Positions 1 through 64,000 of a stretch of DNA of 64,000 nt are shown here, piece by piece; position 1 is the stretch's first letter; every line of letters begins with the position of its first letter. The stretch is from Crocinitomicaceae bacterium (GTDB lineage Bacteria; Bacteroidota; Bacteroidia; Flavobacteriales_D; Parvicellaceae), in NCBI GenBank assembly GCA_002723085.1, contig PBNK01000036.1, positions 1-64,000 of the forward strand, given 5' to 3'. The notes beneath the pieces were generated by a model. That model made no database searches and was not told the origin of the DNA. It saw nothing but the letters and a program-made list of their open reading frames with translations. A program made the position numbers and the translations under genes.

Positions 1-343
1 CAGCATTTGATTCTACAGAGCTTAAAATTAATTTATTAAGAGTTTCCAGGTTCACATGTGGGGAGTCACAACTTATGAATACATTCAAATCTGTTTTAGA
101 TTTTTCTAGACATGAAACTATCCCACCAATTGGACCTAGGTCTTTAATTTTATCTGAAATAATGGGGGACTTAAATATTTCATATTCTTTATTATTGGCA
201 GAAATTAAAGTATTAGTAAAATTATTTGAAAGCTTATCAATTAAATCTTGAATAATGTATTTGCCTTTAACTTTTAATAACCCTTTATCAAACCCCATCC
301 TTGTGCTTTTGCCACCAGCTAATATTATTAATGTTGTTTCCAT
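1..343 (-). CDS. mobA: MobA-like molybdenum cofactor guanylyltransferase (3' part outside the window)
   Basis: The minus strand is open from an ATG at 343 to the left edge, giving 114 residues of the N-terminal part. Near the start it reads LAGGKSTRMGFDKGLL, the nucleotide-binding loop of the MobA/NTP-transferase fold (LAGG-x-S-x-RMG-x-DK). Further on come DLGPIGGI and FISCDSP, which match the Gly-rich and metal-binding Asp segments of the same family. MobA transfers GMP from GTP to molybdopterin in the cytoplasm. MobA-like relatives (MocA, other sugar-nucleotide transferases) share the first motif, so the exact substrate is inferred. It is divergent from the gene at 415. The C-terminal part cannot be judged. 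Confidence 0.8.
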   Translation of the reverse strand, partial: METTLIILAGGKSTRMGFDKGLLKVKGKYIIQDLIDKLSNNFTNTLISANNKEYEIFKSPIISDKIKDLGPIGGIVSCLEKSKTDLNVFISCDSPHVNLETLNKLILSSVESNA

Positions 344-414
344 TAATCTAAACTAAAACTCTGTTTTAATAAACTAATTAAAGTATCTTAGATGCTTAAT
401 TTAAAAAATATATT

Positions 415-780
415 ATGAAAAAAATTATTTATTCAGCACTTCTTTCAGGTTTCTTTTTTATGAGCACTAATGTTGCAAGTGCACAACATGTCTTTGTTAA
501 TGATCAAGACATTAATGAGTTAGATATTCAGTATGTTGAATTAAGAGTAGGTTCCGCTTTAAACCCAACAAAAGTTAGAGTATATGTTGACTATGGCCAA
601 GCTTTTTCTCTTAAGAGACAACTTATAATGACAGCGGATAAAAAACCAGTAAAATTTAACAGTGCGGTTCATGCATTAAACTTTATGGATAAAAATGGCT
701 GGGATTATATTGAAATAGTTGCTGTTCAGGCAGGAGAAACAACTACTTTTAAATATGTTATGCAAAAAACAAAAGAGTAA
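415..780 (+). CDS. Small secreted protein of unknown function
   Basis: A 121-residue protein with a clear signal peptide: a Lys-rich start (MKK), a hydrophobic stretch to about residue 20, and a probable cut after ASA near residue 23. The mature part is about 98 residues, without cysteines in a redox motif and without membrane segments. Its C-terminal half contains NGWDYIEIVAVQ, which resembles a short alpha/beta fold seen in small DUF4177-like proteins, but I do not assign a family. It ends one base before the convergent deoxynucleoside kinase gene and is divergent from the mobA-like gene. Likely periplasmic or outer-membrane associated. Confidence 0.75.
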   Translation: MKKIIYSALLSGFFFMSTNVASAQHVFVNDQDINELDIQYVELRVGSALNPTKVRVYVDYGQAFSLKRQLIMTADKKPVKFNSAVHALNFMDKNGWDYIEIVAVQAGETTTFKYVMQKTKE

Positions 781-781
781 A

Positions 782-1396
782 CTAAAATAAGCCATTAACT
801 TCGGCATCTATTTTAGAAATGATTTTCCCTAAATCTTCAGGGTTATCATGGTAAGAATTTTCATCTACGTCAATGATTAAAACTTTTCCTTTGTCGTAGG
901 TGGAAATCCAAGCCTCATAGCGCTCATTTAATCTTTTAAGATAGTCAAGACGAATACTTTCTTCATAGTCTCTTCCTCTTTTTTGGATGTTGTGTACCAA
1001 TTTAGAGACACTAGCTCTTAAGTAAATTAATAAGTCAGGAGCTGAAATAAAAGATTCTAATAAAGTAAAAAGGCTAAAATAATTCTCAAAATCTCTAGTA
1101 GTCATCAATCCCATAGAGTGAAGGTTGGGCGCAAAAATAAAAGCATCTTCATAAATGGTTCTGTCTTGGATAACAGTTTTGCTGTTTTTTCTGATTTCTT
1201 GAATTTGAGTAAAACGACTATTTAAGTAATAAATTTGTAGGTTAAAAGACCAACGTTGCATTTCGTCATAAAAATCAAGTAGATAAGGGTTGTCATCAAC
1301 ATCTTCAAAGTGTGTTTCCCAACCATAGTGCTTAGCCAATAAAGTTGTTAAAGTGGTTTTACCAGCACCAATATTTCCAGCAATTGCTACATGCAT
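782..1396 (-). CDS. Deoxynucleoside kinase (dGK/dAK type)
   Basis: A 204-residue cytoplasmic kinase that phosphorylates deoxynucleosides for salvage. The P-loop GNIGAGKTT lies at residues 7-15. The family's DRS-type motif is present as DRTIYED at residues 78-84, with the catalytic/substrate-binding Arg at 79. A lid-like Arg-rich segment (KRGRDYEESI) follows near residue 138. The length is typical for bacterial deoxyguanosine/deoxyadenosine kinases; which base it prefers cannot be read from the sequence. A second kinase-like gene lies at 6317, where the DRT motif is altered, so this copy is the better candidate for the ordinary salvage enzyme. It is convergent with the small secreted protein gene. 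Confidence 0.9.
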   Translation of the reverse strand: MHVAIAGNIGAGKTTLTTLLAKHYGWETHFEDVDDNPYLLDFYDEMQRWSFNLQIYYLNSRFTQIQEIRKNSKTVIQDRTIYEDAFIFAPNLHSMGLMTTRDFENYFSLFTLLESFISAPDLLIYLRASVSKLVHNIQKRGRDYEESIRLDYLKRLNERYEAWISTYDKGKVLIIDVDENSYHDNPEDLGKIISKIDAEVNGLF

Positions 1397-1472
1397 AATT
1401 GTAAATTAATTGTATCATCTAAAGTAGAAAAAATACACTTTCAAAATCAAGTTATGTTAATAACTTTATGTT

Positions 1473-2306
1473 TTAATTTTTTATTTCAAAGATTTCAATA
1501 CTATTCCCTTTTACACCAACCAAATTGTTTTTTGTTCCATGTATATAGTCGTACGAATTGTTTAGTTTGATTTTAGAAACACTAAAATCATACATTTCGT
1601 AAATCATTAAAGATTCAGCCTCATGATATAAAATTGCGTTTTTTGTATATATGGGTTTGTGTTTAGTAACGATGTTGAAGTTGTGAACTAAACTTCCATA
1701 TTGATCAAATACTAATATTTCATTTGATGTTTGAGCATATAAGTTCCCATTATTTTCATGTATTGAAATAATTGGCAAATGAATATGACTTAATATAGCT
1801 GATAAATTTCCGCTTCTGAATTGGATTTGAGCATTTTTATTTATTTTGAAAATTTCATTGACTGCAATATCATAAAACCAAATTCCATTGTCAAAATTAC
1901 TGTTGGCTATACACGCAGTCTGATCAAGATTTATTGATGATAAGTTTATTATATCTTCTTGTTGACTCAAAGTATTGTCAAGCAAAACAATTAAAGCTTG
2001 ATTTTTATAAAATACAATTGGCCTAAGCGAGTTTGAAACGTCAAGTTGTTCTATCTTTCCTAAAGCTTTATTGGAGTATCTGTAAAGTTCTTTACCTGTT
2101 TTATCAATCTTGTAAATTTGATCATTACTTACTAAGTAAAGATATCCTTGATTATCAATTTCTATAAAATCAAATGTTTTCTGATGGTTAATTGTGTTAA
2201 GAGTAATTATTTTAAGTTGAGCGGATGAGGAATGAATAAAACCAATTAAGCAACTAGTTACTAGCAGAAATTTTAAGTAATTCATCAATGTAAATGCTTT
2301 TTTCAC
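1473..2306 (-). CDS. Secreted beta-propeller-like protein of unknown function
   Basis: A protein of up to 277 residues with an N-terminal hydrophobic signal sequence ending near SSSAQ. The mature part has repeated short beta-strand units such as NQGYLYLVSNDQIYKIDKTG and NNGNLYAQTSNEILVFDQYG, the pattern of NHL/WD-like propeller blades. The start is uncertain: 2306 gives MKKAFTLMNYLK, while the second Met at 2285 gives a more usual signal peptide. Either start overlaps the end of the upstream GH3 gene (stop at 2254), so the two are probably co-transcribed and translationally coupled. No catalytic motif is seen. Likely periplasmic or surface located. Confidence 0.72.
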   Translation of the reverse strand: MKKAFTLMNYLKFLLVTSCLIGFIHSSSAQLKIITLNTINHQKTFDFIEIDNQGYLYLVSNDQIYKIDKTGKELYRYSNKALGKIEQLDVSNSLRPIVFYKNQALIVLLDNTLSQQEDIINLSSINLDQTACIANSNFDNGIWFYDIAVNEIFKINKNAQIQFRSGNLSAILSHIHLPIISIHENNGNLYAQTSNEILVFDQYGSLVHNFNIVTKHKPIYTKNAILYHEAESLMIYEMYDFSVSKIKLNNSYDYIHGTKNNLVGVKGNSIEIFEIKN

Positions 2307-3792
2307 TTAACCTAGGGACTTTGTATTGTCCCCCTAATTTACCATGTTTTTTCATCCATTGGTAAAATGTGCCTTTTTTTACCAAATTTATTTTTGGCGC
2401 TGAAATGGTCTTGCTTTCTTTTCTTTTTGACTTGTAGTCAATGTTTACTTTTTGCAATTCATTGTCAAGCTGATTTGAGAAAAAGTCAAGATCATTAGGC
2501 TTTTTATAAAATTCAACTGCCCATTCATGAAGTCCAATGCCTTTTTCATTAGACAACAACTTAGAACATACAGAAAATTCACATACATGTGCATTTGAAT
2601 ATTTTGCAGCAGCCCCTACAGCTATTTCAGCTTGATGCATCATTAATTCTTCACCAAATGTGTTTATAAATTGTTGAGTTCGACCAATTATTTGAATTCT
2701 AAACGGATGTAAAGAAGTGAATTGAACTGTATCTCCAAGACGATATCTCCAAAGACCACTATTTGTTGAAATGACTAATTCATAAGTTTCACCAATAATT
2801 ACATCTTCCAAATCAATAGTTTTTGGATTTTCTTCATTCCAGTTTTCTTGTTTAATGAATTCGTAAAATATGCCATAGTCTAACATTAATAACATGTCAT
2901 CAGAATTGTTTTTGTCTTGAATGCCAAAAAAACCTTCTGTAGCATTATAATTGCTAAAAAAATTCATTTTAGAAGAAGGCATTAATTCTTTTAGTTTTTG
3001 CATATACGGAGATATATGCACCCCCCCATGTAAATATAATTCTAAGTTAGGCCATATCTCATGTATGTTTTTGACCTTGTTTTTTTTTATTATTTCTTGC
3101 AAAATCAAAACAATCCAACTTGGAATACCAGCAACAATATGTACATCATCTTTAATGGAATGGGTTACAATATGATTAATTTTTTCTTCCCAGTTATCGG
3201 TAATTAATTTTTTAACATTGGAAGGGCTTCTTCTCCATTCGCACCACCATGGCAAGTGCTTCAGAATTATAGCAGACAAATCCCCAACATGAGTTTTTTT
3301 TGAATAAGGAGTTAGTGATGTGCTACCTCCAGCTATAAGGTGTTTACCTGAAAACAACTTTGTTGAGGGGTTTTCTCTGTAATATAAAGCCAAAAGATCT
3401 TTTCCTCCTTTGTAATGACAGTTTTGTAAGTTTTCTTTTGTTATGGGAATTTGTTTAGGTAGAGTACTGTTTGTGCCAGAAGATTGAGCAAACCATTTAA
3501 TTTGATTAGGCCAAAGAACATTTTTCTGACCCAGTTGCATTTTCTTTATGAATGGTTCTAAATTTTCATATTTATTTAGAGGAATTTTGTTTTTATAATC
3601 ATGAATTGATTTTATGGATTGAAAATCATAAAATTGACCATATTCAGTTTTTTTTGCTTTTTCTAAAAGTTGAAAAAGTATATTTTTTTGAGTGGAAATA
3701 GGGTGATTTAGAAAATGGTCAATTTCCCCCATTCTCCTTGAAAGGTAATTGTAGAATAACGTATTAAACGCTTTTCCAAAAGTTTGAAGCAT
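2254..3792 (-). CDS. GH3 auxin-responsive promoter family acyl-adenylating enzyme
   Basis: A 512-residue protein of the GH3 family, relatives of acyl-CoA synthetases that adenylate a carboxylate and couple it to an amine or thiol. The N-terminus (YLSRRMGEIDHFLNHP) and the ATP-binding segment FAQSSGTNSTLPKQIPIT at residues 101-118 are typical, as is the later YNATEGFFG motif and the YRLGDTV segment. Bacterial GH3 proteins are common in Bacteroidota, but their substrate is generally unknown; the plant role in auxin conjugation should not be transferred. It is followed, with overlap, by the beta-propeller-like gene and preceded by a tiny membrane ORF at 3810-3911. Confidence 0.88.
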   Translation of the reverse strand: MLQTFGKAFNTLFYNYLSRRMGEIDHFLNHPISTQKNILFQLLEKAKKTEYGQFYDFQSIKSIHDYKNKIPLNKYENLEPFIKKMQLGQKNVLWPNQIKWFAQSSGTNSTLPKQIPITKENLQNCHYKGGKDLLALYYRENPSTKLFSGKHLIAGGSTSLTPYSKKTHVGDLSAIILKHLPWWCEWRRSPSNVKKLITDNWEEKINHIVTHSIKDDVHIVAGIPSWIVLILQEIIKKNKVKNIHEIWPNLELYLHGGVHISPYMQKLKELMPSSKMNFFSNYNATEGFFGIQDKNNSDDMLLMLDYGIFYEFIKQENWNEENPKTIDLEDVIIGETYELVISTNSGLWRYRLGDTVQFTSLHPFRIQIIGRTQQFINTFGEELMMHQAEIAVGAAAKYSNAHVCEFSVCSKLLSNEKGIGLHEWAVEFYKKPNDLDFFSNQLDNELQKVNIDYKSKRKESKTISAPKINLVKKGTFYQWMKKHGKLGGQYKVPRLSEKSIYIDELLKISASN

Positions 3793-3809
3793 TAATTAAT
3801 GAAGATTAT

Positions 3810-3911
3810 TTAGCCAAATAAAACTAGACCAAAAATTACTATTAATGCAATAGATACATAAATGTAGCCTATTATTCCTGTGCTTCCATGAAAGTTTCTA
3901 TCTGATGACAT
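3810..3911 (-). CDS. Small single-span membrane protein, 33 residues
   Basis: A short ORF on the minus strand, from ATG at 3911 to TAA at 3810, encodes 33 residues beginning MSSDRNFHGSTGIIGYIYVS and ending in a hydrophobic run IALIVIFGLVLFG. The polar head and single membrane span resemble small inner-membrane proteins. A consensus-like -7 box (TATATTTG on the minus strand, forward 3926-3933) lies 14 bases upstream of the ATG, and the GH3 gene starts 17 bases after the stop, so it may be the first gene of that operon. I do not recognise a named family. The promoter box and the residue composition, not homology, support it. Confidence 0.55.
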   Translation of the reverse strand: MSSDRNFHGSTGIIGYIYVSIALIVIFGLVLFG

Positions 3912-3925
3912 ATTGCTCTTTTTTA

Positions 3926-3933
3926 CAAATATA
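3926..3933 (-). promoter_or_regulatory. Putative -7 box of the small-ORF/GH3 operon
   Basis: Read on the minus strand this is TATATTTG, an exact match to the Bacteroidota -7 consensus TAnnTTTG. It lies 14 bases upstream of the ATG at 3911. I do not see a well-placed TTG/TTTG -33 element. Confidence 0.45.
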
Positions 3934-3958
3934 AAATCAATATAATTAAAACACTATA

Positions 3959-5749
3959 TTAATCTATTATAATTTCATATGGCAAACGAGCTTGAAATTT
4001 ATAAAGTGTTTTATTTTCATTTATTTGATTTAAAATAGATTTTACTTTATCAATAAAATTAAGATTATTTGAAAAACTAACTTCCTCCATTTCTAAAGAT
4101 TGTAAAATTTCTAAAAACTGATTGTTTTTGATTTCAGGAAGATTTAAAATGCGGATATCTTCGCTTTTAATGTCTACTGATTTTGCAGCATAATCTATAG
4201 CATTGTTTAGGTTTCCTATTTCATCAATTAGTTCAATATTTATAGCTTCTTTCCCTGACCAAACTCTTCCTTGTCCAATATTGTCAACATCAACTTTTTT
4301 AAGCCCATCCCTTCCATTAGCAACTTTAGAAATAAAATCATCATATATATCATCAACTCCTTCTTGAATTTTTTTTCTTTCAAAATCAGATAATTTATTA
4401 AGCATAGAAAAAGAGGCATGTTCATTTGTTTCAACACGGTCAACAGTGATGCCAATTTTGTTTTTAAGCATTGTGTTTAAATTAGGAATAACCCCAAAAA
4501 CTCCTATTGATCCAGTAACTGTATTTGGCCCAGCAAAAATACGATCTGCTGCACACGAGATGTAATAGCCTCCAGATGCAGCTACATCTCCCATTGAGAC
4601 AAAAACCGGCTTTTTTTCTTTTGTTAGCTGTACTTCTCTCCAGATAACATCAGAAGCAAGGGCGCTTCCTCCTGGTGAATTTACTCTTAATACAATAGCT
4701 TTTATAGATGGGTTGTTTTTTGCTTTTCTAAGAGCTTTAACTATTGTTTCAGAGCCCATTTTACCTTGATTACTTTTGCCACTTATTATCTCTCCAACTG
4801 CATATACTATAGCAACATTTTGATTTTGGGAAATTTCAGCTTCTTTTTGTTTAGAAACATTGTCTTTGATATATTTTTTAAAATCAAGAAAATATATTGA
4901 ATCAGCAGCAGCCATTTCTTTATTGGTTCTAATAATAGAGTCTAATTGATCTTCATATGCTAAAGCATCTACAAGCTTGTGATTAAGGCTGTTTTCAGCA
5001 TTATTGCTGTAGATAGAATCTGCAATTTCGTTTAAATTTTCAATAGATAAACCCCTTTCGTTTTTTATGTTTTTTATCATGTTTTTCCATAGATCGTCTA
5101 AAAGTTTCTGAATTTGCGCTCTGTTTTCAGGACTCATTTTTTCATACATAAAAGGTTCTACAGCACTTTTAAAAGTATTGTTAGAGCCTCTAATAATTTG
5201 AACATCGACATCAAGCCTATCTAGGGCGTTTTTGAAAAATAAAAGTTCTGAACTTAGACCTCTAAAATCAACCATCCCTTCAGGGTACAAAATTATTTTA
5301 TCAGCAAGCGATGATAAATAGTATGATTTTTGAGAATAATTTTCTGAATAAGAATAAATAAACTTTCCTGACTCTTTAAAGTCGTAAAGGGCGTCTCTAA
5401 GTTCATCTAAACTAGCAAGACCAATTGCAATGTTTTCTGTGTTTAATAAAATACCTGAAATTCTATCATCCGTTTTAGCTTTTTTAATAGATGATTTTAT
5501 TTCCTTCAACCCCATTATTAATTCAAATGGTGCCTGAATATTCTGATTAAATTTCAACTCAGACCTTTCGGCAATTTCTTGATTAAGATCTATTTTAAGA
5601 ATAGTATTGGCATTAATTATTAGCTCTTTTTTCATGCTTAATGAGCTAGTAATTGCGCTAAAAATTAAAATTATAATTACGCTAAAAATTATACTAATAA
5701 TTACATAAGATAGTGTTGATGCCCAAAAAGACCTCCAAAATGGTTTCAT
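3959..5749 (-). CDS. sppA: Signal peptide peptidase SppA, 67K type
   Basis: A 596-residue membrane-anchored serine protease that degrades cleaved signal peptides. It has one N-terminal membrane span (about residues 12-35) and two tandem ClpP-like domains. The catalytic Lys lies in the N-terminal domain (K194 in NTFKSAVEPF), and the nucleophile Ser in the C-terminal domain (S392 in AASGGYYISC), the Ser/Lys dyad known for E. coli SppA. The TGSIGVFG motif follows. Length matches the long form. It is divergent from folK; the 15-base element TTTGATAAATTTACA lies just upstream. The protein is inner-membrane located with its catalytic part probably in the periplasm. Confidence 0.95.
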   Translation of the reverse strand: MKPFWRSFWASTLSYVIISIIFSVIIILIFSAITSSLSMKKELIINANTILKIDLNQEIAERSELKFNQNIQAPFELIMGLKEIKSSIKKAKTDDRISGILLNTENIAIGLASLDELRDALYDFKESGKFIYSYSENYSQKSYYLSSLADKIILYPEGMVDFRGLSSELLFFKNALDRLDVDVQIIRGSNNTFKSAVEPFMYEKMSPENRAQIQKLLDDLWKNMIKNIKNERGLSIENLNEIADSIYSNNAENSLNHKLVDALAYEDQLDSIIRTNKEMAAADSIYFLDFKKYIKDNVSKQKEAEISQNQNVAIVYAVGEIISGKSNQGKMGSETIVKALRKAKNNPSIKAIVLRVNSPGGSALASDVIWREVQLTKEKKPVFVSMGDVAASGGYYISCAADRIFAGPNTVTGSIGVFGVIPNLNTMLKNKIGITVDRVETNEHASFSMLNKLSDFERKKIQEGVDDIYDDFISKVANGRDGLKKVDVDNIGQGRVWSGKEAINIELIDEIGNLNNAIDYAAKSVDIKSEDIRILNLPEIKNNQFLEILQSLEMEEVSFSNNLNFIDKVKSILNQINENKTLYKFQARLPYEIIID

Positions 5750-5765
5750 AATTAATTTTTAAGTC

Positions 5766-5780
5766 TGTAAATTTATCAAA
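5766..5780 (-). promoter_or_regulatory. Putative promoter element upstream of sppA
   Basis: On the minus strand this reads TTTGATAAATTTACA, containing TAAATTTA, one base off the -7 consensus TAnnTTTG. The identical 15-mer occurs upstream of the tlpA-like gene at 36751-36765. It ends 16 bases before the sppA ATG. Confidence 0.35.
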
Positions 5781-5814
5781 TAATTCTTTTAATAAATGAA
5801 ACCTATTTACATGT

Positions 5815-6324
5815 ATGCAAAAATCAAATAATATTTTAAATGAGGTTACATTACTATTGGGGTCAAATTTAGGAGATAAAATCAAAAATATTATTTCAGC
5901 AGAAAAGGATTTGAGTACTTTTTTAGAGATAATAAAATTCTCTTCGTTTTATGAGTCAATTCCATGGGGATATGAATCAAAAAACACTTTTATTAATAGA
6001 GCAATTTTAGTAAAATGTTATCTTAACCCATTGGAATTATTGATAAAAATAAAAGCTATTGAGAAAAGAATGGGGAGAATTAAAAAAGAAGTAAAAGGTT
6101 ATGAAGATCGTTTGATTGATATAGATATCCTTACTTTTAATAATGAACATATAGATGAGGTTAAACTTATTGTGCCACACCCAAGAATTGCTGAAAGAAG
6201 ATTTACTATCTTACCATTATTGGATATATATGATGAATGCAAAATCCCAGGATTAAATAATACAGCCAAAAGCTTGTTAAAAAACTGTAAAGACGAATTG
6301 CCAGTAAATAAAATAGATGTTTGA
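5815..6324 (+). CDS. folK: 2-amino-4-hydroxy-6-hydroxymethyldihydropteridine diphosphokinase (HPPK)
   Basis: A 169-residue cytoplasmic enzyme of folate synthesis that transfers pyrophosphate from ATP to 6-hydroxymethyl-dihydropterin. Family marks are LLLGSNLGDK near residue 13, the pterin-binding YESIPWGY and FINRA segments, and the metal-binding motif DRLIDIDIL near residue 100, followed by VPHPRIAERRF. Its stop overlaps the start of the next gene by 8 bases, so translation is probably coupled. In aquatic Bacteroidota HPPK is sometimes fused to a deoxynucleoside kinase; here the same two domains are adjacent but encoded by two overlapping frames. Confidence 0.95.
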   Translation: MQKSNNILNEVTLLLGSNLGDKIKNIISAEKDLSTFLEIIKFSSFYESIPWGYESKNTFINRAILVKCYLNPLELLIKIKAIEKRMGRIKKEVKGYEDRLIDIDILTFNNEHIDEVKLIVPHPRIAERRFTILPLLDIYDECKIPGLNNTAKSLLKNCKDELPVNKIDV

Positions 6325-6952
6325 ATATAAATACATAGCTATAGAAGGAAATATAGGTGCTGGTAAAACGACATTGGCGAAGTTTTTGTCAAATGCATTT
6401 ACTGGAGAATTGTTGCTTGAAGAGTTTAACGAAAACAAATTTTTAAAAGAATTTTATAAAAGTGGGCAATATGCATTTCATTCAGAAATACAGTTTTTAC
6501 TGGACAGAAGCTTGCAATTAAAAGATTTTTTTAAATCAAAAAGGGAATTAATAATATCAGATTATTACCCAAGTAAAAGTTTAATTTTTTCTGAAATGAA
6601 TTTATCAAAAAGAGAATATATTCAAATAAAAGAGTTATTTAACATGTTGTTTTTAGATGTCCCAAAACCGGAAATTCTATTTTTTATTGATAGAGATGTT
6701 GAGGATATAATGGATAATATTCATAAAAGAGGAAGGGCTTTTGAAAAAAATATGAATTTACAATACATAAAAAAATTAGCAGAAGGATATGAGCTTTGGT
6801 TGAAAAATATTAATATTCCAGTTATTAGGATTGACTCAAAATCAATTTGTTTGGATAACCCATCAGCCTTAGAAAAAAGTTTTAAAAACCTACTTAAAGT
6901 AAATCACATTTCAGCACAAAGAAGAGTCAAAATGGACACAATGTTTAATTAA
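6317..6952 (+). CDS. Deoxynucleoside kinase-like protein paired with FolK
   Basis: A 211-residue protein of the deoxynucleoside kinase fold. The P-loop GNIGAGKTT lies at residues 11-19, and an LID-like Arg segment KRGRAFEKNM lies near 148. Where the ordinary enzyme (here the gene at 782) has DRT at 78-80, this protein has DYY at 82-84 in SDYYPSKSLIF, so the conserved Arg is replaced by Tyr. It overlaps folK by 8 bases. The altered motif suggests a changed substrate or reduced deoxynucleoside kinase activity. The pairing with HPPK is known as a fusion in some relatives, but the reason for the link is not settled to my knowledge. Confidence 0.8.
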   Translation: MFEYKYIAIEGNIGAGKTTLAKFLSNAFTGELLLEEFNENKFLKEFYKSGQYAFHSEIQFLLDRSLQLKDFFKSKRELIISDYYPSKSLIFSEMNLSKREYIQIKELFNMLFLDVPKPEILFFIDRDVEDIMDNIHKRGRAFEKNMNLQYIKKLAEGYELWLKNINIPVIRIDSKSICLDNPSALEKSFKNLLKVNHISAQRRVKMDTMFN

Positions 6953-7067
6953 TAACCTAAATAGAATATAAATTACTTCATATAAATACTTGGTGTCACT
7001 TTTTTATATGTCGAAAATAGTGCTTATACTTGCACGAAATTTCAAAAAAGAAACAAAAAAATTCATA

Positions 7068-8777
7068 ATGAAAAAGATGAAAATCAATACTTTACGTTCA
7101 ATTTTTGCTGTTGCTGCATTGGTAGTTTTAGGCAGTTGTTCAGTAATACAAGATCTGGAATATAATGTTGTAGAGAATCCATTGCAAATGCATGGGGGAG
7201 ATGTTACCCTTAAAGTAGACGTAAAGTTTATTGAAAAAGGGCTTAATGCGAAAGTTGTTGCAGAAGTTACTCCAATATACTTTTGTGCTGATGGAAATGA
7301 AATACCATTCCAAACTGAGATTTTCCAAGGGTTAAAAGCTGCTGGTAATGGTAAAGTTGTACCTAAAGAGGGGTTATCACACTCTTATTCAAGTACAATT
7401 CCTTTTCAAAAATGCATGAGTCAAGGAGAAGTAAAAGTTAGAATTGTAGTTAAAAAAGGAACAGAAGTTGCTGAAGAAATTTTAACCGATAAAATTGCTG
7501 ACGGAACTGTAGTTACCCCATTACTTATAGATTTAGATGATCATGTAATAATTGCTGAAGATGAATTTAAAAGAGTGAATACTTTCACAAAGAACGCTGT
7601 TGTTAACTTTTCCAAAGGTAGCAATGCTATTTCTGGTAAAGAAACAAGAGATGAGGATGTTACTGAACTTTTATCTTTTGTTAAGTCATCTCTTGAAGAG
7701 AGCTCAAGAATTCAAGTTAAATCGGCAAATATTGAGTCATTTGCTTCACCTGAAGGTGAGGTTGATTTAAATACAAACCTTGCTGAAGATAGAGCTAAAA
7801 GTGTAAAGTCACTTTTTGTTGGTAAGGCAAAAAGAATGAAATTTGACCTTGCTAAAGAAGATGGATTTTATACTCTTAATCCAAAAGGTGAAGATTGGGA
7901 TGGTTTTAAAAATGAAGTTAATAAAACAAATCACGAGGATAAAGATTTAATTTTACGAGTGCTTCAAATGACTTCTGATTTAACTATAAGAGAGAAGGAA
8001 ATCAGAAATATGGCTAAAACATACAAGTTTCTTGAAAAAGAGGTTTTGCCTCAGTTAAGAAGAGCACAGTTGGTTGTTACCTACGACCAGGTTGGATATA
8101 GTGATGACGAATTAAAAACTCTTGCAATGTCAAATCCTGACACTTTAAATGTTGAAGAAATTCTAAAAGCTGGGTCATTAGAAGAAAATCTTAATGATAA
8201 GTTAAGAGTATATAAAGAATCTCAAAGAATTTACCCAAATGATTGGAGAACATCTAATAATGTTGGTTATGTATTATATATGATGGGAGATGTTGCTGGA
8301 GCAACGGAAGCATTTGATAAAGCAGCATCTATTGCTGATAATCCGATAGTTTCTAATAATGTTGGTGCTGTAACACACAGAAATGAAGGAAAAGCTACTG
8401 ATAGAGTTAATGAATTATTTGCAGCATCAAATACTACGGAATCAAAATATAATACTGGTTTAGTACAAGTAGAAGATGGGAAATATGAAGAAGCCATTAC
8501 AAGCATGGGTGATACAAAGTCTTTCAACATGGCACTTGCTCAAGTATTGGCTGGTCATAATGATGAGGCTTCAGAAACTCTTGATGCTAATCAAGATAGT
8601 CCAGCAATGAACTATTACTTGAAAGCTATTATTGGAGCAAGAACTAATAACTCTGAAATGATATTTGACAACTTAAAGTCAGCTTTTGAAAAAGATGCTT
8701 CTTTAAAAGAAAAAGCAAAAGTAGATAGAGAGTTTATCTTATTTTTTGAAAATGCAGATTTTATAGCTCTTTTCTAA
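7068..8777 (+). CDS. Lipoprotein with OmpA-like and tetratricopeptide-type regions
   Basis: I place the start at ATG 7068, giving MKKMKINTLRSI and a signal peptide with lipobox LGSC (Cys24); an ATG-less extension to 6990 would spoil the signal. The mature protein is about 545 residues. The first part has beta-rich repeats. A segment near residues 200-255 (IESFASPEGEVDLN and LAEDRAKSVKSLF) has the OmpA-like peptidoglycan-binding pattern. The C-terminal half has helical TPR-like repeats (YPNDWRTSNNVGYVLYMMGD). Such lipoproteins sit on the outer membrane's inner leaflet in Bacteroidota. A specific role is not evident. A strong terminator follows. Confidence 0.82.
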   Translation: MKKMKINTLRSIFAVAALVVLGSCSVIQDLEYNVVENPLQMHGGDVTLKVDVKFIEKGLNAKVVAEVTPIYFCADGNEIPFQTEIFQGLKAAGNGKVVPKEGLSHSYSSTIPFQKCMSQGEVKVRIVVKKGTEVAEEILTDKIADGTVVTPLLIDLDDHVIIAEDEFKRVNTFTKNAVVNFSKGSNAISGKETRDEDVTELLSFVKSSLEESSRIQVKSANIESFASPEGEVDLNTNLAEDRAKSVKSLFVGKAKRMKFDLAKEDGFYTLNPKGEDWDGFKNEVNKTNHEDKDLILRVLQMTSDLTIREKEIRNMAKTYKFLEKEVLPQLRRAQLVVTYDQVGYSDDELKTLAMSNPDTLNVEEILKAGSLEENLNDKLRVYKESQRIYPNDWRTSNNVGYVLYMMGDVAGATEAFDKAASIADNPIVSNNVGAVTHRNEGKATDRVNELFAASNTTESKYNTGLVQVEDGKYEEAITSMGDTKSFNMALAQVLAGHNDEASETLDANQDSPAMNYYLKAIIGARTNNSEMIFDNLKSAFEKDASLKEKAKVDREFILFFENADFIALF

Positions 8778-8796
8778 TTAAGTCTTAAAACATTTT

Positions 8797-8831
8797 AAAA
8801 AAGGGAAATCAATCTTGATTTCCCTTTTTTT
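8797..8831. terminator. Bidirectional rho-independent terminator
   Basis: A perfect inverted repeat, left arm 8797-8812 and right arm 8815-8830, has A-runs on the left and T-runs on the right, so it works for both the lipoprotein gene (plus) and the SPOR-like gene (minus), whose stop codon lies inside it. Confidence 0.9.
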
Positions 8832-9330
8832 GTGCATTAACTTTATAGGGGAATTCCTTAGGAATTACCATGGTGTTTTTAAAAATAGGAGTTATTTTTT
8901 CTTTAAAATGATAAGCTTCATTTTTACTGTAAAACTTACCAGCATATAAATAAATATTTGGGGCATTATATTCATCAAAAAGAAAATCATCTGGAAAATT
9001 TTCAATAAATATTTTTCTTTTGTCTTTAATCTCTGAATTTATTTGACTTACTATTATTTGAACGGTGTATCCTTTATAAACAGATTTTTCTCTTAAATAA
9101 TTTGTAAGAGAATCTATTTCAGGATCTTTATTAATTATTAAATTCCCATTTGCTTGAATATAGCTTTCTTTTAGATTTAAAGTGTCATAAACTTTAATAA
9201 CATTAGAGTCTTTAGCTAAGGTGTCATTATTTGGATATAGCATCCAATCTTCTTGGCTTTTAAATGACATTATACATGTTAAAAAAAGCAGCATGACCAT
9301 TATATTTTTCTGATTCTTTTTAATTACCAT
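8809..9330 (-). CDS. Secreted SPOR-like domain protein
   Basis: A 173-residue protein with an N-terminal hydrophobic segment (MVMLLFLTCIMSF) acting as signal peptide or anchor, preferably cleaved near FKSQ. The C-terminal 85 residues have the SPOR pattern: a first strand GYTVQIIVSQ, an Arg-containing helix ending in FPD, then APNIYLYAGKFYSKNEAYHF and a last strand VIPKEF. SPOR domains bind denuded peptidoglycan glycan strands. The linker before it is polar. The gene converges on the TPR lipoprotein gene and its stop lies within the shared terminator. Family assignment rests on pattern only. Confidence 0.65.
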   Translation of the reverse strand: MVIKKNQKNIMVMLLFLTCIMSFKSQEDWMLYPNNDTLAKDSNVIKVYDTLNLKESYIQANGNLIINKDPEIDSLTNYLREKSVYKGYTVQIIVSQINSEIKDKRKIFIENFPDDFLFDEYNAPNIYLYAGKFYSKNEAYHFKEKITPIFKNTMVIPKEFPYKVNAQKKGNQD

Positions 9331-9480
9331 TTAACAAAAATAATTATTCTCATATAATACTATTATTATGCCATAATTTAATTATATGTAAATAAAACTA
9401 TATAATAAAGTAAAAGCAATATTTATTTAGAACTATTCTAAATTAAGATAATTCTGTGACAAATTATGTAAACATAGGTG

Positions 9481-9508
9481 TTGAAATCGGCTTGAGATAT
9501 TACATTTG
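9481..9508 (+). promoter_or_regulatory. Promoter of the act-cox respiratory operon
   Basis: TTG at 9481-9483 (-33) and TACATTTG at 9501-9508 (-7, exact TAnnTTTG) are separated by 17 bases, inside the 17-23 range known for Bacteroidota sigma-ABfr promoters. The predicted transcript start leaves a leader of about 30 bases before the actA ATG at 9541. The rest of 9331-9540 holds nothing else I can recognise. Confidence 0.7.
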
Positions 9509-9540
9509 TCTTTGTTTTATTGGACTATCCAATTTAAATT

Positions 9541-10905
9541 ATGGAATTAAAAAAGAATTTTGTTTTTTATCAATTGAGTAAAAAATTATTTTTTACCCTA
9601 ATTCTGTCTGTGTTTTTAATTCCAAACACGTATTCTCAAACAGGCCAAGAATTATTTAAAAAATGTGCTTCATGTCATCATCCAGTAGTTGATAAGGTTG
9701 GTCCCGCTTTAAAAGGTGCTTTACAAAGATGGAAAGATGCTGGCGAGGAAGAACTTATTTATGAATGGATACAAAATCCATCTAAACTTTACAACAGCGG
9801 TAAATCCAAAAGAGCTAAAGAGGTTTGGGATTATGATCCATCTGTAATGAATGCTCAAGCATTATCTAAAGATGAAATTAAGTTAGTTCTTGAATATGTT
9901 GATAGTTATGAAGATGTTGCTCCTGCTGATTCTGCTTCTATGGGCGATGAAGTTGCATATGAAAAGCCTGATGATTCTGTTTCCTTTTGGTGGTGGGTGT
10001 TTGCAGGTGTTCTTATAATAGTACTTTTTGCGACAATGGGCGTCAGGCGCGAACTTAATTCTGCTCTTGAAGAAAAGAGTGGTATCGAAGTAGATACAAA
10101 AAGAACTTTTTTAACAAGTGCTCATGAATGGGCAATTCGAAATTGGTTTGTAATGGTTTTGTTAATCATTTCTGTCGCTATTTTTTCTGGTGTTGAATTA
10201 ATGGGTCGAGGTTTTCAAGTTGGCGTTTATCAAGATTATATGCCTTCTCAACCAATTGCATATTCTCATAAACTCCATGCAGGTCAAATGGAAATTGATT
10301 GTAAATATTGTCATAATTCTGCTGAAAAATCAAAGCATGCTGGAATACCATCTGTAAATGTATGCATGAATTGTCACAATCAAATTCACGAAGGAGCTCA
10401 ATATGGCACTCAAGAAATTAGCAAAATTCATACTGCAGCTGGATATGACAAATCATCTAAAACATATAATTTGGATGAATATGGTCAAAGAATTGAAAAT
10501 CCTATAGTTTGGAATAAAGCACACAATTTACCTGATCATGTCTTTTTTAGTCATGCTCAGCATGTACATCCAAATACGGCCAACATAGATTGTAGACAAT
10601 GTCATGGACATGTCGAGACATACACTCTTGGTAGGGTTTCAACTATTGATGAAGTAAATGCATTTGCAGATACTGATGAAGGAAAAGAAAGAAAGATTAT
10701 TAAATTAACTAAACCATTACTCACTATGGGTTGGTGTATTGAATGCCATAATGAAAAAGAAGTTGATTTAACAAGACCTGGATATTACGAAGAAATACAT
10801 AACAGATTAAAGAAAAAACCAAGTCTTCATAATATGATTTATGAAGATGAAAAAGTAACACCAAAAGAACTTGGCGGTTGGGAATGTGCAAAATGTCATT
10901 ATTAG
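9541..10905 (+). CDS. actA: Alternative complex III subunit ActA, multiheme cytochrome c
   Basis: A 454-residue cytochrome of the menaquinol:electron-acceptor oxidoreductase ACIII. There are six CxxCH heme sites, with first cysteines at residues 42, 254, 275, 351, 399 and 449. The first belongs to an N-terminal class I cytochrome c-like domain after a signal peptide (residues 14-32); two membrane spans follow (about 149-167 and 201-220); the other five form the pentaheme domain typical of ActA, facing the periplasm. The extra N-terminal heme domain is a point to compare with other ActA proteins. It is the first gene of the act-cox operon and is 14 bases from actB. Confidence 0.93.
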   Translation: MELKKNFVFYQLSKKLFFTLILSVFLIPNTYSQTGQELFKKCASCHHPVVDKVGPALKGALQRWKDAGEEELIYEWIQNPSKLYNSGKSKRAKEVWDYDPSVMNAQALSKDEIKLVLEYVDSYEDVAPADSASMGDEVAYEKPDDSVSFWWWVFAGVLIIVLFATMGVRRELNSALEEKSGIEVDTKRTFLTSAHEWAIRNWFVMVLLIISVAIFSGVELMGRGFQVGVYQDYMPSQPIAYSHKLHAGQMEIDCKYCHNSAEKSKHAGIPSVNVCMNCHNQIHEGAQYGTQEISKIHTAAGYDKSSKTYNLDEYGQRIENPIVWNKAHNLPDHVFFSHAQHVHPNTANIDCRQCHGHVETYTLGRVSTIDEVNAFADTDEGKERKIIKLTKPLLTMGWCIECHNEKEVDLTRPGYYEEIHNRLKKKPSLHNMIYEDEKVTPKELGGWECAKCHY

Positions 10906-10919
10906 AATTTTTATAACCT

Positions 10920-13900
10920 ATGAGCACTAAAAAAACATATTGGAAAGGTTACTCTGAAAAGAATCAGACTCCTAATTTTGTGGAGTCAAGTCAGAAAGAG
11001 TTTCAAGACCACGTTCCTGTTGATCAGTTTTTGTCAAGTGATGGGGTTAATGACCTTAAAACTGGCAGAAGAGATTTCTTGAAATTTATGGGCTTTAGTG
11101 TAGCTGCGGCTACCCTAGCTTCATGCGAAGCCCCTGTAATAAAATCTATTCCTTACGTAAACAAACCTGAAGAAATTACACCTGGAGTTGCAAATTGGTA
11201 TTCCAGCACTTTCTATGATGGAAATGATTTTGCTAATGTTTTAGTTAAATCAAGAGAGGGTCGTCCAATTTGGTTAAAAGGTAAACGAGATGGATATACA
11301 TCAGGAGGGCTTATACCTAGAATATCTACTTCAATACTAAATTTATACAACGAAAAAAGATTAGAACTACCCCAACAAAATGGAGCTAATTCTCAATGGG
11401 ATAAGGTAGATAAAAACATAATACAAGAGCTTAAAGAGATAAATGATAAAAATGGAAAAGTCAGAATTCTTTCCAACACTATTATTTCTCCTTCTACTAA
11501 TTCTGTAATCAAAGATTTTATTGACTCATCATCTAATAATAACATTAAACATGTTCAATATGATGCTAAATCATACAATGGAATCAGAATTGCGCACAAA
11601 AATCTTTTTGGAAAATCAGTAATACCAAGTTACAGCTTTGATAAAGCAAGTATTTTGGTATCAATAGGGGCTGACTTCATTTCAAATTGGTTGCTTCCTA
11701 GTAAATACAGTTGTGACTTTAGCAAAACAAGAAAGCCTGAAAACGGCATGTCTAGACATTATCAGTTTGAATCGGTATTATCTTTAAGCGGAGCAAATGC
11801 GGATTATAGAAGCCAAATTAAACCATCTCAAGAAGGAATTACTGCTTCTTCAATTCTTGCTGCGATAAAAGGGGAGTCATTTTCAGAGGTTTATAATGAG
11901 TCTACAACGGAAAAGATTAGAAAATGTGCCAAAGATCTTAAAAGTAATAAAGGAAAGTCTCTTGTAATTTCTGGATCAAATGATCCAAATGTTCAAACCA
12001 TTGTTGCTGCTATTAATGATGAGCTTAATAATTATGGAGCAACAATCGATTTTGATAAGCCATTACACCTTTTCCAGGCTGATGACAGTGAGGTTAATTC
12101 ACTAATTAAAGAAATTGAATCTAATGAGATTCAGGCATTATTTATTTATGGTGTTAATCCAGTTTACTCAATGCCTAATGGAGAGGCTTTAGCAGAACAT
12201 ATTTCTAAAATACCATTAACGGTTTCTTTTTCTGAATATGAAGATGAGACATCTTCTTTTTGTAAATATATTTGTCCTGACCATAATTATTTAGAATCTT
12301 GGTGTGATCATGAACCTATTTCTGGTCATGTTAGTTTACAACAACCTATTATTAGACCTCTTTACAATACTAGACAAGCTCAAGAATCACTATTAGTTTG
12401 GGCCGGGATAGGTGAAAGAAAAAATGCTGAAAGCCAATTGTTTTATGATTACATTATTGATTTTTGGACAAAAAACAATTTAGTTAATAATCAAGAGGAT
12501 TGGAACTGGGCTGTTCACAACGGATTTACAAACCGCGTAATTTCTTTAGCCAAAGAACAAGTTGAAACTATTAATGAGACAAATGAAAGTAAATCCAATA
12601 ACACTCTTGTTTCATTTTCATTAAATGATGCATTTGAAGCGGTTCAAGTTAATGCTGAAAAATCAAGTGATTGGGAATTTACAATTTATCAAAATGAGTT
12701 AGGGTTGGGTAATCATGCTGCAAATCCTTGGCTACAGGAGCTGCCTGATTCAATCACAAAAGTTGTTTGGGACAATTACATTACTATGTCTCCATCAGAT
12801 TGTTATGAACTATTTAGTATAAATAGCAATGATCCCAAAGCTGCATGGGATGGCATACATCTTGGGCAAGAAGAACCAGCTTTTGTTGCTATTATTAAAG
12901 CTAATGATATTGTATTAAAATTACCAGTATACCCATTACCAGGCCAAACTAAAGGAACTGTAGGTATATCTTTTGGTTATGGAAGAGGCGGAAAAATAAA
13001 TGAAAAAACAATATTTGATATTGGAAACGCAGCATTTCAGTGTGATGAAAAAGGAGAGCATTTAGTTGATGCGAATGGTGGTCTTATTCCAATTGGGGCC
13101 AATGCATTTAAACTATCTAGTTTTGTTGGGAATAACCTATCTTACAATGGAAATGCTGAAATTTCATTAACCAATGAAAAATATCCACTTGCTACTACCC
13201 AAACACACCATACAATCATGGGTAGAACGTCAATTGTTAAAGAAACTACTTTTGATTTTTGGCAAAAGAATTCAAACAATCCAGAATCCTATAACCCAAT
13301 TGTTAAATTACATAGTCATAAGCAAGGTGGACATGAAGAAAATCCTGCTACAGATTTTTCTCTATGGGAAGAACATCCAGTCAAAGAAGTAGGTCATAGA
13401 TGGGGAATGTCAATTGATTTATCTTCATGCAATGGTTGTGGAGTATGTATAACAGCTTGTCATTCAGAAAACAATGTGCCAGTAGTTGGTAAAGATGAAG
13501 TTAGAAGAGCCAGAGACATGCACTGGTTAAGAATGGATCGTTATTTTTCTTCAATTGAAGACGACAATAGAGAAAGCTACGATAAATCCAATTCTAAAAT
13601 TGGAGAAAGTTTTGATTATGGTAAATTAGAAGTTCCTGAAGATAATCCTTCTGTGGCTTTTATGCCTATGTTGTGTCAGCATTGCAACCATGCTCCATGT
13701 GAAACTGTTTGTCCTGTTGCTGCAACAACTCATAGTAATGAAGGATTAAACATGATGACCTATAATAGATGTATTGGTACTAGATATTGTGCCAATAACT
13801 GTCCTTATAAGGTAAGACGTTTCAATTGGTTTAATTACAGAGACTATAAAAAGTTTAAAAATGTTAACCCTAACCAAGATCAAATGGCTAGATTGGTTCT

Positions 13901-14243
13901 TAATCCTGATGTCGTGGTTAGATCCAGAGGAGTTATGGAAAAATGTAGCTTTTGCATTCAAAGTATTCAAGAAGCAAAACTTAAAGCAAAGAAAGAAAGT
14001 AGAGCTTTGGTTGATGGAGATGTTAAGTGTGCCTGTGGAGATGCTTGTCCAAATGATTGTATTGTATTTGGAGACTGGAATGATCCAAATTCAAAAATTA
14101 GAGAAGTGTCTCAGAACGATAGGGCATACCAAGCATTAGAGGAAGTTGGAGTTGAACCAAACATTTGGTACCAAGTTAAAGTAAGAAATATTGAAGAAGA
14201 AAATGATGTAGCTATAAATGAAAATCATCATAGCGAACATTGA
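10920..14243 (+). CDS. actB: Alternative complex III subunit ActB, molybdopterin-like iron-sulfur protein
   Basis: An 1107-residue periplasmic subunit with a fused architecture: an N-terminal Tat-like lipoprotein signal (GRRDFLKFMGF followed by LASC), a long region related to molybdopterin oxidoreductases but lacking cofactor in known ACIII, and a C-terminal ferredoxin-like part with four Cys clusters. These begin CNGCGVCITAC, CQHCNHAPCETVCP, CIGTRYCANNCPYK, and CSFC with later CACGDACPNDC, consistent with three [4Fe-4S] and one [3Fe-4S] clusters known for the family. It passes electrons from quinol to the cytochrome subunits. It ends with TGA, showing that TGA is used as stop here. Confidence 0.95.
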   Translation: MSTKKTYWKGYSEKNQTPNFVESSQKEFQDHVPVDQFLSSDGVNDLKTGRRDFLKFMGFSVAAATLASCEAPVIKSIPYVNKPEEITPGVANWYSSTFYDGNDFANVLVKSREGRPIWLKGKRDGYTSGGLIPRISTSILNLYNEKRLELPQQNGANSQWDKVDKNIIQELKEINDKNGKVRILSNTIISPSTNSVIKDFIDSSSNNNIKHVQYDAKSYNGIRIAHKNLFGKSVIPSYSFDKASILVSIGADFISNWLLPSKYSCDFSKTRKPENGMSRHYQFESVLSLSGANADYRSQIKPSQEGITASSILAAIKGESFSEVYNESTTEKIRKCAKDLKSNKGKSLVISGSNDPNVQTIVAAINDELNNYGATIDFDKPLHLFQADDSEVNSLIKEIESNEIQALFIYGVNPVYSMPNGEALAEHISKIPLTVSFSEYEDETSSFCKYICPDHNYLESWCDHEPISGHVSLQQPIIRPLYNTRQAQESLLVWAGIGERKNAESQLFYDYIIDFWTKNNLVNNQEDWNWAVHNGFTNRVISLAKEQVETINETNESKSNNTLVSFSLNDAFEAVQVNAEKSSDWEFTIYQNELGLGNHAANPWLQELPDSITKVVWDNYITMSPSDCYELFSINSNDPKAAWDGIHLGQEEPAFVAIIKANDIVLKLPVYPLPGQTKGTVGISFGYGRGGKINEKTIFDIGNAAFQCDEKGEHLVDANGGLIPIGANAFKLSSFVGNNLSYNGNAEISLTNEKYPLATTQTHHTIMGRTSIVKETTFDFWQKNSNNPESYNPIVKLHSHKQGGHEENPATDFSLWEEHPVKEVGHRWGMSIDLSSCNGCGVCITACHSENNVPVVGKDEVRRARDMHWLRMDRYFSSIEDDNRESYDKSNSKIGESFDYGKLEVPEDNPSVAFMPMLCQHCNHAPCETVCPVAATTHSNEGLNMMTYNRCIGTRYCANNCPYKVRRFNWFNYRDYKKFKNVNPNQDQMARLVLNPDVVVRSRGVMEKCSFCIQSIQEAKLKAKKESRALVDGDVKCACGDACPNDCIVFGDWNDPNSKIREVSQNDRAYQALEEVGVEPNIWYQVKVRNIEEENDVAINENHHSEH

Positions 14244-14260
14244 TATAATAAATTAATATA

Positions 14261-15670
14261 ATGCATAAAGAAGCAGACATAAGATTACCGCTCATCCTTG
14301 GAGATAAAACTTACAAGGATATTACGGATGATGTTATAAAGCCTATTGAAAGTAAAGCACCAAAAACATGGTATTTATTATTCATGATATCTGTTGTTAT
14401 TGGTTTATGGGGCATTGGATGCATTGTTTATCTTCTTGGTACCGGAGTTGGAACATGGGGGCTTAATAAAACTGTTGGTTGGGCATGGGACATCACAAAC
14501 TTTGTTTGGTGGGTAGGAATTGGTCATGCAGGAACTCTTATTTCTGCAGTACTTTTATTGTTCCGTCAAAAATGGAGATTTGCAATTAATAGGGCTGCTG
14601 AAGCAATGACCATATTTGCTGTAATGATGGCTGGATTATTTCCTTTGATTCACATGGGAAGACTTTGGTTAGGGTATTGGGTTTTTCCTTTGCCTAATCA
14701 ATTTGGATCTTTATGGCCGAATTTTAATTCACCTTTATTATGGGACGTATTTGCCATATCTACTTACTTCTCTGTATCTCTTGTTTTTTGGTACATAGGG
14801 CTTATCCCTGATTTTGCAACAATTAGAGACCGAGTATCAAAACCAATATTTAAAAAAGTATATAGGGTTTTAAGTTTTGGTTGGACAGGTGATGCTAAGG
14901 CGTGGAATAGATTTGAATTGGTCTCCTTGGTTTTGGCAGGTTTAGCTACACCATTAGTATTCTCAGTTCACTCAATTGTATCATTTGATTTTGCTACATC
15001 TGTCATTCCTGGATGGCACACAACTATATTTCCACCATACTTTGTTTCTGGTGCTGTATTTTCTGGTTTTGCAATGGTGCAAACGTTGATGTTAATTTTA
15101 AGAAAGGCATATAAGCTTGAGGCCTACCTTCATGTTAAACACATTGAATACATGAATATTGTAATTATTGTGACAGGATCTATTGTAGGAGTTGCTTATA
15201 TAACAGAACTTTTTGTTTCTTGGTATTCTGGAGTTGAATATGAAGCATACGCCTTTTTAAACAGAGCAACTGGACCCTATTGGTGGGCTTATTGGAGTAT
15301 GATGACATGTAATGTTATTTCCCCTCAACTTTTTTGGTTTAAGAAACTTAGAACTAGTCTAATGTTTTCTTTTTTTATGTCTATAATCATCAATATTGGA
15401 ATGTGGTTTGAACGTTTTGTAATAATAGTAACTTCATTACACAGAGATTATTTGCCATCTTCTTGGACTTATTTTCACCCAACTTGGGTTGATATTGGGG
15501 TATATATGGGAACAATGGGTCTTTTCTTCACGTTGTATTTGTTGTTTTCAAGATATTTTCCAGTACTTCCAATAGCGGAATTAAAAACCATATTAAAAAG
15601 TTCTGGAAAAAATTATAAAGAAGGTTATGGCCACGGTGAGGGTTATTGGCAAAAACACACCGAACATTAA
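14261..15670 (+). CDS. actC: Alternative complex III subunit ActC, NrfD-like quinol-binding membrane protein
   Basis: A 469-residue polytopic membrane protein with about ten hydrophobic spans, of the NrfD/PsrC family. In ACIII it binds menaquinol and together with ActF spans the inner membrane. Conserved-looking features include the loop WDITNFVWWVGIGHAGT early in the protein and the span-flanking NRFELVSLVLAG. The start MHKEADIRLPLILGDKTY fits the family. It lies 17 bases after actB and 9 bases before actD in the operon. Length and hydropathy are normal for ActC. Confidence 0.95.
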   Translation: MHKEADIRLPLILGDKTYKDITDDVIKPIESKAPKTWYLLFMISVVIGLWGIGCIVYLLGTGVGTWGLNKTVGWAWDITNFVWWVGIGHAGTLISAVLLLFRQKWRFAINRAAEAMTIFAVMMAGLFPLIHMGRLWLGYWVFPLPNQFGSLWPNFNSPLLWDVFAISTYFSVSLVFWYIGLIPDFATIRDRVSKPIFKKVYRVLSFGWTGDAKAWNRFELVSLVLAGLATPLVFSVHSIVSFDFATSVIPGWHTTIFPPYFVSGAVFSGFAMVQTLMLILRKAYKLEAYLHVKHIEYMNIVIIVTGSIVGVAYITELFVSWYSGVEYEAYAFLNRATGPYWWAYWSMMTCNVISPQLFWFKKLRTSLMFSFFMSIIINIGMWFERFVIIVTSLHRDYLPSSWTYFHPTWVDIGVYMGTMGLFFTLYLLFSRYFPVLPIAELKTILKSSGKNYKEGYGHGEGYWQKHTEH

Positions 15671-15679
15671 AAATTAGAT

Positions 15680-16216
15680 ATGTCAGAAAAAATTATATAT
15701 GCAATGTACGATGATGATGATCATTTACTGGATGGCGCTAAAGATTTAGTGTCTAAAGGGGTGCATGTATCAGACGTATATTCGCCAATGCCTATTCATG
15801 GTATTGACCCAATTATTGGAGTTCAACCAACTAGACTAGGAATAGCTGCATTTCTTTACGGAATTACAGGAACTATGTTAGCTGCTATTGGCCTTAGGTT
15901 TATGATGATTGTAGATTGGCCCATGAATATTGGTGGTAAACCAAATTTTAGTTTATTGGACAACTTACCAGCTTTTGTTCCTATCTTTTTTGAATTCACG
16001 GTATTATGTGCAGCACATGGAATGGCCATTACGTATCTAATCAGAAATAAAACACTTCCTGGTATGCCGCCACGAAATCCAGACCCTCGAACTACAGATG
16101 ATAAGTTTGTTATGGAAATTAGATCATCTGAGAATAGTAAATTTACTTATGAAGAACTCACCAAATTAGTTAAAAAAACAGCATTTATAGAAATTGAAGA
16201 AAAACACATTAAATGA
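15680..16216 (+). CDS. actD: Alternative complex III subunit ActD (DUF3341)
   Basis: A 178-residue membrane subunit of ACIII. A cytoplasmic head of about 55 residues (MYDDDDHLLDGAKDL and the family motif YSPMPIHGID) precedes two membrane spans around residues 60-80 and 100-125, and a soluble tail. DUF3341 proteins are the standard ActD component between ActC and ActE. The stop overlaps the actE start by 4 bases (ATGA-type), indicating translational coupling. Confidence 0.94.
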   Translation: MSEKIIYAMYDDDDHLLDGAKDLVSKGVHVSDVYSPMPIHGIDPIIGVQPTRLGIAAFLYGITGTMLAAIGLRFMMIVDWPMNIGGKPNFSLLDNLPAFVPIFFEFTVLCAAHGMAITYLIRNKTLPGMPPRNPDPRTTDDKFVMEIRSSENSKFTYEELTKLVKKTAFIEIEEKHIK

Positions 16217-16941
16217 AAAACTTTTATGTAACATATAGCACTTTATTTCTTTTTATACTTGGATTGGTGTTTGGTTTTTCATCATGTACGAAACATCCAG
16301 ATTCACCTGGATATGAATATTCGGATGATATGACTAGATCACAAGCTATAGAGGCGTATGTTGATTATGGCTTAGTCGCTGACAAAACTATTGATTCTTT
16401 AAAAACCAAAATTTCCGCAAGAACACCTCCTATTGGCACCATTTCATTTAAAGAAGACAAAACTTTAGCAGAAGTCCATATGCCATTCAATTATAGTCCT
16501 ACAGACTCTGGAAGAACAAGGGCAGGAAACGAATATGCTATACCAACTTATTACACCAATAATGAATCTATAGTCAATGAAGGCAAAAGATTATATGGAA
16601 TTTTTTGTTCTCATTGTCATGCAAAAGATGGTAAAGGTAATGGGCCTGTCAATGATGTTACAAAAGGAGTAATAGCATGTCCTGATTTGACAGATACAAC
16701 AACTGAAATTAAATCTTCAGGTGCTATTTTTCATGTAATTACTCATGGTAAAGGAATTATGGGACCTCATGCATCTCAACTTAATAAAGATGAAAGGTGG
16801 AAATTAGTTGAGTACATTAGAACAGATTTAAAAAAACTACCAATTGAGAACCCTATTAATAATAACCATATTGATGCTCAACAATCAGTAGACAACAATA
16901 CTGTTAGTATGCCTAATAATGAAAATATAAACACTAACTAA
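16213..16941 (+). CDS. actE: Alternative complex III subunit ActE, monoheme cytochrome c lipoprotein
   Basis: A 242-residue cytochrome. The N-terminus has a lipoprotein signal ending FGFSSC, with the lipid-modified Cys near residue 25. One heme site CSHCH (in FCSHCHAKDGKGNGP) lies near residue 135, with a distal Met candidate in HGKGIMGPH. The C-terminal tail is Asn-rich and probably disordered. ActE transfers electrons from ActA to downstream acceptors such as the oxidase coded just below. It overlaps actD by 4 bases and is 27 bases from actF. Confidence 0.94.
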   Translation: MKNFYVTYSTLFLFILGLVFGFSSCTKHPDSPGYEYSDDMTRSQAIEAYVDYGLVADKTIDSLKTKISARTPPIGTISFKEDKTLAEVHMPFNYSPTDSGRTRAGNEYAIPTYYTNNESIVNEGKRLYGIFCSHCHAKDGKGNGPVNDVTKGVIACPDLTDTTTEIKSSGAIFHVITHGKGIMGPHASQLNKDERWKLVEYIRTDLKKLPIENPINNNHIDAQQSVDNNTVSMPNNENINTN

Positions 16942-16968
16942 ATAAATGGTTGAAAGTAATTTTTAAAG

Positions 16969-18666
16969 ATGGAGTATAAAATATCTGATAAAGCAAAAAA
17001 ATTCACCTTAGGGTTAGCAATTGTAGGAATAGTGTTGCTTGTGATTGGGTTTTTTCAACAAAAAGATTTTGTTTATGCTGAGCTAATTGATGATGAATCT
17101 GTAAAGATTTTTTATAATGGACATGCAGGGGAGGAAGAACAGGCTAAATTAGAAGAGTCTATTAAAGAAAAAATGAGTGACTATGAATTAGACTTTGTTA
17201 AAAATCATGATCACTCACAACATGAGAATGAACATGCTAATGACCATTCATCTACTCACACTAACCATGACGCTGAATCAGATCATTTAACTGTTGATGA
17301 AAACCACGATGAATCATCAGACGATCATGTTGGACATCATGGCCCTACATTTGTATGGGAAGTGCATGTAAAATCATCAAATCATGACAAAAATCACAGT
17401 GAAGAGCATAATGTTTCAGACCATTCTTCAAATGAACAATCAACTCATAATGTTGATTTAGATCAACATTCTTCTAATAATGGTCATCATGGTGATGCAC
17501 ACCACAATACTAAATCTGGATCTGAAGTTTTAACCGAAATGATAAATAACAGAGAAATCTCTTTTTTTGATTCGGGTTTGCGAAGATTTTGGTCTAATCT
17601 TCTTATTAATGGGTTTTTCTTTTTTGGAATCGCATTAGGAGCATTATTTTATTTAGCACTTCATTACGCAACTGAGTCTGGTTGGGGAGTGGTTCTATTA
17701 CGTATTTTTGAAGGGATAATGTCTGCAATGCCAATAGGAATGGCAGTTTTATTATTGGTTTTTATTGTAGGTACTTTTGAAGGACATCATATTTACCCTT
17801 GGATGGATTCTAATATTGTTGATCCAGATTCACATTCTTTTGACCCAATTATATATGGGAAAACAGCCTATTTAAATAAACCATTCTTTTGGATTAGGGT
17901 TTTAGCTTATTTTGCTACTTTCTTCTTGTTCCTAAGGTGGTTTAAGAAAAAATCAAGACAAGAAGATGCTGAAGGTGGAACAGCAACTCATTTCAAAATG
18001 TACAGAAGAGCCGCATTGTTTTTAGTTTTCTTTGCTGTTTTTTCTTCCACTATGTCTTGGGATTTTATTATGTCTATTGATACCCACTGGTACAGCACTC
18101 TATTTGGCTGGTATGTCTTTTCTGGAATTTGGCTAAGTGGAATGATTATGGTAATGATGATTACTCTTTACTTAAGATCTCAAGGGCATTTGCCATTTGT
18201 AAAAGAAAGTCATATTCATGATGTCGGGAAATGGATGTTTGCATTAAGTTTCTTATGGAGTTATTTATGGTTCTCACAATTCATGTTAATATGGTACGCT
18301 AATATACCTGAAGAAGTTAAATATTTTGTTGACAGAATTCAAGATTATAAATTGTTATTTTTCGGTACATTTGTCGTGAATTTTGTATTTCCAATGGTTT
18401 TCTTAATGTCTGCTGACACTAAAAGATCTGCTGGATATTTAATAGTTATAGGGTTAATAATTTTCATAGGACATTGGTTTGATGTTTATACTATGGTTAT
18501 ACCAGGAACTTTATTTGATCAATGGGAATTTGGATTACTTGAAATTGGAATGTTTATGTTGTTTTTAGGAACATTTGTCTATACGGTTTTAAGAGCTATT
18601 TCAAAAGCTCCATTGATACAAAAGAATCATCCTTATTTAGAGGAAAGTAAACACCACGAATTTTAA
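16969..18666 (+). CDS. actF: Alternative complex III subunit ActF with a histidine-rich insert
   Basis: A 565-residue membrane protein. From about residue 205 on it has roughly ten membrane spans and matches the ActF/NrfD-like subunit that pairs with ActC. Ahead of this is an unusual N-terminal part: one span at residues 13-29 preceded by Lys residues (so the following loop should be periplasmic), then an acidic, strongly His-rich region at residues 80-179 with about 23 His and many Asp, Glu, Asn and Ser. Such a stretch could bind Cu or Zn. The insert is in frame and within the operon. Its function is not known; metal binding is inferred only from composition. Confidence 0.92.
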   Translation: MEYKISDKAKKFTLGLAIVGIVLLVIGFFQQKDFVYAELIDDESVKIFYNGHAGEEEQAKLEESIKEKMSDYELDFVKNHDHSQHENEHANDHSSTHTNHDAESDHLTVDENHDESSDDHVGHHGPTFVWEVHVKSSNHDKNHSEEHNVSDHSSNEQSTHNVDLDQHSSNNGHHGDAHHNTKSGSEVLTEMINNREISFFDSGLRRFWSNLLINGFFFFGIALGALFYLALHYATESGWGVVLLRIFEGIMSAMPIGMAVLLLVFIVGTFEGHHIYPWMDSNIVDPDSHSFDPIIYGKTAYLNKPFFWIRVLAYFATFFLFLRWFKKKSRQEDAEGGTATHFKMYRRAALFLVFFAVFSSTMSWDFIMSIDTHWYSTLFGWYVFSGIWLSGMIMVMMITLYLRSQGHLPFVKESHIHDVGKWMFALSFLWSYLWFSQFMLIWYANIPEEVKYFVDRIQDYKLLFFGTFVVNFVFPMVFLMSADTKRSAGYLIVIGLIIFIGHWFDVYTMVIPGTLFDQWEFGLLEIGMFMLFLGTFVYTVLRAISKAPLIQKNHPYLEESKHHEF

Positions 18667-18686
18667 TTTGAAAAAGAGAATTTCAT

Positions 18687-20513
18687 ATGGGAGGTAAGTT
18701 TATTATAATTATTGTTGTTGCTCTTTTTTTCATAGCTTTTATTCAGCTAATGAAAATTTATCAATTAGCTGATAAAGTTAGAGGGCAAAAATCTCAAGAA
18801 AAGATAACTCGTAATGAAAACATGATGATGGCTAACTTGATGTTAGTTTTTATGTGTTTATTTTTTGGCTTTACCATTTGGTTAATTTTTAAGTATGGTG
18901 CCAACTCTGGTTTATATGAAGCAGCTACTGTTCATGGAAAAGAAATAGATGATTTACTTATGTTTAACTGGTACATAATTTTACCTGTATTTTTCATAAC
19001 AAATTTTTTATTGTTTTTCTTTTCATGGAAGTACTATCACAGAGAAGAAAGAAAAGCTACATTCATATCTCATAACAATAAATTAGAATTTTTCTGGACA
19101 GTAATCCCAGCTATTGCCTTATCATTCATTGTTATTTATGGAATAAAAACTTGGAACAGCATAATGTATAATACAGAAGAAGGTCAGGTTGTTGAAATAT
19201 ATGCCTACCAATTTGGTTGGAGAGTTAGGTATGCAGGCGAAGACAATATTTTAGGAAAAGCAGATTACAAACTTGTAAGTACAACTAATCCCTTAGGAGT
19301 AATTACTGATAAAAATATAAAAGCGACTTACGCTGAAATTGATGCTGAAGTTAGATCTATCGATTCCATTTTAAATGCAAATATAGATCCAGTTACAGGA
19401 GATTATTTATTGCCAAAATCTAAAGTAACTAAACATAAAGAAAAGCAGGAAAGATTAAAAAGAAGAAAGTACAGGATTAAGTCTGGAATTGACAAAGGGC
19501 CATTAAACGATAGCATCTATGCTGCTGCTAATGATGATTTTGAAGATGATTTGGAATTAAGATTAATTAAAGACCAACCTTACACTTTTAAAATTAGATC
19601 TCAAGATGTCATTCATTGCCCTTGGTTTCCTCATTTTAGAGCTCAAATTAATGCTGTTCCTGGAATGGAAACCAACTTTAAGTTGACTCCGACAACAACC
19701 ACTGCTGAAATGCGTGAAAAACCTGAAGTTATTGAACATTACAATAATTTGTATGATAGACATCAACAAAGAATAGAGGAATATAATATAGTTGAAACAG
19801 AGCCTTTTACTGGGTTATTTGATTATGTTTTATTATGTAATAAAATTTGTGGTGCTGGACATTCAAACATGCAGATGAAAGTTGTTGTTGAAACTCAAGA
19901 GGAATATGATTATAATGTTACTTTCAAGAAAAGTGAAAAGAAAATTATTCAAAGCAAAATTGCTGATTTTGAAAGTAAATTAATCTCTTTTGAAGAAGGT
20001 GACAATTCCGGAACAGATTCAATATCTTTAGTTTGTAGAGGAGAAGTTGATTTAGTTAAAGAAGAACTTAAAACATTTTCTGAATTTCAAGATAAAGACC
20101 TAAATAATCTAAAGGAAGAAATAAAATTAAGTTTAAAGGTTGAGCACGAAATAAAAGTTATAAATGAAGAATCTAATTCTGATTTAAGCGTAAAGCAAAA
20201 CCTTAGTAGATTAGTTGATAATTCTAGTATTTTAAATAAAGAAGAAATCTATAATTACATTTCATCTACAAATGATGAAAGTCTAAAAAATGAAGCGGTT
20301 AATTACTTTCAAGAAATTGTTCAAAATTCTCTGAATACATTTTCCAATAATTTAAATGATTTTAAAGTGAAATTCGAGTTAAAATCCAATGAAATTCAAA
20401 ACAAAATAAACACGCTTGTTAAACAAGAATTGAATCAAAATGAAGAAAATCGTTTAACCTTATCTGCTGAAAATACCAGTTCAAATACAACAAATGATAA
20501 AGTAACAATGTAA
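18687..20513 (+). CDS. coxB: Cytochrome c oxidase subunit II with long C-terminal extension
   Basis: A 608-residue CuA-binding subunit of the aa3-type oxidase. Hydrophobic spans lie near residues 4-22, 48-70, 97-116 and 134-152. The cupredoxin domain carries CuA ligands H310, C384, C388, H392 and M395 (segment CNKICGAGHSNMQM). Residues about 205-300 form an insertion inside the periplasmic domain, rich in charged residues. After residue 410, where the family normally ends, an extra 200 residues follow, highly charged and coiled-coil-like (many Glu, Lys, Asn, Leu). The extension has the same base composition as its neighbours. It lies between actF and coxA. Confidence 0.93.
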   Translation: MGGKFIIIIVVALFFIAFIQLMKIYQLADKVRGQKSQEKITRNENMMMANLMLVFMCLFFGFTIWLIFKYGANSGLYEAATVHGKEIDDLLMFNWYIILPVFFITNFLLFFFSWKYYHREERKATFISHNNKLEFFWTVIPAIALSFIVIYGIKTWNSIMYNTEEGQVVEIYAYQFGWRVRYAGEDNILGKADYKLVSTTNPLGVITDKNIKATYAEIDAEVRSIDSILNANIDPVTGDYLLPKSKVTKHKEKQERLKRRKYRIKSGIDKGPLNDSIYAAANDDFEDDLELRLIKDQPYTFKIRSQDVIHCPWFPHFRAQINAVPGMETNFKLTPTTTTAEMREKPEVIEHYNNLYDRHQQRIEEYNIVETEPFTGLFDYVLLCNKICGAGHSNMQMKVVVETQEEYDYNVTFKKSEKKIIQSKIADFESKLISFEEGDNSGTDSISLVCRGEVDLVKEELKTFSEFQDKDLNNLKEEIKLSLKVEHEIKVINEESNSDLSVKQNLSRLVDNSSILNKEEIYNYISSTNDESLKNEAVNYFQEIVQNSLNTFSNNLNDFKVKFELKSNEIQNKINTLVKQELNQNEENRLTLSAENTSSNTTNDKVTM

Positions 20514-20532
20514 TTGTTTTAAATTTATATTT

Positions 20533-22296
20533 ATGTCACACGATACACATCATCATAAGGAAAGTTTTATTAGTAAATATATATTTAGTCATGATCATAA
20601 AATGATTGCTAAACAATATCTTCTAACTGCTATTTTTATGGGGGCAATTGGGATTACTTTGTCTGCCCTATTCAGATTAAAATTAGGATGGCCTGATGAT
20701 AAATTCCCTATATTGGAAACCTTGTTAGGGTCTGATGCCGCCCCAGAAGGATTACTTAATAGCAATTGGTATTTAGGCCTTGTTACACTTCATGGAACAA
20801 TAATGGTTTTCTTTGTTTTGACTGGGGGTCTATCGGGAACTTTTTCTAACCTTTTAATACCTCTTCAAGTTGGAGCTAGAGATATGGCATCTGGCTTATT
20901 AAATATGATTGCTTATTGGTTATTCTTTATTTCAAGTGCTTTAATGGCAGTTTCATTATTTATTGAAACTGGTCCAGCAATGGCTGGTTGGACAATTTAC
21001 CCCCCTTTAAGCGTCCTCGAAGAGTTTCAATCAGGATCTGGTTTAGGAATGACATTATGGTTGTTATCCATGACTTTTTTCATTGCCTCGTCTTTAATTG
21101 GAGGTATAAATTATATAGTCACAATACTAAATCTAAGAACTAAAGGAATGAGCATGACTAAACTTCCTTTAACAATATGGGCATTTTTTATAACTGCAAT
21201 CCTTGGTGTTCTTTCATTTCCAGTACTTTTGTCATGTGCTGTATTGCTTTTAATGGATAGAGGCCTTGGAACAAGTTTTTATATGAGTGATATAATTGGC
21301 CCTGAATCTGGAGCTTTAGATGCAACAGGAGGAAACCCAATATTATATGAACATTTATTTTGGTTTTTAGGGCACCCTGAAGTTTATATAATTTTACTTC
21401 CAGCATTAGGAATGACATCCGAAATTATTTCTACCTGTTCTAGAAAACCAATTTTTGGGTACAGAGCAATGATAGGCTCAATGTTAGCCATTGGTTTCTT
21501 GTCATTTATTGTTTGGGGTCACCATATGTTTTTAACTGGTATGAATCCTTTTCTAGGAGGAGTTTTTACATTTACCACTTTACTAATTGCAATTCCATCT
21601 GCAGTTAAAGCTTTTAATTACATCACCACTATATATAAAGGAAATGTAATCATGACACCAGCCATGTTATTTTGTATAGGGTCAGTTTCAACGTTTATCT
21701 CAGGTGGTGTAACAGGTATTATCTTAGCAGATTCTGCTCTTGATATCTCACAACACGACACTTATTTTGTAGTAGGACACTTTCATATTGTAATGGGAAT
21801 GACTGCGATTTTAGGAATGTTTGCTGGTATATATCATTGGTTTCCTAAAATGTATGGAAAAATGATGAATAAAAGAATGGGTATGGTCCATTTTTGGGCA
21901 ACCATAGTATGTGGATATGGTGTATTTATTCCGATGCATTTCCTAGGTGAGGGTGGATTACCAAGAAGATATTATGAAAATACTAATTTCCCAATGTTTG
22001 ATCATTTTCTTGATTTAAATGTTATGATTTCTATATTCGCTACTGTTGGTGTAATAGCTCAAGTGATCTTCTTTATGAATTTTTTCTACAGCATATTTAG
22101 AGGTCCTGTAGCTTCACTTAACCCTTGGAAATCTAATTCTTTAGAGTGGACAACTCCAGTAGAACACGTTCATGGCAATTGGCCTGGAGAAATTCCTACT
22201 GTCCACAGATGGCCTTACGATTACAGTAAGCCAGGAAAAGAAGAAGATTTTGTCCCTCAGCACATACCACTTACAGATGATGAGGAAGAGCATTAA
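20533..22296 (+). CDS. coxA: Cytochrome c oxidase subunit I
   Basis: A 587-residue heme-copper oxidase catalytic subunit that reduces O2 to water. Conserved ligands are visible: heme a His at 87 (LHGTIM) and 418, CuB His at 281 (GHPEVY, with Tyr285 for the His-Tyr link), 330 and 331 (WGHHMF), and heme a3 His at 416 (VVGHFH). Glu283 and the K-channel Lys359 (SAVKAFNY) are present, so it looks like a type A proton-pumping aa3 enzyme. The N-terminus is His-rich (MSHDTHHHKE). No subunit III gene follows; the operon terminator is 20 bases downstream. Confidence 0.97.
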   Translation: MSHDTHHHKESFISKYIFSHDHKMIAKQYLLTAIFMGAIGITLSALFRLKLGWPDDKFPILETLLGSDAAPEGLLNSNWYLGLVTLHGTIMVFFVLTGGLSGTFSNLLIPLQVGARDMASGLLNMIAYWLFFISSALMAVSLFIETGPAMAGWTIYPPLSVLEEFQSGSGLGMTLWLLSMTFFIASSLIGGINYIVTILNLRTKGMSMTKLPLTIWAFFITAILGVLSFPVLLSCAVLLLMDRGLGTSFYMSDIIGPESGALDATGGNPILYEHLFWFLGHPEVYIILLPALGMTSEIISTCSRKPIFGYRAMIGSMLAIGFLSFIVWGHHMFLTGMNPFLGGVFTFTTLLIAIPSAVKAFNYITTIYKGNVIMTPAMLFCIGSVSTFISGGVTGIILADSALDISQHDTYFVVGHFHIVMGMTAILGMFAGIYHWFPKMYGKMMNKRMGMVHFWATIVCGYGVFIPMHFLGEGGLPRRYYENTNFPMFDHFLDLNVMISIFATVGVIAQVIFFMNFFYSIFRGPVASLNPWKSNSLEWTTPVEHVHGNWPGEIPTVHRWPYDYSKPGKEEDFVPQHIPLTDDEEEH

Positions 22297-22933
22297 CAAT
22301 TTCATAAACTTATTTAAAAGGTCCGCTCATACAAATGTTCGGACCTTTTTTTTAGTTGTTTTTTTACTCAATTCTTTTTCTTATCGTTCACAAATTTTCG
22401 ACTCCATTAAGCACAGTTTAAATGAAAAGCCAAAGCCATTTATTAAGTTAGACGTTAAAAATATTTTTATTAGTCAACATTTACATCAATTCAAAGAGTT
22501 GAAATTTGGTTTAAATTTTAATAAATTACTTAGGTTGGGTCTAGGCTATTCTTGGTTAAAATCTAAACGAAATCCTGTTCTTAATTTAGATTCTAGTGAG
22601 TTAGTTATTAAAACAGGTGTATTATTTGCTGAATATATTTTTTTCGCTGAAAACAATTGGTCAGCAGAAATACCAATTGAATTTGGATTTGGAAGAATTT
22701 CTCATGTTAAAAATGATTTACCTTTACGAAAAGGACTTTATGTTTATTATGAACCGGCTTTAATTTTAGAATATTCAGGCTTTAAATACCTTTCTCTTGG
22801 GGTTGGAACTGGTTTTAGATTTGCATCAAAACAAAACTCAATATTTCCAGAAAGACTAAGTAAACCTGTTTATATTTTTAGACTTAAATTTAGGTTTGAA
22901 AAAATCTACAAGGACATAAATAGTTATTATTAA
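22280..22933 (+). CDS. Outer-membrane or secreted protein of unknown function, overlapping coxA
   Basis: I place the start at ATG 22280 ([12 protein letters not shown]; the preceding ATG at 22277 is also possible), overlapping the end of coxA by 17 bases and giving 217 residues. A start at 22172 would run deep within coxA. The N-terminal 22 residues are polar and basic and precede a hydrophobic segment [17 protein letters not shown] that looks like a signal peptide. The mature part alternates in strand-like fashion and ends in KFRFEK, suggestive of a small beta-barrel. The codons for the signal region coincide with a rho-independent terminator (22316-22353), so expression may depend on read-through. 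Confidence 0.65.
22316..22353 (+). terminator. Rho-independent terminator of the act-cox operon
   Basis: Left arm AAAAGGTCCG (22316-22325) pairs with CGGACCTTTT (22340-22349) across a 14-base loop and is followed by a run of T to 22353. It lies 20 bases after the coxA stop but within the first codons of the next ORF. Confidence 0.8.
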
Positions 22934-22943
22934 TAAGCAAGCA

Positions 22944-22951
22944 TATATTTG
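22944..22951 (+). promoter_or_regulatory. Putative -7 box of ruvB
   Basis: TATATTTG matches TAnnTTTG exactly and ends 4 bases before the ruvB ATG at 22956, so a transcript from here would have almost no leader. I see no clear -33 element. Confidence 0.45.
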
Positions 22952-22955
22952 TAAT

Positions 22956-23978
22956 ATGATTGAAGAATATGATTTCAGGGGAGAGTCAGATAAAACAGTT
23001 GATAAAGAATATGAAATTGCTTTAAGGCCAAAACAATTCGAAGATTTTTCTGGACAAGATGGAATAGTTGAGAACCTTAAAATTTTTGTTGCTGCTGCAA
23101 AAATGAGAGATGAATCATTAGATCATGTTTTATTGCATGGGCCACCAGGTTTAGGGAAAACAACATTGGCTCAAATTATAGCTAATGAAATGGGAGTAGG
23201 AATTAAAATTACATCTGGCCCTGTCTTGGACAAGCCTGGAGATTTAGCTGGATTATTGACTAATCTTGAAAAAGGAGATGTGTTGTTTATTGATGAAATT
23301 CATAGACTTAGTCCAATCATTGAAGAGTATCTTTATTCTGCTATGGAAGATTATAGAATTGACATTGTTTTGGATACTGGTCCTAATGCAAGAACAGTTC
23401 AAATAGATTTAAATCCTTTCACCTTAATAGGAGCAACTACTAGAAGTGGATTGCTTACATCACCTTTAAGAGCAAGATTTGGAATAACATCAAGACTAGA
23501 ATATTATAACATTGATGTTTTAACGGGGATAGTAGATAGATCTGCCAGAATATTAGATATTCCTATAAATAAAGATGCAGCTGCTGAAATTGCAGGCAGA
23601 AGTAGAGGAACCCCCCGTATTGCCAATGCTCTTCTTAGAAGAGTTAGAGATTACGCTCAGGTAAAAGGAGATGGACACATTAACAATTCTATAACACAAA
23701 TTGCACTGAAAGCACTTCAAGTAGATCAACATGGATTAGATGAAATGGATAATAAAATTCTTTTAGCTATAATTGATAAATATAACGGTGGGCCAGTTGG
23801 AGTTAACACTATTGCTACTGTAGTTGGTGAGCAAGCCGGAACAATTGAAGAAGTTTATGAGCCATTTTTAGTACAACAGGGCTATTTAGTTAGAACTCCT
23901 AGAGGAAGAAAAGTGACAGAACTTGCCTATAAACATCTTAATATTAAACCAGGGAATTCTCAGGGAGCTATGTTCTAA
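22956..23978 (+). CDS. ruvB: Holliday junction branch migration DNA helicase RuvB
   Basis: A 340-residue AAA+ motor that drives branch migration with RuvA. Walker A GPPGLGKT is at residues 62-69, Walker B FIDEIHR from residue 111, sensor-type GATTRSGLL and the arginine-finger region LRARFG follow, and a winged-helix C-terminus ends with TELAYKHL. The partner ruvA lies at 44297, not adjacent. The stop overlaps the queG ATG by one base (TAATG). Confidence 0.97.
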
Positions 23979-24913
23979 TGAATCAAGAACAACATACACA
24001 ATGGATTAAACAAAAAGCCTTTGATCTTGGGTTTAGTCATGTGGGCATTTCAAAGGCTTCTTTTTTAGAAGAGGAAGCACGAAATCTAGAAATTTGGTTA
24101 AATAACAATTACCATGGAAAAATGAATTACATGGAGAATTATTTTGACCTAAGAACAGATCCTAGAAAATTAGTTGATGATGCTAAATCTGTAGTAACAG
24201 TTTTAATGAATTATAGCACAGATAAAGTTCAAAATGATAATAATTCACCAAAAATTTCAAAATATGCTTATGGAAAAGATTATCACTTAATTATAAGAGA
24301 AAAATTAAATGAGTTGCATGCTTACATAAAAGATAATATTGGAGATGTAAATGCTAGAGGGTTTGTAGACTCCGCTCCTGTAATGGATAAAGTTTGGGCA
24401 GAAAAAAGCGGATTAGGATGGATTGGTAAGCACAGCAATTTAATTAATAAAGAAAATGGTTCTTTCTTTTTTATTGGAGAGTTAATTTTAGATTTATCTC
24501 TGGATACAGATCTTCCAATAAAAGATTATTGTGGCACTTGTTCCAAATGCATTGACGCATGTCCAACAAATGCTATTGTTGAGCCTTATGTTGTTGATGG
24601 GTCCAGATGTATATCTTATTTAACAATTGAACTTAAGGATGAGTTGATACCTTCAGAATTTAAAGGTAAAATGGACAATTGGGTTTTTGGCTGTGACGTT
24701 TGTCAAGATGTATGTCCTTGGAACAGGTTTACTAAAAATCATAATGAAGAATGGTTTGACCCTCATGTTGATTTACTTAACTTAACAAAAAAAGATTGGG
24801 ACGATTTAAATCAGGAAACCTTTAATAAGGTATTTAAAAAATCTGCTGTTAAAAGAACTAAATACAAGGGTTTAAAAAGAAATATTAAATTCATAAACAC
24901 TAAAAATTCATAA
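23978..24913 (+). CDS. queG: Epoxyqueuosine reductase
   Basis: A 311-residue cytoplasmic, cobalamin-dependent iron-sulfur enzyme that reduces epoxyqueuosine to queuosine in tRNA. The N-terminal catalytic domain includes [12 protein letters not shown] and [20 protein letters not shown] with a probable catalytic Asp. Two [4Fe-4S] motifs follow: [12 protein letters not shown] and, later, CDVCQDVCP. Length is normal. Start ATG overlaps the ruvB stop, implying coupled translation. The ruvB-queG link is frequent in Bacteroidota. Confidence 0.95.
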
Positions 24914-24942
24914 AGATTTTTTTCTGAAATTTGGTAAATAAC

Positions 24943-25926
24943 ATGGCATTAAAATTTCATTGGGTAACATTAGTTTTTATTTATTTAGTTGTCATAGCTG
25001 GATCTATTGTTAGAATGACAGGTTCTGGAATGGGATGTCCAGATTGGCCAAAATGTTTTGATCAATATATTCCCCCAACCACAGCTTCAAATTTGCCAGA
25101 AAACTACCAAGATTATTATTCTTCTAAGAGAAAAGATAAAATCATCAAATTTGCTTCTTTCCTTAGAACAATAGGCTTAAAAAATAAAGCTGAAATTTTA
25201 GAAAACGATAAATCTTTACTAAATGAACAACCTTTTAATGTTTGGAACACTTGGACAGAGTACATTAATCGACTGATTGGGGCAATAGCGGGCCTTTTTA
25301 TTTTAGGGGGCCTTATTATTTCTTTTTTTGCTAAAATTCAAAAGGCTAAAAAAGTTTTTCTATGTATGTTATTACTTCTTTTAACTTTTTTTCAAGCATG
25401 GTGGGGAGCAATGGTAGTAGCTACAAATATTGTTCCTTGGGTTTTAACGGTTCATATGGTAATAGCAGCTTTAATGATTGGGTTACAATTGCTAATAATT
25501 CAACAATGGACGGCACAAAAAAATAAAATACCTCAAGCTATAAGAACAATTGCTTTTTTAGGAATTTTTATTTTAATTATTCAAATTATTATTGGAACTC
25601 AGGTAAGACAACATGTTGATGATTGGTTAAGTTTTAATTCAAGAAACAGCATTGATTTAACAACTTTTACTGATTTTATTTCTCACAGGACGGTAGCACT
25701 TGTATTAATTATTTATGTTTTGATTTTAACATTTATGAATTACCTTAAAAAAGTTCACTCTAAAACAATATATATCATTTTTACTTTGTTACTTTTTGAG
25801 GCAATTACTGGAAAAATATTAGCAGACTTTAATCTGCCATTATTATTACAGCCATTACATTTATTATTTTCAATGTTATTATTTGGCTTGTTAACTAGAT
25901 TAATTGTAAATACTTCCAAAATATAG
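24943..25926 (+). CDS. ctaA: Heme A synthase (COX15/CtaA family)
   Basis: I choose ATG 24943 (MALKFHWVTLVF), 327 residues, over a TTG at 24931. The protein has about eight membrane spans and the family signature GSGMGCPDWPKC after the first span, plus His residues in spans (VLTVHMVIAA, FISHRTVALV, LLQPLHLLF) that bind heme. It converts heme O to heme A, the cofactor of the aa3 oxidase encoded about 3 kb upstream. Heme O synthase (ctaB) and coxC are not in this window. It is followed after 3 bases by an unknown membrane protein gene. Confidence 0.92.
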   Translation: MALKFHWVTLVFIYLVVIAGSIVRMTGSGMGCPDWPKCFDQYIPPTTASNLPENYQDYYSSKRKDKIIKFASFLRTIGLKNKAEILENDKSLLNEQPFNVWNTWTEYINRLIGAIAGLFILGGLIISFFAKIQKAKKVFLCMLLLLLTFFQAWWGAMVVATNIVPWVLTVHMVIAALMIGLQLLIIQQWTAQKNKIPQAIRTIAFLGIFILIIQIIIGTQVRQHVDDWLSFNSRNSIDLTTFTDFISHRTVALVLIIYVLILTFMNYLKKVHSKTIYIIFTLLLFEAITGKILADFNLPLLLQPLHLLFSMLLFGLLTRLIVNTSKI

Positions 25927-25929
25927 TTA

Positions 25930-26523
25930 ATGACACCTATTAGAAAAATTTTATTGCTTTCTATTTTAATTTTAATAATATTTTGGTGTTTAAAGGCTTT
26001 ATTTTTTTCATTGGATAGTAAGAATGAATATGAAGTGGTGTCATCAGAATTAAATGGAGATTCCTATAAAGAAATTCTTGATGGAGAGACATCAATAAAA
26101 AAAAATACTTTATTAATATTGAATGAAAGAGAACAAGAAGTTAATTTATTAGATAGAAAAAAAATTTTAGATAGCATTTCAAATTCTGATAGTATTTGGC
26201 AAATGAATTATTTAAAAGCAACAGCTAGGTTGTGCAATGATTTAAATCAAAATGAAAAACAATACATAGGATTTAATTTATTTGATTATTTCTTACATAA
26301 CCCTAATAAATATTTCAATCAAATAAGTCGCTTGTCAATTGATGAATCTGATTGTTTTTTATACTTGATTTCAATTCAAATAAAAAGTAACATAAATGAA
26401 GAAGGGGTTTCATTGAAAGCCATTAAAAATCTTACATATATGAATTGTGAATCCTGTAATCAAGATCAAATATTAGAAGTTTATAAATATATAGATTTAG
26501 CAGAAAAATTAATTGAAGAATAA
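25930..26523 (+). CDS. Membrane-anchored protein of unknown function
   Basis: A 197-residue protein with one N-terminal hydrophobic segment (residues 7-27, LLLSILILIIFWCLKALFF) as anchor or signal, then a largely helical soluble part. Residues 170-180 have YMNCESCNQDQ with a CxxC-like pair, but no thioredoxin context. No known domain is recognised. The gene follows ctaA by 3 bases and so probably belongs to the same transcript; a role in oxidase assembly is possible but only suggested by position. It converges on porX with a 1-base gap. Confidence 0.7.
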   Translation: MTPIRKILLLSILILIIFWCLKALFFSLDSKNEYEVVSSELNGDSYKEILDGETSIKKNTLLILNEREQEVNLLDRKKILDSISNSDSIWQMNYLKATARLCNDLNQNEKQYIGFNLFDYFLHNPNKYFNQISRLSIDESDCFLYLISIQIKSNINEEGVSLKAIKNLTYMNCESCNQDQILEVYKYIDLAEKLIEE

Positions 26524-26524
26524 T

Positions 26525-28066
26525 TTATTTTGGCGTCATAAATACATAAGGAATAATCATCTCTTCTAATGAAATTCCTCCATGTTGAAATGTATCTTTA
26601 TATAAGTTTACATATTGATTATAGTTATTAGGATAAACAAAATAACCATCTTCTTTAGCAAAAATATATGATGAACTGATTCCATTTTTTGGAAGGCCAA
26701 TTTCAGAAGGATTATGCGCTTCTAGAACATCTTTTTTATTATAGGAAATATTTTTCCCTACTTTGTATCTCATATTGGAGTTAGTAGACCTTGTCCCTAT
26801 TACTTTTGAAGGAGAATTTACTCGAACTGTGCCATGGTCAGTAGTAATCATAACTTTACAACCGTTGTCTTTCATTTTTTGAAGAAGTTCATATAAAGGA
26901 GAGTGTTTAAACCAACTTAGAGTAATTGACCTGTATGCAGCTTCATCTTCGGCAAGTTCTTTTATTACTTCCATTTCGCTTCTTACATGTGATAAAGTAT
27001 CAACAAAATTATATACGATAGTATTAAAGTCATTTTGCAATAAGTTATTAAACTGAGCAACTAATTTTTTGCCAGCATTAAGTTGAGTGATTTTATTGTA
27101 GGAAGATTTAACATTGATATGGTTTTTTCTAATGTTTTCATTTAATAAAAATTCTTCATGAAGGTTTTTCCCTCCATCATCTTCCTCACTTACCCATTTT
27201 TCAGGGTGCTTCTGTTTGATTTCAAGTGGGGTTAGTCCTGAAAATAAAGAGTTTCTTGCATATTGAGTTGTAGTGGGTAAAATGCTAAAATATAATGACT
27301 CTTCATTTATTTCAAATAATTCCTGTACCATAGGTCTAATGGTTAACCATTGGTCATACCTTAAGTTATCAATAACAACTAAAAAGTATTTTTCATTTCC
27401 TAGTTTAGGAAAAAGTTTTTCTTTCAAAAGTTGATGGCTAAAAATTACAGATTCATTTGACGTGCCATTGATCCAGTTTGCATATTCATTATCAACAAAT
27501 TTAGAGAACAATTGATTGGCTTCGTTTTTTTGCATTTGAAGAACTTCGCTCATGTTTTGGTCTGACTTTTCCAATTGTAATTCCCAAAAATTTAATTTTT
27601 GAAATAAATTTTTCCAACCCTCAATATCTAATTTTTGATTAAGTTCATCAGACAATTCTCTAAACTTTTGCCTATATGAACTAGAAGTACTTTCGCTAAC
27701 TAGACGCTTCCCATCCATTAACTTTTTAACTGCAATTAAAATTTGATTTGGGTTAACAGGTTTAATTAAATAGTCGCTAATTTGCTTTCCAATAGCTTCT
27801 TCCATTATAAATTCTTCTTCACTTTTAGTAATCATAACTACTGGAGTATTGGGTTTTCTCGATTTAATTTCTTCAAGAGCTTCCAAGCCATTCATTCCAG
27901 GCATATTTTCATCTAAAAAAATAACATCATAGTTAATTTTAGTAACATTTTCAACGGCTTCAACTCCAGATTGAACTGGATCAACTTGGTATCCTTTATT
28001 TTCTAAAAAAAGTATGTGAGGTTTTAAACTGTCTATTTCATCATCTGCCCAAAGTATTCTTGCCAT
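26525..28066 (-). CDS. porX: PorX: response regulator with PglZ-type phosphatase domain, T9SS regulator
   Basis: A 513-residue two-domain protein. The N-terminal receiver domain (1-120) has the acidic pocket ADDE and phospho-acceptor Asp52 in FLDENMPGMNG, then MITKSEEE and the conserved Lys in LIKPVNP. A helical linker follows, then a PglZ/alkaline-phosphatase-superfamily domain (about 200-513) with metal-binding signatures VVIDNLRYDQW and TTDHGTVRVN. PorX with the PorY kinase and SigP controls type IX secretion in Porphyromonas and Flavobacterium; the effector is known to act on nucleotides. It is divergent from the HD hydrolase gene. Confidence 0.95.
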   Translation of the reverse strand: MARILWADDEIDSLKPHILFLENKGYQVDPVQSGVEAVENVTKINYDVIFLDENMPGMNGLEALEEIKSRKPNTPVVMITKSEEEFIMEEAIGKQISDYLIKPVNPNQILIAVKKLMDGKRLVSESTSSSYRQKFRELSDELNQKLDIEGWKNLFQKLNFWELQLEKSDQNMSEVLQMQKNEANQLFSKFVDNEYANWINGTSNESVIFSHQLLKEKLFPKLGNEKYFLVVIDNLRYDQWLTIRPMVQELFEINEESLYFSILPTTTQYARNSLFSGLTPLEIKQKHPEKWVSEEDDGGKNLHEEFLLNENIRKNHINVKSSYNKITQLNAGKKLVAQFNNLLQNDFNTIVYNFVDTLSHVRSEMEVIKELAEDEAAYRSITLSWFKHSPLYELLQKMKDNGCKVMITTDHGTVRVNSPSKVIGTRSTNSNMRYKVGKNISYNKKDVLEAHNPSEIGLPKNGISSSYIFAKEDGYFVYPNNYNQYVNLYKDTFQHGGISLEEMIIPYVFMTPK

Positions 28067-28115
28067 TTCATTTTTGATTTAATTAGATTTACTCTAACTT
28101 AATGATTTAAACATA

Positions 28116-29342
28116 ATGAATAACAATCAAGTTAGTAAAATACTAAACGATCCAGTTTATGGATTTATTACTCTTAGAAGAGGAATTTTGTTAGATATTG
28201 TTGAACATCCTTATTTTCAAAGACTTTCTAGAATTAAACAATTAGGCTTAACCTACCTTGTATATCCTGGTGCACATCACACTAGATTTCATCATGCATT
28301 AGGTTGTGTCCATTTAATGAATCAAGCTATTTTAACATTAAATGAGATGGGTTATTCAATTAATGATGAGGAACAAGAGGGCGTTAAATTAGCCATTCTT
28401 TTACATGATATAGGTCATGGCCCTTTTTCTCATGCACTAGAACACAGCATTGTTTCTGAAATTCAGCATGAAGAATTGTCACATATTTTTATGCAACAAC
28501 TTAATAAGGATTTTGGGGGGAAACTTGATACTGCAATTGCAATATTTAAAGACAAATACCCAAAAAGATTTTTACATCAATTGGTTTCATCCCAGTTAGA
28601 TATGGATCGATTAGATTATTTAAAAAGAGATAGTTTTTTTACAGGTGTTTCAGAGGGAGTTGTTAGTAATCAAAGAATTATTAAAATGTTTGACTTGGTT
28701 AACGATGAAATTGTTGTAAAAGAAAAAGGCGTTTATTCGATTGAAAAATTTTTAATTGCAAGAAGGTTAATGTATTGGCAGGTTTATCTTCATAAAACAG
28801 TACTAAGTGCAGAATTCTTACTAATGAATATTTTAAAAAGAGCAAAACACCTATGTTTTAATGGACATGATATTTTCACAACTGAAGCGCTTTCACCATT
28901 TTTAATTCAAAATGTTGATAGGCCTAAAATTAAATCTTTATCTTTTCTTAACTCCTTTTCTAGAATAGATGATTATGATGTTTTCACATGTATTAAAGAA
29001 TGGGTAAACGATAAAGACCCTATCTTAAGTTTGCTTTGTAAAAGCATTATAAATAGAAAATTACCAAAAGTAAAAGTGTCTATGAGCGAGTTTTCGGAAG
29101 ATGAGATCAATGAAAATTTATCTTTTCATCAAAAAAAGCTTGGTTTTTCTAATGAGGAAATGAAATATTTTGTTTTTCAAAAGACAATGGAAAATAATGC
29201 ATATGACACAAGAAAAGATAAGATTAAAATTTTATACAAAGATGGAGGTCTTAAAGACATAACAGAAGCTTCCGATAATTTAAATGTTCAAGCTCTATCA
29301 AAACCAGTAAGAAAATATTTTTTATTTGCTCCTTATTTTTAA
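28116..29342 (+). CDS. HD-domain phosphohydrolase (dNTPase/SAMHD1-like)
   Basis: A 408-residue cytoplasmic protein of the HD superfamily. The N-terminal pattern FQRLSRIKQLGLTYLVYPGA is followed by TRFHHALGCVHL, the metal-binding HD pair in LLHDIGHGPFSH, and the final Asp in QLDMDRLDYL. This arrangement matches the YdhJ/SAMHD1-like dNTP triphosphohydrolases. Substrate is not fixed by sequence alone. The gene directly precedes the lipid A genes but lpxD has its own promoter, so functional linkage is uncertain. Confidence 0.88.
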   Translation: MNNNQVSKILNDPVYGFITLRRGILLDIVEHPYFQRLSRIKQLGLTYLVYPGAHHTRFHHALGCVHLMNQAILTLNEMGYSINDEEQEGVKLAILLHDIGHGPFSHALEHSIVSEIQHEELSHIFMQQLNKDFGGKLDTAIAIFKDKYPKRFLHQLVSSQLDMDRLDYLKRDSFFTGVSEGVVSNQRIIKMFDLVNDEIVVKEKGVYSIEKFLIARRLMYWQVYLHKTVLSAEFLLMNILKRAKHLCFNGHDIFTTEALSPFLIQNVDRPKIKSLSFLNSFSRIDDYDVFTCIKEWVNDKDPILSLLCKSIINRKLPKVKVSMSEFSEDEINENLSFHQKKLGFSNEEMKYFVFQKTMENNAYDTRKDKIKILYKDGGLKDITEASDNLNVQALSKPVRKYFLFAPYF

Positions 29343-29375
29343 TTTGTAGTTATTACAGCAATATTACTAATTTTG
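29343..29375 (+). promoter_or_regulatory. Promoter of the lpxD operon
   Basis: TTTG at 29343-29346 (-33) and TAATTTTG at 29368-29375 (-7, exact TAnnTTTG) are 21 bases apart, in the normal range. The -7 box ends only 4 bases before the lpxD ATG at 29380, so the mRNA would be nearly leaderless. Confidence 0.65.
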
Positions 29376-29379
29376 CCGA

Positions 29380-30414
29380 ATGGAATTTAAAGCTGGTCAA
29401 ATAGCAGAAATTTTAAATGGAGAGGTAATTGGGGATTCTGAAGCTCTTGTAAATGAATTTGCTAAGATTGAAGACGCTTCAAAAGGAACCATTACTTTTC
29501 TGTCTAATCTGAAGTACCAAGATTTTTTATATACTACTAATGCATCAATTGCTTTAGTAAATGTTGATTTTATTCCATCAAAAGAATTACCAAAATCTTT
29601 AACTTTAATAAAAGTTGAAAACGCATATGAAAGCTTAGCAAAACTTTTATCATTGTATAATGAGATGCAAACCTCTAAAATTGGAATTGAAGAGCCTGTA
29701 TACATTCATTCATCTGCAAAAATTGGTAAAAATGTTTACGTTGGAGCGTTTTCTTATATTGGTAAAAATGTTGTCATTGAAGACAATGTTAAGATTCACC
29801 CGCAAAGCCATATAGGAGACCATTCTTACATAGGAGAATCTTCTCATTTATACAGTGGAGTTAAAATATATAGCAAAACAAAAATAGGAAATGCATGTGT
29901 GATTCATTCAGGAGCTGTTATTGGTTCTGATGGTTTTGGATTTGCTCCTAATCAAGAAAATGATTACAATAAAATACCCCAAATTGGAAATGTTATTATT
30001 GAAGATTATGTGGAAATTGGAGCAAATACAACTATTGATAGGGCAACTATTGGTTCAACAATTATTAATAGAGGAGTAAAGTTGGATAATTTAATTCAAA
30101 TAGCACACAATGTGGAAATTGAAAAAAACACTGTGATTGCAGCACAAACTGGTGTTGCTGGTTCTACAAAGATTGGCAAGAATGTAATGATTGGAGGGCA
30201 GGTTGGAATTGCAGGGCACATTAAAATTGCTGATGGTACTAAAATTGCTGGAGATAGCGGAATCCCAAGTAGTATTACTGAAAAAAACACCACGGTTCAG
30301 GGCCCTTTAGCTTTTTCAATTGGAGATTTTAGAAGAAGTTATATTCTTTTTAAAAATCTTCCTAAATTAAAACTTCGAATAGAAGAGCTTACAAAAAAAA
30401 TTAATCAGCTTTAA
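29380..30414 (+). CDS. lpxD: UDP-3-O-acyl-glucosamine N-acyltransferase LpxD
   Basis: A 344-residue lipid A enzyme that adds the third acyl chain to UDP-3-O-acyl-glucosamine. The N-terminal uridine-binding domain (about 1-105) is followed by a left-handed beta-helix of hexapeptide repeats ([20 protein letters not shown] and similar), with the catalytic His in [12 protein letters not shown]. The C-terminal helix binds acyl carrier protein. It starts the lpxD-lpxC/fabZ-lpxA operon, with lpxC/fabZ 7 bases downstream. Confidence 0.96.
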
Positions 30415-30421
30415 AACTATT

Positions 30422-31822
30422 ATGAGTGAAAAACAAAAGACATTAAAGTCCTCTATCTCCTTTTCAGGAATAGGTTTGCATACTGGTGCTAAAGTTGACG
30501 TTACTATTAACCCTGCTGAAGATAACTTTGGATATAAGTTTCAAAGGACTGATGTTGAAGGAGAACCCATTATTCCTGCAGATGTAGATTTAGTTATTGA
30601 TACAAAAAGAGGAACAACAATTGAAAAAAATGGAGTTAGAGTTGCAACTACAGAACATCTTTTAGCGGCACTTTATGGAACTGAAATTGATAATGCGTTA
30701 ATAACAATTAACGGTCCAGAAGTTCCAATAATGGATGGAAGTTCAAAACTTTTTGTTGATGAAATTGAAAGGGTCGGGTTGATTGAACAAACAAAAGAAA
30801 GAGAATATATTGTTTTAAAAGAAAACATTTCATATCGTGATCCTAATACCGATTCTGAAATTTTATTTGTACCAAGTAATGAATTTAGATTAACTGTAAT
30901 TGTTGATTATAATTCGCCAGTTTTAGGCATGCAGCATGCTGAGATGGGATCAATAAATGAGTTTAAAGAAGAAATTTCCTCATGTAAAACTTTTGTCTTT
31001 TTAAGTGAATTAGAGGGGTTAGCAAAAGCTGGTTTGATTAAGGGGGGTGATATTGACAATGCAATTGTTATGGTTGATAAAAAAGACGTCAAAAAAGAAG
31101 AATTAAATAATCTTGCAAAGCTTCTTGAAAAGGATGACTTTGACATTGAAATAAAAGGAAATACATTAAATAATTGTGAATTAAAATTTTATAATGAGCC
31201 TGCAAGGCATAAATTATTAGATGTTATTGGAGATTTAGCTTTAATCGGTAAACCAATAAAAGGACATTTTTTAGCAAAAAGACCTGGACATGAATTAAAC
31301 ACTTCGTTTGGAAAAATTATAAAGCAGAACATGAAAGAACAAAATAAAAAAGGCAAGCAATTTGATTTAACAAAAGAGCCTTTGTACAATATAAATGATA
31401 TTGAAAAATTGCTGCCACACAGATATCCATTTCTTTTAATAGATAAAGTTATGGAGATAACAGATGACACTATAATTGGCGTCAAGAATGTTACAATGAA
31501 TGAACATCAATTTGTTGGACATTTTCCTGGAAACCCTGTAATGCCAGGAGTTTTACAAATTGAAGCCATGGCTCAAGCAGGAGGTATTTTTTCACTTAGT
31601 AAAGTGGAAGAGCCTCATCTATACTCAACATATTTTATGAAAATTGATAATGTTAAGTTTAAGAGAAAAGTTATTCCTGGTGATACTATAGTTTTTGAAT
31701 TAAAGCTTATTTCTCCAATCAGAAGAGGTTTAGTTCACATGGGTGGGCAAGGGTATGTGAATGGACAAGTTTGCATTGAGGCAGAAATGTTAGCCCAAGT
31801 AGTTAAAGATAGAACTGAATAA
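30422..31822 (+). CDS. lpxC/fabZ: Bifunctional LpxC deacetylase / FabZ dehydratase
   Basis: A 466-residue natural fusion typical of Bacteroidota. The N-terminal part (1-305) is the zinc-dependent UDP-3-O-acyl-GlcNAc deacetylase, with Zn ligands H79 (TTEHLLAAL), H263 and D267 (RHKLLDVIGD), and the catalytic His in KRPGHELN. The C-terminal part (about 320-466) is the hot-dog fold (3R)-hydroxyacyl-ACP dehydratase, with H333 (LLPHRYPFLLID) and E381 (LQIEAMAQAGG). It commits UDP-GlcNAc derivatives to lipid A while linking to fatty acid elongation. The stop overlaps the lpxA ATG by one base. Confidence 0.97.
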   Translation: MSEKQKTLKSSISFSGIGLHTGAKVDVTINPAEDNFGYKFQRTDVEGEPIIPADVDLVIDTKRGTTIEKNGVRVATTEHLLAALYGTEIDNALITINGPEVPIMDGSSKLFVDEIERVGLIEQTKEREYIVLKENISYRDPNTDSEILFVPSNEFRLTVIVDYNSPVLGMQHAEMGSINEFKEEISSCKTFVFLSELEGLAKAGLIKGGDIDNAIVMVDKKDVKKEELNNLAKLLEKDDFDIEIKGNTLNNCELKFYNEPARHKLLDVIGDLALIGKPIKGHFLAKRPGHELNTSFGKIIKQNMKEQNKKGKQFDLTKEPLYNINDIEKLLPHRYPFLLIDKVMEITDDTIIGVKNVTMNEHQFVGHFPGNPVMPGVLQIEAMAQAGGIFSLSKVEEPHLYSTYFMKIDNVKFKRKVIPGDTIVFELKLISPIRRGLVHMGGQGYVNGQVCIEAEMLAQVVKDRTE

Positions 31823-32601
31823 TGGAAGCACATCCAACTGCAAACATTCATCCTGATGCTAAAATTGGCAAAAATGTGGTTATCGAGCCTTTTGCTACAA
31901 TTTATGCTGATGTGGTTATAGGAGAAGGAACTTGGGTAGGTCCAAATGCTGTTATTTTTGATGGGGCTAGAATAGGAGATAATTGTAAAATTTATCCTGG
32001 TGCAATAATATCTGCAACTTCTCAAGACTTAAAATATAATGGTGAGTACACAACTACTGAAATTGGAAATAATACAGTTATAAGAGAATTCGTAACTATT
32101 CATAAAGGAACAACTGATCGACACAAAACAAAAATTGGAAGCAATTGTTTATTAATGGCTTATGTTCATATTGCTCATGATTGCATTGTAGGAGATAATG
32201 TTATAATTGCAAATCTTGTTCAAATTGCTGGACATGTAACTATAGGGAATTGGGTAATTATTGAAGGAACTGCAGCTATTCAACAATTCGTTCATGTTGG
32301 AGATCATGTTTTTGTGGCTGGCGGTTCATTAGTAAGAAAAAATATTCCTCCTTATGTCAAAGCAGCTAGAGAACCATTATCATATGTTGGAGTAAATACT
32401 ATTGGTCTTAGAAGAAGAGGATTTAGCGATCAGCAAATTATGAATGTGGAAGACATATATAGAGTCATTTATGTTCAAAACAGCAACATAACTACAGCTC
32501 TTAAAGTAGCCGAGTTAGAACTGCCTCAAACTGAGGAAAAATCTACAATCTTAGATTTTATAAGAAGCTCTACAAAAGGAATCATGAGAGGATTAAGTTA
32601 A
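31822..32601 (+). CDS. lpxA: UDP-N-acetylglucosamine acyltransferase LpxA
   Basis: A 259-residue acyltransferase for the first step of lipid A synthesis. It starts with [20 protein letters not shown], the usual LpxA start, followed by hexapeptide repeats forming a left-handed beta-helix. The catalytic His lies in LLMAYVHIAHDCIVGDN. The C-terminal helical domain begins near GLRRRGFSDQQI. Length is normal. It is the last gene of the lpx operon and converges on the Omp28-like gene, overlapping its stop by 4 bases. Confidence 0.96.
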   Translation: MEAHPTANIHPDAKIGKNVVIEPFATIYADVVIGEGTWVGPNAVIFDGARIGDNCKIYPGAIISATSQDLKYNGEYTTTEIGNNTVIREFVTIHKGTTDRHKTKIGSNCLLMAYVHIAHDCIVGDNVIIANLVQIAGHVTIGNWVIIEGTAAIQQFVHVGDHVFVAGGSLVRKNIPPYVKAAREPLSYVGVNTIGLRRRGFSDQQIMNVEDIYRVIYVQNSNITTALKVAELELPQTEEKSTILDFIRSSTKGIMRGLS

Positions 32602-33542
32602 TCTAATTCCAATTTTGTGACTTGAATCACTTCAAAAGAATTTCTTTCACATATGTAAGCAATAAGAGAAAGATTACTTATATCATATGTTGAATCAAAA
32701 TTTGGATCAGGCAATTCAATGGAATAGTCATTGTAAAATTTGGTGCCACTAGATACATCTCCTGAAGAAAGAAGTGTCCCCCATGTCCCATTAACGTTAT
32801 CTGAAAGCACAGAATGATGATTGTAATTGGGGTCTATTAAATTTGTAGTTCCTCCAATAAATTGAGAAGCAATAACACTTTCTCTAACTAAATAAATTAT
32901 TAAGTTATAATCACCTGATAAATTAGATTTAAACTCAGATTCAACATGAATAAAAAGACCATTAGTAGATGGAAAGTAATTTGATTGCAATTGAATATTA
33001 GCTAATAAGTCAGAATTTTGCTCTTGATTAACATAAGTAGGCCACTCAGATGTTGCAAACCAAACATCGTTTTCTGGATCTAAAGGATTGGGTTTTCTAT
33101 TTATTGTGCCTATTGGATTAGCAGGAAACCCTGGCATATCTACGATATATACGTCACCAGCATTGGTTGTGAAATCTGTAATAAATCCCATTGCAGAGTC
33201 AAGGTGTTGAAATGCATCGACATCACAAGCATGAATACTAACTACTATAACGCCTAACGAAGAGTCATTTTCTAAAAGTAAAGCATCTTCAGCAGCAGCA
33301 GGGCAACTGCCACATTTGTGGCCTGTATAGTCTTCTAAAAGAATATGGGTTTTAGTATTCATATTGGTTGACCAGTTGCTGGAAGGATCCTCAAAACTAT
33401 ACAAAGCTAAATAGTTGTTAGAGTCACCAGGGTATAAACTCCAATTAAGATCTCCAAAAACTGGAGGAATAGGGTTTTCAGTTTTATCACATCCAATTAA
33501 TCCAAGGAACAAAATAATTAATATGAGGATGGGTTTTTTCAA
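32598..33542 (-). CDS. Omp28-like thioredoxin-fold lipoprotein, copy B
   Basis: A 314-residue lipoprotein with signal and lipobox LIGC (Cys18). A thioredoxin-like segment contains the CxxC motif C77-G-S-C80 in EDYTGHKCGSCPAAAE, the hallmark of Omp28-related outer-membrane proteins. The remainder is beta-rich with a jelly-roll appearance. It is a close paralogue of the next gene: the lipobox and CxxC are at identical positions and much of the protein is alignable. Function is unknown; the CxxC suggests a redox or metal-binding role. It is probably the last gene of the operon that starts with the TlpA-like gene. Confidence 0.85.
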   Translation of the reverse strand: MKKPILILIILFLGLIGCDKTENPIPPVFGDLNWSLYPGDSNNYLALYSFEDPSSNWSTNMNTKTHILLEDYTGHKCGSCPAAAEDALLLENDSSLGVIVVSIHACDVDAFQHLDSAMGFITDFTTNAGDVYIVDMPGFPANPIGTINRKPNPLDPENDVWFATSEWPTYVNQEQNSDLLANIQLQSNYFPSTNGLFIHVESEFKSNLSGDYNLIIYLVRESVIASQFIGGTTNLIDPNYNHHSVLSDNVNGTWGTLLSSGDVSSGTKFYNDYSIELPDPNFDSTYDISNLSLIAYICERNSFEVIQVTKLELD

Positions 33543-33585
33543 TATAATATATTTAACTCAGGTTAATGACAAGGAAAAATTAAAA

Positions 33586-34512
33586 TTAATCTAACTCAGT
33601 TTTCGTAACCTGAATTATTTTAAAAGTATTTCTTTCACATAAATAAGTAACTAGAGAAAGGTTGTTTATTTCATATGTTGAATCAATATTAGGAGAAGGC
33701 AATTCAACTGAAAAGTCATTATAATACTTTGATCCACTATTAACACTTCCTGATGAAATTAATGAACCCCATGTTCCATTTATATTGTCAGACAGAACAG
33801 AATGATGGTGATAATGATGGTCTATTGAACCGTCCCCCATTTTTTGTGGTGCAATAACAGATTCTCTAATTAAATAAAGGATTAAATGATAATCACCTGA
33901 TAAATTGTCCTTAAATTCAGTTTCAGTATGAATAAACAAACCATTTGTAGATGGAAAGTGATTTGCCTGAACTTGAATATTAGCTAATAAACTAGCACTG
34001 GTTTCAGTATTAACAGTGTTTACCCAAGAACTTGAAGCGTGCCAAACAGTGTTATTTGCTCCTGTTGGATTTCTGTTAATTGTTCCCAATGGATTAGCAA
34101 ACATTCCAGGCATATCTACAACATAAACATCTCCTGCTTCAGTAGTAAAGTCAGTGATAAATTCACTATCAGTTTCTTGAAACGCTCCTCCTGCTCCAGC
34201 ATGAACGGAAACCAATATTACATTTAATGAAGTATCATCTTCTAATTGTTTAGCAATAACTGCAGCTGCTGGACAATTGGTGCATTTGTGCCCTGTATAA
34301 TCTTCTAAAAGAATGTGTTTTTTAGTATTGTTATTAGTACTCCAATTCGTTTCAGGATTATCAAAATTATATAATGAAAGGTAGTCATTAGAATCGCCAG
34401 GATATAGGCTCCAGTCTACATCTCCAAAAACTGGTGGTATAGGGTTTTCAATTTTATCACAACTAAAAAGTCCGAAAATTATAAAAATAAGTATGTAAAA
34501 ATAATTCTTCAT
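33586..34512 (-). CDS. Omp28-like thioredoxin-fold lipoprotein, copy A
   Basis: A 308-residue lipoprotein with lipobox LFSC (Cys18) and the thioredoxin-like CxxC motif C77-T-N-C80 in EDYTGHKCTNCPAAAV. It shares with copy B a near-identical N-terminal mature region (NPIPPVFGD, WSLYPGDSN) and the C-terminal part, so the pair arose by tandem duplication; the dipeptide between the cysteines differs (TN versus GS), which usually changes redox potential. It begins 2 bases after the stop of the beta-barrel gene, so it is co-transcribed with it. Function unknown. Confidence 0.85.
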   Translation of the reverse strand: MKNYFYILIFIIFGLFSCDKIENPIPPVFGDVDWSLYPGDSNDYLSLYNFDNPETNWSTNNNTKKHILLEDYTGHKCTNCPAAAVIAKQLEDDTSLNVILVSVHAGAGGAFQETDSEFITDFTTEAGDVYVVDMPGMFANPLGTINRNPTGANNTVWHASSSWVNTVNTETSASLLANIQVQANHFPSTNGLFIHTETEFKDNLSGDYHLILYLIRESVIAPQKMGDGSIDHHYHHHSVLSDNINGTWGSLISSGSVNSGSKYYNDFSVELPSPNIDSTYEINNLSLVTYLCERNTFKIIQVTKTELD

Positions 34513-34514
34513 AA

Positions 34515-36248
34515 TTAAAAACTTGAAGTAAATGTAAATGTTAACCCATTAGAAGCAGGAACAGCTCTACAAACTCCACCTACACAAAAAACACCAGCTC
34601 TTTGTTTACCATATTGAAGTGAAAAACGGTGAGAACCATTAATATACCCTGCAGAAGCAAGAGCATAATGCAATTGCTTTTTAGGCTCAGTATTTCCATA
34701 ATTATATTGGTCTAAAATGGCAACATACCAATGAGGACTGAAGGTATATTCAATTTGAGCAAAAGCCCAATCTCCCTGGTCTTGTTTTCTTGGCACTGTT
34801 TCACCAGTAGAAATTAATTGAGAGTCCCCTTGTTCTGGTGTTGCCCATTTTGTCCATAAACCTTGTAATTCAAACCTTAAAGAATGCTCTCTATTTATTT
34901 TATAAGTTAGATCAAGAACAGCAATTTGAGCATGAATTAATTCATGATGTTGAGCAACAAGAACAGCCCTATCTTCAAAGATAAAATTGAAATAGTTAAC
35001 ATTAAATTTCAAGTGTTTATTAATTTTTCGCTTTATCTCAATATTAATATCCTGGTAAAGAATGCTGTCGCTTCTTGAAAAATATTGAGTTGAATAACTA
35101 TTTCTTGAAGTTAATTGATCATCAATAAAATCTCTTTTAGGAACATAAGATGTTGCAAAATTAAGAGATATTGTAGTTCCATATTTCCCACCTAAAATTG
35201 TTTTTTTAGGAATTTTATAAATTAAATCAGCTTGGTATGAAATTTCGCCTCTTGGGTTTGTGGCATAAGGATAAAGAGTAGCTGCTAAATTATAAGTATG
35301 TTGTTTGGTTAAGGCTGGTAAAAAGCCAATTAATAAATCTGTTGGGCCAACGCTTACATTCGTAGATCTCCATAACATATTATCCATATGTTTCGCTGAA
35401 AAATCTACTGCAAATCCTTTTGTAGAATAGCCTAAATTAAATAATAGGCCCTCTCCATTTTTGTATAAATAATTAAATCTTTCATCTTGATTATCAGGAT
35501 AGGGGTCGTTTATTTTATGGACGAATTCTCCAGAAAAACGCCATTTGTCATAACGCATATTTAGTCTGGCAGAAGATGCACCAACATTTAAGGGTAAAAT
35601 ATAATCAGGGGTATTGTTGTCATTATTAAACTTGCTTACAAAACTTCCCCCAAGTTCCATTTTAAATTTAGAATTAGCTAAAGAGTCAAATAATTCATTA
35701 ATATTTAATTCGGCATCAATAGCTCTTACAATTCCATTTCCATTAACTAAACCATCATTGAAAACATGTCTTTGTTTACCAATAAAACTTTTTAGGTAAA
35801 CCCCTTTATAAGGGTTGTATTTTAACCTTAAACCATCAATGGCATTGTCAATCCCTAATTGTCTTTCTTCATAAGCTCTTAGAATCATACCGCTTCCTAA
35901 TTGATCGTAAAAACTACCAACGGTTACTTCAACATTATCCTTATTCCAGGTTAAATACCTGTATCCAATTCCAGTTCCAGAAAATGAAGTTGGATAACCT
36001 TCTAGGGTGTTTAAGTAAGTTTCATACCTTATTCCAGCTCTAAAGTCTCCTTTTTGAAAATTGATGTTAGTAAACCCATTAAATCCATATAAATGATTAG
36101 GTAAAGCAGCATTTATTAAAGTGTCTTCTTGATAATATTGACCAATAGCTTGAACATTTCCACTAACATATCCGGGCTCGGAACTTGATTGTGAAAAAAA
36201 TGAAGAAGTATAAAAAAGAATAAAACTTAACCCTAATAATTTTTTCAT
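34515..36248 (-). CDS. Outer-membrane beta-barrel protein (DUF6029-like)
   Basis: A 577-residue protein with a signal peptide ending near SFFSQ. The mature part is composed of many alternating amphipathic strands with aromatic ends (for example IGYRYLTWNKDNVEVTVGSF) and ends in phenylalanine (FTFTSSF), as expected for an outer-membrane barrel. It resembles the DUF6029 family of Bacteroidota, which has no assigned function. A CVGGVC pair occurs near the C-terminus. The start overlaps the stop of the TlpA-like gene by 4 bases (ATGA), and the Omp28-like pair follows closely, so the four likely act together. Confidence 0.8.
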   Translation of the reverse strand: MKKLLGLSFILFYTSSFFSQSSSEPGYVSGNVQAIGQYYQEDTLINAALPNHLYGFNGFTNINFQKGDFRAGIRYETYLNTLEGYPTSFSGTGIGYRYLTWNKDNVEVTVGSFYDQLGSGMILRAYEERQLGIDNAIDGLRLKYNPYKGVYLKSFIGKQRHVFNDGLVNGNGIVRAIDAELNINELFDSLANSKFKMELGGSFVSKFNNDNNTPDYILPLNVGASSARLNMRYDKWRFSGEFVHKINDPYPDNQDERFNYLYKNGEGLLFNLGYSTKGFAVDFSAKHMDNMLWRSTNVSVGPTDLLIGFLPALTKQHTYNLAATLYPYATNPRGEISYQADLIYKIPKKTILGGKYGTTISLNFATSYVPKRDFIDDQLTSRNSYSTQYFSRSDSILYQDINIEIKRKINKHLKFNVNYFNFIFEDRAVLVAQHHELIHAQIAVLDLTYKINREHSLRFELQGLWTKWATPEQGDSQLISTGETVPRKQDQGDWAFAQIEYTFSPHWYVAILDQYNYGNTEPKKQLHYALASAGYINGSHRFSLQYGKQRAGVFCVGGVCRAVPASNGLTFTFTSSF

Positions 36249-36727
36249 TTAGCATATTTTACTACTTCATGGTAAAGTTCGTTCTCATCACCAGGTGAGT
36301 AATTGTTGTGGTCCCAAACAATTTTCCCATCTCCATTTAATAAAAATGTGTGGGGAACATTATTTACATTCATAGCTCTTTTCATGTCTCCATTGGGGTC
36401 CATTAATACAGTATATTCCCACCCCATTGCGTTGATATAAGGTTCAACTCTTGAAGCAGATCTTGCATCATCAATCGAAACTGCTACCAATTTAACTCCA
36501 GTTTCATCTACCCAATCGTCAAATTCTTCAGCAATAGTATTCAATTCAGCCTTACATGGTTTGCACCAAGTGGCCCAAAAACTTACTATAATGGGTTTGC
36601 CATTGTTTGAAATTTTTGAAACATCTACAGAGTTTCCTTTCACATCTTTTAGTTTTATATTAGGAAGTTGAGCAACACCTTGAAATAATAGGCAGAATAA
36701 AAATAGGGAAGAAATTAATTTTTTCAT
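36245..36727 (-). CDS. TlpA-like periplasmic thioredoxin
   Basis: A 160-residue protein with a signal peptide (residues 1-20) and a thioredoxin fold of the TlpA/ResA type. The active site is C55-K-P-C58 in SFWATWCKPCKAEL, followed by VAVSIDD and VPHTFLLNGDGKIVW with the conserved cis-Pro. Such proteins reduce disulfides or heme-binding cysteines outside the cytoplasm. It is first in an operon with a beta-barrel protein and two CxxC Omp28-like lipoproteins, which could be its redox partners (inference). The promoter-like 15-mer at 36751 lies upstream. Confidence 0.92.
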   Translation of the reverse strand: MKKLISSLFLFCLLFQGVAQLPNIKLKDVKGNSVDVSKISNNGKPIIVSFWATWCKPCKAELNTIAEEFDDWVDETGVKLVAVSIDDARSASRVEPYINAMGWEYTVLMDPNGDMKRAMNVNNVPHTFLLNGDGKIVWDHNNYSPGDENELYHEVVKYAK

Positions 36728-36750
36728 TGGGTTTTATAAATAGTTAATAA

Positions 36751-36765
36751 TGTAAATTTATCAAA
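36751..36765 (-). promoter_or_regulatory. Putative promoter element upstream of the TlpA-like operon
   Basis: The minus strand reads TTTGATAAATTTACA, identical over 15 bases to the element upstream of sppA (5766-5780). It contains TAAATTTA, close to the -7 consensus, and ends 23 bases before the ATG at 36727. Confidence 0.35.
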
Positions 36766-36790
36766 AAGTGAGCCAAAAAAGACCAATTAT

Positions 36791-38434
36791 TTAATTTTTG
36801 ACAAATTTAGCATAGTTTCTTTGGTTGTTAAAAGTAACATAAATTATATAAACACCATTTGGGATGTTTTTAATGTTTATTGTAGTTTTTTGATTGAAAT
36901 CTTTAGATAAAATCTTTTTGCCCATAATTGAATAAATGTCTAAACATGAGTTATTATAACTGCTAGAGATATTAATCATATCGGAACTTGGATTAGGAAA
37001 TAATGAAAACTGAAATGAATTTTCTTCAATTTCACTTAATGAGCAAGATGAAACATATGGGTTCAATTCAATTGGGCCATGATTAACCATAGGTAAGGAG
37101 TTTAATCCATTAAAGTCAGGCAGTATTTTTCGTATTCTAAAAGAAGCATTGAAAAGCATAGATGTATTCCCAGGAACTGAATCTTCTTGAGTTATAATAG
37201 AATCTTCCACGACAGGACTTGTATAATCCCATACAATATTTCCGTATTCTGAAATTTCAAAAAAATGTCCTTTTACTCCTTCATTTATTATAATATTTCC
37301 ATTTGGAAGTTGATCAGCGCTTGACAAAATTTTGCTGTAAAAAAATAAGTTTGTAGTATCAAAAAATTCATAGTGAAAGGAATTTGGTAAATAAGCTCCT
37401 GAACTTGTTTTTAAAAATTCACCATTTGAATACGAAGGCTGAGCTATAATATTTATTGAAGAATATGGATTATTGCCTCGGTTTTTACCGTTATTAAAAA
37501 TAATAATTTTCCCAGCATCTGGATTTCCATTTCCTATCCAATGTGCATCATGTTGTCCATAAAATTTTTGATCAGTTGAGTCTCCACGTCCATAAGAAAT
37601 TGGGTTGCCCCATCTCCAAAGTATATCACCACCTTTCCCATAATTTCCGCCTGAATGATTAGCCGATTCTGAATTAGAAGTAGAATGGTCAATGAAATAT
37701 ATTTCATTCCAAAAAGGACTACATAGCAAAATTAAATCTAATGAATCATTGTAGTCTATTGCATTAAGATGTTGCCAATCAGGATTATCACCGTTACTGC
37801 TATAGTTAAGGTTGAACAGTTCTTCATTCATTGAAGGATCCCCAAAATTAGGTTTTAAAGAATCATAGTTTTGAACCAAGTGATCCCATGTGTGCCATTC
37901 CCAAACTATAGAATCTAAAGCTGGATTGTATTCAATTATATAGTCAACCCATAGCCCACTAGCTGCAACTAAAGAAGAGTCACGTCCTTTTTGTAAAGCT
38001 TCTTCCATAGTCTTAAGTTCCCATATAATCATAAGTACATTACCATTTGGAAGAACTTCATAATCATGATGTTGTCTTAAACTATCATTAGATAAGTTTA
38101 TTGACCAATCAATCAATTGGTCAGGCTTAATAGACTCAATTCTTCCTCCAGCTCCTCCACCTGTTATGGGAGAGTTATTTTCATAAACACATGATCTTAA
38201 AAGATTACCATTAGATAATAATTTCACACTTCCACCTGCTTTGTAATTGCTGTTCCATGAGAATTGAAGATTTCCACAATTATCGATTAAATATGTAGTA
38301 TTATTATACTTAGGACCAAACAAAACATAACCTTCTTGAACACTGTCTTCAATGGCAAATAGCCCAACAGTTTGCTGAGATGGGATTGTTAAAATCACCA
38401 AACTAAGAAAAATAAAAACAATTAATTTGTTCAT
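36791..38434 (-). CDS. Arylsulfotransferase-like secreted protein with T9SS sorting domain
   Basis: A 547-residue secreted protein. After a signal peptide, the region to about residue 440 has beta-propeller blades typical of the arylsulfotransferase (ASST) family: SVKLLSNGNLLRSC, HHDYEVLPNGNVLMI, WQHLNAIDYND, FYGQHDAHWIGNG. The last 75 residues form a T9SS type A sorting domain, FSLFPNPSSDMINI to NGVYIIYVTFN, so the protein should be exported via SprA. ASST enzymes transfer sulfate between phenols without PAPS; whether the catalytic His is functional here is not proven. Confidence 0.82.
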   Translation of the reverse strand: MNKLIVFIFLSLVILTIPSQQTVGLFAIEDSVQEGYVLFGPKYNNTTYLIDNCGNLQFSWNSNYKAGGSVKLLSNGNLLRSCVYENNSPITGGGAGGRIESIKPDQLIDWSINLSNDSLRQHHDYEVLPNGNVLMIIWELKTMEEALQKGRDSSLVAASGLWVDYIIEYNPALDSIVWEWHTWDHLVQNYDSLKPNFGDPSMNEELFNLNYSSNGDNPDWQHLNAIDYNDSLDLILLCSPFWNEIYFIDHSTSNSESANHSGGNYGKGGDILWRWGNPISYGRGDSTDQKFYGQHDAHWIGNGNPDAGKIIIFNNGKNRGNNPYSSINIIAQPSYSNGEFLKTSSGAYLPNSFHYEFFDTTNLFFYSKILSSADQLPNGNIIINEGVKGHFFEISEYGNIVWDYTSPVVEDSIITQEDSVPGNTSMLFNASFRIRKILPDFNGLNSLPMVNHGPIELNPYVSSCSLSEIEENSFQFSLFPNPSSDMINISSSYNNSCLDIYSIMGKKILSKDFNQKTTINIKNIPNGVYIIYVTFNNQRNYAKFVKN

Positions 38435-38444
38435 TCAAAACCCT

Positions 38445-38479
38445 AAAAAAAAGACCTAGACAACAATGCCTAGGTCTTT
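38445..38479 (-). terminator. Rho-independent terminator after the large Omp28-like gene
   Basis: A 10-bp stem (38450-38459 with 38470-38479) closes a 10-base loop; on the minus strand it is followed by a run of eight T (38445-38452). It lies 20 bases after the stop at 38500. Confidence 0.88.
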
Positions 38480-38499
38480 ATAAGAATAAAAACAATAAC

Positions 38500-40401
38500 T
38501 TATTTTGTTAAGTTAATTCTAACAGATTTTTGTTTCCCATTAACAGAAACATAAGCTAAATATATTCCGTTAGGTTGGTTAGATAAATCGATTGAAGTAC
38601 TGTAATTTCCAGCAGAGAATTTTTCTGATTGAAAATTATATACAGTTTCACCAAGAATATTCACAACAGTTATTCCAATAGCACCTGCTTCTTCTAAATC
38701 TACAAGAACATTTGAAATACCATTTGTTGGATTCGGGTAAGCATTAATGTTAAACGAAGAAGAAACTAAATCATTAATTCCAACAGCAGTTGAAGTAAGG
38801 TTCCCTTTACCAGCATTAAGGATTTCTCCCGTTGCTCCATTTACTAACATACCTACTACATGCATTTTTCCCATGTTGTATGTAGAATTTCTTGGAAAAG
38901 TATAAGTGTGGGTTTCAGAATCTCCATCAGTTACAGATCCAGGAAGTGACCCAGAAACACCATTAATTTCGTTCCCGCCTAAAGCAACTGCAACATGGTC
39001 GTGATAATAAGGATTCACCGTTTGTGGACCTGCAGCAAAATCATAATTTGGCATTGAACCACCATTAGGCATAGCCATAGGACCAGCACTATTTCCACTG
39101 TAGTAGTTAGCTTGACCAGCTCCCACAACACTATCTTCTAATAATACTGCAGCTAATCTATAATCACCCGAAAGAGCTCCAACAAAATTAGCAGTAATAT
39201 CTACAGTAATTGTATTAGCATCATATGTTCCACTTGCAGTAACTGATGCAGGCGCAATATTAGATTTTCTAGCGTTGTACATAGCAGAAAAATTTGATGG
39301 GTCACCATCAATAACACGATCAACTCCTCCACCAGGATATCCACCAGGAATATAATTTCCAATGTTTCCGTCATAGGCAGAAACTGCCATTCCATCACCA
39401 TTGTGAACAGCAATCCCAATAAAGTCATCAGGGTTCGAAATAGCCATTTCAGCTAAAGCAACTCCTCCTCTAGGACACCATCCACACCATTCTCCAGTTT
39501 TTTCTTCACCAACTACAACTCTTGGAACTACAGAAGAAACAGCAGAAATGCTTGTGCTTAACATATCATTACTAGCATCAGCATCACCAGTTGCAGTTAC
39601 AGTAACATCTATATTATATGTTTGCCCTCCAGTGGTGTTTAGAGGAGTACCATGAGTAAAGTCATAAGTGTCTCCATAATTCATGTTCACAGAAAATGTT
39701 TCAGAATTAGCACCTGAACCATCATTCCATGAGATATCAATTGAAGTAATATTATTTGCACTATTACTAGTTACTGTACCTGTAATGCTAGTTGCTCCTG
39801 CAGCAACAGTTGGTGCAACAGTAAGAGCGGTCATTTCCATGTCAACAGCAGCAGGTTGAGATATAACTACATCATCAACCATTAAACCAGAACCCCAGTC
39901 ATTATTGTCGTGATATGTCCAAACAATATTAATAGTTTGTCCAGCATAACTTGAAATGTCAAATGATGCATTTGTCCATACATGAGCTCCCCCTGTATTT
40001 GTAGGAGATAAAACAATCAATTGAGTATTTGTTGCCCCTCCATCGGTAGAAATCCCTACTTCTGCAGTTTCTCCATAATATTGTCCTAAAATGTATTCAA
40101 AACTAAGTACATAACTCCCAGAAGATAGAACTATAGAGTTAGAAATTAATTCTTCGTTTGCTTTATCGCAGTTACAATCATCATCGTTTGTTCCAACATA
40201 TTGTGTGTGCGCAGGAAAATCAAAATATGCACTAGTCATATCAGTAGACGTTTTGTACCCACCATCAGTGGCAACAGTTACCTGTGACCACCCTGAAGGA
40301 AGAGCTGGAACGGTAACTCCTTCAAAGTCCTCAGAGTAAAATTGTGCGCTAAGTCCAAAAGAGAAACTTACAGCAGCAATTGAAAGTAAAATTTTTTTCA
40401 T
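38500..40401 (-). CDS. T9SS-exported Omp28-related protein with jelly-roll domain
   Basis: A 633-residue secreted protein. Order: signal peptide (1-19), a choice-of-anchor J/MAM-like jelly-roll (about 20-185), a CARDB-like Ig-type domain (about 185-290), an Omp28 domain with thioredoxin-type motif C306-G-W-C309 in GEWCGWCPRGG, and a C-terminal T9SS sorting domain starting INAYPNPTNG. A cysteine pair CNC lies near residue 76. The Omp28 portion matches the two lipoproteins encoded nearby. A -7 box and a terminator bracket the gene, so it is a single-gene unit. Confidence 0.87.
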   Translation of the reverse strand: MKKILLSIAAVSFSFGLSAQFYSEDFEGVTVPALPSGWSQVTVATDGGYKTSTDMTSAYFDFPAHTQYVGTNDDDCNCDKANEELISNSIVLSSGSYVLSFEYILGQYYGETAEVGISTDGGATNTQLIVLSPTNTGGAHVWTNASFDISSYAGQTINIVWTYHDNNDWGSGLMVDDVVISQPAAVDMEMTALTVAPTVAAGATSITGTVTSNSANNITSIDISWNDGSGANSETFSVNMNYGDTYDFTHGTPLNTTGGQTYNIDVTVTATGDADASNDMLSTSISAVSSVVPRVVVGEEKTGEWCGWCPRGGVALAEMAISNPDDFIGIAVHNGDGMAVSAYDGNIGNYIPGGYPGGGVDRVIDGDPSNFSAMYNARKSNIAPASVTASGTYDANTITVDITANFVGALSGDYRLAAVLLEDSVVGAGQANYYSGNSAGPMAMPNGGSMPNYDFAAGPQTVNPYYHDHVAVALGGNEINGVSGSLPGSVTDGDSETHTYTFPRNSTYNMGKMHVVGMLVNGATGEILNAGKGNLTSTAVGINDLVSSSFNINAYPNPTNGISNVLVDLEEAGAIGITVVNILGETVYNFQSEKFSAGNYSTSIDLSNQPNGIYLAYVSVNGKQKSVRINLTK

Positions 40402-40429
40402 AATAATTTTTGTTAAATAATTTGTTCCC

Positions 40430-40437
40430 CAAAGTTA
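40430..40437 (-). promoter_or_regulatory. Putative -7 box of the large Omp28-like gene
   Basis: On the minus strand TAACTTTG matches TAnnTTTG exactly and ends 28 bases before the ATG at 40401. No clear -33 element is visible. Confidence 0.45.
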
Positions 40438-40536
40438 ATCGATAAATTAATTAATAAAAATTTTTATTTAAATCTTAAGTATTAATACGTCTATCATATT
40501 CAAATGGCAATGTGTAATTACATCATATTAATTCAT

Positions 40537-40544
40537 TATATTTG
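40537..40544 (+). promoter_or_regulatory. Putative -7 box of the small T9SS cargo gene
   Basis: TATATTTG matches the -7 consensus exactly and lies 20 bases upstream of the ATG at 40565. No convincing TTG -33 element is present at the normal distance. Confidence 0.5.
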
Positions 40545-40564
40545 CAAAAACAAACCATTCATTC

Positions 40565-41266
40565 ATGAAAAATATTTTATTAATATCAGCGTTATTTATT
40601 TCACAAATTAATTGGGGACAAGTAGATATTCATTGGGATGATAACCCTGGAATGAATTATAATGGGCAAACTTTGAACATTGATAACGATATGAATTCAT
40701 TGTACGTTCCTATGCATTGTGTAAATACTTCTGGAGTTAACCTTGATATTGTTTTTAGAAGAGTTATATTAAGTTCTACTGCAACTTTTTCTGATCAATT
40801 TTGTGACAACAATTTTTGTTTCCCTTGTACAGGTAATGACTGGACAGCTCCTCAATCAACCAATGTTGCACCTGGTGATTCAACAATAATGAAACCTCAA
40901 TTTTATTTTTCTTCTAGTGGACAAGCATCTTTAAGATATTATATAGTAAATAATTTATCTTCTTCAATTATTGATTCTGTAGATGTAACTATTAATTGTA
41001 CGGTTGGATTAGATGAAAACCAACAAAATAATATAATCGAATACCCAAACCCAGTTAAAGACATATTAAATGTGAAAATAGTTAACTCTGAATCATCTGA
41101 AATGAGTTTTAAACTTTATAGAATTACAGGTGAGGAAGTGTTTTCATCGGCTTTAATTAATGGTGAAAATAAGTTAAATTTGGAAAGCTTATCTAATGGA
41201 GTGTATTTCTACACCATTTTTTCAGAAAAAAATATTATCAAAACAAAAAAACTAATAATTAGGTAA
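40565..41266 (+). CDS. Small secreted protein with T9SS sorting domain
   Basis: A 233-residue protein with a signal peptide ending near INWGQ. The middle region (20-150) is a small beta-sandwich-like domain with Cys residues in CDNNFCFPC, which could form a disulfide or bind metal. The last 75 residues are a T9SS type A sorting domain (IIEYPNPVKDILNV, later LSNGVYFYTIF). I do not recognise the N-terminal domain. It is convergent with the sirtuin gene and overlaps its end by 8 bases. Confidence 0.85.
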   Translation: MKNILLISALFISQINWGQVDIHWDDNPGMNYNGQTLNIDNDMNSLYVPMHCVNTSGVNLDIVFRRVILSSTATFSDQFCDNNFCFPCTGNDWTAPQSTNVAPGDSTIMKPQFYFSSSGQASLRYYIVNNLSSSIIDSVDVTINCTVGLDENQQNNIIEYPNPVKDILNVKIVNSESSEMSFKLYRITGEEVFSSALINGENKLNLESLSNGVYFYTIFSEKNIIKTKKLIIR

Positions 41267-41930
41267 TTAAATTTATCAATTCATTTATCCCATTAGAACC
41301 AGTTTTTTTAATTTGTATAATATCTTCAGGAACACTTATTTCGTTAGGATCTATAATATATCTTGAACAGCTTGCTTTTGTGGCGTGAATTAAACCTGCT
41401 GCTGGATATACCTGTAAAGAAGTCCCAATAATTACAAATATATCAGCTATTGAAACAATATTAAATGCGTCATCCATTTTTGGCACACTTTCTCCAAACC
41501 AAACAACATGAGGTCGTAATTGATATCCTTCAGGGCACATATCATTTTCATTCATTGTAGCATGATTTATTGGATATGTTTTATTTGTTCCTGTACTTCT
41601 AGATTTCATAATTTCACCATGTAGGTGAACAATTTTTGTTGATCCTGCTCTTTCATGAAGATCGTCTATGTTCTGTGTAACAATGGTAACATCAAAGTTT
41701 TTTTCAAGGGAAGCTATTTTAATATGCGCATCATTGGGCTTGGCTTCAATACAATTTTTCCTTCTCAAGTTATAAAACTCAGTAACCTTTTTTGGGTTTT
41801 TCAACCAGGCATCATATGTAGCTACTTCCTCAATAGGGTATTGATCCCAAAGCCCACCATTATCTCTGAAAGTAGATAACCCACTTTCAGCACTTATTCC
41901 TGCTCCAGAAAATATTACCAGTTTTTTCAT
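41259..41930 (-). CDS. cobB: NAD-dependent protein deacylase, sirtuin family
   Basis: A 223-residue Sir2-family protein that removes acyl groups from lysines using NAD. Motifs: SGAGISAESGLSTFRDNGG near the start, TQNIDDLHERAG, and the catalytic His104 in HLHGE. The region that binds zinc in many sirtuins (between residues 110 and 140) has only one Cys (NDMCPEGYQLRPHVVWFGE), so the Cys4 site is absent. This compact form is seen in other Bacteroidota as far as I recall. The divergent neighbour is the malic enzyme gene. Confidence 0.92.
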   Translation of the reverse strand: MKKLVIFSGAGISAESGLSTFRDNGGLWDQYPIEEVATYDAWLKNPKKVTEFYNLRRKNCIEAKPNDAHIKIASLEKNFDVTIVTQNIDDLHERAGSTKIVHLHGEIMKSRSTGTNKTYPINHATMNENDMCPEGYQLRPHVVWFGESVPKMDDAFNIVSIADIFVIIGTSLQVYPAAGLIHATKASCSRYIIDPNEISVPEDIIQIKKTGSNGINELINLIT

Positions 41931-42020
41931 TAACTAATTGACTAAGTAATGTGTAATAAAAATAATTATTAATCTCTAATTTGTTTGTAGATCATTAATT
42001 TAGCAAATCATATTTAAATT

Positions 42021-44291
42021 ATGGCAAAAAAATCACTCAAAAAAGAAGCTTTAGAATATCATAGTTCTGGTAGAAAAGGTAAAATTGAAGTAGTACCAAC
42101 TAAACCCTACAGTTCTCAAAGAGATTTATCTTTAGCGTATTCACCTGGTGTTGCAGAACCCTGCTTGGAAATTAGCGAAAATAATGATGATGTTTATAAA
42201 TATACTGCAAAGGGAAATCTTGTTGCTGTTATTTCAAATGGCACAGCAGTTTTAGGTTTAGGTGATATTGGAGCTGATGCATCTAAACCTGTTATGGAAG
42301 GCAAAGGTTTATTGTTTAAAATTTTCTCAGATATTGATGTTTTTGATATTGAAATTAATGAAACGGATATTGACAAGTTTGTAGAAACAGTTAAAGCTAT
42401 TTCTCCAACTTTTGGAGGAATTAATTTGGAAGACATTAAGGCTCCTGAAGCTTTTGAAATAGAAGAAAGACTAAAAAATGAATTAGATATTCCTGTAATG
42501 CATGATGATCAGCATGGAACTGCTATAATTTCTTCAGCAGCTCTACTAAATGCGCTTGAGTTAGCAAATAAAGATATCAATAAAGTTAAAGTGGTTGTTA
42601 GTGGAGCAGGGGCATCTGCTCAATCTTGTGTTAAGCTGTATATTTCTCTTGGAGTAAACAAAAAAAATATATTTATGTTTGATTCTAAAGGATTAATTCA
42701 TGAAAGCAGGAAAGATTTAGATAAAACAAAAAAATATTTTCAGCAAACGAGTGAAAATGTTGACTTAATTGGAGCTATGCAAGGTGCAGATGTCTTTCTT
42801 GGTCTTTCAAAAGGGGATCTTCTCGACAAGGAAATGATAAAGAATATGGCTTTAAACCCAATAGTTTTTGCTTTAGCAAATCCGGACCCTGAAATAGATT
42901 ACAATTTAGCTATAGGCGTAAGAGATGATTTAATTATGGCTACAGGTCGGTCTGATCATCCTAATCAAGTTAATAATGTTTTGGGATTCCCCTATATTTT
43001 TAGAGGGGCACTGGATGTAAGAGCAACCACGATTAATGAAGAAATGAAATTAGCTGCTGTAAGAGCAATTGCCGAACTTGCAAAAGAGCCAGTTCCAGAT
43101 GTTGTTAACGAGGCTTATGACGCAAAAAGCATTTCCTTTGGGCCAACTCAAATTATTCCTAAACCATTAGATCCAAGGCTGATTTATTGGGTTGCTCCTG
43201 CAGTAGCTAAAGCAGCTATAGAATCTGGAGTGGCAAAAGAGCCAATTACAAATTGGAAGTCCTATGAATTACAATTAAAGAAAAGACTCGGATTAGATAA
43301 TAAATTAATTAGAAACCTAACTTCAAAAGCGAAAAGAAGTCCTAAAAAAGTAGTTTTTGCTGAGGCGGATCATTACAAAATATTGAAGGCAGCTTTAATG
43401 GCAAAAGATGAGGGAATTGCAGAACCAATTTTATTGGGTAAAAAACAAAGAATAGAAGAAATAATAGAAGAATATAATCTTGATTTAGCAGATTCAATTA
43501 TTATAGATCCAAGATCAGATGAACAAATTAAAAAAAGAGATGAATTTGCAGAAATCCTTTATTCAAAAAGGAAAAGACGTGGTCTCACTTTGTATGAGTG
43601 CAAAAAAATGATGAGAGAGAGAAATTATTTTGCTTCAGCAATGGTTGAAACTGGAGCAGCTGATGTTATGATTTCAGGAATTTCTAGAAATTACAGAGAT
43701 TCTATTAGGCCAGCACTTCAGGTAATAGGAGTTGAAGACGGAATAAATAAAATAGCAGGAATGTATATTTTAATAACTAAAGAGGGGCCAATATTTTTTG
43801 CAGATACAACTGTAAATATTAATCCATCAGTTGAAGAATTAGTTGATATTACATTATTGGTGGCTAAAACAGTTAAACAATATAAAATTGAACCCAATAT
43901 TGCTTTGCTTAGTTATTCTAACTTTGGATCCAACGAAGGAGAAGATGCTTTAAAAATGAGAGAAGTGGCGAAAGTTATGCATGAAAAATACCCTGAAATA
44001 ACAGTTGATGGTGAAATTCAGGCAAATTTTGCTGTAAATAAAGATTTAGTGTCAGATTTTTTCCCTTTTTCACCATTGGCAAATAAAGGGGCTAATACCT
44101 TAATTTTCCCAAATTTAAGTGCTGGAAATATCGCCTATAAGCTAGTTAAGGAAATGAGTCAATCCGAAGCAATAGGGCCAATTTTATTAGGAATGAAAAA
44201 ACCAGTTCATGTTCTTCAAATAGGTTCATCAGTTAGGGAAATTTTAAATATGATAACAATTGGAGTAGTGGATGTTCAAAATAGAAAGTAA
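42021..44291 (+). CDS. maeB: NADP-dependent malic enzyme fused to phosphotransacetylase-like domain
   Basis: A 756-residue MaeB-type protein. The N-terminal malic enzyme part (about 1-430) oxidatively decarboxylates malate to pyruvate; it has [21 protein letters not shown], a Rossmann motif [12 protein letters not shown], and [10 protein letters not shown]. The C-terminal part (about 440-756) is phosphate acetyltransferase-like and in known MaeB proteins is regulatory, binding acetyl-CoA. It heads a plus-strand run with ruvA and sprA; this order occurs in other Bacteroidota. Confidence 0.96.
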
Positions 44292-44296
44292 ACAAT

Positions 44297-44878
44297 ATGA
44301 TAGCACACATTGATGGAATATTAGAGACAAAAATGCCAACTTATGTTGTTTTAGATGTAAATGGCATAGGGTATCAATTATTTATATCCTTAAATACTTT
44401 TGAGGAGATGCCTTCAAAAGGAAGAATTAGGCTTTTTACTCAGTTAATTATTAGAGAAGATGCTCATATTCTTTATGGGTTTTCTAGTCTTGAGGAAAAA
44501 TCTATGTTTAAAGAATTGATTAATGTTTCAGGAGTTGGGGCTAGTACAGCTCTTATGATATTATCATCAATGAAGCCTATTGATGTTGTAAATGCTGTTG
44601 ACAACAGCAATGTTGAAGCTTTTAAAAGCATAAAAGGAATAGGTCTAAAGTCAGCCCAAAGAATTATTGTTGATTTAAAAGGAAAATTAGATCAGATTGA
44701 TGGAAATACAAAAAAACTTCTTGATATAGACAATACCTTGAAGAAAGAAGCGTTATCTGCTGTAACTGTTTTGGGTATTGATAAGAAAAAAGCTGAAAAA
44801 ACTATTGATGAGCTTCTAAAAGAAGGCAATATTAACTCTGTTGAAGAGTTAATCAAAAGAACTTTAAAGGCAGTTTAA
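44297..44878 (+). CDS. ruvA: Holliday junction branch migration protein RuvA
   Basis: A 193-residue DNA-binding protein that tetramerises on Holliday junctions and recruits RuvB. Order: OB-fold domain starting MIAHIDGILE, then two helix-hairpin-helix motifs (LINVSGVGASTALMIL and FKSIKGIGLKSAQRIIVDLK), and a C-terminal RuvB-binding domain. It lies 5 bases after maeB and 12 bases before sprA. The ruvB gene is about 20 kb upstream. Confidence 0.97.
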   Translation: MIAHIDGILETKMPTYVVLDVNGIGYQLFISLNTFEEMPSKGRIRLFTQLIIREDAHILYGFSSLEEKSMFKELINVSGVGASTALMILSSMKPIDVVNAVDNSNVEAFKSIKGIGLKSAQRIIVDLKGKLDQIDGNTKKLLDIDNTLKKEALSAVTVLGIDKKKAEKTIDELLKEGNINSVEELIKRTLKAV

Positions 44879-44890
44879 TTAATCAAGATT

Positions 44891-47800
44891 TTGTTTAAAA
44901 TCAACAAAAATATTTATTTAGTCTTTTTTGTATTTGGACTTACCACAATTTCTAAAAGTTCATTAGCAAGCTTTGATATAAAAGAATATTCTGCAGTATT
45001 AGATTCACCAGAAGTTAATCTTATTTATCCTATTTCAGATCCATTAGATCCTACTAATTTTACTCAAGGGTTGATTGATTTTCAATTGCCTTTAAATATA
45101 ACGAATAGCATACAATATGATCCTCTTACAAATCAATATATTTTTAATTCATTATTGGGGGATTCAATGACTTTTAGAAATCCTAGCACTATGTCATTAG
45201 AGGATTATCTTAATCAGGAAACTGAAAACGCTATGTCAGATTTTTGGAAACAAAAATTAAATGAACAATCGGATTATAAGTTTGACAATGAAGAAGATGC
45301 CCCAGAAATTAAATTGCCTGATACTAAACCTCTTTTTGGTAGTGATTTTGTTGAGATAAGACCCCAAGGTTCAGCAGAATTAAGTTTTGGATTAAACTCT
45401 TCTAGAACTGACAATCCTGTACTCCCTGAAAAACAAAGAAGAATTACCACGTTTGATTTTGATCAAAAAATTCAAATGAATTTAACAGGTAAAATAGGAG
45501 ACTTAATGGATATAGGATTTAACTATAATACTGAAGCAACTTTTGATTTTGAAAATCAATTAAAATTGAATTACTCTGGTGAAGAAGATGATATTGTGCA
45601 AAAATTAGAGGCTGGTAATGTATCTCTTCCATTAAATAGTTCTCTCATTACTGGAAGCCAAAGTTTGTTTGGGGTTAAATCAGAATTAAAATTTGGTAGA
45701 GTTACAGCTACAACTGTTTTGTCACAGCAAAAAGGGCAGAAAAAAGAAATTGAGGTTGCGGGTGGTGCTCAAGTGAATGAATTTGAAATTAGTGCTGATA
45801 ATTATGAAGAAAATAGACATTTCTTTTTGAGTTTTTATGCACGAAATAATTATGATAAATCAATGGAAACATTGCCCATTATAACTTCTGGAGTACAAAT
45901 ACAAAGAATCGAAGTATGGGTAACTAATAGGACAAATAATTTTACTAATACAAGGAATGTATTAGGTTTTACTGATTTAGGAGAGCCTTCAAGTAATAAT
46001 ATTGAAAATCAATTGTGGGCAGTTTCAGGTGCTTCAGTACCAGATAATGTTCACAATACCCTTTACAACACAATTAAAACCAACAGTAGTGTTAGAAACT
46101 ATGTAAATGCAAGTAATGAATTAACAGGTCCTAATTACAATATGGTACAAAGTGTAGAATTTGAAAAGTTAGAAAATGCAAGGTTGCTTAACTCAAATGA
46201 ATTTACTTATAATGCTGTTTTGGGTTACATTTCTTTAAATCAAGCCCTTAATAATGATGAGGTTTTAGCTGTTGCTTATCAGTACACTTATAATGGGAAA
46301 ACTTATCAGGTAGGAGAGTTATCTACAGATGGTATTGCAGGACAAGAAGCTTTGTATTTGAAATTGTTAAAATCAACGGTCAGAAATCCTAAAGTAAAAC
46401 TTTGGGATTTAATGATGAAAAACGTGTATTCATTGGGAGCATATCAAGTTGACCCTTTAAATTTTAGGCTTGATATATGGTACAATAACCCTTCAAGTTC
46501 CATTGATATAAATTATATTCCAAAAACTGGAGTTGACAATAAATTATTAATTCAGTTATTGGATTTAGATAGGTTGAATCAACAAATGGCTACATATGCA
46601 GACGGATTGTTTGATTTTGTTCCAGTGACAGCTAACCAGGGAAAAATACCTAATGGTGGGACCATTAATCCTAGAAATGGAAGACTTTATTTTACAACAA
46701 TAGAACCATTTGGAAAAACTCTTGACCAAAAGCTTTCAGCAGAAGGGATATCATCATCAATTAGAAAAACAGTTGTTTTTCAAGAGTTATATGATAGTAC
46801 TAAAACAGCAGCTCAACAAATTCCAGAATTAAATAGGTTTAAAATAAAAGGAACATATCAATCATCTGCTAGTTCTGATATTTCACTAAACTCTATGAAT
46901 ATTCCTCAGGGTTCTGTGGTGGTCACAGCAGGTGGTCAAATATTAACTGAAGGTGTTCAATATACTGTTGACTACAATTTAGGAAGAGTTAAGATTTTAG
47001 ATGAGGGAATTTTGAGTTCAGGAACTCCAATAAAAATTTCTCTTGAAAGCAACTCATTGTTTAGCGTTCAGTTAAAATCTTTAATGGGAACTCATCTTGA
47101 CTATAAAATAAGTAAAAATGCTAATGTAGGAGCAACTTTAATGAGGCTAACTGAAAAGCCATTAACACAGAAAGTAAATATTGGTGATGAAGCAATTCAA
47201 AACACTATGTTAGGTGTTGATGGGGCCTATAAAACAGAAATTCCTCTTATTACAAGATTGGTGGATATGCTTCCATTTATTGAGACTAAAGAAAAATCTA
47301 TGATTAACTTTTCGGGTGAAGTAGCTGCATTAATACCTGGTCATAATAGTGCAATTAGTGTCCCTGGAGAAAATGGAACATCTTATATCGATGATTTTGA
47401 AGGTTCTCAAAGTACAATCGATATAAGAACATTTAACAATTGGGTACTAGCATCTGTCCCACAAGGGCAACCCGATTTATTTCCTGAAGCATCTCTTTAT
47501 AATGATGTTAATTATGGTAAAAACAGAGCTAAATTATCTTGGTATGTAGTTGACCCTTTATTTCATAATAATAATTTTGGTTTAACACCATCTCACATAA
47601 ATGGCAATGATATTATTCAACATAACCATAACATGAGACAGGTTTTAGTAGACGAAGTATTCCCTGGGACAAACCTTAGTACGGGACAACTGACAAATGT
47701 TCCTGTTTTTGATATTTCATATTTTCCTTCTGAAAGAGGACCTTATAATTATGATGTTAATACTTCTTTTTACAGTGATGGAGTTGATCCATCTAATGGA

Positions 47801-50800
47801 AATCTTCTTTCTCCAGAAAATAGATGGGGAGGGATAATGAGAACATTAACTACTAATGACTTTGAAGCAGCTAATATTGAATTTATACAGTTTTGGATGA
47901 TGGATCCTTTTAGCGAAGGTTCAATGAATGCGTTAGGAGAGCCAGCAACAAATGAAGATTCTCAAAATAGCACTGGAGGAGCATTGTATTTTAATTTAGG
48001 AAATATTTCTGAAGATATTTTAAGAGATGGAAGAAAAGCTTTTGAAAATGGATTGCCAGCAAATGGAGATTATTCAAATGCTGATATAGATTCAACATCT
48101 TGGGGATACGTCCCTACGACACAAGTTATTGTAAATGCTTTTGACAATAATTTATCCTCAAGAATTAATCAGGATGTTGGATTTGATGGAATGTCAGATG
48201 AATTGGAAAGACAGTTTTTTAGCGATTTCATTAGTCAGGCTCAAACAGTTATTTCTGATCCTGTTGCTTTGGGGAAAGTTATTTCTGACCCTTCTACTGA
48301 TAATTACAATTATTTTAGAGATGATGATTATGATTCTCAAGAGATTGATATTATTGGCAGATACAAGAACTACAATAATCCAGATGGAAACTCTCCTACA
48401 TCTGAAATGTCTGATACAATTAATTCACAAGGATTTCCTACATCAGCATCCACATTGCCAAATGTGGAAGACATTAATCAGGACAATAATTTGAATGAAA
48501 CAGAAAGTTATTTTCAATATAAAATAGAACTTAAGCCTCAAAACATGATTATTGGTAAAAATTACATTACCGATAGAATATTGTCTACACATGAAAAATC
48601 TGGCAAACAAGTTTATTGGTATCAATTTAGAGTTCCTTTAAGAGAGTTTTCAAAACAAGTAAATGGGATTCAAGACTTTAGGGCTATCCGTTTTATAAGA
48701 ATGTTTATGAAAGGCTGGAATCAAGATGTAACGCTAAGGTTTGCAAGACTAGAGTTGGTTAGAGGGGAATGGAGAGCTTATTTAGGCTCATTATTAACTA
48801 ACGGAGAGTATTTACAACAAGAAGAGACAAACACTACATTTAATATAAGTGCTGTAAATACCGATCAAAACAGCAATCGGGAGCCAATTCATTATGATTT
48901 ACCTGATGGGATTCGTCAAGAAACAAATGCTCAAACTGCCAATTTTGCTTTAATGAATGAACAAAGTATGGTGATGGATATTTGTGGGCTTCAAGATGGT
49001 GATGCAAGAGCAGCATATAGAAATATAAATTTAGACATTAGAAACTATAATAAAATCAAAATGTTTGTTCATGGCGAGTCAAATTCAGCTATAGATCAGG
49101 TATATGACGATGATGTTACTGTTTTTGTTCGCTTGGGGACTGATTTTGTTTCTAATTATTATGAATATGAAATGCCTTTAAAAATTTCTCCTTGGCATGT
49201 TCATACATCTTCATCTATTTGGCCTGATGAAAATAAAATGGTTATTGATTTAAACCAACTTAAACAAGTTAAAATGAATAGAAATAGTTCAGGATTTTCT
49301 ATTTTAGAAAGGTTCACTCAACAAGATTTAGAAAACCCTTCATCAAACATTTCTGTAATTGGGAATCCAAATTTACAAGGTCTTAGAACTATAATGATTG
49401 GTGTCAGGAATCCAAAAAGTGATGATGTGGACAATCAGTGGCAACCTGATGATGGACTAGAAAAATGTGTTGAAGTTTGGGTAAATGAATTAAGATTAAG
49501 TGACTTTAATGAAAGTGGGGGTTGGGCAGCCATTGGAAGGCTGAATGCGAACTTAGCTGATTTTGCAGATCTTTCATTGGCGGGCAATTACTCAACTCCA
49601 GGTTTTGGAAGTATTGACAAGAAAGTTGGAGAAAGACAGCAAGAATTTATATATGGTTTTGATGCCTCAAGTACAGTTAAATTAGATAAGTTTTTTGGGG
49701 AAAATTCAGGAATTAATTTACCTATGTATGTTGGGTATTCTAAAAACGTAATCAAACCGCTTTATGACCCACTTAATCCAGATCTTATTTTTGAGTCAGG
49801 AGTTCAAGAGACTCCTAGCGATTGGTCAAATCGACTTCGAGATGGCTTAGACTTAACTGAGAGAAAATCCATTAATTTCACCAATATTACCATTAATAAG
49901 ACATCAAAAAAAACCAAAAAACCTGACCCTGGTTCAAGAAAGTCTAAAACAGAAATCAATGATGAAGAAACAACTAAACCAAGAGAAACTAAATTGCCAA
50001 AATCTAAAGGGAAAGCACTAAAAATGCCTTGGGACATTTCAAACTTTAGTTTAACATATTCATTCAATGAGTTTTTTCACAGAGATATAAACACAAGACA
50101 GGATTTACAAAGAAACTATCTAGGGAACATTAATTATACCTATAATAGTGGGGTAAAGCCTTTTGAGCCATTTAAGAAAAATAAATTTTTAAGAAAATCT
50201 AAATGGTTAAAACCAATATCAGATTTTAATGTTTTTTTATTGCCCAAACAAATTGCAGTAAGATCAAATATTAATAGAACTTATAACATCTTTTCTACAA
50301 GATATAATTTTCCTGGAGGTGAAAACATGGAGGTGCCACAATATAGCAAGCAATTCAATTGGGACCGCCTATATGATTTTAAATATGACATTACTAAAGC
50401 ATTAAAATTTGATTTAAAAGCCACTAATAGAGCATTTTTAAATGAAACACCCGGTAAAGTTGATTATGGGATTTTTGGTTACAACCGAGAAACTGCTCAG
50501 GATTCAATAATGTCAAGTTTTAGAAGTTTTGGAGAAACCATGAGTTATAATCATGTTGGAAATGTAACTTTTCAATGGCCATTTAAAAAGTTTCCATTAA
50601 CAAACTGGATATCTTTGACCACTAGATATTCTGGTAACTTTGATTGGACAAGAGCTCCCTTGGCTTTAACTAATGATACATTAAATGTTGGAAACATAAT
50701 TCAGAATTCAAGAGTCGTTTCTTGGAGCGGAAAGTTAAACTTCATTACATTATATAATAAGGTCCCATATTTAAAGAAAATAAATAAGAAATATGGTAGA

Positions 50801-52330
50801 AGCAGCATTTCTCGAAGGTCTAGTAGGACAACAAAAGGAGGGTCTAAGTCTGTTAAGTCTGAAGAGGAGGAGGATAAGAAAGGAGGAAATAAGTCAAAGA
50901 AAAAAGAAAGTAATTTTAATCTACTTGATCAATTTGCAAGAGTTATAATGTCTGTAAAAAGTGTGAATGCTACATTTAACACAAATGATGGTTTATTGTT
51001 GCCTGGTTATTTGAACTACACCAATATGATGGGAATGGATGACGATTGGGGAGGGCCAAGTTTAGCTTTTATAAGTGGAGGTTATCAAGAAAGGGACATG
51101 CTAGGGAATAAAACCAATAGAATTTTTGCAAATGATGTATATCAAAATAGCTGGATGGTTGATTCTTCCAATTTTAAATACATCAGCACTCAATACACAG
51201 TTAATCATACAGAAAACATGAACTTTAAAGCTTCAATTAAGCCAATAAATAGTTTAAGAATAGATTTAACTGCTGATAGGAATTTGATGGAAAACCGAAC
51301 TGCGAATTTAGGGATTGAAGATGATGAATTTAATTTATTAAATAATCAATTTAATGGGTCGTTTAGTACCTCTATTATTACATGGAAAACAGCTTTTAGT
51401 CAAGATAAAATAGTTGATAGTACTTTATCAAATGCTATATGGGAAAATTTACAAAGTGTTAGACCTGAAATTTCTCAATTACTTGGTCAAGAAAACCCTT
51501 ATTCTAATAATGTAGCTAATGAAGCTAATTATGCTGGAGGATATGGAAGTTCACAACAAGACGTTATAATTGGAGCGTTTTTAACAGCATATCAAGAGCT
51601 ATCTCCTACGTCAAACAACATAAAACCTTTAGGGCATAGAATCCCTTTACCCAATTGGAGAATAACATTTGATGGAATTGGTAAAATAAAAGCATTTAAA
51701 AAAATAATTAAAAATTTGTCCTTTACTCATGCTTATCGCTCAAACTTTACTCTTGGAAATTACACTACCAACCTTAGTGGACAATGGGACCAATCAGGAA
51801 ATCCAACAGAATTAGATATTACAGGAAATTTCATTTCTCAAAAGCAAATCATGTCTATGTCTATTTTAGAACAATTTGCTCCTCTTTTGGGTATGGATTT
51901 AACGCTTGCTAATAACATTTCTGTAAAGCTTGAAATTAAAAAAGATAGAAATATTGCGCTCAGTTTATCAAATAATCAAATTACTGAAATAAAAGGAAGT
52001 GAAATGGTTATTGGCTCTGGATATACATGGCGATCTTTACAATTACCATTTAAAATCAGCGGAAAAGCTATTGAACCGAGTGACCTTAGAATGAGGATAG
52101 ATATTTCCATTAGAGATAACAAAACAATTACAAGAAAAATAATTGAAAATCAAAATCAAGCAACAGCTGGACAAAGAATGACTTCTATCAAGTTTTCTGG
52201 CGATTATAATTTGACAAAGCAATTAATGCTTAGGTTATATTTTGATAGAATAGTTAATACACCATTTGTTTCTACTTCTTTTCCAACAGCTAATACAAAC
52301 GCTGGATTTGCTTTAAGATTTCAGTTGTAA
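44891..52330 (+). CDS. sprA: SprA, the type IX secretion system outer-membrane translocon
   Basis: A 2479-residue giant beta-barrel protein, the channel through which T9SS cargo crosses the outer membrane (also called Sov in Porphyromonas). A signal peptide (about 1-27) is followed by repeated segments typical of the family: FGSDFVEIRPQGSAELSFG, MDIGFNYNTEATFDFENQLK, PGENGTSYIDDFEGSQS, and SYFQYKIELKP. A Lys-rich polar loop occurs near residues 1665-1705 and 1975-2010. The C-terminus ends NAGFALRFQL, as expected for an outer-membrane barrel. The start codon is TTG at 44891; no in-frame ATG gives a signal peptide. Confidence 0.97.
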   Translation: MFKINKNIYLVFFVFGLTTISKSSLASFDIKEYSAVLDSPEVNLIYPISDPLDPTNFTQGLIDFQLPLNITNSIQYDPLTNQYIFNSLLGDSMTFRNPSTMSLEDYLNQETENAMSDFWKQKLNEQSDYKFDNEEDAPEIKLPDTKPLFGSDFVEIRPQGSAELSFGLNSSRTDNPVLPEKQRRITTFDFDQKIQMNLTGKIGDLMDIGFNYNTEATFDFENQLKLNYSGEEDDIVQKLEAGNVSLPLNSSLITGSQSLFGVKSELKFGRVTATTVLSQQKGQKKEIEVAGGAQVNEFEISADNYEENRHFFLSFYARNNYDKSMETLPIITSGVQIQRIEVWVTNRTNNFTNTRNVLGFTDLGEPSSNNIENQLWAVSGASVPDNVHNTLYNTIKTNSSVRNYVNASNELTGPNYNMVQSVEFEKLENARLLNSNEFTYNAVLGYISLNQALNNDEVLAVAYQYTYNGKTYQVGELSTDGIAGQEALYLKLLKSTVRNPKVKLWDLMMKNVYSLGAYQVDPLNFRLDIWYNNPSSSIDINYIPKTGVDNKLLIQLLDLDRLNQQMATYADGLFDFVPVTANQGKIPNGGTINPRNGRLYFTTIEPFGKTLDQKLSAEGISSSIRKTVVFQELYDSTKTAAQQIPELNRFKIKGTYQSSASSDISLNSMNIPQGSVVVTAGGQILTEGVQYTVDYNLGRVKILDEGILSSGTPIKISLESNSLFSVQLKSLMGTHLDYKISKNANVGATLMRLTEKPLTQKVNIGDEAIQNTMLGVDGAYKTEIPLITRLVDMLPFIETKEKSMINFSGEVAALIPGHNSAISVPGENGTSYIDDFEGSQSTIDIRTFNNWVLASVPQGQPDLFPEASLYNDVNYGKNRAKLSWYVVDPLFHNNNFGLTPSHINGNDIIQHNHNMRQVLVDEVFPGTNLSTGQLTNVPVFDISYFPSERGPYNYDVNTSFYSDGVDPSNGNLLSPENRWGGIMRTLTTNDFEAANIEFIQFWMMDPFSEGSMNALGEPATNEDSQNSTGGALYFNLGNISEDILRDGRKAFENGLPANGDYSNADIDSTSWGYVPTTQVIVNAFDNNLSSRINQDVGFDGMSDELERQFFSDFISQAQTVISDPVALGKVISDPSTDNYNYFRDDDYDSQEIDIIGRYKNYNNPDGNSPTSEMSDTINSQGFPTSASTLPNVEDINQDNNLNETESYFQYKIELKPQNMIIGKNYITDRILSTHEKSGKQVYWYQFRVPLREFSKQVNGIQDFRAIRFIRMFMKGWNQDVTLRFARLELVRGEWRAYLGSLLTNGEYLQQEETNTTFNISAVNTDQNSNREPIHYDLPDGIRQETNAQTANFALMNEQSMVMDICGLQDGDARAAYRNINLDIRNYNKIKMFVHGESNSAIDQVYDDDVTVFVRLGTDFVSNYYEYEMPLKISPWHVHTSSSIWPDENKMVIDLNQLKQVKMNRNSSGFSILERFTQQDLENPSSNISVIGNPNLQGLRTIMIGVRNPKSDDVDNQWQPDDGLEKCVEVWVNELRLSDFNESGGWAAIGRLNANLADFADLSLAGNYSTPGFGSIDKKVGERQQEFIYGFDASSTVKLDKFFGENSGINLPMYVGYSKNVIKPLYDPLNPDLIFESGVQETPSDWSNRLRDGLDLTERKSINFTNITINKTSKKTKKPDPGSRKSKTEINDEETTKPRETKLPKSKGKALKMPWDISNFSLTYSFNEFFHRDINTRQDLQRNYLGNINYTYNSGVKPFEPFKKNKFLRKSKWLKPISDFNVFLLPKQIAVRSNINRTYNIFSTRYNFPGGENMEVPQYSKQFNWDRLYDFKYDITKALKFDLKATNRAFLNETPGKVDYGIFGYNRETAQDSIMSSFRSFGETMSYNHVGNVTFQWPFKKFPLTNWISLTTRYSGNFDWTRAPLALTNDTLNVGNIIQNSRVVSWSGKLNFITLYNKVPYLKKINKKYGRSSISRRSSRTTKGGSKSVKSEEEEDKKGGNKSKKKESNFNLLDQFARVIMSVKSVNATFNTNDGLLLPGYLNYTNMMGMDDDWGGPSLAFISGGYQERDMLGNKTNRIFANDVYQNSWMVDSSNFKYISTQYTVNHTENMNFKASIKPINSLRIDLTADRNLMENRTANLGIEDDEFNLLNNQFNGSFSTSIITWKTAFSQDKIVDSTLSNAIWENLQSVRPEISQLLGQENPYSNNVANEANYAGGYGSSQQDVIIGAFLTAYQELSPTSNNIKPLGHRIPLPNWRITFDGIGKIKAFKKIIKNLSFTHAYRSNFTLGNYTTNLSGQWDQSGNPTELDITGNFISQKQIMSMSILEQFAPLLGMDLTLANNISVKLEIKKDRNIALSLSNNQITEIKGSEMVIGSGYTWRSLQLPFKISGKAIEPSDLRMRIDISIRDNKTITRKIIENQNQATAGQRMTSIKFSGDYNLTKQLMLRLYFDRIVNTPFVSTSFPTANTNAGFALRFQL

Positions 52331-52400
52331 GAGAAATTTTAATTTTTGTAAATTTTACTCCTATTTTTTGTTTATTTGTATAAATTAAAAACATGACAAC

Positions 52401-52778
52401 ATGAATGTTCCAAAAGATTTAAAATACACTAAAGACCATGAATGGGTGAAAATTGAAGACGATATTGCCATTGTAGGGGTTACTGATTTTGCTCAAGGAG
52501 AACTTGGGGATATTGTTTATGTTGAGGTTGAAACTGTTGATGAAGAACTTGATAGAGAAGAGGTTTTTGGAACGGTTGAGGCCGTTAAAACTGTTTCGGA
52601 TTTGTTCATGCCTATTTCTGGAGAAGTTATAGAGTTCAATGAATCTCTTGAGGAAACACCAGAAAAAGTTAATGAAGATCCCTATGGCAAAGGTTGGATG
52701 ATTAAAATAAAAATTACAGATTCATCTGAACTAGAAGATTTGCTATCTCCTGAAGATTATGAATCATCTATTTCTTAG
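52401..52778 (+). CDS. gcvH: Glycine cleavage system H protein
   Basis: A 125-residue lipoyl carrier protein. The lipoyl-lysine is K63 in [18 protein letters not shown], and the start [17 protein letters not shown] is typical. It shuttles the aminomethyl group between the P, T and L proteins, none of which are in this window. Its place right after sprA is a recurring arrangement in Bacteroidota. Confidence 0.97.
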
Positions 52779-52886
52779 ATAAATTTGGCATATTTTTTTC
52801 TTAAGTAGTTATTAGAATATATACTATTTATACTCATTTAACGTTTTTATTATTGAAAAAGGAAATTAATTATTTAAATTTACAAC

Positions 52887-53570
52887 ATGGAAAGTAAGAA
52901 AAATCCAAAAGTTGATAGTGGAGATTTACAATCAAGATCAGTATTTGTTTTAACAGGACTTGTTTTGATTATAGCTTCTGTTCTTTGCATGTTTGAGTAT
53001 AAAAAGATAGATGAACTTGCTTCAAGTATTGAATCTTCTTTGTCTGCTCTTGAAGATGAAGAGATACTGGAACTTAGTCAACCGGACCAACCACCACCAC
53101 CACCACCACCACCACCACCACCAGCACCACCTGAAGAAGTTGAGGTTTTAGAAGAAGATGACGAAAGAGAAGAAACCCAAGAAATTATAATAGAACAAGA
53201 AGCTGAAGTGGTAATTGTTGTTGAAGAAGAGGAAGATGAGGGTCCAGTTGTTGAAGAAATTTTTGATGTTGTTGAAGAAATGCCAGAGTTCCCAGGTGGT
53301 GCAGCAAAACTTTATGAATACTTAGGCAAAAACATAAAATACCCTGAAATGGCCAAAGAAAATGGGATTCAAGGTAAGGTATTTGTTAAATTTACTGTTA
53401 TGTCAGATGGTAAAATTAAGAATGTAGAAGTTGTAAGGGGGGTTCATAAAACACTTGATAACGAAGCTCTTAAGGTTGTCAAAGAAATGCCAAAATGGAC
53501 ACCAGGAAAGCAAAGAGGAAAAGCAGTTAATTGTAATTTTACAATACCAATTAAATTCAAAATTAGTTAA
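52887..53570 (+). CDS. tonB: TonB-family energy transducer
   Basis: A 227-residue inner-membrane protein that couples the proton-motive force to outer-membrane receptors. A single span lies at residues 18-36, then a periplasmic linker with eleven Pro in a row followed by Ala-Pro-Pro, an acidic Glu/Val-rich stretch, and a C-terminal TonB domain (about 135-227) with FPGGAAKLYEYLGKNIKYP and GKVFVKFTVMSDGKI. A TTG-19-TAAATTTA arrangement upstream (52853-52882) may be its promoter, one base off consensus. It converges on cysN with a 4-base overlap. Confidence 0.93.
   Translation: MESKKNPKVDSGDLQSRSVFVLTGLVLIIASVLCMFEYKKIDELASSIESSLSALEDEEILELSQPDQPPPPPPPPPPPAPPEEVEVLEEDDEREETQEIIIEQEAEVVIVVEEEEDEGPVVEEIFDVVEEMPEFPGGAAKLYEYLGKNIKYPEMAKENGIQGKVFVKFTVMSDGKIKNVEVVRGVHKTLDNEALKVVKEMPKWTPGKQRGKAVNCNFTIPIKFKIS
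53091..53123 (+). repeat. (CCA)11 trinucleotide repeat in tonB
   Basis: Eleven uninterrupted CCA units encode the polyproline run of the TonB linker. Copy number could vary by slippage without shifting the frame. Confidence 0.9.
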
Positions 53571-54829
53571 AGAATCATCCCCGCACCGACAGTGTTGTTG
53601 GTGCCTTCATCAATTAGTATTAAGCTACCAGTATTTCTATTTTTTGAGTAATTGTCAAAAAATAAAGGTTTTGTTGTTCTTATTGATATTCTAGCTATAT
53701 CATTAGCGCCAATTTGTACTCCTTCTTCAATGCGATGAAGTGTATTAATATCCATTTTATATTGAATATTTTTAACCATACATCGAACTTCTTTTGAAGT
53801 ATGTTTAATAATATATTTACCTCTTAACTCTAAAGGTTTTTCATCCATCCAACAAACCATTAAATCAATATCTTGAGAAGAAATAGGCTGATTATTTTCT
53901 CTAACAATCATGTCTCCTCTGCTTATGTCAATGTCGTCTTCCAAACAAATAGTAATTGACATGGGAGCAAAAGCCTCACTAATTTCTCCATCAAAAGTAT
54001 TAATAGATTTTATGATAGATTCAAATCCAGATGGAAGTATGGTTACTTTGTCACCTTTTTTGAAAACTCCTCCAGCAATTCTCCCTCCATATCCTCTAAA
54101 ATCATGAAATTCTTTTTTTTGAGGCCTAATAACATTTTGAACCGGAAAGCGACAATCTATATGATTATGATCTGAAGCAATATGAATATTTTCTAATGTA
54201 TGAAGCAAGGTACTGCCTTCATACCAAATCATTTTCGATGATCGATTGACTACATTATCACCATTTAAAGCACTTATTGGAATGAATCTAATGTCTTTAG
54301 TTTTAAGTTTAGAGCTAAACCCAACTAAATCAGATTTTAATTTTTCATATTTTTTTTGATCGTAGTTCACTAAGTCCATTTTGTTTATACAATAAACAAT
54401 GTGTGGAATTCCAAGTAATGCAGCAATAAATGAATGTCTTTTGGTTTGTTCTACAATCCCGTTTCTTGCATCTACTAGTATTATGGCTAGATTTGCAGTA
54501 CTTGCACCGGTAACCATATTTCTCGTATACTGGATATGGCCTGGAGTATCTGCAATAATAAATTTTCTATTTGGAGTAGCGAAATAACGATAAGCTACAT
54601 CAATGGTAATTCCTTGTTCTCTTTCCGCTCTTAATCCATCAGTAAGAAGGGCTAAATTTACGTTTTCTTCTCCTTTTTTTTCACTTGCTGTTTCAATGGC
54701 CTCTAGTTGATCTTCAAAAATTGATTTAGTATCATACAAAAGTCTACCTATAAGGGTGCTTTTCCCATCATCAACACTACCGGCTGTGGTGAAGCGCAAT
54801 AAGTCCATATTTAAGTAATTATTCTCCAT
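53567..54829 (-). CDS. cysN: Sulfate adenylyltransferase subunit 1 (GTPase)
   Basis: I place the start at ATG 54829 (MENNYLNMDLLRF), 420 residues; a longer frame to 54940 overlaps cysD too far. It is an EF-Tu-like GTPase that drives ATP sulfurylase: G1 GSVDDGKST at residues 17-25, G2/G3 with ITIDVAYRYF and DTPGH, G4 NKMDLV. Two beta-barrel domains follow. There is no C-terminal CysC fusion; cysC is a separate gene. It follows cysD by 7 bases and forms cysC-cysD-cysN on the minus strand. Confidence 0.95.
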   Translation of the reverse strand: MENNYLNMDLLRFTTAGSVDDGKSTLIGRLLYDTKSIFEDQLEAIETASEKKGEENVNLALLTDGLRAEREQGITIDVAYRYFATPNRKFIIADTPGHIQYTRNMVTGASTANLAIILVDARNGIVEQTKRHSFIAALLGIPHIVYCINKMDLVNYDQKKYEKLKSDLVGFSSKLKTKDIRFIPISALNGDNVVNRSSKMIWYEGSTLLHTLENIHIASDHNHIDCRFPVQNVIRPQKKEFHDFRGYGGRIAGGVFKKGDKVTILPSGFESIIKSINTFDGEISEAFAPMSITICLEDDIDISRGDMIVRENNQPISSQDIDLMVCWMDEKPLELRGKYIIKHTSKEVRCMVKNIQYKMDINTLHRIEEGVQIGANDIARISIRTTKPLFFDNYSKNRNTGSLILIDEGTNNTVGAGMIL

Positions 54830-54836
54830 TTTAATT

Positions 54837-55742
54837 TTAAAAATATCCTTCTTTTTTTCTGTCTTCCATTGCTGCTTCAGATCTTTTATCATCAGATCTT
54901 CCTCCTCTTTCTGTAATTCTTGATGCAGCAACTTCATCAATTATTTTATTTAAATCATCAGCATTTGATAATGTAGCACCAGTACAAGTTGCGTCTCCAA
55001 TGGTTCTAAACCTTATTTGCATTTCTGTAATGTGTTCAGACTCTTTAGTTTCAACAAAATCTGTTTTAGCCATAATTACTCCATCTCTTTCAAAACAAGG
55101 TCTTTTGTGGGAGAAGTATAAACTTGGTATTTTTATGTTTTCAGCCAATATGTATTGCCAAATGTCCATTTCAGTCCAATTACTAATTGGAAAAGCTCTA
55201 AAATGTTCACCAAAATGTTTTTTCCCATTAAATAGGTTCCATAGTTCAGGCCTTTGGTTTTTAGGGTCCCATTGTCCAAAATCGTCTCTATGAGAAAAGA
55301 ATCTTTCTTTAGCCCTAGCTTTTTCTTCATCTCTTCTCGCTCCTCCCATAGCGCAATCAAATTTATGTTCTTCAATAGCATCAAGAAGTGTAGTGGTTTG
55401 CAATTTATTTCTACTCGCATTTATGCCTTTTTCTTCAACAACTTTACCTTCGTTAATAGATTGCTGAACAGAAGCAATAATTAGCCGCCCTTGTGTTTCT
55501 TTAATTAGCCCATCTCTAAATTCATACAATTCAGGGAAATTGTGACCAGTGTCAATATGCATTAAAGGAAATGGAACATTAGCAGGGTAAAAAGCTTTTC
55601 TGGCTAAATGATAACATACTATTGAATCTTTACCCCCAGAAAATAAAAGTACTGGATTTTCAAACTGCGCAGCAACCTCTCTTAAAACATAAATTGATTC
55701 TGCATCAAGTTCTTTTAGATGTGTTAAGTTGTATTTGTTCAT
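54837..55742 (-). CDS. cysD: Sulfate adenylyltransferase subunit 2
   Basis: A 301-residue PP-loop ATP pyrophosphatase that makes adenosine 5'-phosphosulfate from sulfate and ATP with CysN. The PP-motif SGGKDS is at residues 35-40 (LLFSGGKDSIVCYHL); later come GGARRDEEKARAKERF and the C-terminal RGGRSDDKRSEAAMEDRKK, all typical. It lies between cysC (4-base overlap) and cysN. Confidence 0.97.
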   Translation of the reverse strand: MNKYNLTHLKELDAESIYVLREVAAQFENPVLLFSGGKDSIVCYHLARKAFYPANVPFPLMHIDTGHNFPELYEFRDGLIKETQGRLIIASVQQSINEGKVVEEKGINASRNKLQTTTLLDAIEEHKFDCAMGGARRDEEKARAKERFFSHRDDFGQWDPKNQRPELWNLFNGKKHFGEHFRAFPISNWTEMDIWQYILAENIKIPSLYFSHKRPCFERDGVIMAKTDFVETKESEHITEMQIRFRTIGDATCTGATLSNADDLNKIIDEVAASRITERGGRSDDKRSEAAMEDRKKEGYF

Positions 55743-56350
55743 TTATTAAATGATATTTTTGGGAGTATAGCGTTTATAATTTTTTGGCTCGAGGCTGCAA
55801 TATTAGCACCTTCAGTTTTAATTTCCAAAGAAGGTAATTTTGGAGCCTCAAATGGAGCAGAAATTCCAGTAAAGTTTTTCACCTCCCCTTTTCTAGCTAA
55901 TTTATATAGCCCCTTAACATCTCTTTCTTCACAAATATTTAATGGAGTATTTATGTAGATTTCAAAAAAATTATCTTCACCAATTATACTTTTAGCTAAA
56001 GATCTTATTTTTTCTGTTGGACTTACTAAACAGCAAATAGTAATTACACCACAATCAACAAAAAGTTTTGCTATTTCAGCTGTTCTTCTAACATTTTCTT
56101 CCCTGTCTTTTGTTGAAAAAGACAAGTTGTTGTTTATACCAAGTCTAATGTTGTCACCATCTAAAACTTGTGTTAAGAACCCATTTTTGTAAAGATGTTT
56201 GGAAACAGCTTTAGCAAGTGTGGTTTTCCCAGATCCAGAAAGACCTGTCAGCCAAATTACAATTCCTTTTTGATTTAGTAGTTTTTCTTTTTCAGTTCTA
56301 GATAGTAGGTCTTTTGAGGTAGAAAAAAGGTGTTTATTTGAAGATTCCAA
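55739..56350 (-). CDS. cysC: Adenylyl-sulfate kinase
   Basis: A 203-residue kinase that phosphorylates APS to PAPS. The P-loop GLSGSGKTT is at residues 36-44, followed by LDGDNIRLGINNNLSFS, REENVRRTAEIAKLF, and FTGISAPFEAP, all family signatures. Since no PAPS reductase (cysH) is seen, the PAPS may serve sulfotransferases rather than, or as well as, assimilation. It is the first gene of the cysCDN operon. Confidence 0.96.
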   Translation of the reverse strand: MESSNKHLFSTSKDLLSRTEKEKLLNQKGIVIWLTGLSGSGKTTLAKAVSKHLYKNGFLTQVLDGDNIRLGINNNLSFSTKDREENVRRTAEIAKLFVDCGVITICCLVSPTEKIRSLAKSIIGEDNFFEIYINTPLNICEERDVKGLYKLARKGEVKNFTGISAPFEAPKLPSLEIKTEGANIAASSQKIINAILPKISFNK

Positions 56351-56417
56351 TGGGTTATTTTAAAAACTCAAAGCTATAAAGATTTGAGAATAATTCTTAT
56401 AATAACCTCTGATTTAT

Positions 56418-56425
56418 TACATTTG
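56418..56425 (+). promoter_or_regulatory. Putative -7 box of the deoC operon
   Basis: TACATTTG matches TAnnTTTG exactly, 31 bases before the deoC ATG. A TTTG at 56383-56386 is 31 bases upstream, too far for a standard -33. Confidence 0.4.
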
Positions 56426-56456
56426 AGTAAGTAGTATAATTTTTAACTTAAGAATA

Positions 56457-57353
56457 ATGCTAATGAATATGATAAATACACCAAAGGTTGACAAGGTTGG
56501 TATTGAGGATAGAATATCCAGAATAACCAAAAGAAGTTTAAAAAAAGAGGCTAAAATGGAAGGCCTTAAAATGGCTTTAAATATGGTTGATCTTACTACT
56601 TTGGAAGGCATGGACACCAATAATAAGGTTAGTCAAATGTGTTACAAAGCTATGCATTTGCACGATGAGCATCCAGGATTGCCAACGGTTGCGGCAGTAT
56701 GTGTTTATCCTAATTTTGTAAAATTGGCAGTAAACTCACTTAAAGGGTCTGGAGTGAAAGTAGCTAGTGTTGCTACAGCATTTCCAAGTGGACACTCAAC
56801 ATTAGATATTAAAATAAAAGACACAAAACTTGCTGTTGATAGTGGAGCAAATGAAGTAGATATGGTAATAAGCAGAGGTAAATTTCATTCTGGAGATTTT
56901 AATTTTGTTTATGATGAAATTGCCTCAATTAAGGAAGCATGTGGTAAAGCAAGGCTTAAAGTTATTTTAGAAACGGGGGAATTAGGAAATTTAGATAATG
57001 TTAGAAAAGCTAGTGATATAGCGATGCTAGCAGGGGCTGACTTCATTAAAACATCAACTGGTAAGATTAAGCCTGCTGCTACTCTTCCGGTGACTTTAGT
57101 TATGCTCGAAGCCATAAAAGACTATTATTACAAAACAGGTATTATGATAGGCATGAAGCCGGCTGGTGGAATATCAAATGCTAAGTTAGCTCTACAGTAT
57201 TTATTGTTGGTTAAGGAAACTCTTGGAATAAAATGGTTAGACAATCATTGGTTTAGGTTTGGAGCAAGCAGCTTAGCCAATGATTTACTTATGCAAATAA
57301 TGAAACAAACAACAGGCTCATATCAATCAGCAAACTATTTTTCTAAAGATTAA
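56457..57353 (+). CDS. deoC: Deoxyribose-phosphate aldolase
   Basis: A 298-residue class I aldolase that splits 2-deoxyribose 5-phosphate into acetaldehyde and glyceraldehyde 3-phosphate. The Schiff-base Lys is K198 in DFIKTSTGK, with a second catalytic Lys in GMKPAGGIS. TLDIKIKDTKLAVDSGANEVD is also typical. The protein is longer than E. coli DeoC, with an N-terminal extension of about 30-40 residues; starts at 56463 or 56469 are possible. It is followed by two aldehyde dehydrogenase family genes, which could oxidise the acetaldehyde. Confidence 0.95.
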   Translation: MLMNMINTPKVDKVGIEDRISRITKRSLKKEAKMEGLKMALNMVDLTTLEGMDTNNKVSQMCYKAMHLHDEHPGLPTVAAVCVYPNFVKLAVNSLKGSGVKVASVATAFPSGHSTLDIKIKDTKLAVDSGANEVDMVISRGKFHSGDFNFVYDEIASIKEACGKARLKVILETGELGNLDNVRKASDIAMLAGADFIKTSTGKIKPAATLPVTLVMLEAIKDYYYKTGIMIGMKPAGGISNAKLALQYLLLVKETLGIKWLDNHWFRFGASSLANDLLMQIMKQTTGSYQSANYFSKD

Positions 57354-57356
57354 TTT

Positions 57357-58832
57357 ATGAAGCAAAAGAACTCTAAAGGTGAAGCACTTAAGTTTTCTGG
57401 AAAATGGGATTTAGCTCCTGCTCCAGAAAGTACTGATCACATAGAAATAAAAAAAGAATATCAACTTTTTATAAATGGAAAATTTTATAAACCAAGTTCT
57501 GGTAAATATTTTCCATCAATAAATCCAGCAAATGAAAAGCATTTGTCTATGATTGCAGAGGCAAATGAAAAAGATGTGGATAGAGCTGTAAAAGCAGCAA
57601 GGAAAGCCTTTGATGGTACTTGGTCAAAAATAAGTGCTAAGGAAAGAGGAAAGTATATTTACAGAATCGCAAGGCTAATTCAAGAAAAAGCAAGAGAATT
57701 AGCAGTTATAGAATCTTTGGATGGAGGAAAACCAATTAGAGAGGCTAGAGATATTGATGTTCCAATAGCTGCAGCGCATTTTTTCTATTATGCTGGATGG
57801 ACAGATAAGTTGAAATATGCATTTCCAAATCAAAGCCCTAAAGCCGTTGGAGTTGCAGGCCAAGTTATTCCTTGGAACTTTCCACTTATGATGGCAGCAT
57901 GGAAAATTGCCCCTGCTTTAGCAACTGGTAATACGGTTGTTTTAAAGCCAGCAGAAACCACATCATTAACAGCTTTAAAGTTGGCAGAAATTATTCAAGA
58001 AGCTGATCTTCCTCCAGGAGTTGTGAATATTGTTACTGGAGCAGGAGCTACTGGTGCTGCAATTGTAAATCATTCTGATGTTGATAAAATTGCATTTACT
58101 GGTTCAACTGGAGTAGGGAAGGTTATCATGAAAGCAATTGCTGGTACTGAAAAAAAATCTACCATGGAGCTTGGAGGAAAGGCAGCCAACATTATTTTTG
58201 AAGATGCTCCTCTTGATCAAGCTGTTGAAGGAGTCATTAATGGTATTTATTTTAACCAAGGGCACGTTTGTTGTGCTGGTTCTAGATTGTTTATTCAGGA
58301 GTCTGTTTATGATGTTGTGTTAAGAAAGCTTAAGGATAGAATCCAAGCATTAGTTTTGGGAGATCCGTTGGATAAAAATACTGATATTGGCGCTATTAAT
58401 TCAAAGGAGCAGTTAGCAACAATTAACAAGTATTTAAAAATCGGACAAAAAGAAGGAGCAGATATGTTTCAATTGAGTTGTGATATTCCCAAAAAAGGCT
58501 TCTGGTGTCCACCAACATTATTTACTAATGTCTCTCAATCTCACGCTATTGCTAAGGAAGAGATTTTTGGACCCGTTTTAGCTGTTCAAACATTTAGAAC
58601 AATTGATGAGGTTATTACAAAAGCTAACAATACACCTTTCGGTTTATCTGCCGGTGTATGGACAGATAAAGGCTCTAAGATTTTTAACCTCACCTCCCAA
58701 ATGAGAGCTGGTGTTGTTTGGGCAAATACTTACAACAAATTTGATCCTACATCTCCATTTGGCGGTTACAAAGAAAGTGGTCATGGTAGAGAAGGAGGAT
58801 TACATGGTTTATTACCATATTTAAATATATGA
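57357..58832 (+). CDS. Aldehyde dehydrogenase (NAD(P)-dependent)
   Basis: A 491-residue complete ALDH. The catalytic Asn lies in VIPWNFPLMM, the general base Glu in TMELGGK (about 271), and the nucleophile Cys305 in NQGHVCCAGSR; EEIFGPVLAVQTF and the C-terminal SPFGGYKESGHGREGG follow. It lies 3 bases after deoC and 1 base before the short ALDH-like gene, so acetaldehyde produced by DeoC is the likely substrate (inference from context). Confidence 0.95.
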   Translation: MKQKNSKGEALKFSGKWDLAPAPESTDHIEIKKEYQLFINGKFYKPSSGKYFPSINPANEKHLSMIAEANEKDVDRAVKAARKAFDGTWSKISAKERGKYIYRIARLIQEKARELAVIESLDGGKPIREARDIDVPIAAAHFFYYAGWTDKLKYAFPNQSPKAVGVAGQVIPWNFPLMMAAWKIAPALATGNTVVLKPAETTSLTALKLAEIIQEADLPPGVVNIVTGAGATGAAIVNHSDVDKIAFTGSTGVGKVIMKAIAGTEKKSTMELGGKAANIIFEDAPLDQAVEGVINGIYFNQGHVCCAGSRLFIQESVYDVVLRKLKDRIQALVLGDPLDKNTDIGAINSKEQLATINKYLKIGQKEGADMFQLSCDIPKKGFWCPPTLFTNVSQSHAIAKEEIFGPVLAVQTFRTIDEVITKANNTPFGLSAGVWTDKGSKIFNLTSQMRAGVVWANTYNKFDPTSPFGGYKESGHGREGGLHGLLPYLNI

Positions 58833-58833
58833 T

Positions 58834-59718
58834 ATGTCAGAAAGAATTAATGTATTAAAAACGTATAAAATTTTTATTGGAGGAAAATTCCCTCGAACGG
58901 AGTCCGGAAGGTATTATCAGCCTAAAGTTAACGGCAGTCCAATTGGTAATATTTGTCTATCGTCAAGAAAAGATGTTAGAAATGCAGTAGTTGCTGCAAG
59001 ATCAGCTTTTGAAAAGTGGTCTGGAGCAACAGCATATAATAGGAGTCAAATATTATATCGAATAGCTGAAATGATTGAGGGAAGAAAAGCTCAATTTATT
59101 GAGGAATTAATTATCCAAGGAGAAACAAAAAAAGCAGCAGAAAAAGAAGTTGACACAACCATTGATAGAGTAATTTATTTTGCTGGTTGGGCGGATAAAA
59201 TTAACCAGGTTTTTGGTTCAGTAAATCCAGTAGCCACAAGTCATTTTAATTTTTCTATGTTAGAACCAACTGGAGTTGTTGGTGTTGTTAGTTCTGAAAG
59301 TTCATCCTTATTAGGTTTAATTTCTTCAATATGTCCAATAATAGTTTCTGGAAATACTTGTGTTGTTTTCATTTCTGAATCAAAGCCTTTGTGTGGAGTA
59401 ACTTTGTCAGAGGTTTTAGCTACTTCTGATGTGCCTGGAGGTGTAGTTAATATATTAACTGGAAAAAGAAAAGAAACGGTGCCACATCTTGGTAAACATA
59501 TGGATGTTAATGCTATATACTTAGCAGATTCAGCTTCTGAGTTCAAAGAATCTCTTCGACTAGATGCGGTTGATAATTTAAAAAGAATAGTTGTTGGTAA
59601 AGAATCAGATTTATATTCTAATAAGTTTGAAAACCCATACATCGTAACTAGTTTCATGGAAACTAAAACCACTTGGCATCCTATTGAAATCATTTCTGGT
59701 TCTGGAAGTGGGTACTAA
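58834..59718 (+). CDS. Short aldehyde dehydrogenase-like protein lacking the catalytic half
   Basis: A 294-residue protein that aligns with the N-terminal NAD-binding part of ALDH (FIGGKFPRTESGRYY, then AARSAFEKWSGATAYNRSQI and VPGGVVNILTG). The oxyanion Asn region is changed to SSESSSLLGL, and it ends before the place of the ELGGK Glu and the catalytic Cys, so it cannot act as a normal ALDH. The frame is intact and coupled to the complete ALDH, which argues against recent decay. A regulatory or structural subunit role is possible. Confidence 0.82.
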   Translation: MSERINVLKTYKIFIGGKFPRTESGRYYQPKVNGSPIGNICLSSRKDVRNAVVAARSAFEKWSGATAYNRSQILYRIAEMIEGRKAQFIEELIIQGETKKAAEKEVDTTIDRVIYFAGWADKINQVFGSVNPVATSHFNFSMLEPTGVVGVVSSESSSLLGLISSICPIIVSGNTCVVFISESKPLCGVTLSEVLATSDVPGGVVNILTGKRKETVPHLGKHMDVNAIYLADSASEFKESLRLDAVDNLKRIVVGKESDLYSNKFENPYIVTSFMETKTTWHPIEIISGSGSGY

Positions 59719-59729
59719 TCAACAAACTT

Positions 59730-59954
59730 ATGGAACAAAGTAAAAAACGACACATTGCTAAGACATTAACTTGGAGAGTCACTGCAACTTTAACCACAAT
59801 GATTATTGCATGGATTGTTAGTGGAGACCCTTTGACAGGCTTAACTGTTGGGGGGATCGAATTCTTTGTTAAAATGCCAGTTTATTACATACATGAAAGA
59901 GCATGGTATAACTCTAATTTTGGATTAAATGATAGAAAAAGAAAAAGAAGCTGA
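59730..59954 (+). CDS. DUF2061 small membrane protein
   Basis: A 74-residue protein matching DUF2061: KRHIAKTLTWRVTATLTTM, then a hydrophobic span, then GIEFFVKMPVYYIHERAWY. It has two short hydrophobic segments and is likely in the inner membrane. DUF2061 genes are repeatedly found with sulfate activation genes in Bacteroidota and other groups, and here it overlaps the cysQ start by 26 bases. Its function is unknown. Confidence 0.9.
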   Translation: MEQSKKRHIAKTLTWRVTATLTTMIIAWIVSGDPLTGLTVGGIEFFVKMPVYYIHERAWYNSNFGLNDRKRKRS

Positions 59955-60696
59955 GTTGCTTAAAACAGCAATAAATGCAGCAAAATTTGGAGGTGAGGAA
60001 ATCATGAAAATCTATGCTCAGGAATTTGAGGTTTTTAATAAAGAGGACAATTCTCCTTTAACTATAGCCGATCAAAATGCCAATAAGGTCATTGAAAAAT
60101 TACTCAAAGAAACCAACATTCCAATTTTAAGTGAAGAAGGAAAACACGCAGATTACAATGAAAGAAAAAATTGGAAACAATTGTGGATTGTTGACCCTTT
60201 GGATGGAACCAAAGAATTTGTTAAGAGAAATGGTGAATTTACTGTCAATATTGCCCTTGTCGAAAACGGTGTTCCTATAATGGGAGTGATATATGTTCCT
60301 GTAAAAAATTGGTTGTATTACGGTTATTCAAATGGAGCTTTTAAAACAGTTGATGGAAAAACAGAAGAGTTGCCAATAAAAACTACCAGAACTAGCATGG
60401 TTGTTGTTGGAAGTAGGTCTCATCCGTCAGTTGAAACGGCTCAATATTTTGATGAGTTAAAAAAGAAACATGGTCAAATTGAAATAGTTTCTATGGGAAG
60501 TTCTTTGAAAATTTGTTTAGTAGCTGAAGGAAAAGCTGATATTTATCCCAGGTTTGCACCAACTATGGAATGGGATACTGCAGCAGGACATGCAATAGTT
60601 AATTATGCAGGTAAAACACTTTTAGATGTAGGTACAAGTCAAGAAATGATTTATAATAGGAAGCAATTAAGAAACAATTGGTTTATTGTTAAATAA
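59929..60696 (+). CDS. cysQ: 3'(2'),5'-bisphosphate nucleotidase
   Basis: A 255-residue Mg-dependent phosphatase of the inositol monophosphatase fold that hydrolyses PAP, the by-product of PAPS-using reactions. Motifs: EEG near residue 64 (PILSEEGKH), [16 protein letters not shown], and [10 protein letters not shown]. It overlaps the DUF2061 gene by 26 bases and precedes gmd with one base between. Together with cysCDN it completes PAPS turnover. Confidence 0.96.
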
Positions 60697-60697
60697 A

Positions 60698-61789
60698 ATG
60701 AACAGAAAAGTAGCTTTAATAACAGGTGTGACAGGTCAAGATGGGGCATATTTAGCTGAGTTTTTATTGTCTAAAAATTATGAGGTTCATGGAATTAAAA
60801 GAAGGGCATCTTCATTTAATACACAAAGAATTGATCATTTGTATCAAGACAAACATCAAGAAAAAGTAAATTTTTTCCTTCATTATGGAGATTTAACGGA
60901 CTCAACTAATTTGATAAGAATAATTCAAGAAGTTAAGCCTGATGAAATTTATAATCTTGGTGCTCAGTCACACGTTAAGGTATCTTTTGAAGTACCTGAA
61001 TATACGGCTAACTCAGATGGTCTGGGTCCTCTAAGAATATTAGAGGCATTAAGAATATTAGGAGTTGAAAAAAAAACAAAGTTTTATCAAGCATCAACAT
61101 CTGAATTGTACGGTAAAATTCAAGAAGTTCCTCAAAATGAAGAAACGCCTTTTTATCCAAGAAGTCCTTATGCTGCAGCAAAATTATATGGGTTTTGGAT
61201 TGTCAAAAACTATAGAGAAGCATATGGAATGTTTGCCTGTAATGGTATCCTATTTAATCATGAAAGTCCAATTAGAGGTGAAACTTTTGTAACAAGAAAA
61301 ATTACCAGAGCAGTAGCTAAAATTGCTAACGGTTTGCAAAAAACTATTTACCTAGGCAATCTTGACGCACAAAGAGATTGGGGACATGCTAAAGATTATG
61401 TTAAAGGCATGTGGTTGATGTTGCAACAAGATTCTGCTGAAGATTTTGTTTTAGCTACGGGCATTACTACCACTGTTAGATCTTTTTGTGAAATGGCTTT
61501 CAAAAATGCAGGAATAGATGTTGTTTGGAAAGGAGATGGAGCTGATGAAAAAGGAATAGATGTTAATTCAGGAAATGTTATTGTAGCTGTAGATGCAAAT
61601 TACTACCGTCCAACTGAAGTAGATCTATTGATTGGTGATGCATCTAAAGCTAAAGAAAAACTAGGTTGGGAGCCAACATATACTATTCAAGAACTAGTGA
61701 AAGAAATGGTTCAAGAAGATTTAGAACTTATTAGAAGGAGGGCATATCTAAAATCGGGTGGGTTCGGACTTAAAAGTCATTTTGAATAA
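60698..61789 (+). CDS. gmd: GDP-mannose 4,6-dehydratase
   Basis: I choose ATG 60698 ([16 protein letters not shown]), 363 residues, rather than a TTG at 60686. It is an SDR enzyme making GDP-4-keto-6-deoxy-mannose from GDP-mannose. The NADP-binding motif [14 protein letters not shown], the R-rich [16 protein letters not shown], and the catalytic YAAAK ([12 protein letters not shown]) with Thr and Glu in STSELYG are present. Its stop overlaps the fcl ATG by one base. It provides the precursor for fucose or other 6-deoxyhexoses. Confidence 0.97.
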
Positions 61790-62733
61790 TGGATTTTAAA
61801 AGTATAATATATGTTGCCGGACACAACGGAATGGTAGGTTCTGCGATATGTCGTAAATTAAAAAATGAAGGCTTTACTAATATCATAACTAAATCTTCTA
61901 AAGAATTGGATTTAAGATCACAAAATGATGTCAATATTTTTTTTAATAAATATAAGCCAGAATATGTCTTTTTAGCAGCTGCAAAGGTTGGTGGAATTCA
62001 TGCAAACAACTCATATAAAGGGGAGTTTATTTATGATAATTTAATATTACAATGCAATGTAATTCATGCTGCTTTTAAATACAATGTAAATAAACTGTTG
62101 TTTTTAGGTTCTTCCTGCATTTACCCCAAAATGGCAGATCAACCCATTGTTGAAGACGTATTGTTGACTGGAGAGCTAGAAAAAACTAATGAACCTTATG
62201 CCGTTGCTAAAATTGCAGGGTTAAAACTTTGTGAGTTTTACAGAGAACAATACGGTGTAAATTTCATATCTGCAATGCCAACAAATCTATATGGGCCAAA
62301 TGACAATTATGATTTATTAAATTCACACGTTTTACCTGCATTAATTCGTAAATTTCATGAAGCAAAAATGGAAGGCTCATCTCAAGTTGAAATTTGGGGT
62401 TCAGGTAATCCAAGAAGAGAATTTCTTCATGTTGAAGATTTGGCAACAGCTTGTATACTTTTAATGAGAATTTACAATGGTAATGAAGCGCTTAATGTTG
62501 GAACGGGAAAAGATATTACCATTAAAGAGTTGGCATTGATGATTAAAAATGTTTCCGGATATAAGGGTGAAATAGTTTTTAATACAGAAAAGCTTGATGG
62601 AACACCTAGAAAATGGTTAGATATTAGTAAAATCAGTAAATTAGGTTGGTCTCCAAAAATTTCATTGAAAGATCGATTAGAAAAAACGTATACAGATTTT
62701 GTTCAAAATAAAGCTAAATACCTTCCCTCTTAA
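61789..62733 (+). CDS. fcl: GDP-L-fucose synthase
   Basis: A 314-residue SDR epimerase/reductase (WcaG) that converts GDP-4-keto-6-deoxy-mannose to GDP-L-fucose. NADP-binding AGHNGMVGSAI, SSCIYPK, catalytic Tyr-Lys in YAVAKIAG, and MPTNLYGPNDNY are all present. It is coupled to gmd and its end overlaps the start of the RemB-like gene by 35 bases. Together they indicate fucose-containing surface polysaccharide. Confidence 0.97.
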   Translation: MDFKSIIYVAGHNGMVGSAICRKLKNEGFTNIITKSSKELDLRSQNDVNIFFNKYKPEYVFLAAAKVGGIHANNSYKGEFIYDNLILQCNVIHAAFKYNVNKLLFLGSSCIYPKMADQPIVEDVLLTGELEKTNEPYAVAKIAGLKLCEFYREQYGVNFISAMPTNLYGPNDNYDLLNSHVLPALIRKFHEAKMEGSSQVEIWGSGNPRREFLHVEDLATACILLMRIYNGNEALNVGTGKDITIKELALMIKNVSGYKGEIVFNTEKLDGTPRKWLDISKISKLGWSPKISLKDRLEKTYTDFVQNKAKYLPS

Positions 62734-64000
62734 AGGACTTTTACACTTTTTTGTATTAGTTTTTTTTTCATCCTATCTATATTCTCAGAATATAAACCTT
62801 CCATTTGAATTTTATTATCAACAAAGAAATAATTCTAAATTAATTCATAGTTCATTACAACCAATTCATGAATCAATACAGGTAAAATTAGATTCAACTT
62901 TTGATTCAAACAAAAAAACTAGAAAAACCAATATTGGAAAAAAATGGTTTGATGAAAGTTTGTTAAATATTGAGGAAGAAGATGTGAAAATTTCAGCCGA
63001 TCCATTGTTTAATTTTTCAGTAAGTAAGTATAATCAAGATTTTGAATTCAGGTATTATTCTAATGTTAGAGGTTTTAGGGTCAAAGCAGATATTGGTCCC
63101 AAAATTTCTTTTGAAACAAGGTTTTATGAAAATCAATTTTTTTATCCTGATTATTTATTAAAAAGAGCAAAACAAAGAGCCAGTCCATTTCCAGATATTG
63201 ATGGTATAGCAATCGGAATTGGAAGAGCAAAGTTTTTCAAGAATGATCAATACCCATCTAAAGCTTATGATGCTGGACTAGCAAACGGATACCTAAGTTT
63301 TTCACCTTCAAAAAGTATAAATTTTCAATTGGGTCATGGCTGACATTTTTTTGGAAATGGTTATAGATCATTATTGCTTTCGGATTATGCTCCAGACTAT
63401 GCCTATTTAAGTGGGCAATATATAATGAATGATGGAAAGATAATGTATAGGCATGTAAATGGGTGGATGAATACTTTAGATAGAATACCATACTCATCAA
63501 CACCAGAGGCATTATTTAAACCAAAAGTTTCTAATTTTAACATGCTTTCATTTCATCCAAATGAACAATTTCAATTTTCTTTTTTTGAAGGATTAATTTA
63601 TAAGAAATATGATCGTTTTCAAGGTGTGATTAGGCCAGAAATTGGATTTTTCATACCCATAATTGGCAAAGGATTAATTATGTCAGACTCATCATCAACT
63701 AATTTAATATATGGTGTAAATTTATCTTATAACCCATTTAATAACCTTATGTTTTATAATCAATTAGCTCTTCAATCTGAAAATAGAATAGGTGCTCAAA
63801 TAGGTGTAAAATGGACAAATTTTCTAAACATGAAAAATTCCTTTATATGTTTAGAATACAATAGAGTAGCTAGTGATTTATATGCAATGGATAGTTCAAA
63901 TTACATACAAAATTATAGTCATTTATCTCATGAGTTAGCCCATCCATTAGGTTCTGGGTTTAATGAAGTTTTAATAAAAGGATTGTTAGAGTATAAAAAT
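62699..64000 (+). pseudogene. RemB/Wzi-like outer-membrane protein gene with in-frame TGA, 3' end outside the window
   Basis: The frame opens at a TTG (62699) with a signal peptide (residues 15-29, ending YLYSQ) and runs 214 codons to a TGA at 63341-63343. Directly after it the same frame stays open for the remaining 219 codons to the window edge, beginning HFFGNGYRSLLLSD, and continuing with beta-barrel strands. The joined sequence FQLGHG-stop-HFFGNGYRS matches a conserved block of RemB (gliding motility) and Wzi-like capsule-assembly proteins. The TGA could be a recent nonsense mutation, a base error or read-through. No ATG start is available; the TTG overlaps fcl by 35 bases. Confidence 0.7.

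Follow-up and report, generated by a model that had tools for sequence, protein, structure and literature searches.

The first loop between membrane helices of ActF, an NrfD-like membrane subunit of alternative complex III, is long and rich in histidine in the window (the whole 64,000-nucleotide stretch of DNA analysed here), and such loops occur at every locus obtained from the window's family. This insert is best read as a lineage-specific elaboration of the periplasmic TM1–TM2 loop of ActF, outside the core fold, and the preferential retention of its His residues between close relatives suggests a role in metal or proton handling. The explanation favoured here, tentatively and with slightly less than even confidence, is that the elaboration consists of a platform and His-rich arms that reversibly bind divalent metal as a local buffer. 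ActF itself is a known subunit; the His-rich loop variant, with its putative function, is new.

ActF and its gene cluster

The ActF gene occupies positions 16969..18663 of the forward (+) strand and encodes 565 aa, and its assignment follows from homology and gene order. The protein is the ActF of alternative complex III, as determined by sequence and fold matches to solved ActF subunits: the solved Flavobacterium johnsoniae subunit (6btm_F) is matched at E 1.1e-103 by sequence (phmmer) and at E 6.9e-23 by the predicted model (Foldseek), although ActF itself matched no Pfam or NCBIfam model at E 0.001. Within the act cluster, the genes start in the order ActA (9541), ActB (10920), ActC (14261), ActD (15680), and ActE (16213), where the letters ActA, ActB, ActC, and ActE were assigned from order and domain content. 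Directly 3′ of ActF are two oxidase genes on the same strand: COX2 (18687-20513; Pfam COX2_TM), in which the CuA-type motif C-x3-C-x3-H-x2-M was picked out by eye, and COX1 (20533-22296; Pfam COX1).

Several further features of the window were observed in passing. COX2 has apparent extra sequence between its transmembrane hairpin and the CuA-type motif, and after the motif a C-terminal extension of approximately 200 aa (residues 405-608) that is rich in Glu, Asn, and Lys and contains a single His. ActA (9541-10902) begins with a cytochrome c domain (Pfam match 33-122) followed by a membrane span, in agreement with the extra domain that passages of two papers describe for F. johnsoniae ActA (PMC5928083, PMC8552683). 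Short His clusters lie at the ends of subunits: NENHHSEH at the C-terminus of ActB (14220-14240), QKHTEH at that of ActC (15650-15667), ESKHHEF at that of ActF (18643-18663), of which H562 and H563 are invariant in a 23-sequence alignment, and MSHDTHHHKESF at the N-terminus of COX1 (20533-20570). On the reverse strand, two neighbouring lipoprotein-like genes (32598-34512) resemble each other and carry CxxC patterns (CGSCP, CTNCP); they are perhaps a tandem duplication.

Composition, topology, and predicted fold of the loop

Residues 80-179 of ActF (17206-17505) contain 23 His, 13 Asp, 11 Asn, 9 Glu, and 15 Ser, a count that bears out what the sequence-only reading had reported, namely about 23 His amid many Asp, Glu, and Asn. 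The His content is approximately ten times the background, which is 2.1% in the window's open reading frames of at least 100 aa; the next richest 100-aa stretch in any of these frames has 12 His, and the binomial probability of at least 23 His per 100 residues at 2.1% is 2e-17. Met and Cys are both absent from residues 78-181. The whole TM1–TM2 loop spans 166 aa with 14.5% His, and the window protein thus belongs to the His-rich-loop variant of Bacteroidia ActF, defined in this analysis by a TM1–TM2 loop of at least 20 aa with at least 10% His. The His residues fall into two arms, 12 in residues 80-126 and 10 in residues 139-180, separated by a predicted strand with one His. Elsewhere in the operon, hydrophilic stretches taken as periplasmic are poor in His (1/204 residues in the COX2 tail and 1/38 in the ActE tail). 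Chance composition was rejected on the binomial probability together with the His-richness of all 54 long loops and the His retention described below, and slippage of a repeat was discarded as the sole cause, as the repeat found at 17219-17247 is weak, with a 12-base unit in only 2.4 copies.

TM1 corresponds to residues 7-29 (16987..17055, +), which form a helix in the AlphaFold model and whose N-terminus is placed in the cytoplasm by homology; hydropathy likewise gives one strong hydrophobic span (residues 8-36) before the His-rich stretch. The ActF of Rhodothermus marinus is described, in a passage of PMC5928083, as having ten helices and both termini in the cytoplasm. The His-rich TM1–TM2 loop should therefore lie in the periplasm, where the sequence-only reading had also put it. 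That reading had further placed the stretch directly after the first membrane span; it does follow this span, but approximately 50 residues of predicted β-β-α-β structure with one His (H52) intervene.

The AlphaFold run on an alignment of 23 sequences (mean pLDDT 70) divides the loop, on the + strand, into ordered and disordered parts. Briefly, strands 36-41 and 44-49, helix 55-68, and strand 72-78 (17074..17202; block pLDDT 71-86) form the first half of a predicted periplasmic platform; the first arm (residues 80-126, 17206..17346; 12 His in 47 residues) is predicted to be disordered (pLDDT <50); a predicted strand at 128-136 (FVWEVHVKS; 17350..17376) closes the platform; the second arm (residues 139-180, 17383..17508; 10 His in 42 residues) is again predicted to be disordered (pLDDT <50); and a predicted short helix at 184-193 (17518..17547) is followed, according to the model and the alignment, by an EISFFD-like stretch and TM2 (205-235). 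From this order of strands and helices and the disorder between them, what the sequence-only reading had called an insert is predicted to be two disordered His-rich arms on a small ββ-α-β-β-α platform. The same order of elements was obtained when the domain of a compact relative (L046) was modelled alone, with pLDDT 78-88 in its ordered blocks. Seventeen sequences, the window's included, show no variation in the columns of Y49, G51, F128, W130, and H133; upon addition of five more divergent family members most of this invariance is lost, with one platform column remaining fully invariant and two nearly so.

The predicted arrangement of the platform is a common one. Among the matches listed, Foldseek gave none that was significant (E 0.001 or better), and VIA-align gave Z scores of at most 5.7, its matches including domains of the ribosomal S6, H-NOX, ACT-like, and gyrase types. 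In a Pfam search with the 17 domain sequences at E up to 5, the few matches were weak and each came from a single member (best E 0.027); a PDB profile search returned none at E up to 10.

Distribution among relatives and conservation of histidine

In the window's family (f1), 33 of 39 genomes were matched and 30 gave a locus, the window included; a further locus (L050), whose ActF is split over two frames, was not counted. All 30 have a TM1–TM2 loop of 101-220 aa with 11.2-18.6% His, and the insert is thus common among close relatives, a point that the sequence-only reading had proposed to check. Beyond the family, 20 loci were chosen from 236 matching genomes of the order, 60 from 108 of the class, and 15 were taken from 27 matching genomes of other classes of the phylum; the choice was usually one or two loci per family, but all six of a second family of the order (f13) and some others were picked for their long frames, and the proportions of long loops given here therefore do not represent frequencies. 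His-rich loops of 91-243 aa are present in 6/6 loci of f13, one of them cut by the contig end, whereas the other 14 of the 20 order loci have loops of 8-14 aa. Among the class loci, 18/60, in 14 families, have loops of at least 20 aa, all with at least 12% His, and 42/60 have shorter ones; in a family whose ActF is like that of F. johnsoniae (f65), 5/5 loci have loops of 53-121 aa at 13-15% His. In the other classes of the phylum, all 15 loci have loops of 4-6 aa, three of them with one His, and this agrees with the earlier statement that the loop is no core element of ActF.

Across the sampled Bacteroidia loci, loop length ranges from 4 to 243 aa. The 113 distinct loops, counted with omission of L031-L050 (mostly copies of family loci), L055 and L056 (truncated), and L058-L087 (copies), comprise 54 of at least 20 aa and 59 short ones. 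All 54 long loops contain 10-22% His (median 14.3%, vs. a core median of 3.6%), and 46 of the 59 short loops contain at least one His; overall, the long loops have 14.3% His, 20.4% Asp plus Glu, 0.1% Cys, and 1.6% Met. A quick tree of the ActF core (134 rows) shows eight changes between the long and the short state, at least four of them on starred branches. As to a common origin of the f1 and f13 platforms, profile comparison gave a probability of 10.7% (E 0.0029) across 37 columns that follow the corresponding order. In one locus (L042:7001-8857; the same protein is found in L014), the loop reaches 220 aa and 41 His, seemingly through the repetition of units.

Retention of His was scored by match or mismatch only, which gives His no favour. 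In the His-rich neighbourhoods of 19 close pairs, 360/403 His (89%) are kept, compared with 882/1325 (67%) for Asp, Glu, Asn, Gln, Ser, Thr, Gly, Ala, and Lys together; Glu is kept at 81% and Lys at 75%, and Asp and Asn, whose codons are two-fold like those of His, at approximately 50%. Over a wider set of 67 pairs, the figures are 71% for His vs. 47% for other hydrophilic residues. Four ungapped pairs of equal length gave 90% vs. 75%, with Gly (98%) and Lys (91%, n=11) equalling or exceeding His. An earlier test with BLOSUM62 gave 86% vs. 51%; the flat scoring is preferred because BLOSUM62 favours the alignment of His to His. Kept His pairs differ silently in 46/180 cases in the close set and 4/42 in the ungapped set, and two-fold codons of the ActF core do so in 1809/6033 cases in the wider set. 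As the pairs are not independent, these percentages indicate the direction of the effect rather than its exact significance. Since His is kept above its hydrophilic neighbours in close relatives, the His residues of the ActF loop appear to be under selection; the outcome that the sequence-only reading had named as damaging, a common insert of random composition, is at odds with this retention (89% vs. 67%) and with the at least 10% His of all 54 long loops.

The spacing of His was compared with shuffled sequences in 29 representatives, a version used because relatedness inflates spacing statistics. HH (z -3.6) and HxH (z -3.1) are depleted, whereas HxxH (z +2.1), HxxxH (z +2.9), and a spacing of 10 (z +2.7) are enriched. 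HxHxH strings are the pattern of many zinc proteins, and the depletion of HH and HxH therefore sets the loop His apart from such strings. ZnuA was considered as a calibrator of His spacing and was of no use, because its stretches contain few His: a 30-mer with eight His occurs in 1/14 loci (L198), and the others have two to four.

Possible functions and comparison with known systems

In the favoured explanation, a ferredoxin-like ββ-α-β-β-α platform at the membrane surface would carry two disordered arms rich in His, Asp, and Glu, which would reversibly bind divalent metal, most likely Zn and possibly Cu(II) or Ni. The arms would thereby hold metal locally and with low affinity, as a buffer or sink on the periplasmic side of alternative complex III, close to the complex's haem and copper partners, and would not be a copper donor dedicated to the neighbouring oxidase. 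The metal is assigned by analogy with PA4063, described below; this likeness is the reason for favouring reversible binding of divalent metal, with proton buffering ranked next. Also in favour are the His content of the loop and its spread over f1, f13, f65, and 6btm_F, the retention of His, the eight changes of loop state on the tree, and the low His content of the COX2 and ActE tails. Against it count the depletion of HH and HxH, the retention of Gly and Lys and the few silent differences in the ungapped pairs, the loss of most platform invariance upon addition of divergent members, and the platform's lack of a significant Foldseek or convincing Pfam match; a combination of His with acidic residues would be favoured by proton buffering as well. 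No metal measurement was found.

A proton buffer or antenna, in which His and acidic side chains take up or give off protons on the periplasmic side, to which quinol oxidation and the oxidase deliver protons, is unlikely but is the nearest rival. The long loops are rich in both His and acidic residues, retained His outside classical chelating spacing would fit a titratable brush, and a periplasmic proton half-channel has been proposed for ActF in a passage of PMC5928083; nevertheless, many Bacteroidia ActF do with loops of less than 20 aa (the 42/60 class loci above), and pure buffering offers no obvious reason for the depletion of HH and HxH. It is still less probable that the loop is a flexible charged tether or a docking element for a supercomplex or cytochrome, with His incidental. 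The widely varying loop length, the fast drift of the non-His sequence, and the internally repeated look of the L042 loop would all suit such a spacer, but in both of the larger sets of pairs His is retained better than its hydrophilic neighbours, and it is enriched in every one of the long loops, across many families. A neutral and functionless low-complexity expansion is the least credible of the explanations: indels are tolerated and the weak repeat at 17219-17247 points in this direction, whereas the retention of His alongside silent change, the His-richness of all 54 long loops, and the conservation of platform columns in most of the family argue against it.

The sequence-only reading had proposed that the loop may hold Cu or Zn and supply copper to the CuA/CuB centres of the oxidase encoded downstream, or else buffer metal at the supercomplex. 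The genes share an operon, the oxidase has a CuA-type motif, and His-rich sequences can bind Cu(II). However, COX2 adjoins actF in 44/54 long-loop and 57/78 short-loop loci, without association (Fisher P 0.30), and short-loop relatives carry the same oxidase genes; 14 of the 21 short-loop loci without COX2 belong to other classes, so that the short-loop figure within the class alone is 57/64. Ten long-loop loci have no adjacent COX2, neighbouring genes only being considered. L031-L050 and L058-L087 were omitted from this count, the truncated L055 and L056 were removed from the cell of long loops with COX2 (46 to 44), and two loci had too little downstream sequence; the test has low power, as the independent pairs number only four (starred branches) to eight (best tree). 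Furthermore, SCO was found in 20/20 genomes, 13 of the window's family and seven of the order's other families, in which the loop was measured as long in 12/13 and short in 5/7, respectively. Met and Cys are the usual Cu(I) ligands, and residues 78-181 lack the ligands of this type that would be expected of a copper chaperone. In the low-resolution supercomplex of R. marinus, the oxidase was fitted beside ActC with ActF peripheral, although a different architecture is reported for F. johnsoniae (both from passages of PMC5928083). Copper delivery is accordingly not supported as the main explanation, on the grounds of COX2, SCO, and the missing Met and Cys, and is regarded as very unlikely, marginally ahead of neutral expansion; the milder half of the proposal, buffering of metal at the supercomplex, may still apply.

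A broader extension of the metal-buffer explanation, doubtful but worth stating, is that many Bacteroidia alternative complexes III double as periplasmic metal-handling stations, in which ActF has repeatedly gained His-rich arms, set on a PA4063-like platform in two of the order's families, and the complex itself buffers or passes on Zn or Cu outside the inner membrane. ZnuA-type proteins (PF01297) were found in none of 24 genomes (18 of f1, two of which also lack an ActF match, and six of f13), as compared with 14/56 others of the order above the cut-off; this might hint that the arms stand in for part of zinc handling, and the comparison is confounded by ancestry and incomplete genomes.

ActF is a second NrfD-like subunit of the complex, and in the R. 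marinus structure it has neither a quinone site nor a cofactor close by, according to a passage of PMC5928083. A His-rich periplasmic element on ActF, with His seemingly selected, is testable in F. johnsoniae, in which act genes can be deleted: PMC8552683 describes the deletion and complementation of actA and actE, and its Strep-tag preparation contained 1 mM EDTA. A literature search that extended to papers other than the main F. johnsoniae structure paper, which may mention the loop, found none joining alternative complex III with His-rich or histidine-rich sequences, and the available portions of PMC5928083, PMC8076601, and PMC8552683 make no mention of the loop.

SCO and other copper chaperones of oxidases act on the periplasmic side near the oxidase, a location that the ActF loop would share; SCO1-SenC, however, is encoded by a separate gene in the 20 genomes above, and the loop is devoid of Cys and Met. 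A closer likeness is offered by PA4063 of Pseudomonas aeruginosa, a noncanonical ferredoxin-like periplasmic protein that has two zinc sites of micromolar affinity and two His-rich sequences without order in the apo protein, the first of these joining strands 3 and 4 and the second at the N-terminus (described in parts of PMC8561739), and by the similar ZrgA of Vibrio cholerae (parts of PMC9820375). The ActF platform would likewise be ferredoxin-like, with the same local order of elements up to that loop, and its first predicted disordered arm also links strands 3 and 4. By contrast, PA4063 and ZrgA are standalone periplasmic proteins with further C-terminal strands and a disulphide, whereas the ActF loop is part of a membrane subunit, and their second His-rich stretch is N-terminal, whereas that of ActF follows strand 4. 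Neither protein is among the matches listed from Foldseek and VIA-align, and the Pfam search with 17 domain sequences (E up to 5) gave no zinc-protein match, the Pfam name of the ZrgA model being unconfirmed; the likeness, known from the fold description, would be one of working, with common descent no more than a possibility.

Among solved complexes, the same core fold is found in the ActF of R. marinus, Chloroflexus aurantiacus, and Roseiflexus castenholzii (6f0k, 8k9e/9ilt, and 6lod; TM-score on target 0.82-0.84), whose chains of 411-417 aa, matched from residues 38-59 onward, consequently leave no room for a loop of the window's size. The ActF of F. johnsoniae (6btm chain F) is the same subunit with a His-rich TM1–TM2 loop of similar composition; its loop, of approximately 78 aa as judged from a look-alike (L138), does not contain the strand-helix-strand motifs seen in f1. 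Its sequence has 464 aa and the structure-library chain 402 residues, so approximately 62 residues seem to be unmodelled, and these would mostly be the His-rich loop.
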